Of a stretch of 41,999 nt of DNA, positions 1 through 41,999 are shown one piece after another. The DNA lies in contig PLLE01000041.1 in assembly GCA_003141245.1 (NCBI GenBank), positions 115,338 to 157,336 of the forward strand, in the 5' to 3' direction. The notes beneath the pieces were generated by a model that searched no databases, was not told where the DNA came from, and saw only the letters and a program-made list of their open reading frames with translations. Within the stretch, counting starts at the first letter, position 1, and each line of letters starts with the position of its first letter. Position numbers and translations under genes: made by a program. The stretch is from Chloroflexota bacterium. GTDB lineage: Bacteria > Chloroflexota > Limnocylindria > Limnocylindrales > CSP1-4.

Positions 1-1212
1 GCGGACCTCTGGGCTCGCGAGATGGCCGAGGGCAAGCTGGCGCGCGTCCACCGTGGCGACTCCGAGGCGATCGAGCTGGAGGGCGAAGAGGGAGAGAGCG
101 AGCTCGATCTGTCGTTCGGAGACGAAGACCAAAAGGTCTCGATCGCTCTGGTCGGGCGGCCGAACGTCGGCAAGTCGAGCCTGCTCAACTCGCTTCTCGG
201 CGAGGACCGCGCTATCGTCAGCGAGATCCCCGGGACCACTCGCGACGCCATCGACACTCACCTGCGCTGGGGCAGAAGCGACATCGTCCTGATCGACACA
301 GCCGGAATCCGGCGCCCCGGCAAGGTGGCGAGCGGCCCCGCCGCGGAACGTTACTCGACGCTGCGGGCCTTGAAGGCGGTCGATCGGGCCGACGTCGTCG
401 TCCTCGTCATCGACGCCTTCGACGGGCTCACGGCCCAGGACGCGCACGTCGCCGGGTTCATCGTCGAAGAGGGTCGCGGCCTGGTGCTCGCTCTCAACAA
501 ATGGGATTTGCTCGAAGAGAAGACCGGCCGGACCTTCGATGAATACACCGCCGAGATTCGCGCCGACGTCCCCTTCCTGGACTTCGCCCCGATCGTCTCG
601 ATCAGCGCCAAGACGGGCCAGCGAGTCGGCAAGGTCCTCGAGCTGGCGGTCGATGTCTGGGGCGAGCGGCGCAAGCGAATCTCCACACCGGAGCTGAACA
701 GGGTCATGCGGGCCGCCGCGGTACGTCAGCCGCCGCCGCCCGGAAAGCTCGGGCCGCCCAAGATCTTCTACGCCACCCAGGTGAGAGTGGCCCCGCCGAC
801 CTTCGTCTTCTTCGCGCGACACGCGGACCAGGTCCATTTCAGCTACCAGCGGTTCCTCGAGAATCGGCTGCGGGCCGAGTTCGGCTTCGACGGCACGCCG
901 ATTCGCCTCGTCTTCCGCGAAAGGGCGGGCGGCAGGAGCGATCCGGGCGGCGCTCGGGGCAGGGGCGTGGCCAGAAGCCCGGGCCGCGGACCGGTCAGAG
1001 GTGCCGGCAAGCCCAGACCGGTGGGGCCCCTGCCGAGCGGCCCCACGCCGAACGGCCCCCCGCCAAGCGGCCCGCGACCGGCCCGAGCCTCCGGTGGCGC
1101 GACCGGTTCGAGCGGCGCGCCGGGTACTCGTCCCGCGCCGGGAAACAAGCCAGCCCGTGGCGTCGCCGGCAGTGTGAAGCGGCCGCCGGGCCGCCGAGGC
1201 CGCCCGGCCTGA
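1..1212 (+). CDS. der: Ribosome-assembly GTPase Der (EngA), 3' part
   Basis: The reading frame is already open at base 1, so the first GTPase domain lies outside the window. What remains is the second G domain and the KH-like domain of Der, an essential GTPase for 50S subunit assembly. Visible motifs, counting the first codon as residue 1, are the P-loop GRPNVGKSS (52-60), DTAG (99-102), NKWD (166-169) and a SAK G5 motif near 202. The KH-like domain ends near base 920 with the pattern [11 protein letters not shown]. After it comes an unusual tail of about 95 residues rich in Gly, Pro, Arg and Ala with GP-S/N-GP repeats; Der normally ends soon after the KH domain. The methionine at base 22 is internal. 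Confidence 0.95.
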
Positions 1213-1255
1213 CGCCGGGATAGCGGCGCCAACTCGCGGAGGCCGTGCGTCGGTC

Positions 1256-1264
1256 TGCTATGCT
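1256..1264 (+). promoter_or_regulatory. Extended -10 of tRNA-Pro
   Basis: TGC-TATGCT lies 10 bases before the tRNA, which fits a start of transcription just upstream of the mature 5' end. No good -35 element is visible. The same TGCTA---T form recurs before nrdR, infC and cvpA. Confidence 0.5.
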
Positions 1265-1274
1265 CTCGGCTGAT

Positions 1275-1351
1275 CGGGGCGTGGCGCAGCCTGGTAGCGC
1301 ACCTGAATGGGGTTCAGGAGGCCGAGCGTTCGAATCGCTCCGCCCCGACCA
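1275..1351 (+). tRNA. tRNA-Pro(GGG)
   Basis: A 77-base cloverleaf. The acceptor strands CGGGGCG and CGCCCCG pair, with A as discriminator and an encoded CCA at 1349-1351. The anticodon stem CCTGA/TCAGG closes the loop ATGGGGT, giving anticodon GGG. The T arm carries GTTCGAATC. It reads proline codon CCC. Confidence 0.95.
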
Positions 1352-1481
1352 TCTTCCCAAGCGCGAATCGGCGGATTCGGAGCCTGCTGTGGGCCGCGCT
1401 CGAAGGTCCGTGCCGGCTATGGACCGGTTGTCTGTCCAGGAATGCCCCCGAAGTGCTATTGGCTCCCGACGGCAGGTGGAT

Positions 1482-1504
1482 CAATATACACACGGGCCAT
1501 ATTG
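1482..1504 (+). promoter_or_regulatory. Inverted repeat upstream of the Flp pilin gene
   Basis: CAATAT and ATATTG form a 6-bp dyad separated by 11 bases, ending 23 bases before the pilin start codon. TATTGGC also occurs as a direct repeat (1457-1463 and 1500-1506). The AT-rich dyad stands out in GC-rich surroundings and could be an operator or part of the promoter. The role is inferred only from symmetry and position. The rest of 1352-1515 shows nothing else. Confidence 0.35.
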
Positions 1505-1527
1505 GCAATGCACTTATGAGGTGTCAC

Positions 1528-1671
1528 ATGTTCCTCCGCAAGACCGAAGGCCAGGGCCTCGCCGAGTACGCCCTGATCCTCGCCCTCATCGCCATCCTGG
1601 CGATCACCGCGCTGCTCTTCCTGAGCGGCCAGATCAGCACCATCCTGAGCACCATCGGCGCCAAGCTGTAA
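1528..1671 (+). CDS. Flp/Fap-type pilin subunit
   Basis: A 47-residue prepilin of the Tad (tight adherence) system. It has a short basic leader MFLRKTEG, then the prepilin-peptidase motif G|xxxxEY (cut after Gly8; Glu and Tyr at mature positions 5 and 6). One hydrophobic helix of about 20 residues and a short polar tail follow. The ATG at 1528 was chosen because GAGGTG (1518-1523) sits four bases before it; the ATG at 1516 overlaps that ribosome site. The gene stands alone: no Tad secretion ATPase, TadZ or prepilin peptidase is in the window, so the machinery must be encoded elsewhere. A strong terminator follows directly, indicating a monocistronic, probably abundant transcript. Confidence 0.9.
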   Translation: MFLRKTEGQGLAEYALILALIAILAITALLFLSGQISTILSTIGAKL

Positions 1672-1689
1672 TCCGTCGCGCAGACAAAC

Positions 1690-1727
1690 GGGACCGGGTC
1701 GCGGACAACGTGACCCGGTTCTTTTTT
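1690..1727 (+). terminator. Rho-independent terminator of the pilin gene
   Basis: ACCGGGTC (1693-1700) pairs with GACCCGGT (1712-1719) and is followed by TCTTTTTT. It is the clearest intrinsic terminator in the window, 20 bases after the pilin stop. Confidence 0.9.
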
Positions 1728-1825
1728 GTGGGGTAGACGCCGCCCACGGCCTTGTCGGTCATCCCACGGTACACTCGGCCGCGGATGGTCGGCCGCAGCA
1801 ACGGGGCCGAACGCACGTTGGACGA

Positions 1826-3379
1826 GTGACGATCGTGGAAGAACTGGCCGAGCGCGGCGCTGGTCGCAAGCCCGAGGCTGAAGCGCTGGACGAGCAGCAG
1901 CTGTCCGGCGTCGGGGACATGGACCCGGAGGCCTTCCGGGTCGCCGCGCATGCCGCCGTGGAGATCATGGCCGACTACCTGAAGGGGGTCGGCGAACGAG
2001 CCGTCATGCCGGCCATCGAGCCGGGCACGCTCCGAGCGCTCTTTCCCGCCGCGCCGCCCGACACTCCCGAGCCGATCGAGACGATCCTGGCCGACTACCG
2101 GCGCCTGATCGAGCCGAACGTGACGCACTGGCAGCACCCGAGGTTCCTGGCTTACTTCAGCAGCGCCGCGTCGGGGCCGGGAATTATCGGCGAGATGCTG
2201 ACGGCCGTGCTCAACTCCAACGTCATGCTGTGGCGGACGAGCCCGGCCGGGACCGAACTGGAGCAGGTGGTGGTCGACTGGTTCCGCCAGGCGCTCGGCC
2301 TGCCCGCCGGGTTCGACGGTCTCCTGACCGATACGGCCTCCACTTCGTCGCTGCTGGCCCTGGCCGCGGCGCGACAGGCGGCCGGCGTAGATGCGGCGGC
2401 GCGGGGTTTGCCGGGCCGCCCGGAAGTGCCCAGGATGCGCGTCTACGCGTCGGAGGAAGCCCACTCCTCGATCGAGAAGGCTTGCATGACCCTCGGGCTC
2501 GGTCAGGCCGGCCTGGCGCGGATCCCGACGAACGACCGGTTCGAGCTTCGCATCGAGGCGCTGGAGGATGCGATCGCCGGCGACAAGAAGGCAGGCATTC
2601 GGCCGATCGCGCTGGTGGCGACGATAGGGACGACCTCGACGACCTCCGTCGACCCGGTCCCGGCCATGGTCGACGTCGCCGCTCGCGAGGGTATGTGGCT
2701 GCACGTCGACGCCGCCCATGCCGGCGCGGTGGCCCTGATCCCGGAGCGGCGCGACCAGTTCGCCGGCTGGGAACGGGCGGATTCGGTCGTGACGAATCCG
2801 CACAAGTGGTTCTTCTCGCCGGTCGACGCCTCGGTCCTGTTGACGACCCGTATGCCGGTCCTGCGCGACGCCTTCAGCCTCGTGCCGGAGTACCTGCGCA
2901 CGTTGGACCACGAAGGCCCGATCCGCGACTACAACGAATACACTCCGACGCTCGGTCGACGCTTCCGCGCCCTCAAGCTGTGGATGCTGCTGCGCTACTT
3001 CGGCCTGGACGGCCTGCGCCGCCGGATCGAATACCACCTCGAACTGGGGCAGCGTTTCATGCGCTGGATCGACGAGAGCCCGGACTTCGAACGATTGGCG
3101 CCGGTGCCGTTCTCCACGATCTGCTTCCGCTATCGCCCGGCCTGGCTGGCCGCGAAGCAGGACGAGCCCGACGTGGCCGAGGAGCTCGATCGGCTGAACG
3201 TCGCCCTGATGGACGCCATCAACCGATCCGGCGAGGTCTTCCTCTCGCACACGCGTCTGCGCGGCCGGTTCACGATTCGCCTAGCGCTCGCGAACCTGCG
3301 CACCGAGGACGCGGACCTGGATCGGGTCTGGCAGGTCATTCGCCGCGAGGCCGCGGCCCTTGCGGCGGCGCCATCCTGA
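1826..3379 (+). CDS. PLP-dependent group II decarboxylase (aromatic-L-amino-acid type)
   Basis: A fold-type I PLP enzyme of the aromatic amino acid decarboxylase family, 517 residues from the GTG at 1826. The usual family start, MDPEAFR, begins at an internal ATG at 1919, so the first 31 residues may not be translated. Visible features are THWQHPRFLAYF near residue 95, the cofactor Asp/His motif HVDAAHAG near 293, and NPHKW with the Schiff-base lysine at about 327. It should decarboxylate an L-amino acid to an amine; the substrate cannot be told from sequence (tryptophan, tyrosine, DOPA and phenylalanine are family substrates). It lies alone between the pilin terminator and a separately promoted gene. 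A -10-like TACACT is at 1770-1775. Confidence 0.9.
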   Translation: MTIVEELAERGAGRKPEAEALDEQQLSGVGDMDPEAFRVAAHAAVEIMADYLKGVGERAVMPAIEPGTLRALFPAAPPDTPEPIETILADYRRLIEPNVTHWQHPRFLAYFSSAASGPGIIGEMLTAVLNSNVMLWRTSPAGTELEQVVVDWFRQALGLPAGFDGLLTDTASTSSLLALAAARQAAGVDAAARGLPGRPEVPRMRVYASEEAHSSIEKACMTLGLGQAGLARIPTNDRFELRIEALEDAIAGDKKAGIRPIALVATIGTTSTTSVDPVPAMVDVAAREGMWLHVDAAHAGAVALIPERRDQFAGWERADSVVTNPHKWFFSPVDASVLLTTRMPVLRDAFSLVPEYLRTLDHEGPIRDYNEYTPTLGRRFRALKLWMLLRYFGLDGLRRRIEYHLELGQRFMRWIDESPDFERLAPVPFSTICFRYRPAWLAAKQDEPDVAEELDRLNVALMDAINRSGEVFLSHTRLRGRFTIRLALANLRTEDADLDRVWQVIRREAAALAAAPS

Positions 3380-3444
3380 CGGCCTCCCAAGCCCCGAGAC
3401 CAGGCTTCGGCAGTGAGGTTGCGGGCGGCAGGGCCACGGGGCGG

Positions 3445-3450
3445 TACGAT
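3445..3450 (+). promoter_or_regulatory. -10 element of a probable leaderless promoter
   Basis: TACGAT ends exactly six bases before the GTG at 3457, so transcription would begin at or next to the start codon. There is no Shine-Dalgarno sequence. The same geometry occurs at 13842. Confidence 0.5.
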
Positions 3451-3456
3451 TGACGC

Positions 3457-4152
3457 GTGAATGTCCCCCCCGTTCAGCGCTTCTGCGCCCCGCTCGCGAC
3501 GGTCGCCACCCCCTGCGCGGTCGTGGGAGTGGCCGTGCTCTTCTTCCTGAACCCGATCTGGGTCGGCTTCGACCAGGGTCGAAGCAACGTCGCGGACCTC
3601 ACCGGCTACACCCCCGCGCAGGTCAGCCAGGTGACCGGCGGCATCCTCTCGGACCTGGTCTTCGGGCCGCCGAAGTTCGACGTGACGGTGAACGGGACTT
3701 CGGTGCTGGACGAGCGCGAGCGAAGTCACATGGCCGACGTGCGGACCGTTCTGCTGGATCTGGGCCTCGTGGCGCTCCTGGCGGCGGTCGCCCTGGTGGC
3801 GATCGGGCTTGCCAGCCGCGGCGCACGCTGGTTTTGGCGAGCGGTGAGGGCCGGTGGCGTCATCCTGGCCGGGGGAGTCGTCGTGGTCGGACTGGCCTTC
3901 GCGGTCCTCTTCGACCAGGCCTTCGAGCTGTTCCATGAGATCTTCTTCCAGCCGGGTACGTACCTGTTCGACCCGCGGTCTGAGCGGTTGGTGCAGCTCT
4001 TCCCGGACCAGTTCTGGTCGGAGACGAGCGTCGGCCTGGCGGGCGCGGTACTGGTCCTGGCTGTGATCGTGGCTGCGGGGGCAGGCCGCCTGGCCGGGCC
4101 GACCGCGGAGGCAGTCGTTGCCGGCAGATCCGAGACAGGGGCGTCGCGATGA
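3457..4152 (+). CDS. DUF1461 (TIGR01906-like) integral membrane protein
   Basis: A 231-residue protein with about four or five hydrophobic segments (roughly residues 15-33, 98-118, 130-152 and 192-212). The family signature is clear: FELFHEIFF followed by GTYLF and LFPDQFW. The biochemical role of this family is unknown. The start is GTG with a -10 six bases upstream, suggesting a leaderless mRNA. Its stop overlaps the start of the M50 protease gene by four bases (ATGA), so the two are co-translated and may act together in the membrane; that link is inference. Confidence 0.8.
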   Translation: MNVPPVQRFCAPLATVATPCAVVGVAVLFFLNPIWVGFDQGRSNVADLTGYTPAQVSQVTGGILSDLVFGPPKFDVTVNGTSVLDERERSHMADVRTVLLDLGLVALLAAVALVAIGLASRGARWFWRAVRAGGVILAGGVVVVGLAFAVLFDQAFELFHEIFFQPGTYLFDPRSERLVQLFPDQFWSETSVGLAGAVLVLAVIVAAGAGRLAGPTAEAVVAGRSETGASR

Positions 4153-5492
4153 ACTCCGGAGTGCCGCTGGGCCGCATCTTCGGGACCGAGATCAGGGCCC
4201 ATTGGACGTGGGTCTTCCTGCTGGCCCTGATCACCGTGGTCTTTGGCGGGGAGCTCTCGGCGCAGACGAAGGACGGATTCGATCCGGCCTGGGGGTGGGG
4301 GACCGCGATCGTGACGGCGGTGCTGGTCTTCGCCTCGGTCACGGTCCACGAGCTGGCGCACGTCGGCATTGCCCGACGAAATGGCATCGGCGGCAACGTG
4401 GTCGTCGTGCAGATGCTCGGCGGGACGTATCTGATGGAAACGCGGCCGAGGACACCTGGCCAGGAGTTGCGGACGGCTCTGGCGGGGCCGGTCCTGAGCC
4501 TGGCTATGCTGCTGGTCTTCGGCGCCGCCGCAGGCTTCCTCGAACTCGTCTGGGGCGCGTCGGACAACGTTCCGCAGGGGATCGCGGCAGCGGCTTTCGT
4601 TACCGATGTTCTCGCGCTCTTCAACCTGCTCCTGGCCACGATCAATCTGATCCCGGGCTATCCGATGGACGGGGCCCGGATCGTGCATGCCATCTCCTGG
4701 GCCCGGTCCGGGAGCGAGGAGGTGGCGACCGCAACTGCCAGCCGCGTGGGGCGGCTGGTCGGCGTCGGCGTCATGCTCGTCGGCGCGGCCCTGGTGCCGC
4801 TGACCGATCTATGGCCGGGCCTGGCCCTGATCGTGGCCGGCTGGCTGCTCATCGGGTCGAGCCGTGTGCTGGACCGCCGGGCGCTGCTGCAAAGCCTGAT
4901 CGCCGGGGCGCGCGTCTCGGACGCCCTGGATTCGGAGCCGGCCCGGATCCCGCCCCAGCTCACCCTCGACGTCTTCGCCGGCGAGTACCTCGGAGATCGG
5001 CTCGGAGCCGCCGCCCTTGTCGAACGCGGCCAGGAGTTGCTGGGAATGATCGGGACCGCACAGATCCGGCGCATCCCGCGCCGCAAATGGCCGTCCATGC
5101 GCACCGAGCAGGCGATGGTGCCCCTCGGGAGCGTCCCCCGAACCAGTGGCGACGCCGAGCTCTGGCCGGCACTCGAGATACTCGAGCGATCCGGCCTGGA
5201 TGCGCTGATGATCGGCACCGGAGAGCAGGTTTCGGCGCTGTTCACACGCCGGTCGGCCGCCCACCTGATCCGCCAGCGAGCCGAGGAGCACGCGAAGCAG
5301 TCCGCGGCAGCCATGCCGCCCCGGGGTTTCTTCGGCAGGCGGCGGCCGCCTGCGCCTCTGAGCGCGCGGCCGTCTTGGGCCGCGTCGCCCCCGAAACCCC
5401 CGACGGCGCCCCCGTCCGAGCCCACGCCAGCTCCGACCGACGATACCGACGAGACTCACGACACCGACGATACCGACGACACCCAACGATGA
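4149..5492 (+). CDS. M50-family membrane zinc metalloprotease (site-2 protease-like)
   Basis: A polytopic protease of 447 residues. The zinc motif HELAH is at residues 67-71 and the third ligand lies in LIPGYPMDG, with Asp174. Family members cleave substrates inside the membrane, often anti-sigma factors or signal peptides. Hydrophobic helices fill residues 20-235. Residues 240-365 form a soluble region where this subgroup usually has CBS-like sequence, though it is poorly conserved here. The last 70 residues are Pro/Ala-rich and end in an acidic Asp-Thr repeat. It overlaps the DUF1461 gene by four bases. The substrate is unknown. Confidence 0.85.
   Translation: MNSGVPLGRIFGTEIRAHWTWVFLLALITVVFGGELSAQTKDGFDPAWGWGTAIVTAVLVFASVTVHELAHVGIARRNGIGGNVVVVQMLGGTYLMETRPRTPGQELRTALAGPVLSLAMLLVFGAAAGFLELVWGASDNVPQGIAAAAFVTDVLALFNLLLATINLIPGYPMDGARIVHAISWARSGSEEVATATASRVGRLVGVGVMLVGAALVPLTDLWPGLALIVAGWLLIGSSRVLDRRALLQSLIAGARVSDALDSEPARIPPQLTLDVFAGEYLGDRLGAAALVERGQELLGMIGTAQIRRIPRRKWPSMRTEQAMVPLGSVPRTSGDAELWPALEILERSGLDALMIGTGEQVSALFTRRSAAHLIRQRAEEHAKQSAAAMPPRGFFGRRRPPAPLSARPSWAASPPKPPTAPPSEPTPAPTDDTDETHDTDDTDDTQR
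5435..5486 (+). repeat. Short in-frame Asp-Thr coding repeat
   Basis: Repeated GAC-GAT-ACC type units encode a DDTDE/DTDD tail at the C terminus of the M50 protease. It gives an acidic, disordered end and looks like a simple-sequence expansion. Confidence 0.6.
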
Positions 5493-5520
5493 CCAAGTTC
5501 TGCGCGGAGGTGAGGGCCTG

Positions 5521-6144
5521 ATGTCTTCCGACGAGAAGCCCGGCGAGGGCATATTCGAGGACGCCTCTCGAGCCGAGCGGCGTCGAGTTGGGCACGTCGA
5601 CCGCGTCGGCAGACCCCGCATGACGGACGTGACCGACCAGCCTGTGGTGGCGCGGCGGGCCGTGGCCGAGGCCGAGGTCGCCGTTTCGCACGAGACGCTC
5701 AGCGCCATAGTCGACGGCACGAATCCCAAGGGCGACGTCCTGAGCGTCGCCGAGCTGGCTGGCGTCATGGCCGGCAAGCGCACCAGCGACCTGATCCCGC
5801 TCTGTCATCCCGTGGTCCTGACCGACCTGCTGGTTCGGGCCGTACCGGACCGGGCAGCCGGCGTGGTGCGCATCCGGGTCGAGACGGCGACGATCGGGCC
5901 GAGCGGCGTCGAGATGGAGGCGCTCACCGCGGCCGCCGTCGCGGCGCTCACGGTCTACGACATGGTCCGCGAGATGGACCGCTCGGTCGCCATTCGGGCC
6001 GTGAGGCTGCAGCGCTCGGAGGAGCCGGTCTCGGGGCCACCGCCCCGGGCGCCTCGCGGCGCGCGCGTGGCCGGGCGCATCGCCGGCGCGCCGCCGCGGG
6101 GCTCGTTCGGCGGCCGCGTGCCCCCACGCAGACACGGCTCGTAG
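5521..6144 (+). CDS. moaC: Cyclic pyranopterin monophosphate synthase MoaC
   Basis: A molybdenum cofactor enzyme that turns 3',8-cyclo-GTP into cyclic pyranopterin monophosphate. The start at 5521 follows a strong GGAGGTGAGG (5506-5515). Conserved parts are RMTDVTDQP (the Asp17 region of E. coli), NPKGD (Lys51 equivalent), KRTSDLIPLCHP (His77) and GVEMEALTAA (Glu112 and Glu114). The helix then reads YDMVREMD where E. coli has YDMCKAV, so the position of catalytic Lys131 appears to be Arg. The usual KSGG end is replaced by about 50 Arg/Pro/Gly-rich residues, making 207 residues against about 160. No other cofactor gene is nearby. Confidence 0.9.
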   Translation: MSSDEKPGEGIFEDASRAERRRVGHVDRVGRPRMTDVTDQPVVARRAVAEAEVAVSHETLSAIVDGTNPKGDVLSVAELAGVMAGKRTSDLIPLCHPVVLTDLLVRAVPDRAAGVVRIRVETATIGPSGVEMEALTAAAVAALTVYDMVREMDRSVAIRAVRLQRSEEPVSGPPPRAPRGARVAGRIAGAPPRGSFGGRVPPRRHGS

Positions 6145-6212
6145 CCGCACATTCGCGCGCGCCGAACCGCCCAGGCGGGCGATGCCGCCCTGGCGGGACA
6201 ACCGACACGCGG

Positions 6213-6221
6213 TGCTATCCT
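6213..6221 (+). promoter_or_regulatory. Extended -10 of the nrdR-dcd operon
   Basis: TGC-TATCCT lies 44 bases before the nrdR ATG. An imperfect GC hairpin (about 6167-6197) lies upstream. No NrdR box was seen. Confidence 0.4.
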
Positions 6222-6264
6222 CCGTGCGAGGCCACGGGCACACGTGGCGGAGGAGACGGACCCG

Positions 6265-6738
6265 ATGCGCTGTCCGCGGTGCGGCGAACGCGAAACCCGC
6301 GTCATTGACTCGCGCGACCTCGATGAGGTCAGCATCCGCCGTCGCCGCGAGTGCGCGTCCTGCGCCACCCGCTTCACCACCAACGAGCGGATCGAGGCCC
6401 CTCGCCTGGTAGTGATCAAGCGCGATGGGACGCGTCAGGAGTTCGATCGCGACAAGCTGGCGTCGGGCTTGCGTAAGGCCTTGACCCGCCGGCCCGTCCC
6501 GGAAGACGCCGCGGAGAGAGCCGCCGATCAGATCGAGGCTGAGCTGCGCGCCGGCGGGTCGTCCGAGATCGAATCCTCGGAGGTCGGACGGCTGGCCATG
6601 GACAAGCTTCGAGCGATCGACCAGATCGCGTACATCAGGTTCGCCAGCGTCTACCAGAGCTTCGAAGACCTCGAGACCCTGAAGCGCGAGGTCGACAATC
6701 TCTACGCCCAGCGCGAGAGCGGAGCGACTGTCAAATGA
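6265..6738 (+). CDS. nrdR: Transcriptional repressor NrdR
   Basis: An ATP/dATP-sensing repressor of ribonucleotide reductase genes, 157 residues from the ATG at 6265. That start follows GGAGGAG (6249-6255) and puts MRCPRC at the N terminus, as usual; a GTG at 6244 would add seven residues. The zinc ribbon uses Cys3, Cys6, Cys30 and Cys33, followed by an ATP-cone from about residue 45 (VIKRDGTRQEFDRDK). It overlaps dcd by four bases, joining repression of dNTP synthesis with dCTP breakdown in one transcript. Confidence 0.95.
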   Translation: MRCPRCGERETRVIDSRDLDEVSIRRRRECASCATRFTTNERIEAPRLVVIKRDGTRQEFDRDKLASGLRKALTRRPVPEDAAERAADQIEAELRAGGSSEIESSEVGRLAMDKLRAIDQIAYIRFASVYQSFEDLETLKREVDNLYAQRESGATVK

Positions 6739-7343
6739 GCGTCCTGTCCGACCGCGACATCGCGGGCGCGCTGCAGGCCGGGCGGATCAGGATCGAACCG
6801 TACGACTCGGTCGACCTTCAGCCCTCCTCGGTCGACCTCCACCTCGACCGGAGCTTTCGGGTCTTCCGCAACAACCGCTATCCGTACATCGACGTCCGTA
6901 CCGCCCAGCAGGACCTGACCGAGTTGCTCACGGTCGCCGATGACGAGCCCTTCGTTCTGCACCCGGGCGAGTTCGTGCTCGGCCAGACGCTCGAATGGGT
7001 CGAGCTGCCGGGGGATCTGGTGGCTCGACTCGAGGGCAAGTCGTCGCTCGGACGCCTGGGTCTGCTCATCCATTCGACCGCGGGCTACGTCGATCCCGGG
7101 TGGAAGGGCAAGCTCACCCTCGAGCTGTCGAACGTCGCCAAGCTGCCGATCGCGCTCTACTTCGGGATGAAGATCGGCCAGATCAGCTTCCTGACGATGT
7201 CGAGCCCGGTGGACCGACCGTATGGCTCGGCCGGCCTCGGGTCGAAGTACCAGGGCCAGGCGGAGCCGACCGCCTCGGCCTTCTTCGAGGACTTCAAGGG
7301 CAGGCGCTCGCCGACGACCGGGGATCGAGGGCCGACTCGATGA
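6735..7343 (+). CDS. dcd: dCTP deaminase, probably dUMP-forming
   Basis: A 202-residue trimeric dUTPase-fold enzyme that deaminates dCTP. The conserved core is EGKSSLGRLGLL, HSTAGYVDPG and LTLELSN. The HSTAG motif resembles the bifunctional mycobacterial and archaeal enzymes that also cleave dUTP to dUMP, rather than E. coli Dcd with its HVTAHR-type sequence, so direct dUMP formation is likely (inference from motif). The last 15 residues are variable. The ATG overlaps nrdR (ATGA) and the stop overlaps the next start (ATGA). Confidence 0.92.
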   Translation: MSVLSDRDIAGALQAGRIRIEPYDSVDLQPSSVDLHLDRSFRVFRNNRYPYIDVRTAQQDLTELLTVADDEPFVLHPGEFVLGQTLEWVELPGDLVARLEGKSSLGRLGLLIHSTAGYVDPGWKGKLTLELSNVAKLPIALYFGMKIGQISFLTMSSPVDRPYGSAGLGSKYQGQAEPTASAFFEDFKGRRSPTTGDRGPTR

Positions 7344-8203
7344 CGACCATGAACGAGGCCGTCCACTGGTCGGCCGAGCTCGGCGGGGGGACGCGGGTCG
7401 CCCTGATCCAGGCCGGCCGGTTTCGATCCGATGCCGGGGCTCTTCTGGGCGTCGTACCGCGGATGATGTGGAACGGCCTGGTCGCCGATGAGATAGACCA
7501 TGACCATCGACTGCTTCAGGCGCTCAACTGTCTGCTTGTCGAGACGCCGGCCGGGCGCGTCCTTGTGGAGACCGGAATAGGTGACCGGATCACGGAGAAG
7601 GGCCGCGCCATGCGGCGATACGAAGGGATCTGGATTCTTCCGGCGCTAGAGAACGCTGGCTTTGCGCCCGACACGGTGGACGCGGTCATCGTCAGCCACC
7701 TCCACTACGACCATGCCGGCGGAATCCTTCGGGCCGACGGATCGCTGGCGTTCCCTCGCGCCAAGCTGGTGGCGCAGCGAGCCGAGTGGAAGATCGCCAT
7801 GGAGTTCAACCCGCGCTTGATCGCGAGCTACGACCAGCCGGAGTTGCGTCTTGTCCGAGATCTCGGCATGCAGTCCGCAGCGGACGGCGATGTGGAGATC
7901 CTTCCCGGCGTCTTCGTGTTCGCGACTGGCGGGCACTCGGCCGGCCATCAAGGTGTGATCGTGCGGGGCTCGGAGCGAACAGTCGCGTTCTTCGGGGACC
8001 TGTGCATGCGGCCGTGGAGCGCCAACCCGAAGTGGGTGACGGCGTTCGATGACTTCCCGCTCGATTCTGTGGCCGTGAAGGCGGAGCTGTTTGCCCGGGC
8101 CGCGGACGAGGAATGGACGATCGTTCTCTCGCACGAGCCGCTGCATCCGGTAGGTCGCCTGACCCGCGACCGCGACCGCTTCCGATACGAGGCCGAGGTC
8201 TAG
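7340..8203 (+). CDS. Metallo-beta-lactamase-fold hydrolase (AHL-lactonase-like)
   Basis: A 287-residue protein starting at the ATG that overlaps the dcd stop. The di-metal site is complete: HLHYDH (His120, His122, Asp124, His125), GHS (His199), Asp220 in FFGDL and His265 in LSHEP. The spacing and the GGHSAGHQG motif resemble the N-acyl-homoserine lactonase / quorum-quenching branch, but many relatives act on other esters and lactones. Its translational coupling to nrdR-dcd is notable, and a nucleotide-related or house-cleaning role is possible. The substrate cannot be named. Confidence 0.85.
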   Translation: MTTMNEAVHWSAELGGGTRVALIQAGRFRSDAGALLGVVPRMMWNGLVADEIDHDHRLLQALNCLLVETPAGRVLVETGIGDRITEKGRAMRRYEGIWILPALENAGFAPDTVDAVIVSHLHYDHAGGILRADGSLAFPRAKLVAQRAEWKIAMEFNPRLIASYDQPELRLVRDLGMQSAADGDVEILPGVFVFATGGHSAGHQGVIVRGSERTVAFFGDLCMRPWSANPKWVTAFDDFPLDSVAVKAELFARAADEEWTIVLSHEPLHPVGRLTRDRDRFRYEAEV

Positions 8204-8233
8204 GGCCCGTCCCTCGGCGGCCTCCAGACGCGG

Positions 8234-8239
8234 TAACAT
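8234..8239 (+). promoter_or_regulatory. -10 element of tRNA-Arg
   Basis: TAACAT lies eight bases before the tRNA 5' end, a normal distance to the transcription start. It has the CGG-TAnnnT context also seen before 1770 and 3445. Confidence 0.45.
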
Positions 8240-8247
8240 CCCGGCGG

Positions 8248-8323
8248 GCCCCCGTAGCTCAGTGGATAGAGCGCCGCCGTCCTAAGGCGGGCGTCGTCGG
8301 TTCGAGTCCGGCCGGGGGCGCCA
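8248..8323 (+). tRNA. tRNA-Arg(CCT)
   Basis: A 76-base cloverleaf. Acceptor GCCCCCG pairs with CGGGGGC, with G as discriminator and an encoded CCA (8321-8323). Anticodon stem CCGCC/GGCGG closes the loop GTCCTAA, giving anticodon CCT, which reads AGG. The T loop is GTTCGAGTC. Confidence 0.95.
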
Positions 8324-8362
8324 GACTCGTTTCGAGGGGAGAGGGGCAGCGGGAGTCGGCCC

Positions 8363-9031
8363 ATGCGATTTCGGAACCGCGCCCTGGTCGTGATCGGCGT
8401 CGCTGCCGCGATGGCCTACCTCGAGGCGGCCGTCGTGGTGTACCTGCAGCGCGCCCTGGACATCACTCCGGAGCGGCTCTTCCCGTTGCGCGGCCCGGAG
8501 ATGGTCGGCGACCTGGCCGCCATCGAGGTTGGCCGCGAGTTCGCGACGTTGGTCATGCTCATCGGGATCGGCTGCCTGGCCGGCCGGGCATGGCTCGATC
8601 GCCTGGCCTGGACCGCCATCGCCTTCGGGGTGTGGGACATCCTCTACTACTGCTGGTTGTGGATCTTCATCGGTTGGCCTCACTCGCCGGCTACCTGGGA
8701 CGTGCTCTTCCTGATCCCGGTGCCCTGGATCGGCCCGGTCTGGGCGCCGGTCGCCGTCAGCGCCGCGCTCATCGGATTCGGGCTTGCGGCCGCACGACAG
8801 GTCGGCCGGGGTGGCGTTTTCCAGCCGGTCCGGTCGGAAGTGATCCTTGCCGTGGCTGGCGGGCTGCTCGTCGTGGTCAGTTTCACGGCCGACGCGGCCC
8901 GGATCATGGCCGGAGGATTGCCCGGCTGGTATCCGTGGCCGGTCTTCGTCGCGGGCATGGCTCTGGCTACGCTTGGCGCCGGACGAGTCTTGCGCCGAGG
9001 AGCGGAGGAGGCCCGGACCGCCGCGCGATAA
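8363..9031 (+). CDS. Polytopic membrane protein of unknown function
   Basis: A 222-residue protein with about six hydrophobic helices (near residues 7-28, 60-75, 80-102, 110-140, 155-178 and 187-205). The N terminus carries the motif YLEAAVVVYL, and the middle has the aromatic stretch WDILYYCWLW. No enzymatic motif is visible and I cannot place it in a named family. A purine-rich stretch about 20 bases upstream may serve as ribosome site. It lies alone after tRNA-Arg. Confidence 0.7.
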   Translation: MRFRNRALVVIGVAAAMAYLEAAVVVYLQRALDITPERLFPLRGPEMVGDLAAIEVGREFATLVMLIGIGCLAGRAWLDRLAWTAIAFGVWDILYYCWLWIFIGWPHSPATWDVLFLIPVPWIGPVWAPVAVSAALIGFGLAAARQVGRGGVFQPVRSEVILAVAGGLLVVVSFTADAARIMAGGLPGWYPWPVFVAGMALATLGAGRVLRRGAEEARTAAR

Positions 9032-9231
9032 CGGCCGTCATCCGACTGCGGACCGCCTGACGGCGTTGATGCGACGGCGGTTCGTCTCGTGGAATCGAGA
9101 TGCCGGCCCGGTCAGGGTATTCTTGAGTCGTCGGTGCCGCGCGCCGCTATACGTCACGCAGCCCCCGGCCGCCGCGTCCTTGGGCGGTGCCGCGGAGACG
9201 GCAAGCTGACGAGGTGGAGGAAGAACGGTTG

Positions 9232-10101
9232 ATGGTGCGCCGATCGGGGCGACGGGGCCGGTTGCTGGCAGGGGCGATCGCGTACTCGGCTTTGTGCGTG
9301 GTCCTCGCATCGGTCGCATGGGTGGCGGTCGGGAGTGTCTCTGCTGGCGCCCCAACGCCCACGCCTTCGTACGTCGCCGCGGCGAGCACGGCCCCGATGA
9401 CCACGCCGCCGCCTAGCGAGACCGCCGACTCGACCACGCCGCCGCCTGTCTCGACCAGCACCCCGACGTATGTCCCGACGCCGAGTCCGACCGGTACCAG
9501 GGGCCCGTTCAAGATGGACATCTACAGGCTCGGCACTTTCAAGTCCCAGATCAACAAGTACGCCTGCATGGCCGGCGCTCTTCAGAACATGCTGAACATC
9601 ATCGGTCCCAAGATCGACCTGACGTCGACCCGGCAGGTTGAGATCAGCCACCTCATCGTGGACAACACCACCAAGACCGACAGCCTCAACGGCGGCTATG
9701 GCCCGGCGGGCTGGGCCATCACCCTGACCCAGCTGGGAGCCGGAAAGTACAAGCTTCTGATAGACGGCTCGCTGGATCAGGCCATGCACGACGCGGCGTC
9801 CGCTCTGCGCAAGACGGGCCGTCCGGTCGGCCTGCTGTCCTGGTGGGGCGCCCACTCCTGGGTGATGACAGGTTTTCGGTCCAGCGCCGATCCGCGCTAC
9901 TTCCCCAAGGACTACACGCTGAGCGGCGCCTACATCGTGGATCCGTTCTACCCGCGAATCAGCACGATCTGGGGTCAGACCCTGGGGCCCGACACCTTCC
10001 GCGACATGGCGGATATGGCTCACAACTACATCGGTTGGAAGCGCCCCGAGGGGCATTACAAGGACCGCGACGGGAAATGGCTACTGGTGGTCCCGTACTA
10101 G
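9232..10101 (+). CDS. Secreted papain/C39-like cysteine peptidase candidate
   Basis: A 289-residue exported protein from the ATG at 9232, which lies 11 bases after GGAGG (9216-9220); a TTG at 9229 and a GTG at 9187 are alternatives. An Arg-rich n-region and a hydrophobic segment (about 12-38) form a signal peptide or anchor. A Thr/Pro/Ser-rich linker follows (about 40-90). The globular part has Cys112 in KYACMAGALQNML, His208 in GAHSWVMTG and Asp237 in YIVDPF. This order and spacing match the Cys-His-Asp triad of papain-fold C39-like domains. Activity is inferred. A -10-like TATTCT is at 9118-9123 and a small hairpin at 9085-9100. Confidence 0.65.
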   Translation: MVRRSGRRGRLLAGAIAYSALCVVLASVAWVAVGSVSAGAPTPTPSYVAAASTAPMTTPPPSETADSTTPPPVSTSTPTYVPTPSPTGTRGPFKMDIYRLGTFKSQINKYACMAGALQNMLNIIGPKIDLTSTRQVEISHLIVDNTTKTDSLNGGYGPAGWAITLTQLGAGKYKLLIDGSLDQAMHDAASALRKTGRPVGLLSWWGAHSWVMTGFRSSADPRYFPKDYTLSGAYIVDPFYPRISTIWGQTLGPDTFRDMADMAHNYIGWKRPEGHYKDRDGKWLLVVPY

Positions 10102-10121
10102 ACCAGGACCGACGCCCTGCC

Positions 10122-10586
10122 TCAGTCGTGGCAGCCGGCGCAGCGCCCCGAGATCGTCACGTGGGAGAGGTCCACGGCAAAGCCCAGCTGTGAAGCGAGC
10201 GCCTCGACTATGACGGCGCCGGCTTCCGGGCGGATCTCCCAGGTAGTTCCACAGCCGACGCAGTGGAGGTGGCCGTGGATCTGCCGCGGGAGGACGTGGT
10301 ACTCCTCTCGGCCGCCCGGGCCGTGGCCGTGGCGGACCAACCCAAGGTCCTCGAGCATGTCGAGGGTGCGGTAGACCGTGGATGGGGTGGTGGTCTGGTC
10401 GCGCTCCTTGCAGCGGGCGATCAGTTCGGTGGCGGTGACGTGACCCTCGCGCTCGCGCAATACATCGATCAGGGTGCGGCGCTGGGGTGTCCAGCGAAGG
10501 CCGTTGGTACGCAACCGATCGGCGACGTCATCCCACGGGCTGGCGGACGTCCGGTGATCGGTCTCACTGGTCTTCGTTCGTGGCAC
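10122..10586 (-). CDS. Fur-family metalloregulator (Nur-like candidate)
   Basis: A ferric-uptake-regulator-type repressor, 154 residues from the GTG at 10586, chosen because AGAAGGGA lies seven bases upstream; the frame stays open to 10715. The N-terminal winged helix contains RWTPQRRTLIDVL and STVYRTLDMLEDLGLV. The C-terminal half has the metal motif HGHLHCVGC and ends with GRCAGCHD, giving the two CxxC pairs of the structural zinc site. It is divergent from a NikMNQO-type importer, so it probably senses nickel or cobalt and represses that operon. Zinc or iron cannot be excluded from sequence. Confidence 0.88.
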   Translation of the reverse strand: MPRTKTSETDHRTSASPWDDVADRLRTNGLRWTPQRRTLIDVLREREGHVTATELIARCKERDQTTTPSTVYRTLDMLEDLGLVRHGHGPGGREEYHVLPRQIHGHLHCVGCGTTWEIRPEAGAVIVEALASQLGFAVDLSHVTISGRCAGCHD

Positions 10587-10611
10587 GGTGCGGTCCCTTC
10601 TGTGCAGCTGA

Positions 10612-10641
10612 TTGTGGCGCATCGGCCGATTGCCGTAGACT
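10612..10641 (+). promoter_or_regulatory. Promoter of the nikM operon
   Basis: TTGTGG (10612-10617) and TAGACT (10636-10641) are 18 bases apart. The start of transcription would fall near 10648, at the edge of the dyad described next. Confidence 0.5.
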
Positions 10642-10647
10642 TCGTCC

Positions 10648-10678
10648 ATACGCAAGATGTTGCAATAGCGACGCGTAT
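10648..10678 (+). promoter_or_regulatory. Probable operator for the Fur-family regulator
   Basis: Several nested dyads are present. ATACGC (10648-10653) mirrors GCGTAT (10673-10678). GCAA (10652-10655) mirrors TTGC (10660-10663). GTTGC/GCGAC (10659-10672) forms a 7+7 Fur-like half-site pair. The array covers the predicted nikM transcription start and lies between the divergent regulator and importer genes, as expected for a metal-dependent repressor. Confidence 0.5.
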
Positions 10679-10707
10679 CGTCAGGTGAGACGAGAAGAGT
10701 CGAGACG

Positions 10708-11991
10708 ATGCACATTCCGGACGGTTACCTTGCCCCCGCTGTCGCCATGGCTCTGGCTGTCCCCACCGTGCCGGCCTGGGGGCTTGCGACGCAACGGGTC
10801 AAGAAGGTTCTCAACAACAGGACCGTGCCGCTGCTGGCGATCTTCTCCGCGCTGAGCTTCACGATCATGATGTTCAACATTCCGGTGCCCGGCGGAACGA
10901 CCGCGCACGGGGTAGGGGGCACTCTCATCGCCGTCGTCCTGGGCCCATGGGCGGCGGTCATAGCCGTCAGCACCGCGCTGATACTGCAGGCCCTCTTCTT
11001 CGGAGACGGCGGCGTCCTGGCGATCTTCGCCAATTGCCTGAACATGGCCATCATCCTGCCCTTCGTCGGTTATGCGACGTACCGGCTGATCGCGGCGGGC
11101 GCGCCGACTCTCTCGACGCGACGGGCGATCGCCGCGGGGATCGGCGCCTATGTCGGCATCAGCGTTTCGGCCCTGGCGGTGGGCATCGAACTGGGGATCG
11201 AGCCGCTGCTCTTCTCGAGTGGCGGCCACGCTCTCTATAGCCCGTACGGGCTGCGAGAGGCGATCCCGGCGATGCTGGCTGCACACATGCTCGGCGCCTC
11301 GATCGTCGAAGGCCTGATCACTGGGCTCGGCGTCGCGTACCTGCAGCGCCGCCATCCTGAATACCTGACCAGTCTGCGAGGCATCTTCGCGCCGGAAGAG
11401 GCTGCCGCGGGCCGTCCGTCGCAACGTCCGCTCTGGCAGATCGTCCTGGCGACTGTGGTCGTCGCTGTCGCAGTCCTTGGCGCAATCGGTCTGGTGGAGG
11501 GCGGCGGCGACCCGAATCGGATGTTCAACGCCGACTGGTCGGCGGTCGACTGGCCGTCAGTCGGCAGCATGCTGCTGGTCACCGCGATCGCGGGCGTCGT
11601 TCTGGTGCCGGTCACGTACTTGCTTCTGCCGCGCTCGATCAAGCGGATCGGGTCGGCCTTCGTGGCGCTGGCGGTCGTTGCGCCTCTGGGCCTGATCGCC
11701 CCCGGCTTCGCGTACGGGGAAGGCGGCGCCCACGACGTCAAGGCCGCTTTCGGCTATGTCCCAACCGGGCTGCAGGACCTGTCGGGCATATTCGCGGCGC
11801 CGATGTCGGAGTACAACCTTCCGCTCCCGTTCTTCTCCGATGCGAACGCGCCCCTGTGGCACGCCGGCATCGGCTATGAGATCGCCGGCGTCCTGGGGAT
11901 CCTGGCCGTGGGTGGCGTGACATACCTCATCGCTCGCCTGCTTCGCGGCAGTGGCGGGCCGACCTCGGTCGCGGAAGAAGCCGGCTCGTGA
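10708..11991 (+). CDS. ECF nickel/cobalt transporter S-component NikM/CbiM with C-terminal NikN-like part
   Basis: The substrate-binding membrane subunit of a group I energy-coupling-factor importer, 427 residues. The mature N terminus MHIPDGYL and His67 (in TTAHGVGG) are exactly the residues that form the square-planar Ni/Co site with Met1 and His2 in NikM and CbiM, which fixes the ATG at 10708. About six helices make the M domain (1-215). A variable linker follows, and then residues 230-415 with further helices resemble the small NikN/CbiN partner fused at the C terminus. The stop overlaps the NikQ start (GTGA). Confidence 0.9.
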   Translation: MHIPDGYLAPAVAMALAVPTVPAWGLATQRVKKVLNNRTVPLLAIFSALSFTIMMFNIPVPGGTTAHGVGGTLIAVVLGPWAAVIAVSTALILQALFFGDGGVLAIFANCLNMAIILPFVGYATYRLIAAGAPTLSTRRAIAAGIGAYVGISVSALAVGIELGIEPLLFSSGGHALYSPYGLREAIPAMLAAHMLGASIVEGLITGLGVAYLQRRHPEYLTSLRGIFAPEEAAAGRPSQRPLWQIVLATVVVAVAVLGAIGLVEGGGDPNRMFNADWSAVDWPSVGSMLLVTAIAGVVLVPVTYLLLPRSIKRIGSAFVALAVVAPLGLIAPGFAYGEGGAHDVKAAFGYVPTGLQDLSGIFAAPMSEYNLPLPFFSDANAPLWHAGIGYEIAGVLGILAVGGVTYLIARLLRGSGGPTSVAEEAGS

Positions 11992-12854
11992 CCGCCCTCG
12001 TTGCCGGCCGCAAGCCGATCGAGGGACGCATCGGCTGGCTCGAGCGGACCGTCGGCGGGATCACCGCCAACATCGAGCACGCCGTCTTCACGGAACGACA
12101 CGCGCGCTCGGCTGGCTGGTTGCAGGCTCGCGATCCGCGCGCCAAGCTCGTCGGCTTCCTGGTGGCGATCGTGGCCACCAGCCTGGTCGGCTCGCTCGTC
12201 GCGCTGGCCCTGCTGTATGGCGCGGTCTTGGCCGCAGCTCGGGCGAGTCGGGTCCCGTTCGGCTTCTTCGTCAAGCGCGTCTGGCTCGGGATCCCGTTCT
12301 TCGCCGGGATCGTGGTCGTGCCCGCGATCTTCTTCGTGCCCGGAGATCGGGTCTTCGATCTGGCGGTCGGTCCCGCACATCTCGCTCCGTCCTGGAACGG
12401 GCTGGTCGGTGGGGTGCTGTTAGTCAGCCGCGTGGGCGTCTCGGTTTCGCTGGCCGTCCTGCTGGTGGTGACGACGCCGTGGGCGGATCTGCTCAAGAGC
12501 CTGCGCGCCCTCCGGACGCCGCAGGTCTTCGTGCTCGTCCTGTCGATGACCTACCGCTACATCTTCCTGTTCCTGCACACGACCAACGGAATCCTGCTGG
12601 CCCGCAAGAGCCGTTCGGTGGGTCGGTCGAGCGGTGGCGAGCAGCGTCGTTGGATCACGGGGACCATGGGCAACCTCATGAGCCGAGCATTCAAGATGAG
12701 CAACGACGTATACGCCGCGATGCTGGCCCGCGGCTTCACGGGCGAGGTTCGCGTGTACAGCACGTACCGAATGCGGGCGACCGACTGGCTCTCCCTGGGT
12801 GGCGTGGCCGCCGTTTCGGTGGCGGTCGTGCTGGCTACGCGCGTGCTGCCATGA
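11988..12854 (+). CDS. ECF transporter T-component NikQ/CbiQ
   Basis: The coupling subunit that links the two ATPases to NikM. It has 288 residues with about five hydrophobic segments. The cytoplasmic coupling motif is visible as AAMLARGFTGEV near residue 245, the Ala-Arg-Gly signature of T components. The GTG start overlaps the stop of nikM, and the stop overlaps the start of the ATPase gene (ATGA), giving strict translational coupling. Confidence 0.9.
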   Translation: MTALVAGRKPIEGRIGWLERTVGGITANIEHAVFTERHARSAGWLQARDPRAKLVGFLVAIVATSLVGSLVALALLYGAVLAAARASRVPFGFFVKRVWLGIPFFAGIVVVPAIFFVPGDRVFDLAVGPAHLAPSWNGLVGGVLLVSRVGVSVSLAVLLVVTTPWADLLKSLRALRTPQVFVLVLSMTYRYIFLFLHTTNGILLARKSRSVGRSSGGEQRRWITGTMGNLMSRAFKMSNDVYAAMLARGFTGEVRVYSTYRMRATDWLSLGGVAAVSVAVVLATRVLP

Positions 12855-13831
12855 CGGAAGTTGCCCTGACGGACGTCGCCGTGACGGACGCTGCCGCGGA
12901 GCGGGCCACCGCGGTCGGACCGGTCGGACCGGGTGGGCTGGGCGAGCCTGTGTTCCGCCTGCGCGACGTCCGGTACGTCTACGCAGGCCGGCAGCCGGCG
13001 CTCGACGGCGTGGATCTGGAGATCTGGCCCGGCGAGCGCGTCGCTCTGCTCGGCGCCAACGGCAGCGGCAAGTCCACGCTCCTCAAGCTCCTCGACGGCA
13101 TCGTGGCGCCGACGAGCGGAACGATGCGTGCCCTGGGTCGCGACGTCGCGGCCGTCGCTGCGGGCCAGGACGCCTTCAGCTTCCATCGAGAGGTGGGGCT
13201 CGTCTTCCAGGACCCGGAGATCCAGCTGTTCAGCGCCACCGTTCTCGACGACGTGGCCTTCGGGCCGCTGCAGCTGGGCCTGAGTCGAGACGACGTGCGG
13301 CAAAGGTGCGACGAAGCCCTGGCTGCGATGGAGATCGCGCACCTGGCCGACCGTGCGCCCTTCGAGCTTTCGGGCGGGGAGAAGAAGCGGGCCGCAATCG
13401 CCTCGGTCCTCTCGCTTCGGCCGGACGTCCTGCTTCTCGACGAGCCGACGGCATCGCTGGACCCACGGACGAAATGGGTTCTGGTGGATCTGATCCAGCG
13501 TCTCGGCGATGCGGGCCGGACGCTCGTCGTGGCCACTCACGAGCTCGACATAGTGCCACTGATCGCAGATCGGGCGGTCGTCCTCAGCGAGGAGGGGAGG
13601 GTGATGGCGGATGGCGCCCCGGCCACGATCCTCGCCGACGCGGAGCTCCTGGTGCGGGCGAATCTGATCCACGAGCACCTTCACGGGCACGGAGCGGTCA
13701 GGCACTCGCATCGTCACGACAGCGCGGACGGGAGTCACGACCACGAGATCGAGGCGGGGCCCGGGTCTGGGAGCGGCAAGCCCTCCGGCGTCGGAGCGCG
13801 AGCCCGACGCGCAGGTTCGCAGCGCGACTGA
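12851..13831 (+). CDS. ECF transporter ATPase NikO/CbiO
   Basis: The ABC ATPase of the metal importer, 326 residues. Motifs are Walker A GANGSGKST (about 69-77), the Q-loop QDPEIQLF, signature LSGGEKKR, Walker B VLLLDEPT and the switch histidine in ATHELD. An atypical N-terminal extension of about 35 residues precedes the domain. The last 60 residues carry a His-rich stretch (HEHLHGHG, HSHRHD, SHDHE), suited to binding Ni, Co or Zn, followed by a Gly/Arg tail. It overlaps the T-component gene by four bases. Confidence 0.92.
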   Translation: MTEVALTDVAVTDAAAERATAVGPVGPGGLGEPVFRLRDVRYVYAGRQPALDGVDLEIWPGERVALLGANGSGKSTLLKLLDGIVAPTSGTMRALGRDVAAVAAGQDAFSFHREVGLVFQDPEIQLFSATVLDDVAFGPLQLGLSRDDVRQRCDEALAAMEIAHLADRAPFELSGGEKKRAAIASVLSLRPDVLLLDEPTASLDPRTKWVLVDLIQRLGDAGRTLVVATHELDIVPLIADRAVVLSEEGRVMADGAPATILADAELLVRANLIHEHLHGHGAVRHSHRHDSADGSHDHEIEAGPGSGSGKPSGVGARARRAGSQRD

Positions 13832-13841
13832 CGCCGCCGCA

Positions 13842-13847
13842 TATACT
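13842..13847 (+). promoter_or_regulatory. -10 element of a probable leaderless promoter
   Basis: TATACT ends six bases before the ATG at 13854, just after the nikO stop. No convincing -35 is visible. Confidence 0.5.
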
Positions 13848-13853
13848 CCGCGA

Positions 13854-14012
13854 ATGCGCCGCCTCGTTTGCATCGTGGCTCTCGTCGGGAGGTTCGCCGG
13901 GCAGGGGTACGTCTGGCGCGTCGGGCCGCTTCGGCGACCCGTGCCGATCGAGTGGCAGATGCCGGCCGAGACCAACAACGGCACTTTCCCGGCCTGGTGG
14001 CTGGCTCGCTGA
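13854..14012 (+). CDS. Small leaderless ORF, 52 residues, function unknown
   Basis: It starts MRRLVCIVAL and ends TFPAWWLAR. A consensus-like -10 sits six bases upstream, and the stop overlaps the next start as TGATG. It is Trp- and Arg-rich without a clear domain. It may be a real small protein or a translated leader that couples initiation of the solute-binding protein. The promoter geometry and overlap are seen; expression is inferred. Confidence 0.4.
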   Translation: MRRLVCIVALVGRFAGQGYVWRVGPLRRPVPIEWQMPAETNNGTFPAWWLAR

Positions 14013-15643
14013 TGTACAGCTGGGCCTCACCCCCGCCTCGCCCGAGCAGGCGCCGCGCCGGAGCCATGGCTGTCGTCTCGGTGCTCGCCGTGGTGGCTGC
14101 GTTCGTGGGGAGCGCCATAGTCTGGCGGCCCGCCGGCAGCAGCGTGCTGGCCGGCACGTCCATCGGGTCGGTGACGATCCTCGGGGCCTCCGCGGCATCG
14201 CTCGATCCGGCGGTCCAGTCCGACGCGGGCAGCGCGCAGGTCGTCTCGCAGTTCTTCGAATCGCTGACCGCGATCGACACCACCGGGCATGTGCAGCCGG
14301 CCCTGGCCGACGGCTGGCAAACCTCGGACGGTGGCAAACGGATCGTCTTCCATCTGCGATCGGGCCTGACATTCTCGGATGGGACGTCGCTCCGGGCGGC
14401 CGACGTCGTCTCGAGTTGGATGCGCGTGCTGGCACCTTCCCAGCCGAGTCAGCTCGCCTCCCTGCTCGACGATGTCGTGGGGGCTCGGGCGTACCGTGAA
14501 GGGAGCGGGTCGAAATCGGCCGTCGGCATCCAGGCGCTCGGCGACCAGCAGGTTGTGATCGACCTGGTGAACCCCGCGGCGGACTTCGCCGCCATCGCCT
14601 CCGGCCCGACCCTGGCGGTCGTGCCGCCCGCCATTGACTCCGACGCCGGCATCCTGCTGCCCCACACCTTCGTCGGTAGCGGCGCGTACGTGCTCAGCGG
14701 CTTGACCGCGACCGAAACGACGATGACGGCGAACCCGCATTACTGGGCCGGGCCGCCGCCGATCGAGACCGTCCACCTGCTGAGCTCGATCGGGGGGAAG
14801 AGTCCCGTCTCCGAGTTCGAGAACGGCAACCTCGACTACACGCCGATCAGCCTGTATGACGCGTCGTGGATCGCCTACGACGGGACGCTCGGGCCGTCGC
14901 TCCGGATCGAGCCGTCGCCGTCCGTGGAGTTCTACGGCTTCGATGCTACGAAGGCGCCGTTCTCGGACGTCCACGTCCGGCGGGCATTCCAGATGGGGGT
15001 CGACTGGCGCCGGATCGTGAACTTGCTGGCCGATCCGCTCGAGCAGCCGGCCACCGGCATGGTGCCTCCGGGCGTGCCGGGCCACGGCGAGACCGACTTC
15101 GGCCCGAAATTCGACCTGCAGAAGGCTCGCGCGGAGCTTGCGGCCGCCGGCTTCCCAAACGGCGTCGGCTTTCCGAAGATCACGCTGGTCACCGCGGGCG
15201 CGGCCCTGGACGAGGCGATCGTGCGGCAGCTCCACGACAACCTGGGCATCGAGATCAACTACGAGGAGCTCGACTGGACCACGTACAACGAGCGCCTGCT
15301 CAGCGACCCGCCGGCTTTCTGGGAGATGGACTGGGTGGCCGACTACCCCGGCGCAAACGACTTCCTTGGGCTGCTCCTTGGCACCGGCAAGACGAATAAC
15401 TTCGGGCGGTGGACCTCGGGCGACTTCGACGCCGCCATCGGCCGGGCTCTCTCGGCCACCGATCCGGCGGCGATGCAGGGGGCCTTCGATCAGGCCCAGG
15501 CGATCGTGCTCGACCAGGCGCCCGTGATCCCAGTGGACAATGGGGCGGGCTACTCGCTGGCCTCGCCGAAGCTCCTCGGGGCGCTGCCGAACGGCCAGGG
15601 CCTGGTTCGTTACGCCGGTCTGGCCTGGGCGAGCGGCTTGTGA
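14012..15643 (+). CDS. Extracellular solute-binding protein, family 5 (peptide/nickel type)
   Basis: A 543-residue ABC-importer binding protein. The start is ambiguous: the ATG at 14012 overlaps the preceding small ORF, while GTG at 13997 or ATG at 14066 are possible. An Arg-rich n-region and a hydrophobic helix (about 19-38) export or anchor it; no lipobox cysteine is present. Family hallmarks are the LDPAVQSD start, PALADGWQTSDGG, FHLRSGLTFSDG, NPHYW and VRRAFQMGVDW. Cognate permeases and ATPases are absent here, so it is an orphan. It lies directly after the nickel importer, but the ligand could equally be a peptide. It overlaps the protease gene downstream (GTGA). Confidence 0.85.
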   Translation: MYSWASPPPRPSRRRAGAMAVVSVLAVVAAFVGSAIVWRPAGSSVLAGTSIGSVTILGASAASLDPAVQSDAGSAQVVSQFFESLTAIDTTGHVQPALADGWQTSDGGKRIVFHLRSGLTFSDGTSLRAADVVSSWMRVLAPSQPSQLASLLDDVVGARAYREGSGSKSAVGIQALGDQQVVIDLVNPAADFAAIASGPTLAVVPPAIDSDAGILLPHTFVGSGAYVLSGLTATETTMTANPHYWAGPPPIETVHLLSSIGGKSPVSEFENGNLDYTPISLYDASWIAYDGTLGPSLRIEPSPSVEFYGFDATKAPFSDVHVRRAFQMGVDWRRIVNLLADPLEQPATGMVPPGVPGHGETDFGPKFDLQKARAELAAAGFPNGVGFPKITLVTAGAALDEAIVRQLHDNLGIEINYEELDWTTYNERLLSDPPAFWEMDWVADYPGANDFLGLLLGTGKTNNFGRWTSGDFDAAIGRALSATDPAAMQGAFDQAQAIVLDQAPVIPVDNGAGYSLASPKLLGALPNGQGLVRYAGLAWASGL

Positions 15644-17019
15644 ACGTCTCGCTGAGAAGCCGAATCGCCAGGGTCGCTTTCGCGGCCGCCCTCGCCGCGT
15701 CGGCGGCGGTTGGGGCGACGGGTGCGCCGGTCCGGGCCGCCTCGGTCACGTTCGGAATGCCCACTGCCTCGTCGAGCTTCGGCAAGGGGGTCGACTTCAC
15801 CCAGCCGTACGGCGGCGGGACGTTCCGTGAGGTCGACATCGTCATCACCTACCCGGGCAGCTTCGGACGCTCCGTCACCAAGCTTGACAACCCCGGCAGC
15901 ACGAGCTTCACCTACCAGCTGGACACCTCGGCTGGGCAGCTCCAGCCAAACACGCAGCTGGTGGCTCACTTCGAGGTGACCTTCGCCGACGGCACCGTTC
16001 AGGCCGGACCGGAGATTCATGTCACGTATCTCGACGACCGCTTCCAGTGGAAGACCAAGATCGGCAAGGTGGTCAGGCTGCACTGGTATCAGGGCGACGA
16101 CACGTTTGCCACGTCGGCTTTGGAGATGGGAGAGCAGGGGATCGCCAGCGCGGCTGCCTTCATGGGAGTGACCGAGACACAGCCGATCGACTTCTACATC
16201 TATCCGGACCAGGCCCCGTTCTACGACGCGCTAGGCCCAAGCACTCGCGAGAACGTGGGCGGCGAGGCGAACCCGGCGACGCGGACTCTCTTCGCCCTCA
16301 TCGCCCCAAATGAGCTTGCGTATGCCAGCACCGTGGTTCCGCACGAGCTGACGCACGTGGTCTTCGACGAGGTCACCAGGAACCCGTACCACTATCCGCC
16401 GCATTGGCTCAATGAAGGCATCGCCGTCTACGTGTCGCAGGGCTACGACAGCTCCGACAAGCGGCTGGTTGCGAGCGCTGCCGCCGACGGCAGCCTGATG
16501 CCGCTGGAGGCGATTCGGGGGCAGTTCCCGACTACCCAGGACCGCTTCTACCTGGCGTATGCCGAGGCCGTCTCCGCCGTGGACTACTTCATGAAGACGT
16601 ATGGCAAGGCCGATGTCATCAAGCTGCTCAACGCGTTCGGCACGGGAGCGTCCGACGACGAGGCCTTCAAGACCGCGATCGGAGTGGACGTGGGCACCTT
16701 CGACAAGGCCTGGATGAAGGCCAACGGAGTGACGTCGCTCCAATCCTTTGGGCCGCGCCCGGCTCCCATTGGTCCGGTACCATCCGGCTGGACGATCTCC
16801 GGGCTCGCCGGTGGGACGGCTGCGCCGACACAGGCCCCCTCGGCAGGATCCCCGGCCGCGACGGCAACGGCGGCCCCCCAGGGCGGATCCGCGCAATCGG
16901 AGGGAGGGACCCCGACGGTCCTCCTTCTGGCGTTAGCACTCGTAGGGGCGATCGTCGTCGCCCTCGGTCTCGTTGCCGTTGTCATGAGGCGACGTTCGAG
17001 CCCGAGAGGGGAGCCTTGA
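15640..17019 (+). CDS. Membrane-anchored gluzincin metalloprotease (peptidase MA-like)
   Basis: An exported zinc protease of 459 residues. The signal peptide covers about residues 1-32. A beta-rich N-terminal domain (about 35-145) precedes the catalytic domain. That domain has HELTH (235-239) and Glu259 in WLNEG, the HExxH-x19-E arrangement of gluzincins. A Pro/Ala/Thr linker and one helix near residues 425-450 followed by MRRR tether it to the membrane with the enzyme outside. The GTG start overlaps the stop of the solute-binding protein gene, so both are made together; processing of peptides for uptake is a possible but unproven link. Confidence 0.8.
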   Translation: MNVSLRSRIARVAFAAALAASAAVGATGAPVRAASVTFGMPTASSSFGKGVDFTQPYGGGTFREVDIVITYPGSFGRSVTKLDNPGSTSFTYQLDTSAGQLQPNTQLVAHFEVTFADGTVQAGPEIHVTYLDDRFQWKTKIGKVVRLHWYQGDDTFATSALEMGEQGIASAAAFMGVTETQPIDFYIYPDQAPFYDALGPSTRENVGGEANPATRTLFALIAPNELAYASTVVPHELTHVVFDEVTRNPYHYPPHWLNEGIAVYVSQGYDSSDKRLVASAAADGSLMPLEAIRGQFPTTQDRFYLAYAEAVSAVDYFMKTYGKADVIKLLNAFGTGASDDEAFKTAIGVDVGTFDKAWMKANGVTSLQSFGPRPAPIGPVPSGWTISGLAGGTAAPTQAPSAGSPAATATAAPQGGSAQSEGGTPTVLLLALALVGAIVVALGLVAVVMRRRSSPRGEP

Positions 17020-17178
17020 CCGCGCAGCGCGCCGCCCTTGTCACGGGTCATCGGGGACGACCTGTTGCCGCGTGCCCCCGATTCGAGTCGGAGCAACCGC
17101 GCCGCGCGCCTTCCGCTCTGATAGGCTGAGCGGCCGTTATGCAGGACGAAATCACTTCCCCCATCGCCGGCTTTCGCT

Positions 17179-17463
17179 GTGTCGACCGCTGACTCCACCG
17201 TCGTCGAGTTTCGGCTCGGCGACGTCGTCCGGCTGCGTCGCGCTCACCCGTGCGGCGGTCACGATTGGTTGGTGGATCGGCTCGGTGCCGATATAGGTTT
17301 GCGCTGCCGAATGTGCGCACGGCACGTTCTTCTCGATCGCCGGACGCTGGAGCGGCGCATCACGGGTTTCGTCTCGCGGGGTGATCTGGCGCTGAGTCGG
17401 GCCGTGGCACCGACGCCGCGGGACGGCGGCGCATCGGCCGCCGGCGGAGGGGGAGCGCAATGA
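17179..17463 (+). CDS. DUF951 family small protein
   Basis: A 94-residue protein. Residues 9-62 carry the DUF951 pattern: RLGDVVRLRRAHPCGG, then DWLVDRLGADIGLRC and CARHVLL. Conserved cysteines (CGG, CRMC) suggest zinc binding, although the family has no established function. Family members are usually 60-70 residues; this one has an extra Ala/Gly-rich C-terminal tail. The start is GTG. It overlaps the transporter gene by four bases (ATGA). A possible -10, TAGGCT, is near 17123; otherwise 17020-17178 holds nothing recognisable. Confidence 0.8.
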   Translation: MSTADSTVVEFRLGDVVRLRRAHPCGGHDWLVDRLGADIGLRCRMCARHVLLDRRTLERRITGFVSRGDLALSRAVAPTPRDGGASAAGGGGAQ

Positions 17464-19004
17464 GCGTTCCTCGCCGCGAGACGCGGCGGGGCGCGGCGAC
17501 GCGTCCAACCAAGACGCGTGCCGTCGCCCGCCCTGCGCTCCAGGAACCGGCGCAGGAATCCGGTGGGATGGCAGTTCTTCGGAACCGGCCCTTCCTACTG
17601 CTGTGGCTGGCCCAGCTGTCGACTCAGGTCGGCGGCAACATGGTCATCTACGGCCTGACGATCCTGATCACGACGAGCACGGGCGGGTCCGCGACAGCCG
17701 TCAGTGGCCTGCTGTTGAGCTTCCTTGTGCCGGCCATCGTCTTCTCCGCGATCGCCGGGGTATTCGTCGATCGCGTCGACAAGCGTCACATCCTGCTGGT
17801 CACGAACGTGCTCCGAGGCGTGGCTTTCCTGGTCATCGTCCTGGTCGGGAACAACCTGGCGATGCTCTACCTGCTGATGATCCTGGTGGCCACGGTGACG
17901 ACTTTCTTCGGGCCGGCCGAGGCCTCGATGATCCCGTTCCTGGTTCCGCGTTCGCAGCTGCTCGCCGCGAACGGGCTCTTCACGCTGACCATGAACGTGG
18001 CCTTCGCCCTGGGCTTCGCTCTGGTGGGGCCGTTCCTGGTCGCGCTGGCGAGCCCGCAGATCCTGATCTTGATCGTGGCCGCGCTGTATTTCGTGGCCGC
18101 GGTCTTCTGCTGGACCCTGCCTTCCGCGCCGCCCGCGGGCGATGACTCCGTGACCGCCGGGCGGACTGTCGCCGACGCGGGGCAGGCTGTCGAAACCATG
18201 TTCGGGCAGCTGGCCGAGGGAATGGCCTACATCCGCGACCATCGTTCGGTCGGCTGGTCGCTTTCGTATCTGGGGATCACCGGCGCGCTGGTCGGCATCC
18301 TGGGCGTCCTGGGGCCCGGCTTCGCGAAGACCACGCTCGCTCTGGGCGAGAAGGACTTCGTCCTCGTCGTCCTGCCGTTGGGTTTCGGCATCGTGACCGG
18401 GATCGTGGCCCTCAACGCCTACGGACGTCTCATGCCGCGGCGGCGGGCGATCGAGATCGGAATGATCGCGCTGGGCGTGCTTCTGGCATTGCTGTCGTCT
18501 GCCGGTGCGATCTCGGTCTTCCTGGAGAACAACGTAGGCGCCCAGATCCGCGAGGCGAGCCGCGTCGTTTCGGTGCTTTCGATCGTCATCGCCATCGCGT
18601 TCCTTGTAGGCGCTGCGTTCGCGATCGTCTCGATCTCGTCGCAGACGCAGCTACAGGAAGATCTGCCGGAGGACGTTCGAGGTCGAGTCTTCGGCGTCCT
18701 GAACATGCTCGTCTCGATCGCCAGCCTGGCTCCTATCATCGTCGTCGGCCCGGTGGCGGACATCGTCGGTCGCGAAGGGGTGATCCTGGCGGTCGGGATC
18801 TTCGTCGGCCTGTGGGGCGTGGCCAGTGTGATCAAGCGCGGATCTCTGCGTCCGGACGAAGTGGAGGCGCGCGCCGGCGCGTCGACGAGCGGGGCGCCTG
18901 TCGATCCGATGACCGCGGCAACTTCGCCGGCCGATCTGGCGGGCGGCGTGCCTCTGACGTCGCCCGACAGGTTGGGTCTCGACGGGAGCGAGGTACGCCG
19001 ATGA
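17460..19004 (+). CDS. Major facilitator superfamily exporter
   Basis: A 514-residue, 12-helix transporter of the MFS_3 / enterobactin-exporter-like branch. The first helix begins at RNRPFLLLWLAQL (about 40-60). The loop between helices 2 and 3 has DRVDKRH, close to the MFS motif A. A second half follows from residue 255. Arg-rich N-terminal and Ser/Ala-rich C-terminal tails are probably cytosolic. Export of a small molecule is likely, but the substrate is unknown. It overlaps the DUF951 gene and is 25 bases from the glycosyltransferase gene. Confidence 0.85.
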   Translation: MSVPRRETRRGAATRPTKTRAVARPALQEPAQESGGMAVLRNRPFLLLWLAQLSTQVGGNMVIYGLTILITTSTGGSATAVSGLLLSFLVPAIVFSAIAGVFVDRVDKRHILLVTNVLRGVAFLVIVLVGNNLAMLYLLMILVATVTTFFGPAEASMIPFLVPRSQLLAANGLFTLTMNVAFALGFALVGPFLVALASPQILILIVAALYFVAAVFCWTLPSAPPAGDDSVTAGRTVADAGQAVETMFGQLAEGMAYIRDHRSVGWSLSYLGITGALVGILGVLGPGFAKTTLALGEKDFVLVVLPLGFGIVTGIVALNAYGRLMPRRRAIEIGMIALGVLLALLSSAGAISVFLENNVGAQIREASRVVSVLSIVIAIAFLVGAAFAIVSISSQTQLQEDLPEDVRGRVFGVLNMLVSIASLAPIIVVGPVADIVGREGVILAVGIFVGLWGVASVIKRGSLRPDEVEARAGASTSGAPVDPMTAATSPADLAGGVPLTSPDRLGLDGSEVRR

Positions 19005-19029
19005 ACCCGAACGTCGGGAGCGAACCGGC

Positions 19030-20436
19030 GTGACGGAGGGGGCGCAAGGCCGGGGAGACGGGTCGGCGACGCCGACCGCATGGCGGGCCGCGGCGCTGGC
19101 GATCCTCGCCGGAGGGGCGGCGGTCGGCTTTCTCGCGAGCCACCGGAAAGTGGGTCGTGTCGTGCCCCTGGTTACGGCCGGAGTGGCGCTGGGGTGCGCG
19201 GTCCCCGTGGCCCTGGCGACGCGCAGGCCGCCCATCGGGCCCGACTCCGCCGCCGAAGCACTGGCCGGAGCGGCCTCGCCGCCCACGTTTACGGTACTTG
19301 TCGGCGCACGCGACGAGGCCAACGTGCTGCCCGCGCTCGTTCGAGACGTCGGCCGACAGGATCACCGGTCCCCGAGCGGAGAGCCGTACTTCGAGCTGAT
19401 CGTCGTCGACGACCGCTCGGTCGACGGTAGCGGTGAGGCCGTGATGGCGGCGGCGCGGGCATGCGGCATCGAGAACGTGACGAGAGTGATTCGTCGCGAA
19501 GGAGATGGCCTTCGCGACGGTAAGGGCGCGGCGCTGGCAGCGGCTCAGCCGGAGGTGTGCAGGGGCGAAGTGATCCTGGTTCTGGACGCCGACGCGCGGA
19601 TCGAGCCGTTCTTCCTGCGCCGTGCCGCCGGGTACTTCGCCGCCGGAGCGAACGCGGTCACGGCCAGGCGGCGGATCATGAACTCGGAGAGTGGCTGGCT
19701 GGCCGGCGCCCAGGCGGACGAGCAGACCCTCGACGGCGAGCTGAATCGGGGCCGCTGGGCGATGGGCGGCTGCTCGGAGTTCCGGGGCGACGGGATCATG
19801 GTCAGGCGCGAGCTGCTGTCGGCCGTGGGCGGCTGGAGAGCGGCCGCGCTTACGGAAGATATCGACCTGTCGAGCCGTCTGGCCGCCGTCACGGGCGAGC
19901 GGGTTGCGTGGGCGATCGACGCGGAGGTGTGGGAAGAGCCGGTTCGGGACCTTCTGGGCCTGTGGCACCAGCGGCTACGTTGGGCGGAAGGCGCATTCCG
20001 CCGAGCTTTCGAGCACGGGCCGGCGGTCATCTCGAGTCGACGGCTCTCGGTTACGTCGCGGCTGGATTTCGCCATCTACGTTGGGCAAATGGCGGTTCCG
20101 ACGGTCGTGGCGGGCGCAGCGGCCTCGGTGGCGGTGACCGGCCGGAAGCGCCCGTTGATCGCGATCATCGCTGGCTACCTGGGCGTGAGCGCCGTCTTAG
20201 GATGGGACTCGTTGCGATGGGAGCGGCGCCCGGATGGCCGCCCGCTGGGCAACGGAGAGAGGCTGTGTCGTGCGTTCCGCGTTTCGCTATTCAACGGGTT
20301 GTGGTTGCTGGTCGTGCCTCGGGCGCTGCTGAATCTGGGGACCCGCTGCGGCCCGATCCGCTACGAGAAGATGGAGCACGACGGAGCTCTGGGGCCCGGC
20401 TGGGACGAGGCGGGGAAGGGTCCGGCAGGGTCGTAG
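19030..20436 (+). CDS. Membrane-bound family 2 glycosyltransferase
   Basis: A 468-residue inverting glycosyltransferase with the GT-A fold. Two N-terminal helices (about 17-60) precede the catalytic domain. Nucleotide-sugar and metal motifs are VVDDRSVDGS and VLDADARIE, the acceptor/base motif is TEDIDLSSR, and the processive-type HQRLRW is present. Three or so C-terminal helices follow. The arrangement resembles cellulose/hyaluronan-synthase-like enzymes and lipid-linked sugar transferases. The start is GTG. It is the last gene of the DUF951-MFS unit, so it may assemble a surface glycan; the product is unknown. Confidence 0.85.
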   Translation: MTEGAQGRGDGSATPTAWRAAALAILAGGAAVGFLASHRKVGRVVPLVTAGVALGCAVPVALATRRPPIGPDSAAEALAGAASPPTFTVLVGARDEANVLPALVRDVGRQDHRSPSGEPYFELIVVDDRSVDGSGEAVMAAARACGIENVTRVIRREGDGLRDGKGAALAAAQPEVCRGEVILVLDADARIEPFFLRRAAGYFAAGANAVTARRRIMNSESGWLAGAQADEQTLDGELNRGRWAMGGCSEFRGDGIMVRRELLSAVGGWRAAALTEDIDLSSRLAAVTGERVAWAIDAEVWEEPVRDLLGLWHQRLRWAEGAFRRAFEHGPAVISSRRLSVTSRLDFAIYVGQMAVPTVVAGAAASVAVTGRKRPLIAIIAGYLGVSAVLGWDSLRWERRPDGRPLGNGERLCRAFRVSLFNGLWLLVVPRALLNLGTRCGPIRYEKMEHDGALGPGWDEAGKGPAGS

Positions 20437-20755
20437 CCCCGGCCTGGGACCGACGCCGGACAATCGCCAGATAAGCCGCAGGTAAGCGACGACGGCTACA
20501 GTCCCGACGTTTCGAGCGTTGAGGCCGCCTGAGATTCGAAGGTCCGAGGGGGCGGTCGCAGCGGGCGGAGCGGGCCGGGCCGACTCCCGGAGCCCGTGAA
20601 CCTCTGGCAACTCAGCCGGAAGGAGGCGCCTCAGCCAATACTCAGCACGATCGCATGCGCGTGGAGAAGACCGGCCTGACCGTCGATGTGCCGCTTTCCA
20701 CGGTCGCCGAACCCGCCGCAGGCAAGATCCGCCCGCCGGAATGGGAGGAGATCGC
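20437..20755 (+). other. 319-bp intergenic leader with predicted structure
   Basis: No long gene is present. TACAGT (20497-20502) is a plausible -10. The downstream RNA can form a strong hairpin, CGGGCCGGG (20571-20579) with CCCGGAGCCCG (20586-20596), and a second one in which CCTC-TGGC pairs with GCCG and GAGG (about 20601-20626). The purine-rich single-strand-like stretches and two adjacent stems are reminiscent of a riboswitch or other cis-acting RNA, but I could not match a known class. A 34-residue ORF occupies the last third. Confidence 0.4.
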
Positions 20756-20759
20756 ATGA
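20655..20759 (+). CDS. Possible 34-residue upstream ORF
   Basis: It runs from ATG 20655 and ends at IRPPEWEEIA, with its stop overlapping the next start (ATGA). It has no obvious ribosome site and no known domain. It could be a regulatory upstream ORF or chance. Confidence 0.25.
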   Translation: MRVEKTGLTVDVPLSTVAEPAAGKIRPPEWEEIA

Positions 20760-21541
20760 AACGAGCGTCTACTTGGCTCGTTTCGCTATTGATCGCGGGG
20801 TCGACACTCGGCGTCATGCCCCAGACGACGGCGGCCTACAGCGCCCACGTCTGGTCGAACTCCAACGCCTTCGCTGCCACCTGTCTCGGTTTCACCGACA
20901 CATATCCGAAGCAGCACTACGACCTCACGGTCAGCCAGTACGCCAAACTCGGTTTCAGCCCCGTGGGAGGCGCGCTCGGCGCTTCATTCACGCGGACCGC
21001 GTTCCTCGGTAACGTCTTCAACGACTTCGCCGTGTACGTCCACAGTCACGGCGACAACTACTGGGCCAGCTCGGGAGCGCCAAACGTCGACTCGGGGTTC
21101 CTTCAGGATCCCGGCTACCTCGACTGCAACAACTCGAAGGACATGGTCAGGTCCAGCACCATCAAGGCGACCACTCTGGGCACGATCTACAACCTGGTGA
21201 TCATGTCGACCTGCATGCTCGGATCGAATGCGAGCACCATGCCCAACGCCTTCCAGATTCAGAAGACGAAGACGTCGACCAGGCCGGAGTTCTACATCGG
21301 CTACGTGTACCACGCCTGGGACAGCGCGAGCTTTCGGTTCGAGAAGGCTTTCTGGAGCTATATGAATGGCGGAACGCCAGGCTCGCGGACCCTGGCGCAG
21401 GCCTTCGCCTATGCGATGGGCATCGGTGGCTATGAGGCGGTCTCAGCCAGCGAGCCATTCCAGGCCAACTGGTGGGGAAACCCGAACTACGTCGGCACGC
21501 CGACGCTGCCGAGCGTGGGGTGCCCGTCATGCCCGCTGTGA
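20756..21541 (+). CDS. Secreted protein with caspase/CHAT-like His-Cys signature
   Basis: A 261-residue exported protein; the ATG at 20756 follows GGGAGGAG by five bases. The signal peptide is about residues 1-28 and probably cut after TTAA. Residues 88-104 (NDFAVYVHSHGDNYW) give a beta strand ending in His98-Gly. Residues 144-158 (IYNLVIMSTCMLGS) give a second strand ending in Cys153. A strand ending in HG followed about 55 residues later by a strand ending in CxxG is the catalytic pattern of caspase-fold (clan CD) proteases and CHAT domains. A GYV(Y) strand and an FW helix follow, as in that fold. I cannot name the family. Its gene overlaps the next by 13 bases. Confidence 0.6.
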   Translation: MKRASTWLVSLLIAGSTLGVMPQTTAAYSAHVWSNSNAFAATCLGFTDTYPKQHYDLTVSQYAKLGFSPVGGALGASFTRTAFLGNVFNDFAVYVHSHGDNYWASSGAPNVDSGFLQDPGYLDCNNSKDMVRSSTIKATTLGTIYNLVIMSTCMLGSNASTMPNAFQIQKTKTSTRPEFYIGYVYHAWDSASFRFEKAFWSYMNGGTPGSRTLAQAFAYAMGIGGYEAVSASEPFQANWWGNPNYVGTPTLPSVGCPSCPL

Positions 21542-22455
21542 TTTCGCGCACAACGATCAAGTCGGCCATCGGGGCCGGCACCGTGGTCGCTTGCCTCGTC
21601 GTCACGGCGGGGCGAATGATCGCGGTACCCCAGCCATCGGGCGGCTTCGCCCAGACGGCCATAGACGAACCGGCGCGCTTCGAGATGGCGCTCGACGCCA
21701 ATTCCGAGGCCGTCGTCCTGGCACGGGCAGGAAAGACACGCGACGCCCTCGGGTTCCCCGTCGGCGCGCGGCACACGAGCAAGCACGTTCGCGACGGCTT
21801 TGAGCAGGCCGAGTACGACGAGGTCTCCGAGATCGATGCGTCCGGCCGAGTCACATCGGTCACGCAGTTTGATGCCCAGGGGCGGCTTCGCGCCGCCATG
21901 CGGCTGGACAGCGCCCCGCGCGCGGGCCTGAACGTCACGCGCGAGGCGGCGATCCGGTCGGCCCAGCGATCGGCTGTCGCCGCCGGTCTGGCGGTGGACA
22001 CGCCGAACGCCGCGGAGGTGGACGAGGCCAACGGCGGTTGGACGATCCGTTGGGCGCGGCAGCAGGACGGCATCCGTGTCCGAGACGACGAGACGCGTGT
22101 CCACCTCTGGTCCGACGGTCGGATCCAGAGCCTGGCTCGAGTGGAACACGATCTGGCTTCGCCACCCGATCGACGTATCGGCTCGGGCCAGGCCAGGCAA
22201 GCGGTCAGCGCAACCGTCGATCGATGGTTTGCCGGCCGCAACTCGGCCTACACGATCCAGAGCCTTGCCCTCGAGTGGGCTGGACCAAACGGGGCGTTCG
22301 ACCCCGCGAGGGTCACCGACTCTCCGCAGCCCTATCGTCTGGCCTGGGTCGCGAACGTCAAACCGACCGGCGCCGCCGCCAACTACGTCTGGCTGATGAC
22401 CCTGTACGTCGATGCCGGCGATGGGTCGATCATCGGTGGGGACGTAGTGGAGTAG
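21529..22455 (+). CDS. Exported protein of unknown function (PepSY/YpeB-like features)
   Basis: A 308-residue protein from the ATG at 21529, inside the end of the preceding gene. One N-terminal hydrophobic helix (about 8-28) acts as signal or anchor. The rest is alternating strand and helix with repeated TREAAIRSAQ-like and SGQARQAVSA helices, each followed by strands. This resembles PepSY-type modules (about residues 125-200 and 215-305), ending in YVDAGDGSIIGGD, typical for PepSY ends. The resemblance is weak. PepSY domains often inhibit or chaperone secreted proteases, which would suit its position next to the protease-like gene. Confidence 0.5.
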   Translation: MPAVISRTTIKSAIGAGTVVACLVVTAGRMIAVPQPSGGFAQTAIDEPARFEMALDANSEAVVLARAGKTRDALGFPVGARHTSKHVRDGFEQAEYDEVSEIDASGRVTSVTQFDAQGRLRAAMRLDSAPRAGLNVTREAAIRSAQRSAVAAGLAVDTPNAAEVDEANGGWTIRWARQQDGIRVRDDETRVHLWSDGRIQSLARVEHDLASPPDRRIGSGQARQAVSATVDRWFAGRNSAYTIQSLALEWAGPNGAFDPARVTDSPQPYRLAWVANVKPTGAAANYVWLMTLYVDAGDGSIIGGDVVE

Positions 22456-22500
22456 CCAAACCGAGCCCGACGAAAGTTGGTCGGGATCCGGTTCATCAAC

Positions 22501-22528
22501 CCGCGGCCGTCCGCTCGGGCGGCCGCGG
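22501..22528 (+). promoter_or_regulatory. GC-rich hairpin before the lipoprotein gene
   Basis: CCGCGGCCG (22501-22509) pairs perfectly with CGGCCGCGG (22520-22528) around a 10-base loop. No T-tract follows. It lies 23 bases before the next ATG and may attenuate or stabilise the transcript. Confidence 0.45.
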
Positions 22529-22551
22529 GAGATCGCAGAAAGAGAGATCGA

Positions 22552-23586
22552 ATGACCCTCGGCAATCCGGCAGCCGAGCTTGGGCGTCTCGCGAGCCGCC
22601 CAGTGCGAAGATGGATGCTCGCATTCGTGGCAATCTCGGTCGCTTTCACGGGCTGTTCCCTCACGACCAGATCGGGCGACACTCCTTCGTCTCCCGAGCC
22701 ATCCGCGAGCGCGGCTACTTCGGCGACGTTGGGTACCTCGGCTACCTCGGACCCGGTCGGGCCGGCGTCGGACCTTCTCGTTCTGGCCGATGGAATCCAG
22801 GGCGGCGCCGGCTTTTGGATCTACGACGAGAGCACCGGCTGGACGGCCCTCGCTCCGTTGGCGGGGGCAACGGCCCTGGGGCGCGACGGCGACGATCTCA
22901 CGCTGGCTCTCGGCGGTTCGCTCGAGGTCCGGAAGGTCTCCAGCTCCGGGCAAGCCGGCACGCGGCTGCAGGTCTCCTGGCCGGCCCGGGAGTCGGGATC
23001 GGTGGTGGCGGCGAGTCGGTCCCTAACTGGTCGAACGGCGGTCGTTCGAGTTGACGCGAACGAACCGACCTTCCTGCTTGTGGCGGCCGACGGATCGGTC
23101 AGCCTGCTGTCTCCGGCTCCGGCTGGCGCGTTCAGCCCTCTGGTCGCGTGGATCGACGCCGACCGGCTTGTCGCGCTCTCGACCGACGCGGAGCAGATCT
23201 CGCGCCTGGCCGTGATCGACACAGCCGGCCATTCCCTGGCGACGCTGCGCGCCCTGGGAGGCGTCCGCGTTTTCGCCGTCTCGCCCGACCGCGGCTCTCT
23301 GGCCGCGGCCACCGAATCGGCCGTATACGTCGCGCCGGTGTCGGACTGGATCGGCGGCGGCGCGCCCGCGAAGAGCCTGACGCTGGGGTCGTCGGAAGTG
23401 GTCTGGGATCTCGCCCTGGACGCCGACGGCTCCCACCTGGCGATGCTCTCCGGTACCGAGTCGGCGGACGGGAACGTCACGGACGTCCACGAGATCGGCT
23501 ACGCCCGCACCGGGTCGTCGTGGCAGAAGATCTTCGACGCGCCGGTGCCGTTCACGCGCGCAAGCGGGCAGGTCTGGCTCGGCTGA
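22552..23586 (+). CDS. Lipoprotein with beta-propeller-like body
   Basis: A 344-residue protein. An Arg-rich n-region and hydrophobic stretch end in AFTGC, placing the lipidated Cys at residue 35. A Ser/Thr/Ala linker follows (about 38-65). The body consists of repeated short-strand units such as DLLVLADG, RLVALSTD, VRVFAVSPDRGSLAAAT and LDADGSHLAMLSG, suggesting a WD40 or Tol-B-like beta-propeller on the outer face of the membrane. AGAGAG near 22540 may be a weak ribosome site. The function is unknown. Confidence 0.6.
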   Translation: MTLGNPAAELGRLASRPVRRWMLAFVAISVAFTGCSLTTRSGDTPSSPEPSASAATSATLGTSATSDPVGPASDLLVLADGIQGGAGFWIYDESTGWTALAPLAGATALGRDGDDLTLALGGSLEVRKVSSSGQAGTRLQVSWPARESGSVVAASRSLTGRTAVVRVDANEPTFLLVAADGSVSLLSPAPAGAFSPLVAWIDADRLVALSTDAEQISRLAVIDTAGHSLATLRALGGVRVFAVSPDRGSLAAATESAVYVAPVSDWIGGGAPAKSLTLGSSEVVWDLALDADGSHLAMLSGTESADGNVTDVHEIGYARTGSSWQKIFDAPVPFTRASGQVWLG

Positions 23587-23677
23587 ACCACGGCGGCGAC
23601 TCCCCAAGCGGGCCAGAAGCCAGAGGCGGGACCGCCGCGTTCCACGAGTAACGGGCTCTTGTACCAATGATGGGGAG

Positions 23678-23878
23678 GTGCATGATCTCCATACGGACAT
23701 CCCCGGAACAGCCTCGCGCAAGACCGGCTGGAGCTACATGACGATCCAGTACTACAGCGATAACGCGTGCCACACGACGTGCGGCGCGATCACGCTCTAC
23801 CGGCAGGTTGACAGCTCCAGGTGGAATTCGGACGCCCCCAGCTGCGGCCACGTTCGATCCTGGACTGTGACGCCATGA
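23678..23878 (+). pseudogene. Truncated secreted-protein fragment (66 codons)
   Basis: The Cys-rich end of a protein, with GWSYMTIQYYSDNAC, CGAITLYRQ and SCGHVRSW. The reading frame stays open upstream past 23582 with protein-like sequence (GSCTNDGEVHDLHTDIPG), but no ATG, GTG or TTG precedes the GTG at 23678. The GTG would have GGGGAG right against it. No signal peptide is left. I read it as a 5'-truncated remnant, although its stop overlaps the next start (ATGA), so residual translation is possible. Composition is less GC-rich than the neighbours. Confidence 0.45.
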
Positions 23879-24396
23879 CCCGGCGCGCGAGTTCTGTCCT
23901 CGCGGCTGCACTCAGCCTGCTGGTCGGACTCGCGGGTTGCGTCGCGCCGGTTGCGAGTAGTGGTCGGGCAGCCTTGTCGGTCGCAGACCAGCTGCTCGCG
24001 AAGGCACGCATCTACCCAACAGCGAGCATCACGCTTGCGCCGCCGAAAGTCCAGGTCGCTTCGGTCGCTGCCGCGGTCGCATACGACTTATGCCGTACCG
24101 GCGTAGCCGCCTGCCCTGACGGTCAGCCTACGAGCGCCGAGCTCGCTTCGATGACCGACGTGTCATACGGCACCACCCAGGCGGATGGAACGTTCAGGCA
24201 ACCCCTCAACGACGCCTTGGTTTGGGCGTTCAGCTGGAGGAATATCACCTGCCCTCCGAGTTCGGGTGGCGCGTTTGTGCCCGCCAGTAGTCGGCCTTCT
24301 GGTACAGCCGCACCCACCATCTGTGATGAAGTCGCATTCGTCGATTCCACCTCGGGTGAGTTCCTGTTCACGTACACCGGCCCGCCCGCGCAGTAG
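23875..24396 (+). CDS. Small lipoprotein of unknown function
   Basis: A 173-residue protein whose signal ends in LAGC, with lipidated Cys at residue 22. The mature part has no recognised domain; it carries four further cysteines (in DLCRTG, VAACPDG, ITCPPS and TICDEV) that could form two disulfides, and a C-terminal strand-rich segment. The ATG overlaps the stop of the preceding fragment. Codon use is less GC-biased than in the flanking genes, which may indicate recent acquisition. Confidence 0.6.
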   Translation: MTRRASSVLAAALSLLVGLAGCVAPVASSGRAALSVADQLLAKARIYPTASITLAPPKVQVASVAAAVAYDLCRTGVAACPDGQPTSAELASMTDVSYGTTQADGTFRQPLNDALVWAFSWRNITCPPSSGGAFVPASSRPSGTAAPTICDEVAFVDSTSGEFLFTYTGPPAQ

Positions 24397-24499
24397 GGAG
24401 GCGCCGCTCAGACGCCGCGCTCCAAGTGTTAGGGTGCTCGGGTCACACCCTCGAGCGCCGGCCGCGAGACCGCCCCAGCCGAGCGTCGGATCGATGGGT

Positions 24500-24505
24500 T
24501 ATGAT
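24500..24505 (+). promoter_or_regulatory. -10 element of tRNA-Val
   Basis: TATGAT lies 13 bases before the tRNA. Upstream, GCTCGGG and CCTCGAGC (about 24434-24457) can form a stem with one bulge, perhaps ending the lipoprotein transcript, but without a T-run. Confidence 0.45.
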
Positions 24506-24518
24506 GCGGCGCGCACCC

Positions 24519-24595
24519 GGGCGGTTAGCTCAGTTGGTTAGAGCGCATGCTTGACATGCATGAGGCCAGAGGTTCAAGTCCTCTACCGCCCACCA
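24519..24595 (+). tRNA. tRNA-Val(GAC)
   Basis: A 77-base cloverleaf. Acceptor GGGCGGT pairs with ACCGCCC, with A as discriminator and an encoded CCA (24593-24595). Anticodon stem CATGC/GCATG closes TTGACAT, giving anticodon GAC. The T loop is GTTCAAGTC. Confidence 0.95.
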
Positions 24596-24635
24596 TCGGG
24601 GCCGCTCCGGCGGCGCCGACCAAATGCATATTGAA

Positions 24636-24890
24636 CGCGATGAGCGGGACACGCCCCGCCGGCAGGATCCAAGAGAGCCGTCGATGTGGTGAAGGCCACG
24701 GCTGAGAGCGACGGCGATCGTCACCGGCGCGGGCACCAACCGTGAGTGGCCGGGGAACCGGTCCGGGATCCGCCCGTGAGAGCGGCACGAGCGCGCGACG
24801 CACGCGGGCAATGGCCCGGTAGACGTCGCGAAGGCGGGTGGAACCGCGAGAGAAGCCTCTCGTCCTGTCGGGCGGGAGGCTTTGTGTTTC
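24636..24890 (+). promoter_or_regulatory. T-box riboswitch of thrS
   Basis: A tRNA-sensing leader that lets transcription pass when uncharged tRNA-Thr accumulates. Seen in order: the stem I base with GATGAGCGGG (24639 onward); the AG-bulge and distal loop (GAGAGCCG, TGGTGAAGGCC, about 24673-24700); a likely specifier ACC (24735-24737); the T-box sequence AAGGCGGGTGGAACCGCG (24831-24848); and a competing terminator. The specifier is assigned from its spacing to the distal loop and agrees with the downstream gene. A possible -10 is CATATT at 24627. Confidence 0.88.
24853..24890 (+). terminator. T-box-controlled terminator of thrS
   Basis: AAGCCTC (24853-24859) pairs with GAGGCTT (24876-24882), extended inward by CGTCC/GGGCG, and is followed by TTGTGTTT. 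It competes with the antiterminator formed by the T-box bulge. Confidence 0.8.
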
Positions 24891-24934
24891 GGCTAACAAT
24901 TGCGGCGCGATGGAACGGAAGGGCGGGCTACGAG

Positions 24935-26797
24935 ATGAGCAAGGACGAGCAGGTTCAGGCGCCGCAGGTCGGCGCACCTCAGGCGGCGGAGTCCGAGGAG
25001 TTCTTCGACGCCGTGGAGCGCGGATCGGTCGAAGAGCTTCTCGACGCCGGCGCTCACTCGGACCTGGACGCGATGCGCCATTCCGCCGCGCACGTGATGG
25101 CCGAGGCGGTGCTGGGGATCTTCCCGGGCGCGCAGCTCGGGATCGGCCCGTCGATCGACGACGGCTTCTACTACGACTTCCTGCTGCCTCGCCCGCTCAC
25201 GCCCGACGATCTGGCCGCCATCGAGGCCGCCATGCGCGCCTCCATCGCCGCGGACCATCGATTCGTCCGCAAGGAAGTCCCGTTCGCCGACGGTCGGGCC
25301 TTCTTCGAGGGTCGCAACCAGCCATTCAAGGTCGAGATCCTGGACGATCTGGCGGCCCGCGCCGCGGCGTCCGGCACCGCGCTTCCGCCCACCTCGACCT
25401 ACGAACACGGCCCGTTCATCGACCTGTGCAAGGGTCCGCATGTCGCCAGCACCGGCAAGATCGGCGCGTTCAAGCTGCTCGCGATCGCCGGCGCGTACTG
25501 GCGCGGTGACGCGAAGCGCCCGATGCTCCAGCGAATCTACGGCACCGTCTGGCCCACGCAGGAGGAGCTGGATCAATACCTCTGGCGTCGGGAGCAGGCC
25601 AAGCTGCGCGACCACCGCCGCCTCGGCGTCCAGCTCGACCTGTTCAGCTTCCACGACGTCTCGCCCGGCGCCGCCTTCTGGCATCCCAAGGGCTGGACCC
25701 TCTACCGGACCCTCGAGAACGCCATGCGCGAGCTCCAGGCGCGGCGGGGCTACCAGGAGATCTACACCCCGCCGCTCGTGCATCGAAAGCTCTGGGAACA
25801 GTCCGGTCACTGGGACCTCTACCGCGAGCACATGTTCCTGATCGAGGCCGAAGACGAGACGTTCAGCCTCAAGCCGATGAACTGCCCCGAGTCGACCTAC
25901 ATCTACCGCAGCCGGGTGCGCTCGTATCGAGAGCTGCCGCTGCGGCTGTCCGAGTACGGCAAGCTCCACCGCAACGAGCTGTCGGGAACGCTGTCGGGCT
26001 TGACCCGCGTCCGGCATTTCGTGACGGACGATGCCCACATCTACGTCCGCCCCGATCAGATCGGCTCCGAGATCGAGGCGCTCCTCGGCGAGGTCCGCGA
26101 AGCCTACTCGTGGGTGGGCCTCACGCCGAGCTTCACGTTCGGGACGCGACCGGACAAGGTGCTCGGCGACCTGGCGCTGTGGGACAAAGCCGAGGGGATG
26201 ATCCGGGAGGCCCTCGATAGTTCGGGCGTCGCCTACCGGATCAAGGAGAAGGACGGCGCGTTCTACGCCCCCAAGATCGACATCCAGGTCGAGGATGCCC
26301 TCGGTCGCGAATGGCAGACCGCGACGATCCAGGTCGACCTCGTCATGCTGCCCGAGCGGTTCGACCTGTACTATATCGACGAGGATGGGACCCAGCAGCG
26401 ACCGGTCGCCATCCATCGAGCGATCTACGGCTCGCTGGAGCGGTTCATCGGGGTGATCACCGAGCACTTTGCCGGAGCATTCCCGGTCTGGCTGGCGCCG
26501 GTCCAGGCGGTGCTCATCCCGATCGCCGATCGCCATCTGCCGGCGGCCGAGGAGCTGGCCGGGCTGTTGCGTGGCCGCGGTCTCCGGATCGAGGTGGACG
26601 GCTCCGACAACCGGATGCAGAACAAGATCCGCCTCGCCCAGGGTCAGAAAGTGCCGTACATGCTCGTCCTCGGCGACCGGGAGGTCGAGGGACGGTCGGT
26701 CGCGATCCGCAATCGCGCCGGCGAGCAGGAGAACGGCATCGGCTGGGACGCCTTCGTCGAGCGACTGGCGCAGGAGACCGCGGCGCGCAAACCGTAG
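24935..26797 (+). CDS. thrS: Threonyl-tRNA synthetase lacking the TGS domain
   Basis: A class II synthetase of 620 residues from the ATG at 24935; the frame runs further upstream only through the T-box leader. The editing domain begins with HSAAH (49-53) and includes Cys165 in LCKGPH. The catalytic zinc ligands are Cys317 (MNCP), His368 (DDAHI) and His494 (AIHRAI), each exactly 17 lower than in E. coli. The C-terminal anticodon-binding domain starts near residue 520. Only about 48 residues precede HSAAH and none resemble TGS, which in E. coli is the first 62 residues. Confidence 0.95.
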   Translation: MSKDEQVQAPQVGAPQAAESEEFFDAVERGSVEELLDAGAHSDLDAMRHSAAHVMAEAVLGIFPGAQLGIGPSIDDGFYYDFLLPRPLTPDDLAAIEAAMRASIAADHRFVRKEVPFADGRAFFEGRNQPFKVEILDDLAARAAASGTALPPTSTYEHGPFIDLCKGPHVASTGKIGAFKLLAIAGAYWRGDAKRPMLQRIYGTVWPTQEELDQYLWRREQAKLRDHRRLGVQLDLFSFHDVSPGAAFWHPKGWTLYRTLENAMRELQARRGYQEIYTPPLVHRKLWEQSGHWDLYREHMFLIEAEDETFSLKPMNCPESTYIYRSRVRSYRELPLRLSEYGKLHRNELSGTLSGLTRVRHFVTDDAHIYVRPDQIGSEIEALLGEVREAYSWVGLTPSFTFGTRPDKVLGDLALWDKAEGMIREALDSSGVAYRIKEKDGAFYAPKIDIQVEDALGREWQTATIQVDLVMLPERFDLYYIDEDGTQQRPVAIHRAIYGSLERFIGVITEHFAGAFPVWLAPVQAVLIPIADRHLPAAEELAGLLRGRGLRIEVDGSDNRMQNKIRLAQGQKVPYMLVLGDREVEGRSVAIRNRAGEQENGIGWDAFVERLAQETAARKP

Positions 26798-26805
26798 GCT
26801 GCCGG

Positions 26806-26822
26806 GCCCGCGATTGGCGGGC
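26806..26822. terminator. Small hairpin between convergent thrS and lipoprotein genes
   Basis: GCCCGC and GCGGGC pair around a five-base loop, and the last base belongs to the stop of the opposite gene. There is no T-run, so it is at most a weak bidirectional terminator. Confidence 0.3.
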
Positions 26823-27400
26823 TAATGGGCCTTGTACAGCTTCCAGCCGCCGGGGACCGGGTTGGCGACCCAGATCTCCACGGCCCCTGTGTCGTCGGCG
26901 AGAGCGGTCCACGTGACGCTGATCAGGTAGGCCTTCGCCTGGTTGATGCCGGATCCCCAGGTGGTGCCTTCTATCCACTGGCTCAGCGACAATGTGTTCT
27001 CCGGATGGATCTGCTCCTTGTACGCCGTGCCGGACGTGGCCAGGAACGCCGAGCGCTCTTTCCCGAATGACTCCAGCGATCCCCAGGTGCCCTGGGAGCC
27101 CTTTCCGAGCATCCCCCATGCGGCTTCGTACCGGCCCGCGAGGAGGGCGTCTTCGTAGGATCTGACCGCCGCGTAGGCTCCGGGCGCGTCGGTCGGCAGC
27201 GGCGTCGGCGTGGCCAGTGGGTCCAGCGTCGGCGTCGGCGAAGCGGTCTTGGTTGGGGTGGGGGAGGGGGTCGGAGACGGCGTCGCGGTGGGGCTCGGCG
27301 TGGGGCTCGGGGACGGGCTCGGCGACGGTGTAGGGAAGGTGCCCTGACACGCAGACACCGCCGCAATGAGCAGAACCAACGTCACAACCAACCGCCCCAC
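26822..27400 (-). CDS. Lipoprotein with Pro/Ser/Thr stalk and NTF2-like domain candidate
   Basis: A 192-residue protein. The GTG at 27400 was chosen because GGAGGA lies six bases upstream; the frame runs on to 27496. The signal ends in VSAC with lipidated Cys18. A stalk of repeated PSP and PTP units covers about residues 22-65. The globular part (about 75-190) begins [25 protein letters not shown] and ends in strands with [13 protein letters not shown]. That helix-then-strands layout resembles NTF2/SnoaL-like or DUF4878 domains. It interrupts the thrS-infC synteny on the opposite strand. Confidence 0.65.
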
Positions 27401-27427
27401 GACCACTCCTCCAGTGCGCCTCGCGAG

Positions 27428-27433
27428 AGCATA
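27428..27433 (-). promoter_or_regulatory. -10 element of the lipoprotein gene
   Basis: TATGCT on the minus strand lies 27 bases before the GTG. It is divergent from the infC promoter about 90 bases away. Confidence 0.4.
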
Positions 27434-27498
27434 GGCGATGATCGCTACTGTCCGCGAATACGAGGACGCACTGTCGGCGAAACCGGCCGCTATCACGT

Positions 27499-27528
27499 TT
27501 GCCGCTCGCGGAATCCCTGTGCTATAGT
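27499..27528 (+). promoter_or_regulatory. Promoter of infC-rpmI-rplT
   Basis: TTGCCG (27499-27504) and TATAGT (27523-27528) are separated by 18 bases, with TGC just before the -10 giving an extended form. It is one of the best promoters in the window. Confidence 0.65.
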
Positions 27529-27535
27529 CCCGCGG

Positions 27536-27638
27536 GCGACCGCCCAGCGCTGCTGTGCGCGGGGTTGGGCCGCTCGTCTGCTTTCGGGCAGGTCACCCCG
27601 GCAGCAGGCAACCGGAACACGCAAAGAAGGGGTTCGCC
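27536..27638 (+). promoter_or_regulatory. Structured 5' leader of infC
   Basis: About 100 bases of untranslated RNA. CGGGGT (27560-27565) can pair with ACCCCG (27595-27600), enclosing CTGC/GCAG (27578-27591) with a UUCG-type loop. In many bacteria L20 or IF3 controls this operon through its leader, so an autoregulatory RNA is plausible. The ribosome site AAGAAGGGG follows. Confidence 0.45.
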
Positions 27639-28328
27639 ATTAGCCGAGACCTGCGCATCAACCAGATGATCCGCGTGTTCGACGTGCGGGTTGTCGACGA
27701 AGACGGTAGCCAGCTTGGCGTCATGCGAACAACCGACGCCTTGAGGCTTGCGCAGGAGCGGGGGCTCGACCTGGTGGAGGTCGCACCGCTGGCCAGTCCC
27801 CCCGTGGCGCGACTCCTCGATTTCGGTCAGTACAAGTACGAACTGACCAAGCGCGAGAAGGAAGCCAAGCGCCGACAGAAGTCCGTAACCTTCAAGGAAG
27901 TCCGCCTCAAGCCGAAGATCGGCATCGGCGACTTCGATACCAAGGTCCGGCGGGCAGTCGAATTCCTGGAGGAGGGCGACCGAGTAAAGGTTTCCGTCCA
28001 GTTCCGCGGACGCGAGCTAACTCACCCTCAGATCGGACGCGATCTGCTCGACAAGTTTGCGGAACAGATCAAAGAACACGGCGTGGTCGAGCGGCTTCCG
28101 CTGCTCGAAGGCAAGTCGATGCATATCAGCGTTGCATCGGTCCACAAGCCTAAGTCGCACGAGCCGACACCGGCCGCCGCGGCGAAGGGTCAGGCCAGAG
28201 CAGACGAAGACGCGGCGGCCGTCATGGACGCCGAAGTGGCAACAGATAGCGTGGAGACCCCGGCCATTCCGGAGGCTCCCGGACCCGAGCCGGACGACGG
28301 CGCGGCGTCAACTGGGAAGGTGAACTGA
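27639..28328 (+). CDS. infC: Translation initiation factor IF-3 with AUU start
   Basis: IF-3 keeps ribosomal subunits apart and checks the start codon. No ATG, GTG or TTG stands at the expected place. Instead ATT at 27639 follows AAGAAGGGG by six bases and gives the conserved beginning SRDLRINQMIR. Rare AUU or AUC starts on infC are the classical basis of its autoregulation. The 229-residue product has the N-terminal domain (to about 75), a Lys-rich linker (KREKEAKRRQK) and the C-terminal domain ending near 165. An acidic, disordered tail of about 60 residues is longer than usual. Confidence 0.93.
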   Translation: MSRDLRINQMIRVFDVRVVDEDGSQLGVMRTTDALRLAQERGLDLVEVAPLASPPVARLLDFGQYKYELTKREKEAKRRQKSVTFKEVRLKPKIGIGDFDTKVRRAVEFLEEGDRVKVSVQFRGRELTHPQIGRDLLDKFAEQIKEHGVVERLPLLEGKSMHISVASVHKPKSHEPTPAAAAKGQARADEDAAAVMDAEVATDSVETPAIPEAPGPEPDDGAASTGKVN

Positions 28329-28329
28329 C

Positions 28330-28533
28330 GTGCCCAAGATGAAGAGCCACAAGGGGACCCAGAAGCGGATCGGGGTCACCGGCAGTGGCAAGGCGGTCCG
28401 AGTCAAGTCCTGGCGCGGACACCACCTCGAGCTCAAGTCCTCGCGGCGAACCCGTCGCTATGACGGCAAAGAGCTCGTGAGTCCCGAGTCACTCGATCAG
28501 ATCCGCCGGCTGCTGCCGTACCTGGGAGTCTGA
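28330..28533 (+). CDS. rpmI: 50S ribosomal protein L35
   Basis: A 67-residue basic protein beginning MPKMKSHKGTQKR, the family hallmark. The start is GTG one base after the infC stop, with GAAGGTGA six bases upstream inside infC. It is the second gene of the IF3-L35-L20 operon. Confidence 0.95.
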   Translation: MPKMKSHKGTQKRIGVTGSGKAVRVKSWRGHHLELKSSRRTRRYDGKELVSPESLDQIRRLLPYLGV

Positions 28534-28539
28534 TCCCAG

Positions 28540-28896
28540 ATGTCACGCGTGAAGCGGGGCGTTACCGCCCACCACCGCCACAAGCGCCTCCTCAAGGATG
28601 CCGAAGGCCGCACGGGAACGAACTCCAAGCTCGTCAGGCGAGCTCATGAGTCGATGCTCCATGCGCTGGCCTACGCGACCCGCGACCGCAAGCAGCGCAA
28701 GCGCCAGATGCGCGAGCTGTGGATCATCCGAATCAACGCCGCGGCTCGCTTGAACGGCATCACCTACGGCAAGCTGATCGCCGGCCTCAAGGCCGCGAAC
28801 ATCGACCTCGATCGCAAGGTCCTGGCCGACCTAGCGGTTCGCGACGCGTCGGCGTTTGCCCAGGTCGTCGCCACCGCCGCCAAGGCGTCGGCGTAG
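28540..28896 (+). CDS. rplT: 50S ribosomal protein L20
   Basis: A 118-residue early-assembly protein that binds 23S rRNA. It starts [15 protein letters not shown] and contains the conserved SRV/VRRAHE and [14 protein letters not shown] parts; its length is standard. Only six bases separate it from rpmI and no Shine-Dalgarno is evident, so translation is probably coupled. A 12-base palindrome (28899-28910) follows the stop. Confidence 0.96.
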
Positions 28897-28929
28897 CTTC
28901 TCCGGCCGGAGACGGTCGGGTCACGAAAG

Positions 28930-29222
28930 AACGTCAGGCGACAACGGAGAAGAGGCGAGGACAGATCCACCAGGGAGGACGGGTCGACGACTGGAAGTCC
29001 GTCCGGGATCGATCTCGCCGGTTCGCTCCCGAGCCGTTCGCTGAAGCCCGGACGCCACGGCGTCCACGGTGGGTAGGTGAACCGGTTGGCCACCGATATC
29101 CGGCCCCATAAGCGCCCTGGGAGCCCCGCTAGGCACACAGGGAAGCGGGGTGGTACCGCGAGCCCTCGACTCGTCCCCGTGTCCGTGCCGGACGCGGACG
29201 GTCGAGGGTTCTAGATTCTTGG
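28930..29222 (+). promoter_or_regulatory. T-box riboswitch of pheS-pheT
   Basis: A leader sensing uncharged tRNA-Phe. The distal stem I segment (GGAGGACGG, loop GACTGGAAG, GTCC; about 28975-29003) is followed by a likely specifier TTC at 29037-29039; another TTC at 29022 is less well spaced. The T-box sequence AAGCGGGGTGGTACCGCG occupies 29143-29160 and overlaps the antiterminator. It explains nearly all of the 372-base gap between rplT and pheS. No clear promoter is seen, so read-through from rplT is possible. Confidence 0.88.
29163..29220 (+). terminator. T-box-controlled terminator of pheS
   Basis: CCCTCGAC (29163-29170) pairs with GTCGAGGG (29201-29208), with an inner GTCCG/CGGAC stem, and is followed by a T-rich stretch TTCTAGATTCTT. 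Confidence 0.8.
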
Positions 29223-29268
29223 AGGATGCCGAGCCGCCGGGCCCGACGAGAGAACGAGGAACGAGAGC

Positions 29269-30306
29269 GTGGACTTCGAGAGCCTGAGCGGCGACCTGCG
29301 TCGCCTCAAGGAGCGGGCGCTTGGTGAGATCGCGAAGGTGGCCGATCCGGCAGCGCTCGAACAGCTGCAGATCCAGTACCTGGGCAAGAAGGGCGACCTG
29401 ACGGCCGTCCTGCGCGGGATCGGGGCGCTTCCGGCGGAGGACCGGCCTCGCGTCGGGGCCGTGGCCAACGAAGTCGACGAGGCCGTCAGGGGCGCGCTGG
29501 CGGAGCGCGGCACGGAGCTCCGGAACGTGATGCAGGCCCAGCGACTCGCGGCGGAGCAAGTGGACGTGACCCTGCCGGGTCGCGCCGTGCCGCGCGGCAC
29601 TCTGCATCCCATTCCGGAGACGATCGCGGCCATCGCCGAGGTCTTCGGACAGTTCGGATTCGTGGTCTACGAGGGACCCGAGGTCGAGGACGACCTGACC
29701 AACTTCCAGATGCTCAACATCGCCCTGGACCATCCGGCGCGCGACCTGTGGGACACGCTCTACGTCGACATCCCGGGTCACCTGCTGCGGACCCACACCA
29801 GCCCCGGCCAGATCCGCGTGATGCAGTCGACCAGGCCGCCCATCCGGGCCCTGCTGCCCGGACGGTGCTTCCGCTATGAAGCGGTCGACGCCAGCCACGG
29901 CTTCGAGTTCTTCCAGGTCGAGGGCCTGATGGTCGACGAGGGGACCTCGATGGCGGACCTGAAGGGTCTGCTGGACGAGTTCGCTCACGCTCTCTTCGGG
30001 CCGCGCAAGACGCGCTTCCGGCCCGGCTATTACCCGTTCACCGAACCTTCGGTGGCCTTCGACGTCGAATGCGTCGTCTGCGGCGGCGTGGGCTGTCCGG
30101 CCTGCTCGAAGTCGGGCTGGATGACGATCCTTGGCGCCGGCATGGTCCACCCGGTCGTGCTCCAATACGGCGGCATCGACCCGGAGCGGTATCAGGGATT
30201 CGCCTTCGGAATGGGCGTCGAGCGCATCTCCAACCTGCGTCATGCCGTGCCCGACCTGCGTTACTACCTCGAGAACGACCTGCGCTTCCTGGAGCAGTTC
30301 CGATGA
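29269..30306 (+). CDS. pheS: Phenylalanyl-tRNA synthetase alpha subunit
   Basis: The catalytic class II subunit, 345 residues from GTG. An N-terminal coiled coil (about 1-85) is followed by the core. That includes HPIPETIAAIAEVF, RTHTSPGQIR, motif 2 (FRYEAVDASHGFEFFQVEG) and motif 3 (GFAFGMGVERI). An insertion with CVVC at 268-271 and CPAC at 276-279 looks like a small zinc knuckle found in some lineages but not in E. coli. The purine-rich stretch GAGGAACGAGAG precedes the start. The stop overlaps pheT (ATGA). Confidence 0.96.
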   Translation: MDFESLSGDLRRLKERALGEIAKVADPAALEQLQIQYLGKKGDLTAVLRGIGALPAEDRPRVGAVANEVDEAVRGALAERGTELRNVMQAQRLAAEQVDVTLPGRAVPRGTLHPIPETIAAIAEVFGQFGFVVYEGPEVEDDLTNFQMLNIALDHPARDLWDTLYVDIPGHLLRTHTSPGQIRVMQSTRPPIRALLPGRCFRYEAVDASHGFEFFQVEGLMVDEGTSMADLKGLLDEFAHALFGPRKTRFRPGYYPFTEPSVAFDVECVVCGGVGCPACSKSGWMTILGAGMVHPVVLQYGGIDPERYQGFAFGMGVERISNLRHAVPDLRYYLENDLRFLEQFR

Positions 30307-32804
30307 GAGTCCCGCTGAGCTGGCTGCGCGAATACGTCGACGTCGAGCTATCTCCAGAGCAGCTGGCCGAGCGCCTGACGCTGCTCGGCATGGAAGTCCA
30401 GGCGATCGAGCAGTGGGGCGCCGATTGGCGCTCCGTCGTCGTAGGCGAACTCCTGACCGTCGAGAAGCACCCTCATGCCGACCGACTCCATCTGACCACG
30501 GTCAGCGTCGGCTCGGGTGAACCGCTGCACATCGTATGCGGCGCCAACAACATCGCTCCCGGTCAGCGCGTGCCCGTAGCGCTGCCGGGCGCCGTCCTGC
30601 CCGGCGGGCGCCGCATCGAGCGGACCGAGAAGATGGGCATCGCCTCGGAAGGCATGCTCTGTTCCGGCGACGAGCTTCACATCACCACCGACGCCGATGG
30701 GATTCTGATCCTGCCGCCCGCGACGCCACTGGGCCGCGACCTCAGTGAGCTGTACGGCGACGTGGTCCTCGACGTAGACGTCAAGCCGAATCGCGGCGAC
30801 GCACTGTGCCTGGTGGGCCTGGCTCGCGAGGTCGCGGCCGCCACCGGCGCCACGGTCCGCTGGCCCGAGATCGCCGTCGAAGAAGCGGGCGAACCCGTGA
30901 CGGACCGCCTCAGGGTCGAGATCCGCGAGCCCGAGCTGTGCACGCGCTTCGTCGGCCGCTGGGTCAGCGGGGCGAAGATCGGGCCCTCACCGGACTGGGT
31001 CCAGATGCGCCTGCAGGCCGCCGGCATGCGCCCCATCAACAACGTCGTCGACGCGGCGAACTACGTCATGCTCGAGCTGGGCAAGCCGACGCACACCTTC
31101 AACGGGGCCACGGTCCACGACGGCACGATCATCGTCCGGCGAGCCCTCCCCGGGGAGCGGCTGGAGACCCTCGACCATATCGAGCGCGAGCTCACGCCCG
31201 ACACGCTGATCATCGCCGACCCCGAGGGCCCGATCGGCATCGCGGGGGTCATGGGCGGCTTCGACAGCGAGATCACCGACGCCACGACCGAGATCGCCAT
31301 CGAGTCGGCAGTCTTCGACCCGGTCAGCATCCGCCGAACGGGCCACCGCTACGCGCTCCGCTCTGAGGCGAGCCTTCGCTTCGAGAAGGGCCAGGAAGCT
31401 CGCCTCGCCCGCATAGGCGCGGATCGGGTCGCTCAGCTGACGGTCGCCTGGGCGGGCGGATCGATCGCCCGCGGTCGGATCGATACCGCGCCGACCGAGC
31501 CGGTCTCCGCCAGACTGGCCTTCCGGCCGGCCCGCGTCAGCAAGCTGCTGGGCGCGTCGATCTCCGTCGACGAGCAGCGCGATCTACTTCGCCGGGTCGG
31601 CGTCGAGACCGAGGCGGCTCCGACGGGGACTCGCATCCAGGTCGCCGTAGAGCCCAAGGCGCTCGTCGTCGACGCCGGGTCGGAAGAAGTGCTCGTGGCG
31701 GTGGTGCCGACCTGGCGCCGCGACCTCGCCATCGAGGCGGACGTAGCCGAGGAGATCGCCCGCGTACGCGGTTACGAGACGACGCCGGCGCACCTGCCGG
31801 AGACGCTCATGCCGGCGTATCGGCCGTCGCCGCTGACGGTTCGAGAGATCGTTCGCGGGGCTCTCGCCGGAGCCGGGCTGAGCGAGGTTGTCACCCACGC
31901 CCTGGTCTCGCCGCTCGACGAGGCCAGGCTCCTCTGGCCCGAGGACGCGGACGAACCGGCCCTTCCGGCCCAGCTCGTTGCCCAATCGGGAGTCGAGATC
32001 GCCGTCACCAACCCTCTTTCCGCCCAACATTCCGTGCTGCGCCAGCATCTGGCGGCGAGCCTGCTCGACGTCCTGTCGCTCAACGAGCGCCAGGGCCGGC
32101 CGGACGTCGCGATCTTCGAGATCGGAAAACGCTACGCCGGCGTGGACGGCGGGCCGCGCGAGTGGACGCGCCTGGGGCTCTTGCTCTCGGGCGCTGCCGA
32201 GCCAGCCTCCTGGAACCGAACCGCCCGCCAGTACGATCTGGACGACGCGAAGGGGATCCTGGAGCTCCTGTGCCGGCGCCTGGGGCTTCCAGAGCCGTCG
32301 TACGTGCCCGACACGCGTGGTTTCCCCTTCCACCCGGGCCGAGCGCTCTTAGCCCGGCAGGAAGCCGGGAACGAGGCCGTCGCGGGCCGCCTGGCCGAGC
32401 TGCACCCGGACGCGCTCGCAGAATGGGATCTGCGGGCCCAGCGCGTGATCGTGGCCGAGATCGCCATCGCCGGCCTCGACGTGGCCACGCCTCGGCGGAT
32501 TCACGTCGAGCCGATTCCGCGCTTCCCGGAAGTGGAGCGGGACCTGGCGGTGATCGTCGCCGAGGCGCGCACGGCGGCCGAGGTGGAGGCTTGCATCCGA
32601 AGCCACGGTGGCAATCTACTGCGTCGCGTCCGCCTCTTCGACCTGTATCGTGGGGCGCCGCTGGCCGCCACGGAGAAGAGCCTGGCCTACCGGCTCGTCT
32701 TCGGGGCGAAGGACCGGACCCTCACCGAGGCGGATCTCGATGCCGTGACTGCCGAGGTCACGCGGGGCCTGAAACAAGAGCTGGGCGCTCACCTGCGCAG
32801 CTAG
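30303..32804 (+). CDS. pheT: Phenylalanyl-tRNA synthetase beta subunit
   Basis: The large subunit for tRNA binding and editing, 833 residues from the ATG overlapping pheS. It starts MRVPLSWLREYVD. An EMAP-like tRNA-binding domain covers about 40-150 and the B3/B4 editing domain about 210-385. The B5 domain follows, then the catalytic-like core (about 490-690). The C-terminal FDX-ACB anticodon domain (about 738-833) starts PRFPEVERDLAV. Length and domain order are normal. Confidence 0.96.
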   Translation: MRVPLSWLREYVDVELSPEQLAERLTLLGMEVQAIEQWGADWRSVVVGELLTVEKHPHADRLHLTTVSVGSGEPLHIVCGANNIAPGQRVPVALPGAVLPGGRRIERTEKMGIASEGMLCSGDELHITTDADGILILPPATPLGRDLSELYGDVVLDVDVKPNRGDALCLVGLAREVAAATGATVRWPEIAVEEAGEPVTDRLRVEIREPELCTRFVGRWVSGAKIGPSPDWVQMRLQAAGMRPINNVVDAANYVMLELGKPTHTFNGATVHDGTIIVRRALPGERLETLDHIERELTPDTLIIADPEGPIGIAGVMGGFDSEITDATTEIAIESAVFDPVSIRRTGHRYALRSEASLRFEKGQEARLARIGADRVAQLTVAWAGGSIARGRIDTAPTEPVSARLAFRPARVSKLLGASISVDEQRDLLRRVGVETEAAPTGTRIQVAVEPKALVVDAGSEEVLVAVVPTWRRDLAIEADVAEEIARVRGYETTPAHLPETLMPAYRPSPLTVREIVRGALAGAGLSEVVTHALVSPLDEARLLWPEDADEPALPAQLVAQSGVEIAVTNPLSAQHSVLRQHLAASLLDVLSLNERQGRPDVAIFEIGKRYAGVDGGPREWTRLGLLLSGAAEPASWNRTARQYDLDDAKGILELLCRRLGLPEPSYVPDTRGFPFHPGRALLARQEAGNEAVAGRLAELHPDALAEWDLRAQRVIVAEIAIAGLDVATPRRIHVEPIPRFPEVERDLAVIVAEARTAAEVEACIRSHGGNLLRRVRLFDLYRGAPLAATEKSLAYRLVFGAKDRTLTEADLDAVTAEVTRGLKQELGAHLRS

Positions 32805-32869
32805 GTGCGCCCGCGGCCGAGGTTCACACCGCGCGCCGGCAAGTGTGCCTCGTGGATGAGCCGATGCGA

Positions 32870-32899
32870 TTGATCGTCCGAGGCGGACGCTGCTAACCT
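32870..32899 (+). promoter_or_regulatory. Promoter of cvpA
   Basis: TTGATC (32870-32875) and TAACCT (32894-32899) are 18 bases apart, with TGC before the -10. The leader to the ATG is about 48 bases. Confidence 0.6.
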
Positions 32900-32953
32900 A
32901 GCCGCGTTCGTGCGTGACATGGCCCGTCTCCGCACCACGATGCGAGGGAACCA

Positions 32954-33529
32954 ATGGACATAGTCGCAGCAGTCCGTTCGGCGCCGGTCGTGGATCTGGC
33001 GATCCTGGCGGGCCTGTTTGGCTGGTTCATTCTCGGCGTGATGCAGGGCTCCATCCGCCGAATCCTGGGAATCATTGCGATCGTGTTCGCGTTCCTGCTG
33101 GCGGCCAACCTGCGCGGGATCGTCGGGGACTACCTGGCCGACCACTGGCACCAATTCTCGGCCGGCTACAACCACCTGCTCGCTTTCGTGATCCTGTTCT
33201 GCGCCATGGCGGTCGCCTTCTCGGTACTGATCCAGGGCTTCTACAAGAGAACGGATATCTACGCCGCCAAGCCCATCGTGGACGACATCATCGGAGGGCT
33301 GCTGGGTCTGCTCCAGGGCTTCATCCTGCTGATGATCGCGGTCATCATCCTCGGCTCATACGCCCTGCCGGACTCGTTCCTCGGGGAGGTCGACCAGCTG
33401 CGGTGGGCTCATGATTTGCTGATCAACCAGTCCCACATAGGCGGCGCGATCCTCGACGCGTTCGTGCCGCCTATCGTGCACATCCTGTCGGGCCTGCTGC
33501 CGAGCGACCTGGTGGCGATCTTCCCCTGA
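32954..33529 (+). CDS. cvpA: CvpA family membrane protein
   Basis: A 191-residue protein with four or five helices. VVDLAILAGLFGWFILGVMQG near residue 12 is the family's opening, followed by IRRILGII and, near residue 110, GGLLGLLQGF. CvpA was named for colicin V production and is linked to envelope homeostasis and purine-limited growth in enterobacteria; its molecular action is unclear. GAGGGA lies a few bases upstream. Its stop probably overlaps a CTG start of the glycosylase gene. Confidence 0.85.
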   Translation: MDIVAAVRSAPVVDLAILAGLFGWFILGVMQGSIRRILGIIAIVFAFLLAANLRGIVGDYLADHWHQFSAGYNHLLAFVILFCAMAVAFSVLIQGFYKRTDIYAAKPIVDDIIGGLLGLLQGFILLMIAVIILGSYALPDSFLGEVDQLRWAHDLLINQSHIGGAILDAFVPPIVHILSGLLPSDLVAIFP

Positions 33530-34233
33530 ACGAGACGCATTCCGTCGCCGCTGGCGCGGCGTATTCGCGCGAGCTGCTGGCCGGCGACAGCCAGGACGTG
33601 GCCCGCGCTTTGATCGGCGGCCGATTGGTCCGAAAGGACCTCTCTGGCGTAAGAGTTGGCAGGATCGTCGAAGTCGAGGCCTACATCGGCGCCGATGACC
33701 TGGCGTCCCACGCTCGATTCGGCCGCACGAAACGAAACGCCGTCATGTTCGGTCCGCCCGGCTACGCCTACCTGTACCTTGTCTACGGTATGTACGACTG
33801 CCTGAACGTTGTCACGGAACCCGAGGGTCGGCCTGCGGCCTTGCTCCTCCGCGCCGTCGAGCCGCTCGAGGGAGTGGATCTGATGCGCCGTGCCCGCGAG
33901 GACTGGGTGGCGAACCGCCGCCCTCGCCAGGGCCCGGATCGCGTGGCCCGCGCCCGCCAGAGAGTGGCCGCTTCGCCGGCGGTGGAGCTCGCCTCCGGCC
34001 CGGGCCTCGTATGCGCCGCCTTCTCGATCGGGCGAGCGGACGACGGCGTGGATCTGTGCGACCCCGCGTCGCCTCTACGCCTGGAGCTGCCTCCGGACGG
34101 CGAGCCGCGGCTACCGGTGGCATCGGGGCCGCGCGTCGGAATCGGCTACGCACCCGAGCCGTGGCGCAGCAGGCCGTGGCGGTTCTGGGCATCGGGAAAC
34201 CCGTCGGTATCGGCCGGAGCCAGCCGGCGATGA
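33526..34233 (+). CDS. 3-methyladenine DNA glycosylase (AAG/MPG family), probable CTG start
   Basis: A base-excision enzyme removing alkylated purines. Core motifs are GRIVEVEAYIG with the catalytic Glu, SHARFGRTKRNAVMFGPPGYAYLY, and the end PWRFWASGNPSVS. The first standard start in frame is GTG 33598, but the conserved opening (YSRELLAGDSQDVARALIGG, like the family's FxRDTxxVARDLLG) begins upstream of it. The only reasonable start is CTG at 33526, which overlaps the cvpA stop as CTGA, the same geometry as the ATGA and GTGA junctions around. That gives 235 residues. The stop overlaps mutS2 (ATGA). Confidence 0.85.
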   Translation: MNETHSVAAGAAYSRELLAGDSQDVARALIGGRLVRKDLSGVRVGRIVEVEAYIGADDLASHARFGRTKRNAVMFGPPGYAYLYLVYGMYDCLNVVTEPEGRPAALLLRAVEPLEGVDLMRRAREDWVANRRPRQGPDRVARARQRVAASPAVELASGPGLVCAAFSIGRADDGVDLCDPASPLRLELPPDGEPRLPVASGPRVGIGYAPEPWRSRPWRFWASGNPSVSAGASRR

Positions 34234-36695
34234 CGACGCGCCCATCCGAGCGGCCGGCCGCCCAGCCCGCCGTCTCCGCCGCCTCCGACAGCACCGCGAT
34301 GGATCGGCGCTCGATGGCGTTGCTCGAGTTTCCGCTGGTGCGCGCCAGGCTCGCGGCGGCGACCGGATTCCCGCCCGGGCGGCGCCTGGCCGAGGCCATC
34401 GAGCCGTCCACGGATCGGGTGATCGTCGCCAGGGGCCTCGAAGAGACCACCCAGACGCGCTCCTTCATCGCGGGCCACCCGGGCGCGGGAATCGGGGGCA
34501 GCAAGGATATCGGCCCCTGGATCGAGCGAGCCGCGCGGGGCGGCCGTCTGGACCCGGCGCACTTCCTCGACATCCTCTTCACCCTGGAGGCGGCCTCGCG
34601 TCTGGGAGAGGCGTTGTCGGGGGATCGCCGGCCGATCCTGCGCGACCTGGCTCATGAGATCCACAACCTGCCGAGCCTGCGCAGCGTTCTCGAGCGCAGC
34701 TTCGATCCGACCGGCGAGCTGCTCGACTCGGCCTCGCCGCGGCTGGGTGGCCTGCGCCGCGCCGTGCGCCTGGCCTACGAGCGGCTGCGCAGCCGTCTGG
34801 ACCAGCTCGTCCACTCCGGCGAGCTGTCGGGGGCGCTGCAGGAGCCTCTCGTCACTCTGCGCGGCGGGCGATACGTGATTCCGGTTCGCGCCGACGCCCG
34901 GAGCCGCGTCAAGGGGATCGTCCACGACGCCTCCGGCAGCGGCCAGACGCTCTTCGTGGAGCCGATCGTGGCGGTCGAACTCGGCAACGCCTGGCGCGAG
35001 GCGCAGCTGGCCGAGCTGGCGGAAGTGGAGCGGATCCTCGACGACCTGTCGGTCGTGGTCGCCGGCCAGGCGCCGCAGCTGCGAGAGACGCTCGACGCGC
35101 TCGCTCGGTTCGACTTCTGGGCGGCCAAGGCACGCCTGGCTGAGGAGATGGACGCGACGCCCGCGGAGATCGCGGACCGGCCCGTGATCGTGATGCTCGG
35201 GGCGCGCCACCCGGGGCTCTCCGGTCGGGTCGTTCCGATCGACATAAGGCTGGGCGACGGCTACACGGCGCTGCTGATCACCGGCCCGAACACCGGCGGC
35301 AAGACGGTCGCGCTTCGAACCCTGGGCCTCCTGAGCTTGATGCACCAGTCCGGCCTGCACATCCCCGCCGACGTCGGGACGAAGCTGCCGGTCCTGTCCG
35401 ACGTCTATGCCGACATCGGCGACGAGCAATCGGTCGCGCAATCGCTCTCGACCTTCAGCGGCCACCTCCGGTCGATCGTACGGATAGTCGAGTCGGCCGG
35501 GCCGAACCGGCTGGTTCTGCTGGACGAGCTCGGGGCCGGCACGGATCCGACCGAAGGCTCAGCCCTCGCGCAGGCGTTGCTGGACCACTTCATCAAGGCC
35601 GGCGCCATGGTGGCGGCGACCACGCACTATGCCGAACTCAAGCTGTACGCCCACACCACGCCTCAGGCTCGGAACGCTTCCGTGGAGTTCGACGTCGAGA
35701 CGCTGCGCCCGACGTACCGCCTGTCGATCGGGCTGCCGGGCCAGAGCCAGGCCTTCGACATCGCGGAGCGGCTCGGACTGCCGCCCGCAATCGTGGCCGA
35801 CGCGCGCTCGCGCCTGACCGAGGAACAGCACGCCTTCGAGGAAACGCTCGCCTCGATCAAAGCCACGCAGGTCGAGACGACCGAAGCTCTGGCTCGGGCA
35901 CGGGCGGAGGAGGAGCGGGCAAAGGCCGCTCTGGCGTCGGCTGAGGACGAGCGGCACCGGATGCGGCGCGAGCGCGACGAATCGGTCAAAGTCGCGCGCG
36001 ACGAGGCGGAACGGCTCGTCGACGAGGTTCGCGCCGAGGTGCGCGGAATCCGACACCAGCTCGAGCGCGAGACGGTCACGCAGCGCAGCCTCGACGAGGG
36101 GCTGGAGCGTGCCAGTGCCCAGCTCGAGCGTCTACCGGCGCAGGAGCCCGAACCTGTCCGGACCATGCCGGTAGGTGCCATCGCCTGGCGCACCGGAATG
36201 CGGGCCAGAAGTATCAGCGGCGGCTGGGAGGGCCGCGTGGCCGCCCTCGAGAAGGGTGGCCGGCGGGCCACTCTGGAGGCGGGCGGGATGCGCGTCACCG
36301 TGCCGGTGGAGGACCTGGAGCTGGCCGTCGGCGGCGACCGAGAGGACCAGGCTTCCAGTGTCGGCGGCGGAGTGGGGAAGCGTCGACCGGGTGTGGCTGT
36401 GACGGTGGAGTCCTCAGGATCTGCCTCTCGGCTGCAGCTGGAGCGCGCCCGGACCGTGGCCTCGTCGCTGGATCTCCGCGGCGCCACGGTGCAGGAGGCC
36501 CTGGAGGTTCTGGACCGCTACCTTGACGACGCCTCGCTGGCCGGCCTGGACCAGGCGACGATCATCCACGGGCTCGGAACGGGAGCGCTGCGCGACGCCG
36601 TGCGCGATCATGCCTCCGGGCATCCGCTCGTCAAGTCCTGGCGTGCAGGCGGGCGAGGCGAAGGCGGCGACGGGGCCACCGTGGTGGCCCTCTGA
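34230..36695 (+). CDS. mutS2: MutS2 ATPase/endonuclease
   Basis: An 821-residue MutS paralogue that acts on recombination intermediates and collided ribosomes rather than mismatches. The core domain is followed by Walker A GPNTGGKT (352-359) and Walker B LVLLDELGAGTD (from about 428). Then come THYAELK and a long charged coiled coil (about 530-635). A KOW-like segment lies near 650-700, and the C-terminal Smr nuclease domain begins with LDLRG at 747 and includes HGLGTGAL. The ATG overlaps the glycosylase stop. The mismatch-sensing domain of MutS is absent, as expected. Confidence 0.95.
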   Translation: MTTRPSERPAAQPAVSAASDSTAMDRRSMALLEFPLVRARLAAATGFPPGRRLAEAIEPSTDRVIVARGLEETTQTRSFIAGHPGAGIGGSKDIGPWIERAARGGRLDPAHFLDILFTLEAASRLGEALSGDRRPILRDLAHEIHNLPSLRSVLERSFDPTGELLDSASPRLGGLRRAVRLAYERLRSRLDQLVHSGELSGALQEPLVTLRGGRYVIPVRADARSRVKGIVHDASGSGQTLFVEPIVAVELGNAWREAQLAELAEVERILDDLSVVVAGQAPQLRETLDALARFDFWAAKARLAEEMDATPAEIADRPVIVMLGARHPGLSGRVVPIDIRLGDGYTALLITGPNTGGKTVALRTLGLLSLMHQSGLHIPADVGTKLPVLSDVYADIGDEQSVAQSLSTFSGHLRSIVRIVESAGPNRLVLLDELGAGTDPTEGSALAQALLDHFIKAGAMVAATTHYAELKLYAHTTPQARNASVEFDVETLRPTYRLSIGLPGQSQAFDIAERLGLPPAIVADARSRLTEEQHAFEETLASIKATQVETTEALARARAEEERAKAALASAEDERHRMRRERDESVKVARDEAERLVDEVRAEVRGIRHQLERETVTQRSLDEGLERASAQLERLPAQEPEPVRTMPVGAIAWRTGMRARSISGGWEGRVAALEKGGRRATLEAGGMRVTVPVEDLELAVGGDREDQASSVGGGVGKRRPGVAVTVESSGSASRLQLERARTVASSLDLRGATVQEALEVLDRYLDDASLAGLDQATIIHGLGTGALRDAVRDHASGHPLVKSWRAGGRGEGGDGATVVAL

Positions 36696-36782
36696 GCGAC
36701 GTCCCGGCCGAGGCCCAGGGATGCGAGAATCGGCTCGCTGCGGGCGCGGTGGGTCACGCGCGGCGTCCAGGTGGAGGAGTCG

Positions 36783-37889
36783 GTGAGTAGATCGGCGGAG
36801 GCCTTGGCCGGCGTGCCACGCGTCGTCGACGCGAGTGGCTGGGGGCCGGCGACCTGGGACGACGTGGCGACTCGAAGTCCGCTGGGCGATGCGTTCCAGT
36901 CCTACGAATGGGGCGAGGCCAAACGCGGCCTGGGCTGGACGCCGTTGCGTTACGTCGTCGAGGTGGACGGCCGCACGGTGGCGGCGGTCTTCATCCAGGA
37001 GCGGCCGGTCTTCCGACGCCTGCCCGGTCCATTTCGCCGGCTCCGCGTCCACTACGCCCCGCGGGGCCCGATCCTCCTGGAACCGACGCCGCAGGCGGCT
37101 GTGGCGGCCCTGGATGCGCTACGGCGCATCGCCGGAGAGCGCCACAGCCTGACGCTCACGATCGATCCGACCTGGCGCGAGGACGGCACGCTGGCCGCGA
37201 CGTTACCGGGGTCGGGCTTTCGTCCGGCGGCTCGGGAGGTCCAGGTCTCGCGATCGGCCATGATCGTTCCTCTGCGCGCCGACGAGGAAGAGCAGCACGC
37301 CCTGCTCGACGACAGCACCGCCACGAACATCAACAAGGCCCGACGTGCAGGCGTGACGACCGAACGGATCGACCTGACCGATCCGAGTGTGAGTGAGCCC
37401 GCGCTGGCCGAGTTCTTCGAGATGCACGCCGCCACCGGGCGCCGCGAGGACTTCCTGGTCCGGGAGCGCGACTACGAGCTGGATCAGTGGAGGCGCCTGG
37501 GCGAGGCCGGCCTGGCGAGCCTGTGGTTCGCCAGCGCGGAGGGTCGGCGCCGCAGCGGCCTGCTGCTGCTTCACTGCGGCCGGCACGTGGTGCTCTTCGC
37601 CGCAGGCTCGCCCGACGACGCGGACCTGCGCAAGACCCGCGCCAACCACCTGCTGCACTGGTCGATCCTGCGCTGGGCCGTCACGGCCGGCTTCGAAGGA
37701 TACGATCTGGGCGGAGTGGACACGCACGAGTTCCCTGGGCTGCCAAAGGACGACTCGCACCCGCTATGGAACCTGTACGAGTTCAAGCGGCGCCTCGGGG
37801 CGCGAGGCGAGGTTCGCATCAGGGCGCATGAGTACGCGCCCAACGCTCTTCTGGGCGCCGTGTGGCGACTCACGCGGCGCTTCCGATGA
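36783..37889 (+). CDS. FemX/FemAB-type peptidoglycan bridge aminoacyltransferase
   Basis: A 368-residue protein of the FemXAB family, which transfers amino acids from aminoacyl-tRNA to lipid II stem peptides. The GTG at 36783 was chosen because GGAGG lies five bases before it; a GTG at 36771 would add four residues. Two GNAT-like halves are seen: FQSYEWGEAKRGLGW (about 35-50) and the second from residue 175, containing NINKARRAGV and, near the end, YDLGGVDTHEFPGL with WNLYEFKRRLG. The characteristic coiled-coil arm of staphylococcal FemA is not evident. It overlaps murJ by four bases. Confidence 0.88.
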   Translation: MSRSAEALAGVPRVVDASGWGPATWDDVATRSPLGDAFQSYEWGEAKRGLGWTPLRYVVEVDGRTVAAVFIQERPVFRRLPGPFRRLRVHYAPRGPILLEPTPQAAVAALDALRRIAGERHSLTLTIDPTWREDGTLAATLPGSGFRPAAREVQVSRSAMIVPLRADEEEQHALLDDSTATNINKARRAGVTTERIDLTDPSVSEPALAEFFEMHAATGRREDFLVRERDYELDQWRRLGEAGLASLWFASAEGRRRSGLLLLHCGRHVVLFAAGSPDDADLRKTRANHLLHWSILRWAVTAGFEGYDLGGVDTHEFPGLPKDDSHPLWNLYEFKRRLGARGEVRIRAHEYAPNALLGAVWRLTRRFR

Positions 37890-39625
37890 GCGGCACTGCG
37901 GGCGGCGGCAGGAGACGAGCGCCGTCTCCCAGGACGGAGGCGTGGCAGGCTCGCGCGTCTGGCGGCGACTACGGCGCCGCGCCCGAGGCCGTGGCCGGCG
38001 ACGCGGTCCTGAATGCGGAATCGGCGCCGCCGGCGACACCCAATCTGGCGGCAGCTTCCGCGGCCCGCCTGGGCGGCCGGGCGATCGCGATGGCCGGCCT
38101 CGTCGTGGTGGCCGGAGTTCTCCTCTCTCGGGTTCTCGGCTGGGTCAGGACTACGGTCTTTCTGGCAGAGTACGGCGGCCACAGCGCCAATCTGGACGCC
38201 TTCCTGGCCGCCTTCCGAATCCCGGACACGCTCTTCCAGCTCGTGGCCGCAGGGGCGGTCGGCTCCGCCCTGGTGCCGGTCGTCTCGGCCCTTCTGGCGA
38301 AGGGCGAGGATGTGCGGGCAAGGCGCGTCGTGGCGACGATCGCCAATCTGATGATGCTGGCGCTCATTCCGCTGGCGATCCTGGTGTGGTTCGCGGCGCC
38401 GGCCATCGTGCCCATCATCGCTCCCAGCCCCGAGCCGACGAAGCTTGCCCTCGAGATCGAGCTGACGCGCTGGATGCTGCTGTCGCCGATCCTGCTGGCG
38501 CTCGCGGCGGCGATGACTGCCGGCCTGAACGCGGCCGGCGTCTTCGGCGCGCCCGCCCTTGCCCCCAACGTGTACAACATCGCGATCATCGTCTGCGCGA
38601 TCGTCCTGATGCCCGCGCTGGGGATCTACAGCCTCGCCGTCGGCGTGATCCTGGGCGCCGCGGGCCACGTCGCCACTCAGGCCTTTGCGGTCCGCCGGAA
38701 CGGGCTCTACAGCCTGGTCCTGGACGTGCACGACCCCGCCGTCCGCGAGACGCTGCTGTTGATGGCGCCACGCGCGTTGGGCCTGGGCGCGACCCAGATC
38801 GTGTTTCTGGTGAACACGTACTTCGCCCTGCAGCTGGGCGACGGCCCCAACACGATCTACTTCGGTGCCTTCACGGCTCTCCAGATCCCCGTCGGGCTGA
38901 TAGGGGTGCCGCTTGGGATCGTGCTGCTGCCGCCGTTGTCGCAGGCCATCGCCCGGGGAGACAAGGAGCGGTTCAGCAGGCTCGTCGATCAGTCGCTGCG
39001 GCTGCTGCTCTACATCGTGCTGCCGTTGACGGGCGTGATGCTCGTGCTCGCGAGCCCTTCCATCGCCCTCCTGTATCGACGCGGCGCCTTCACTCTGCAG
39101 GACTCGGCCACGATGACGCCGGTCTTCGCGGTCTTCCTGCTGGGTCTGGTCGCCCACGTCCTGATATCGCTGCTGGCGCCGATCTTCTATGCGGGCAAGG
39201 ACACTCGGACGCCCGTGACTGCGGCTTTGCTGGCGGTGGCTGTGGACGTCGTGGCGGCCGCCATCCTGTTCCCGATCTTCCACCTCGAGGGGCTCGCGCT
39301 CGCGATCGGCCTCGGGGCATGGGCGGAAGTCACGCTGCTGCTCTTCTTCATGCGGCATCGGATCGGCTTCGACCTGCGGCCGCTGGGCCGCACGGTGGCC
39401 TTTGCCGTGCCGGGCGCGACGCTCACCGCCGCGGCCGCTCTGGCCGTGGATCGCGTGATCGGCGGTCTGACGCACGGCTCGGCATCGCCGCCGATCCTGG
39501 TCGCGGACCTCTCGCTCGCCTGCCTGGCGGGAGCGGCCGTGTACGTGGCCTGGGGCCGGGTGCTGCGTCTGCCCGAGCTGGCGGCCGCGATGGATCTAGC
39601 GAAGACGCTGCTGCGCCGCAGCTGA
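37886..39625 (+). CDS. murJ: Lipid II flippase MurJ
   Basis: A MOP-superfamily protein of 579 residues that moves lipid II across the membrane. A disordered Ala/Arg/Gly-rich N terminus of about 60 residues is followed by about 14 helices. Hallmarks are [40 protein letters not shown] and [18 protein letters not shown]. The ATG overlaps the femX-like stop. Its last 30 bases overlap, tail to tail, the end of the penicillin-binding protein gene on the other strand. Confidence 0.93.
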
Positions 39626-41999
39626 TGCCCGGGCCCGGCCAAGTCTGCTTCTCCGGCCGACGAGCGATAGAAGCGCGAATCCGGGAAAGAAGATGACCGA
39701 GGCAGTCGGCGTCTCGGTCGGCGTCTCGGTCGGCGTCGGCGTCTCGGTCGGCGTCTCGGTCGGCGTCGGCGTCTCGGTCGGCGTTGGCGTCGGCGTTGGC
39801 GTCGGGACGGCGGTCGGATGTGCCGTCGGAGGCGCGGTCGGGACGGCGGTCGGATGTGCCGTCGGCGTCGGCGTCGGGGCGGCCGTCGGAGGTGCGGTCG
39901 GAGTCGGACTCGGAGTTGGAGTCGGTTCGGGCGTCGGAGTCGGACTCGGAGTTGGGACGGGCGTGGGAGGCGGCGTTCCCGTGTTGGAGGTGCAGCTAGT
40001 CGTAGGCGCGAATGGAGCGCCCCACGAGGCCCCGAACGGTAGCCAGAACCCGGTCTGGTAGAAGTACATCGTGGTCCCGTTGTTTGGCCCACCCTTCTTC
40101 CCAACGCCGGTCCTGGCCCGCGCTATCCAGGTCTGGTCGAATGTCTGGAAGTTCGGGTTCCCATTGTCGACCTGGCTCAAGTCCAGATACCCCTTGGTGT
40201 CCTTGATGCCTGGGCAGTCGTATGTCCACAGAGTGTTGGAGACGGTATCCACGTCCTTCGGCACCTTGGTGTTGTCGACCTGCGTGGGCTCTGTGCCGTC
40301 GATGAAGACCTCTCGGAAGACGTGGCTCGTGAAGGCACCTGGGAGCATCCCGCTGAAGGCGTCGACGTTGACCCAGTTCAGGCCGCCCGGCTGCGCGAAG
40401 TCGGTGATCGGAGTACCCGAGGTTACGTCCTGCATGAAGGCGTGCCAGAGCGGCGCCGCGAGCTCCAGAGACATGACGCCGCGCCCGGGAGTCCGGTCGC
40501 TGTTGCCGGCCCACACGCCGGCCACGAGGGCGGGGGCGTTGGGGTCGCTCGGCGGAGCGACGTAGCCGAGGGCGAACAGGTCTTCGGTCTGGTCGCTGGT
40601 GCCGGTCTTGAGGGTGGCTGGGCGACGCGTCTTGCCTTCGGCTAGCTTGTACTGGCTCCACCAGTTGTTCTGGCTCGGATCCGTGTTGCCCTTCAGGATG
40701 TCGGTCATGATGTACGCGGCCTGCGGGGTCGTGGGATGCGTCTCCGTCTGGCGGTTGTCCCCCGCGAACGGGACGGCGTTGCCCTTGCTGTCCTTGATCG
40801 AGAGAATCATGGATCGCTTGACCAGCGTGCCGCCGTCGGCGATGGCGCCGTAGGCTGACACCAGGTCGGCGGGGTGGACTTCCAGGGTGCCGACGCCGAT
40901 CGACAGACCCGGGCTGGCGTTCGGCTGGAAGACGAGGCCGAAGTCCTGAGCGCGCCGCATGAGGTGATCGACGCCGTTGATGGAGGCTGCCTTGACCGCC
41001 GGGATGTTCAGCGAGTACTGAAGGGCTTCGCGCAGTCGGACGGGACCGCGCTCGTAGTTGTCCGCGTCGTGCGGCATGTAGCCGCCGCCGAAGTTGGTAG
41101 CCACGTCCATGAAAAGGCTGGATGCCGTCAGCGTCTTGTCCTGGATGCCGACGATATAGTTGATCGGCTTGAACGAGGAGCCGGGCTGGCGCCAGCCGTT
41201 GCTCAGGACGTCGAACTGCGGATCGAAGAGGTTCTGGCCGGACCTGGCTGGGTCCGCGACTGGCTTCTCGTAGAAACCGGCACTGCCCGCGTACGCCAGC
41301 ACCTGGCCGGTGCGGTAGTCGACCGCCATCAGGGCTCCGTTGTGCATGTTGGCAGCCCGCAGGCCGGTGGCGTTGCCCGTGGAGGGGTTCGGCCCGACGA
41401 TACGGTAGTAGTCGTAGGGGTCGCCCTGGACCGTAATCCCAAGGCCAGCCAGGTAGTCGATGGTGGCTTGTTTGGAACCCAGGTTGGGGGCGATGACGTA
41501 GGCCTTGAGCCACTTCTCGGCCTTGGCCTGCATGCTCGCGTCGAGCGTGGTGGTGACTCTGTAGCCGCCGGTGTCGACCGCCTCGCAGTCGCCGGGATCC
41601 GTGCCCGGGCCGCACAGGAGATCGGCAAGCTGCTGGCGGACCATCTCGTCGAACTGGGGGGCCAGCCGCTGGTATTGGATCTGGGGGTGGACGATCACGG
41701 GCTCGGATTCGGCGGCAAGGATATCTGCGTCCTTGTACGTGCCGACCAGCAGACCGTCGCGCAGGTTCCGACGCATCTCTTCGAGGATGTCGTTGCGCCG
41801 CAGCACGATCGTGGCGTCGGCAGGGACGAGCAGGGTGCCGTCGGGCTGCTGTACGGCGTTCTGGACGAGGTCATATGCCGACGGTGCTTGCAGCAGCGAG
41901 GCCAGGATCACGGACTGAGCGATGGTCAGCTGGCTGAGGTCCGTGATGCCGAAGTAGCCCTGGGCCGCGGCGGCGATGCCGTAGCTCTGGTTGCCGTAG
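39596..41999 (-). CDS. Class A penicillin-binding protein, N terminus outside window
   Basis: A bifunctional glycosyltransferase/transpeptidase; the first part lies beyond base 41999. At the edge the end of the GT51 domain is seen ([17 protein letters not shown]). The transpeptidase domain has the active-site motif SSFK (codons near 41168-41179), SLN as the SxN motif and KTGTS (40595-40609). After the domain comes an extracellular segment with CPGIKD and a CTS, then a long Pro/Thr tail with TPTP and TPTET units. The last 40 residues (ending AAAQQRLR) are hydrophobic then basic. The gene is convergent with murJ and overlaps it by 30 bases. Confidence 0.93.
39707..39960 (+). repeat. Tandem repeats coding for the Pro/Thr tail
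   Basis: GGCGTC-T/G-CGGTC units recur at 39707-39800. A 29-base direct repeat at 39801-39829 and 39837-39865 and a 23-base one at 39897-39919 and 39933-39955 both have a 36-base period, or 12 codons. All are in frame with the penicillin-binding protein on the minus strand and can change length by slippage. Confidence 0.8.

Follow-up and report, generated by a model that had tools for sequence, protein, structure and literature searches.

What does a small exported protein of an uncultivated Chloroflexota bacterium do with an invariant histidine and an invariant cysteine, and what might control it? The protein, referred to here as CYS, is encoded within the window, which is the whole stretch of 41,999 nucleotides that was analysed and has a G+C content of 68.4%. 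An earlier note, made from the letters of the sequence, had described a secreted protein in which a strand ending in SHG and a later strand ending in TCMLG supply the His-Cys dyad of a clan CD protease, and had suggested a new extracellular enzyme of the caspase fold. The reading frame, its coordinates and both motifs are confirmed by translation, which reads MKRASTWLVSLLIAGSTLG...TTAAY and places SHG at residues 97-99 and STCMLG at residues 151-156 (Table 1).

Table 1. Positions of the CYS gene, its neighbours and other features, numbered from the first letter of the window.
Feature	Position	Strand	Description
tRNA-Pro(ggg)	1275-1351		
tRNA-Arg(cct)	8248-8323		
CYS	20756..21541	+	Candidate exported cysteine peptidase of clan CD, CHAT-like; 261 aa
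CYS signal peptide	20756..20836	+	Probably of the Sec type, assigned by eye (MKRASTWLVSLLIAGSTLG...TTAA)
CYS His98 codon	21047-21049		Putative catalytic codon
CYS Cys153 codon	21212-21214		Putative catalytic codon
DN1	21529..22455	+	Secreted or membrane-anchored, 308 aa, FTP-PepSY propeptide homologue
DN2	22477..23586	+	Probable lipoprotein, possibly a beta-propeller
tRNA-Val(gac)	24519-24595		
Threonyl-tRNA synthetase gene	24746-26797		Downstream of the CYS-DN1 cassette
infC	27555-28328		Downstream of the CYS-DN1 cassette

The ATG of CYS at 20756 is preceded on its 5' side by a GGAGGAG stretch, and a scan for promoters and terminators gave nothing exceeding shuffled sequences. The N-terminal hydrophobic segment is retained among relatives. 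In six pairwise comparisons with genus-level relatives, dN is 0.18-0.24 against a dS of 0.79-1.14, from which it follows that CYS is under purifying selection. No prodomain of its own is evident in the protein, and its residues C43 and C124, in view of its export, are predicted to form a possible disulfide. A PADLOC search of five proteins gave no defence match.

The relatives of CYS comprise 48 distinct sequences, and conservation was counted over the 43 that are longer than 225 aa, with the five shorter rows excluded. The earlier note had proposed an alignment of homologues as a check on the dyad, and in the present alignment His98 and Cys153, together with Gly99 and Ser151, do not vary in any of the 43 members, even at an identity with the query as low as 34%. 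Further invariant residues are N35, F39, C43, G66, F78, Y94, D118 and C124, followed on the C-terminal side by F179, Y183, F195, E196, W239 and G241. Among the five short rows, His98 is retained in four; the fifth represents part of a gene that is divided between two frames. The cysteine is retained in all three that reach Cys153. Two copies of the gene are apparently broken, one being split over two frames (L077, G041:C59) and the other carrying one internal stop (L080, G094:C21) in a genome that also has a second copy.

All of the CYS matches fall within two families, f1 and f2, of a single Chloroflexota order. The family was matched in 36 of 61 near genomes, in 51 of 177 class genomes and in 18 of 400 genomes sampled across the phylum. 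When 84,980 species were scanned at the genome level with a pattern-based search, 12 loci emerged, made up of 11 relatives in metagenome-assembled genomes named 'Chloroflexi' and one locus of the Acidobacteria (L013); the latter was discarded as chance because it is a match of only 19 residues and neither family profile matches anything there. The viral contigs, phages and plasmids that were searched contain no relatives, so by these searches CYS is not a phage or plasmid gene. The genomes of f1 are mostly 2.0-3.8 Mb in size and those of f2 are 0.8-1.2 Mb. Among 19 genomes near 1 Mb in size that were sampled from this small-genome family, several of them incomplete, 13 carry the gene, and its presence there suggests a useful function in the envelope.

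No curated family claims CYS. The protein of the window has no match in Pfam or NCBIfam, and when the 43 members were scanned against Pfam, the peptidase family C25 was matched in five (best E 9e-4) and CHAT in four (best E 2.7e-3), in each case weakly. The Pfam and NCBIfam E-values are uncorrected for the scanning of 43 members, and unrelated families give similar values in single members, namely TY-Chap3 in Pfam (2.2e-3) and AphA in NCBIfam (9.9e-3). The four CHAT (PF12770) matches cover the His-Cys region and score 17.6, 16.1, 13.1 and 12.4 bits, where the Pfam cut-off is 24. Bit scores were read from 30 members scanned singly; four of the five C25 (PF01364) matches were read in this way and score 13.2-16.6 against a cut-off of 23, the best C25 member (E 9e-4) lying outside those 30. 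The metacaspase family C14 (PF00656) is absent among the Pfam families listed for the 43 members. Sequence matches in the PDB all have E-values above 0.04 and are given no weight here; the top match there for a profile built from the 43 rows is a CHAT protein, 8tl0, with an E-value of 0.22.

Profile-profile comparison points to a relationship with clan CD, and most closely with CHAT. Alignments for comparison were drawn from Chloroflexota genomes and hold 26 sequences for CHAT, 23 for C14, 28 for C25, 18 for C11 and 22 for response regulators. Against the CHAT profile CYS scores 33.4 over 157 columns, a value reached by none of 199 column shuffles (maximum 21.8) and none of 200 block shuffles (maximum 30.4), and six unrelated families from neighbouring genes of the window score 13.0-15.6 against the same profile. 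As a yardstick within the clan, CHAT and C14 score 71.5 with each other, CHAT and C25 38.5, and C14 and C25 21.8. In the alignment His98 falls on the CHAT histidine column and Cys153 on the CHAT cysteine column (24 of 26 sequences each), and the two residues likewise fall on the histidine and cysteine columns of C14 (23 of 23 each). When His98 and Cys153 are masked, the CHAT score falls to 24.0, with the cysteine register kept and the histidine register off by two, and when seven residues are masked round each of them it falls to 19.6. The CHAT signal is of modest strength and owes much to the catalytic columns. The score against C14 is 24.9, which lies inside the block shuffles (maximum 30.8), and drops to a background level of 13.6 on masking; that against C25 is 17.7, which 16 of 199 column shuffles reach; that against the clostripain family C11 (PF03415) is 15.6 over 17 columns, again background; and the response-regulator control gives 22.6 over 33 columns.

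Taken together, the profile scores, shuffles and masking suggest that CYS is probably the representative of a new clan CD family that is nearest to CHAT and belongs to none of CHAT, C14, C25 or C11. Membership of CHAT itself was rejected on the Pfam bit scores (12.4-17.6, all under 24), that of C14 on the lack of a listed Pfam match and on the masked profile score, that of C25 on a profile score within the shuffles and on Pfam bits under 23 for the four matches read, and that of C11 on its short, low-scoring alignment. The view of the earlier note that CYS resembles neither the gingipains nor clostripain proves broadly right, with the C25 score inside the shuffles and the C11 score at background.

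AlphaFold models of CYS are of low confidence, with a pLDDT of 30 from one sequence and a pLDDT of 41 and pTM of 0.45 from 12 sequences. In the 12-sequence model (pLDDT 41), His98 directly follows a strand at residues 91-97, and Cys153 comes shortly after another at 146-151, an arrangement that would be expected of clan CD and is only suggestive. Foldseek with this low-confidence model gave best E-values of 0.47 in the PDB and 1.1 in BFVD, with no caspase-fold match among the 50 listed for each. The earlier assignment to clan CD is partly supported, by the invariant dyad and, to some extent, by the register with the CHAT profile and the weak Pfam matches to C25 and CHAT; the predicted fold is of too low confidence to speak for or against it.

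A constant downstream partner, DN1, which the earlier note does not mention, accompanies CYS. The reading frames of CYS and DN1 share 13 nt, which include the CYS stop, so that DN1 has its ATG inside the end of CYS (ATGCCCGCTGTGA). DN1 is present at every CYS locus examined except three that are cut by contig ends (L078, L080 and L081), and the pair is constant though its surroundings differ between genera. In the 177 class genomes, DN1 lies directly downstream and on the same strand at 51 of 56 CYS matches, and each of the remaining five is either a fragment or close to the end of a contig. Two of these are at contig ends (G040 C201 and G026 C22); one, with the internal stop, is on a fetched sequence that stops 379 nt further on (G094 C21); one is the other part of a gene that the count already includes (G041 C59); and one is an N-terminal piece (G046 C132), the other half of which, with DN1, is probably found at the start of contig C37. 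By genome, 50 of the 177 have both genes, one has CYS only (G040), four have DN1 only and 122 have neither, giving a Fisher P of 4e-38, a figure that ignores kinship. Among the four with DN1 only, two have their match near contig starts and two have weak or partial matches.

In Pfam, FTP was matched in 11 of 39 DN1 members and PepSY in two of 39, both weakly (best E 6.2e-3 each), and the DN1 of the window scores 15.0 bits for FTP, under the cut-off of 21. Alignment with hhalign to 24 Chloroflexota FTP-PepSY propeptides gives a score of 70.1 (P 1.4e-9) over 158 columns that span both modules; none of 199 shuffles reaches it (maximum 20.7), and control profiles of CHAT, C14, C25 and response regulators score 10.5-14.8. 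A search of the PDB with the DN1 profile returned no propeptide match. On profile alignment DN1 is a homologue of the FTP-PepSY propeptide of the thermolysin-like metalloproteases. Eleven genomes also have DN1-like matches away from CYS, in addition to two pieces at contig starts, and the nine of these stand-alone neighbourhoods that were fetched contain no CYS gene; the FTP-PepSY module is thus not exclusive to CYS. Stand-alone DN1-like proteins of the PepSY type (L264-L268, for example L266:3802-4719) have lipobox-like starts in several cases, and their gene surroundings are partly common to several genomes of the genus. Within f2, all 10 DN1 proteins of alignment A3 themselves carry a lipobox-like motif.

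A gene comparable to DN2, the third of the window's cassette, comes after DN1 in many loci of the same family, and it often encodes a lipoprotein. The product of DN2 is poorly recognized by Pfam, has a weak WD40-like signal and is conserved in the genus at 42-50% identity to four aligned relatives. Over 21 long loci (18 from f1 and three from f2, with one genome counted twice as L305 and L012), a same-strand reading frame 3' of DN1 overlaps it by 4 nt in nine, and in 13 the beginning of this frame shows a lipobox-like motif. Ten of the third-gene proteins were aligned, and in all of them the cysteine at the lipobox position (Cys60) is invariant. Only one third-gene protein (L307) has the beta-propeller repeat PD40 above the Pfam cut-off, and none of the three f2 loci showed such a gene after DN1. 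At L305, L306 and L308-L310, which come from other genera and from the small-genome family, the genes near the pair include those for phosphomannomutase/phosphoglucomutase and for an ABC transporter of the FecCD type together with a Peripla_BP_2 binding protein.

Several other accounts of CYS have to be weighed. That the clan CD similarity is a matter of chance, with two motifs occurring in an unrelated secreted protein, would fit the strong dependence of the CHAT score on the catalytic columns, the lack of any threshold-level family match among those read for CYS and the appearance of TY-Chap3 at 2.2e-3 in one member; but the CHAT score exceeds every one of its 199 and 200 shuffled controls, the weak Pfam matches go to two families of clan CD, C25 and CHAT, over the His-Cys region, and the neighbouring gene encodes a homologue of a peptidase propeptide, so that we regard chance as quite improbable. 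CYS might instead have another fold in which histidine precedes cysteine, such as that of a sortase-like transpeptidase or a different thiol enzyme. Sortases are exported proteins with a histidine some 60 residues before the cysteine and a T-x-T-C motif, and they need an arginine after the cysteine. CYS resembles them in its export and in the order of its two residues, and its own fold, modelled at a pLDDT of 41, is not established; yet sortase is absent among the 13 Pfam families listed for the 43 members at E-values up to 5, and no arginine is invariant or nearly so in their alignment. With the sortases set aside by Pfam and by the arginine pattern, and with a CHAT similarity above all column and block shuffles, this account is improbable. 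The order of histidine and then cysteine also argues against papain-like and NlpC/P60 enzymes. It is more improbable still that CYS has the clan CD fold and is a binding module without peptidase activity, its dyad being kept for some other reason: pseudo-variants are known among the prokaryotic caspase homologues, but those described in PMC6426788 have lost dyad residues, whereas the dyad of CYS is invariant in 43 of 43.

A further account accepts CYS as an active clan CD peptidase and differs over its partners, DN1 serving CYS as substrate, as surface tether or as a factor in assembly, and DN2 completing a three-part complex at the envelope. Gene linkage alone is silent on the sense of any interaction between CYS and DN1, and tethering is made plausible by the lipobox-like motif in all ten aligned f2 members of DN1 and by the invariant Cys60 of the third-gene product, a probable lipoprotein. 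Yet the homology of DN1 to FTP-PepSY propeptides is specific and spans both modules, and according to PMC5078317 the FTP module prevents premature activation of the protease and PepSY is likely to be inhibitory. We therefore hold this account to be unlikely, though it is the most credible of those set against our own.

The reading that we favour, with moderate confidence, is that CYS is a secreted His/Cys peptidase of clan CD, nearest to CHAT, which is held and folded in trans by DN1. Both proteins would be exported, with DN1 acting as a free-standing propeptide of the thermolysin type that comprises FTP and PepSY modules. In trans, DN1 would serve as both chaperone and inhibitor, assisting CYS to fold and blocking its cleft, and the peptidase would be kept inactive at the envelope until DN1 was removed or cleaved, as may be compared with YpeB and SleB. 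The complex could be anchored by either DN1 or DN2, and loss or cleavage of DN1 would release CYS. The peptidase might then act in nutrient proteolysis, in the maturation of envelope proteins or in attack on neighbours. Of this reading, the linked gene pair, the unvarying dyad and the homology of DN1 are established by the sequence comparisons, and the fold and proteolytic activity of CYS, its binding and inhibition by DN1 and the disulfide are inferred.

The broader claim, that two Chloroflexota families harbor clan CD peptidases of a new secreted family and that a propeptide of the thermolysin type controls them in trans, is put forward more tentatively, at somewhat less than an even chance. 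If true, it would mean that a regulator module of metalloproteases has been co-opted by a caspase-type peptidase and kept with it as a translationally coupled pair, retained in uncultivated Chloroflexota including a genome-reduced family. It would bring the caspase clan together with a propeptide, FTP-PepSY, that is known from secreted metalloproteases, two fields of peptidase biology that usually stay separate, and would lend support to the proposal that PepSY regulates extracellular peptidases (Yeats et al. 2004, as cited in PMC5078317). The pair is also directly expressible. In the literature outside subscription papers and preprints, no pair of PepSY and a caspase-type peptidase is described among the matches listed, as far as their available text goes, and searches of the same scope for a secreted caspase-like CHAT protein with PepSY, or for Limnocylindria peptidases, found nothing.

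Among known systems, the CHAT proteins (PF12770), such as Csx29/TPR-CHAT, come closest to CYS, giving the best profile score with histidine and cysteine in register and sharing a D....F..aF...l..G helix after the cysteine strand. The activity of Csx29 requires H615 and C658 (PMC10028731). CYS is unlike CHAT in its length of 261 aa, its export, its FTP-PepSY partner, its additional invariant pair of cysteines and its C-terminal W-W-G, and no TPR or sensor domain is seen in it. The C25 gingipains (PF01364) are exported clan CD peptidases, to which CYS is linked by the weak Pfam matches in five of 43 members and from which it differs in a profile score within the shuffles. The metacaspases and orthocaspases of C14 (PF00656) share the dyad columns, 23 of 23 each, and differ in that their score with CYS is not above block shuffles and is background once the dyad is masked. 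As a pair, CYS and DN1 recall staphopain and staphostatin, a secreted cysteine protease and its operon-encoded specific inhibitor, although staphopain is of the papain type and staphostatin is a cytoplasmic inhibitor of another fold. In the thermolysin-type M4 enzymes, the FTP-PepSY propeptide is fused to the metallopeptidase (PMC5078317); both of its modules align with DN1, but DN1 is a protein in its own right, and its neighbour is a His/Cys enzyme. SleB-YpeB of Bacillus is similar in its arrangement: there the gene for an enzyme and that for a PepSY protein likewise form a conserved operon, SleB is inhibited by YpeB in vitro and the two proteins depend on one another for stability (PMC6660665); SleB, unlike CYS, is a spore-specific, cortex-lytic enzyme rather than a peptidase.
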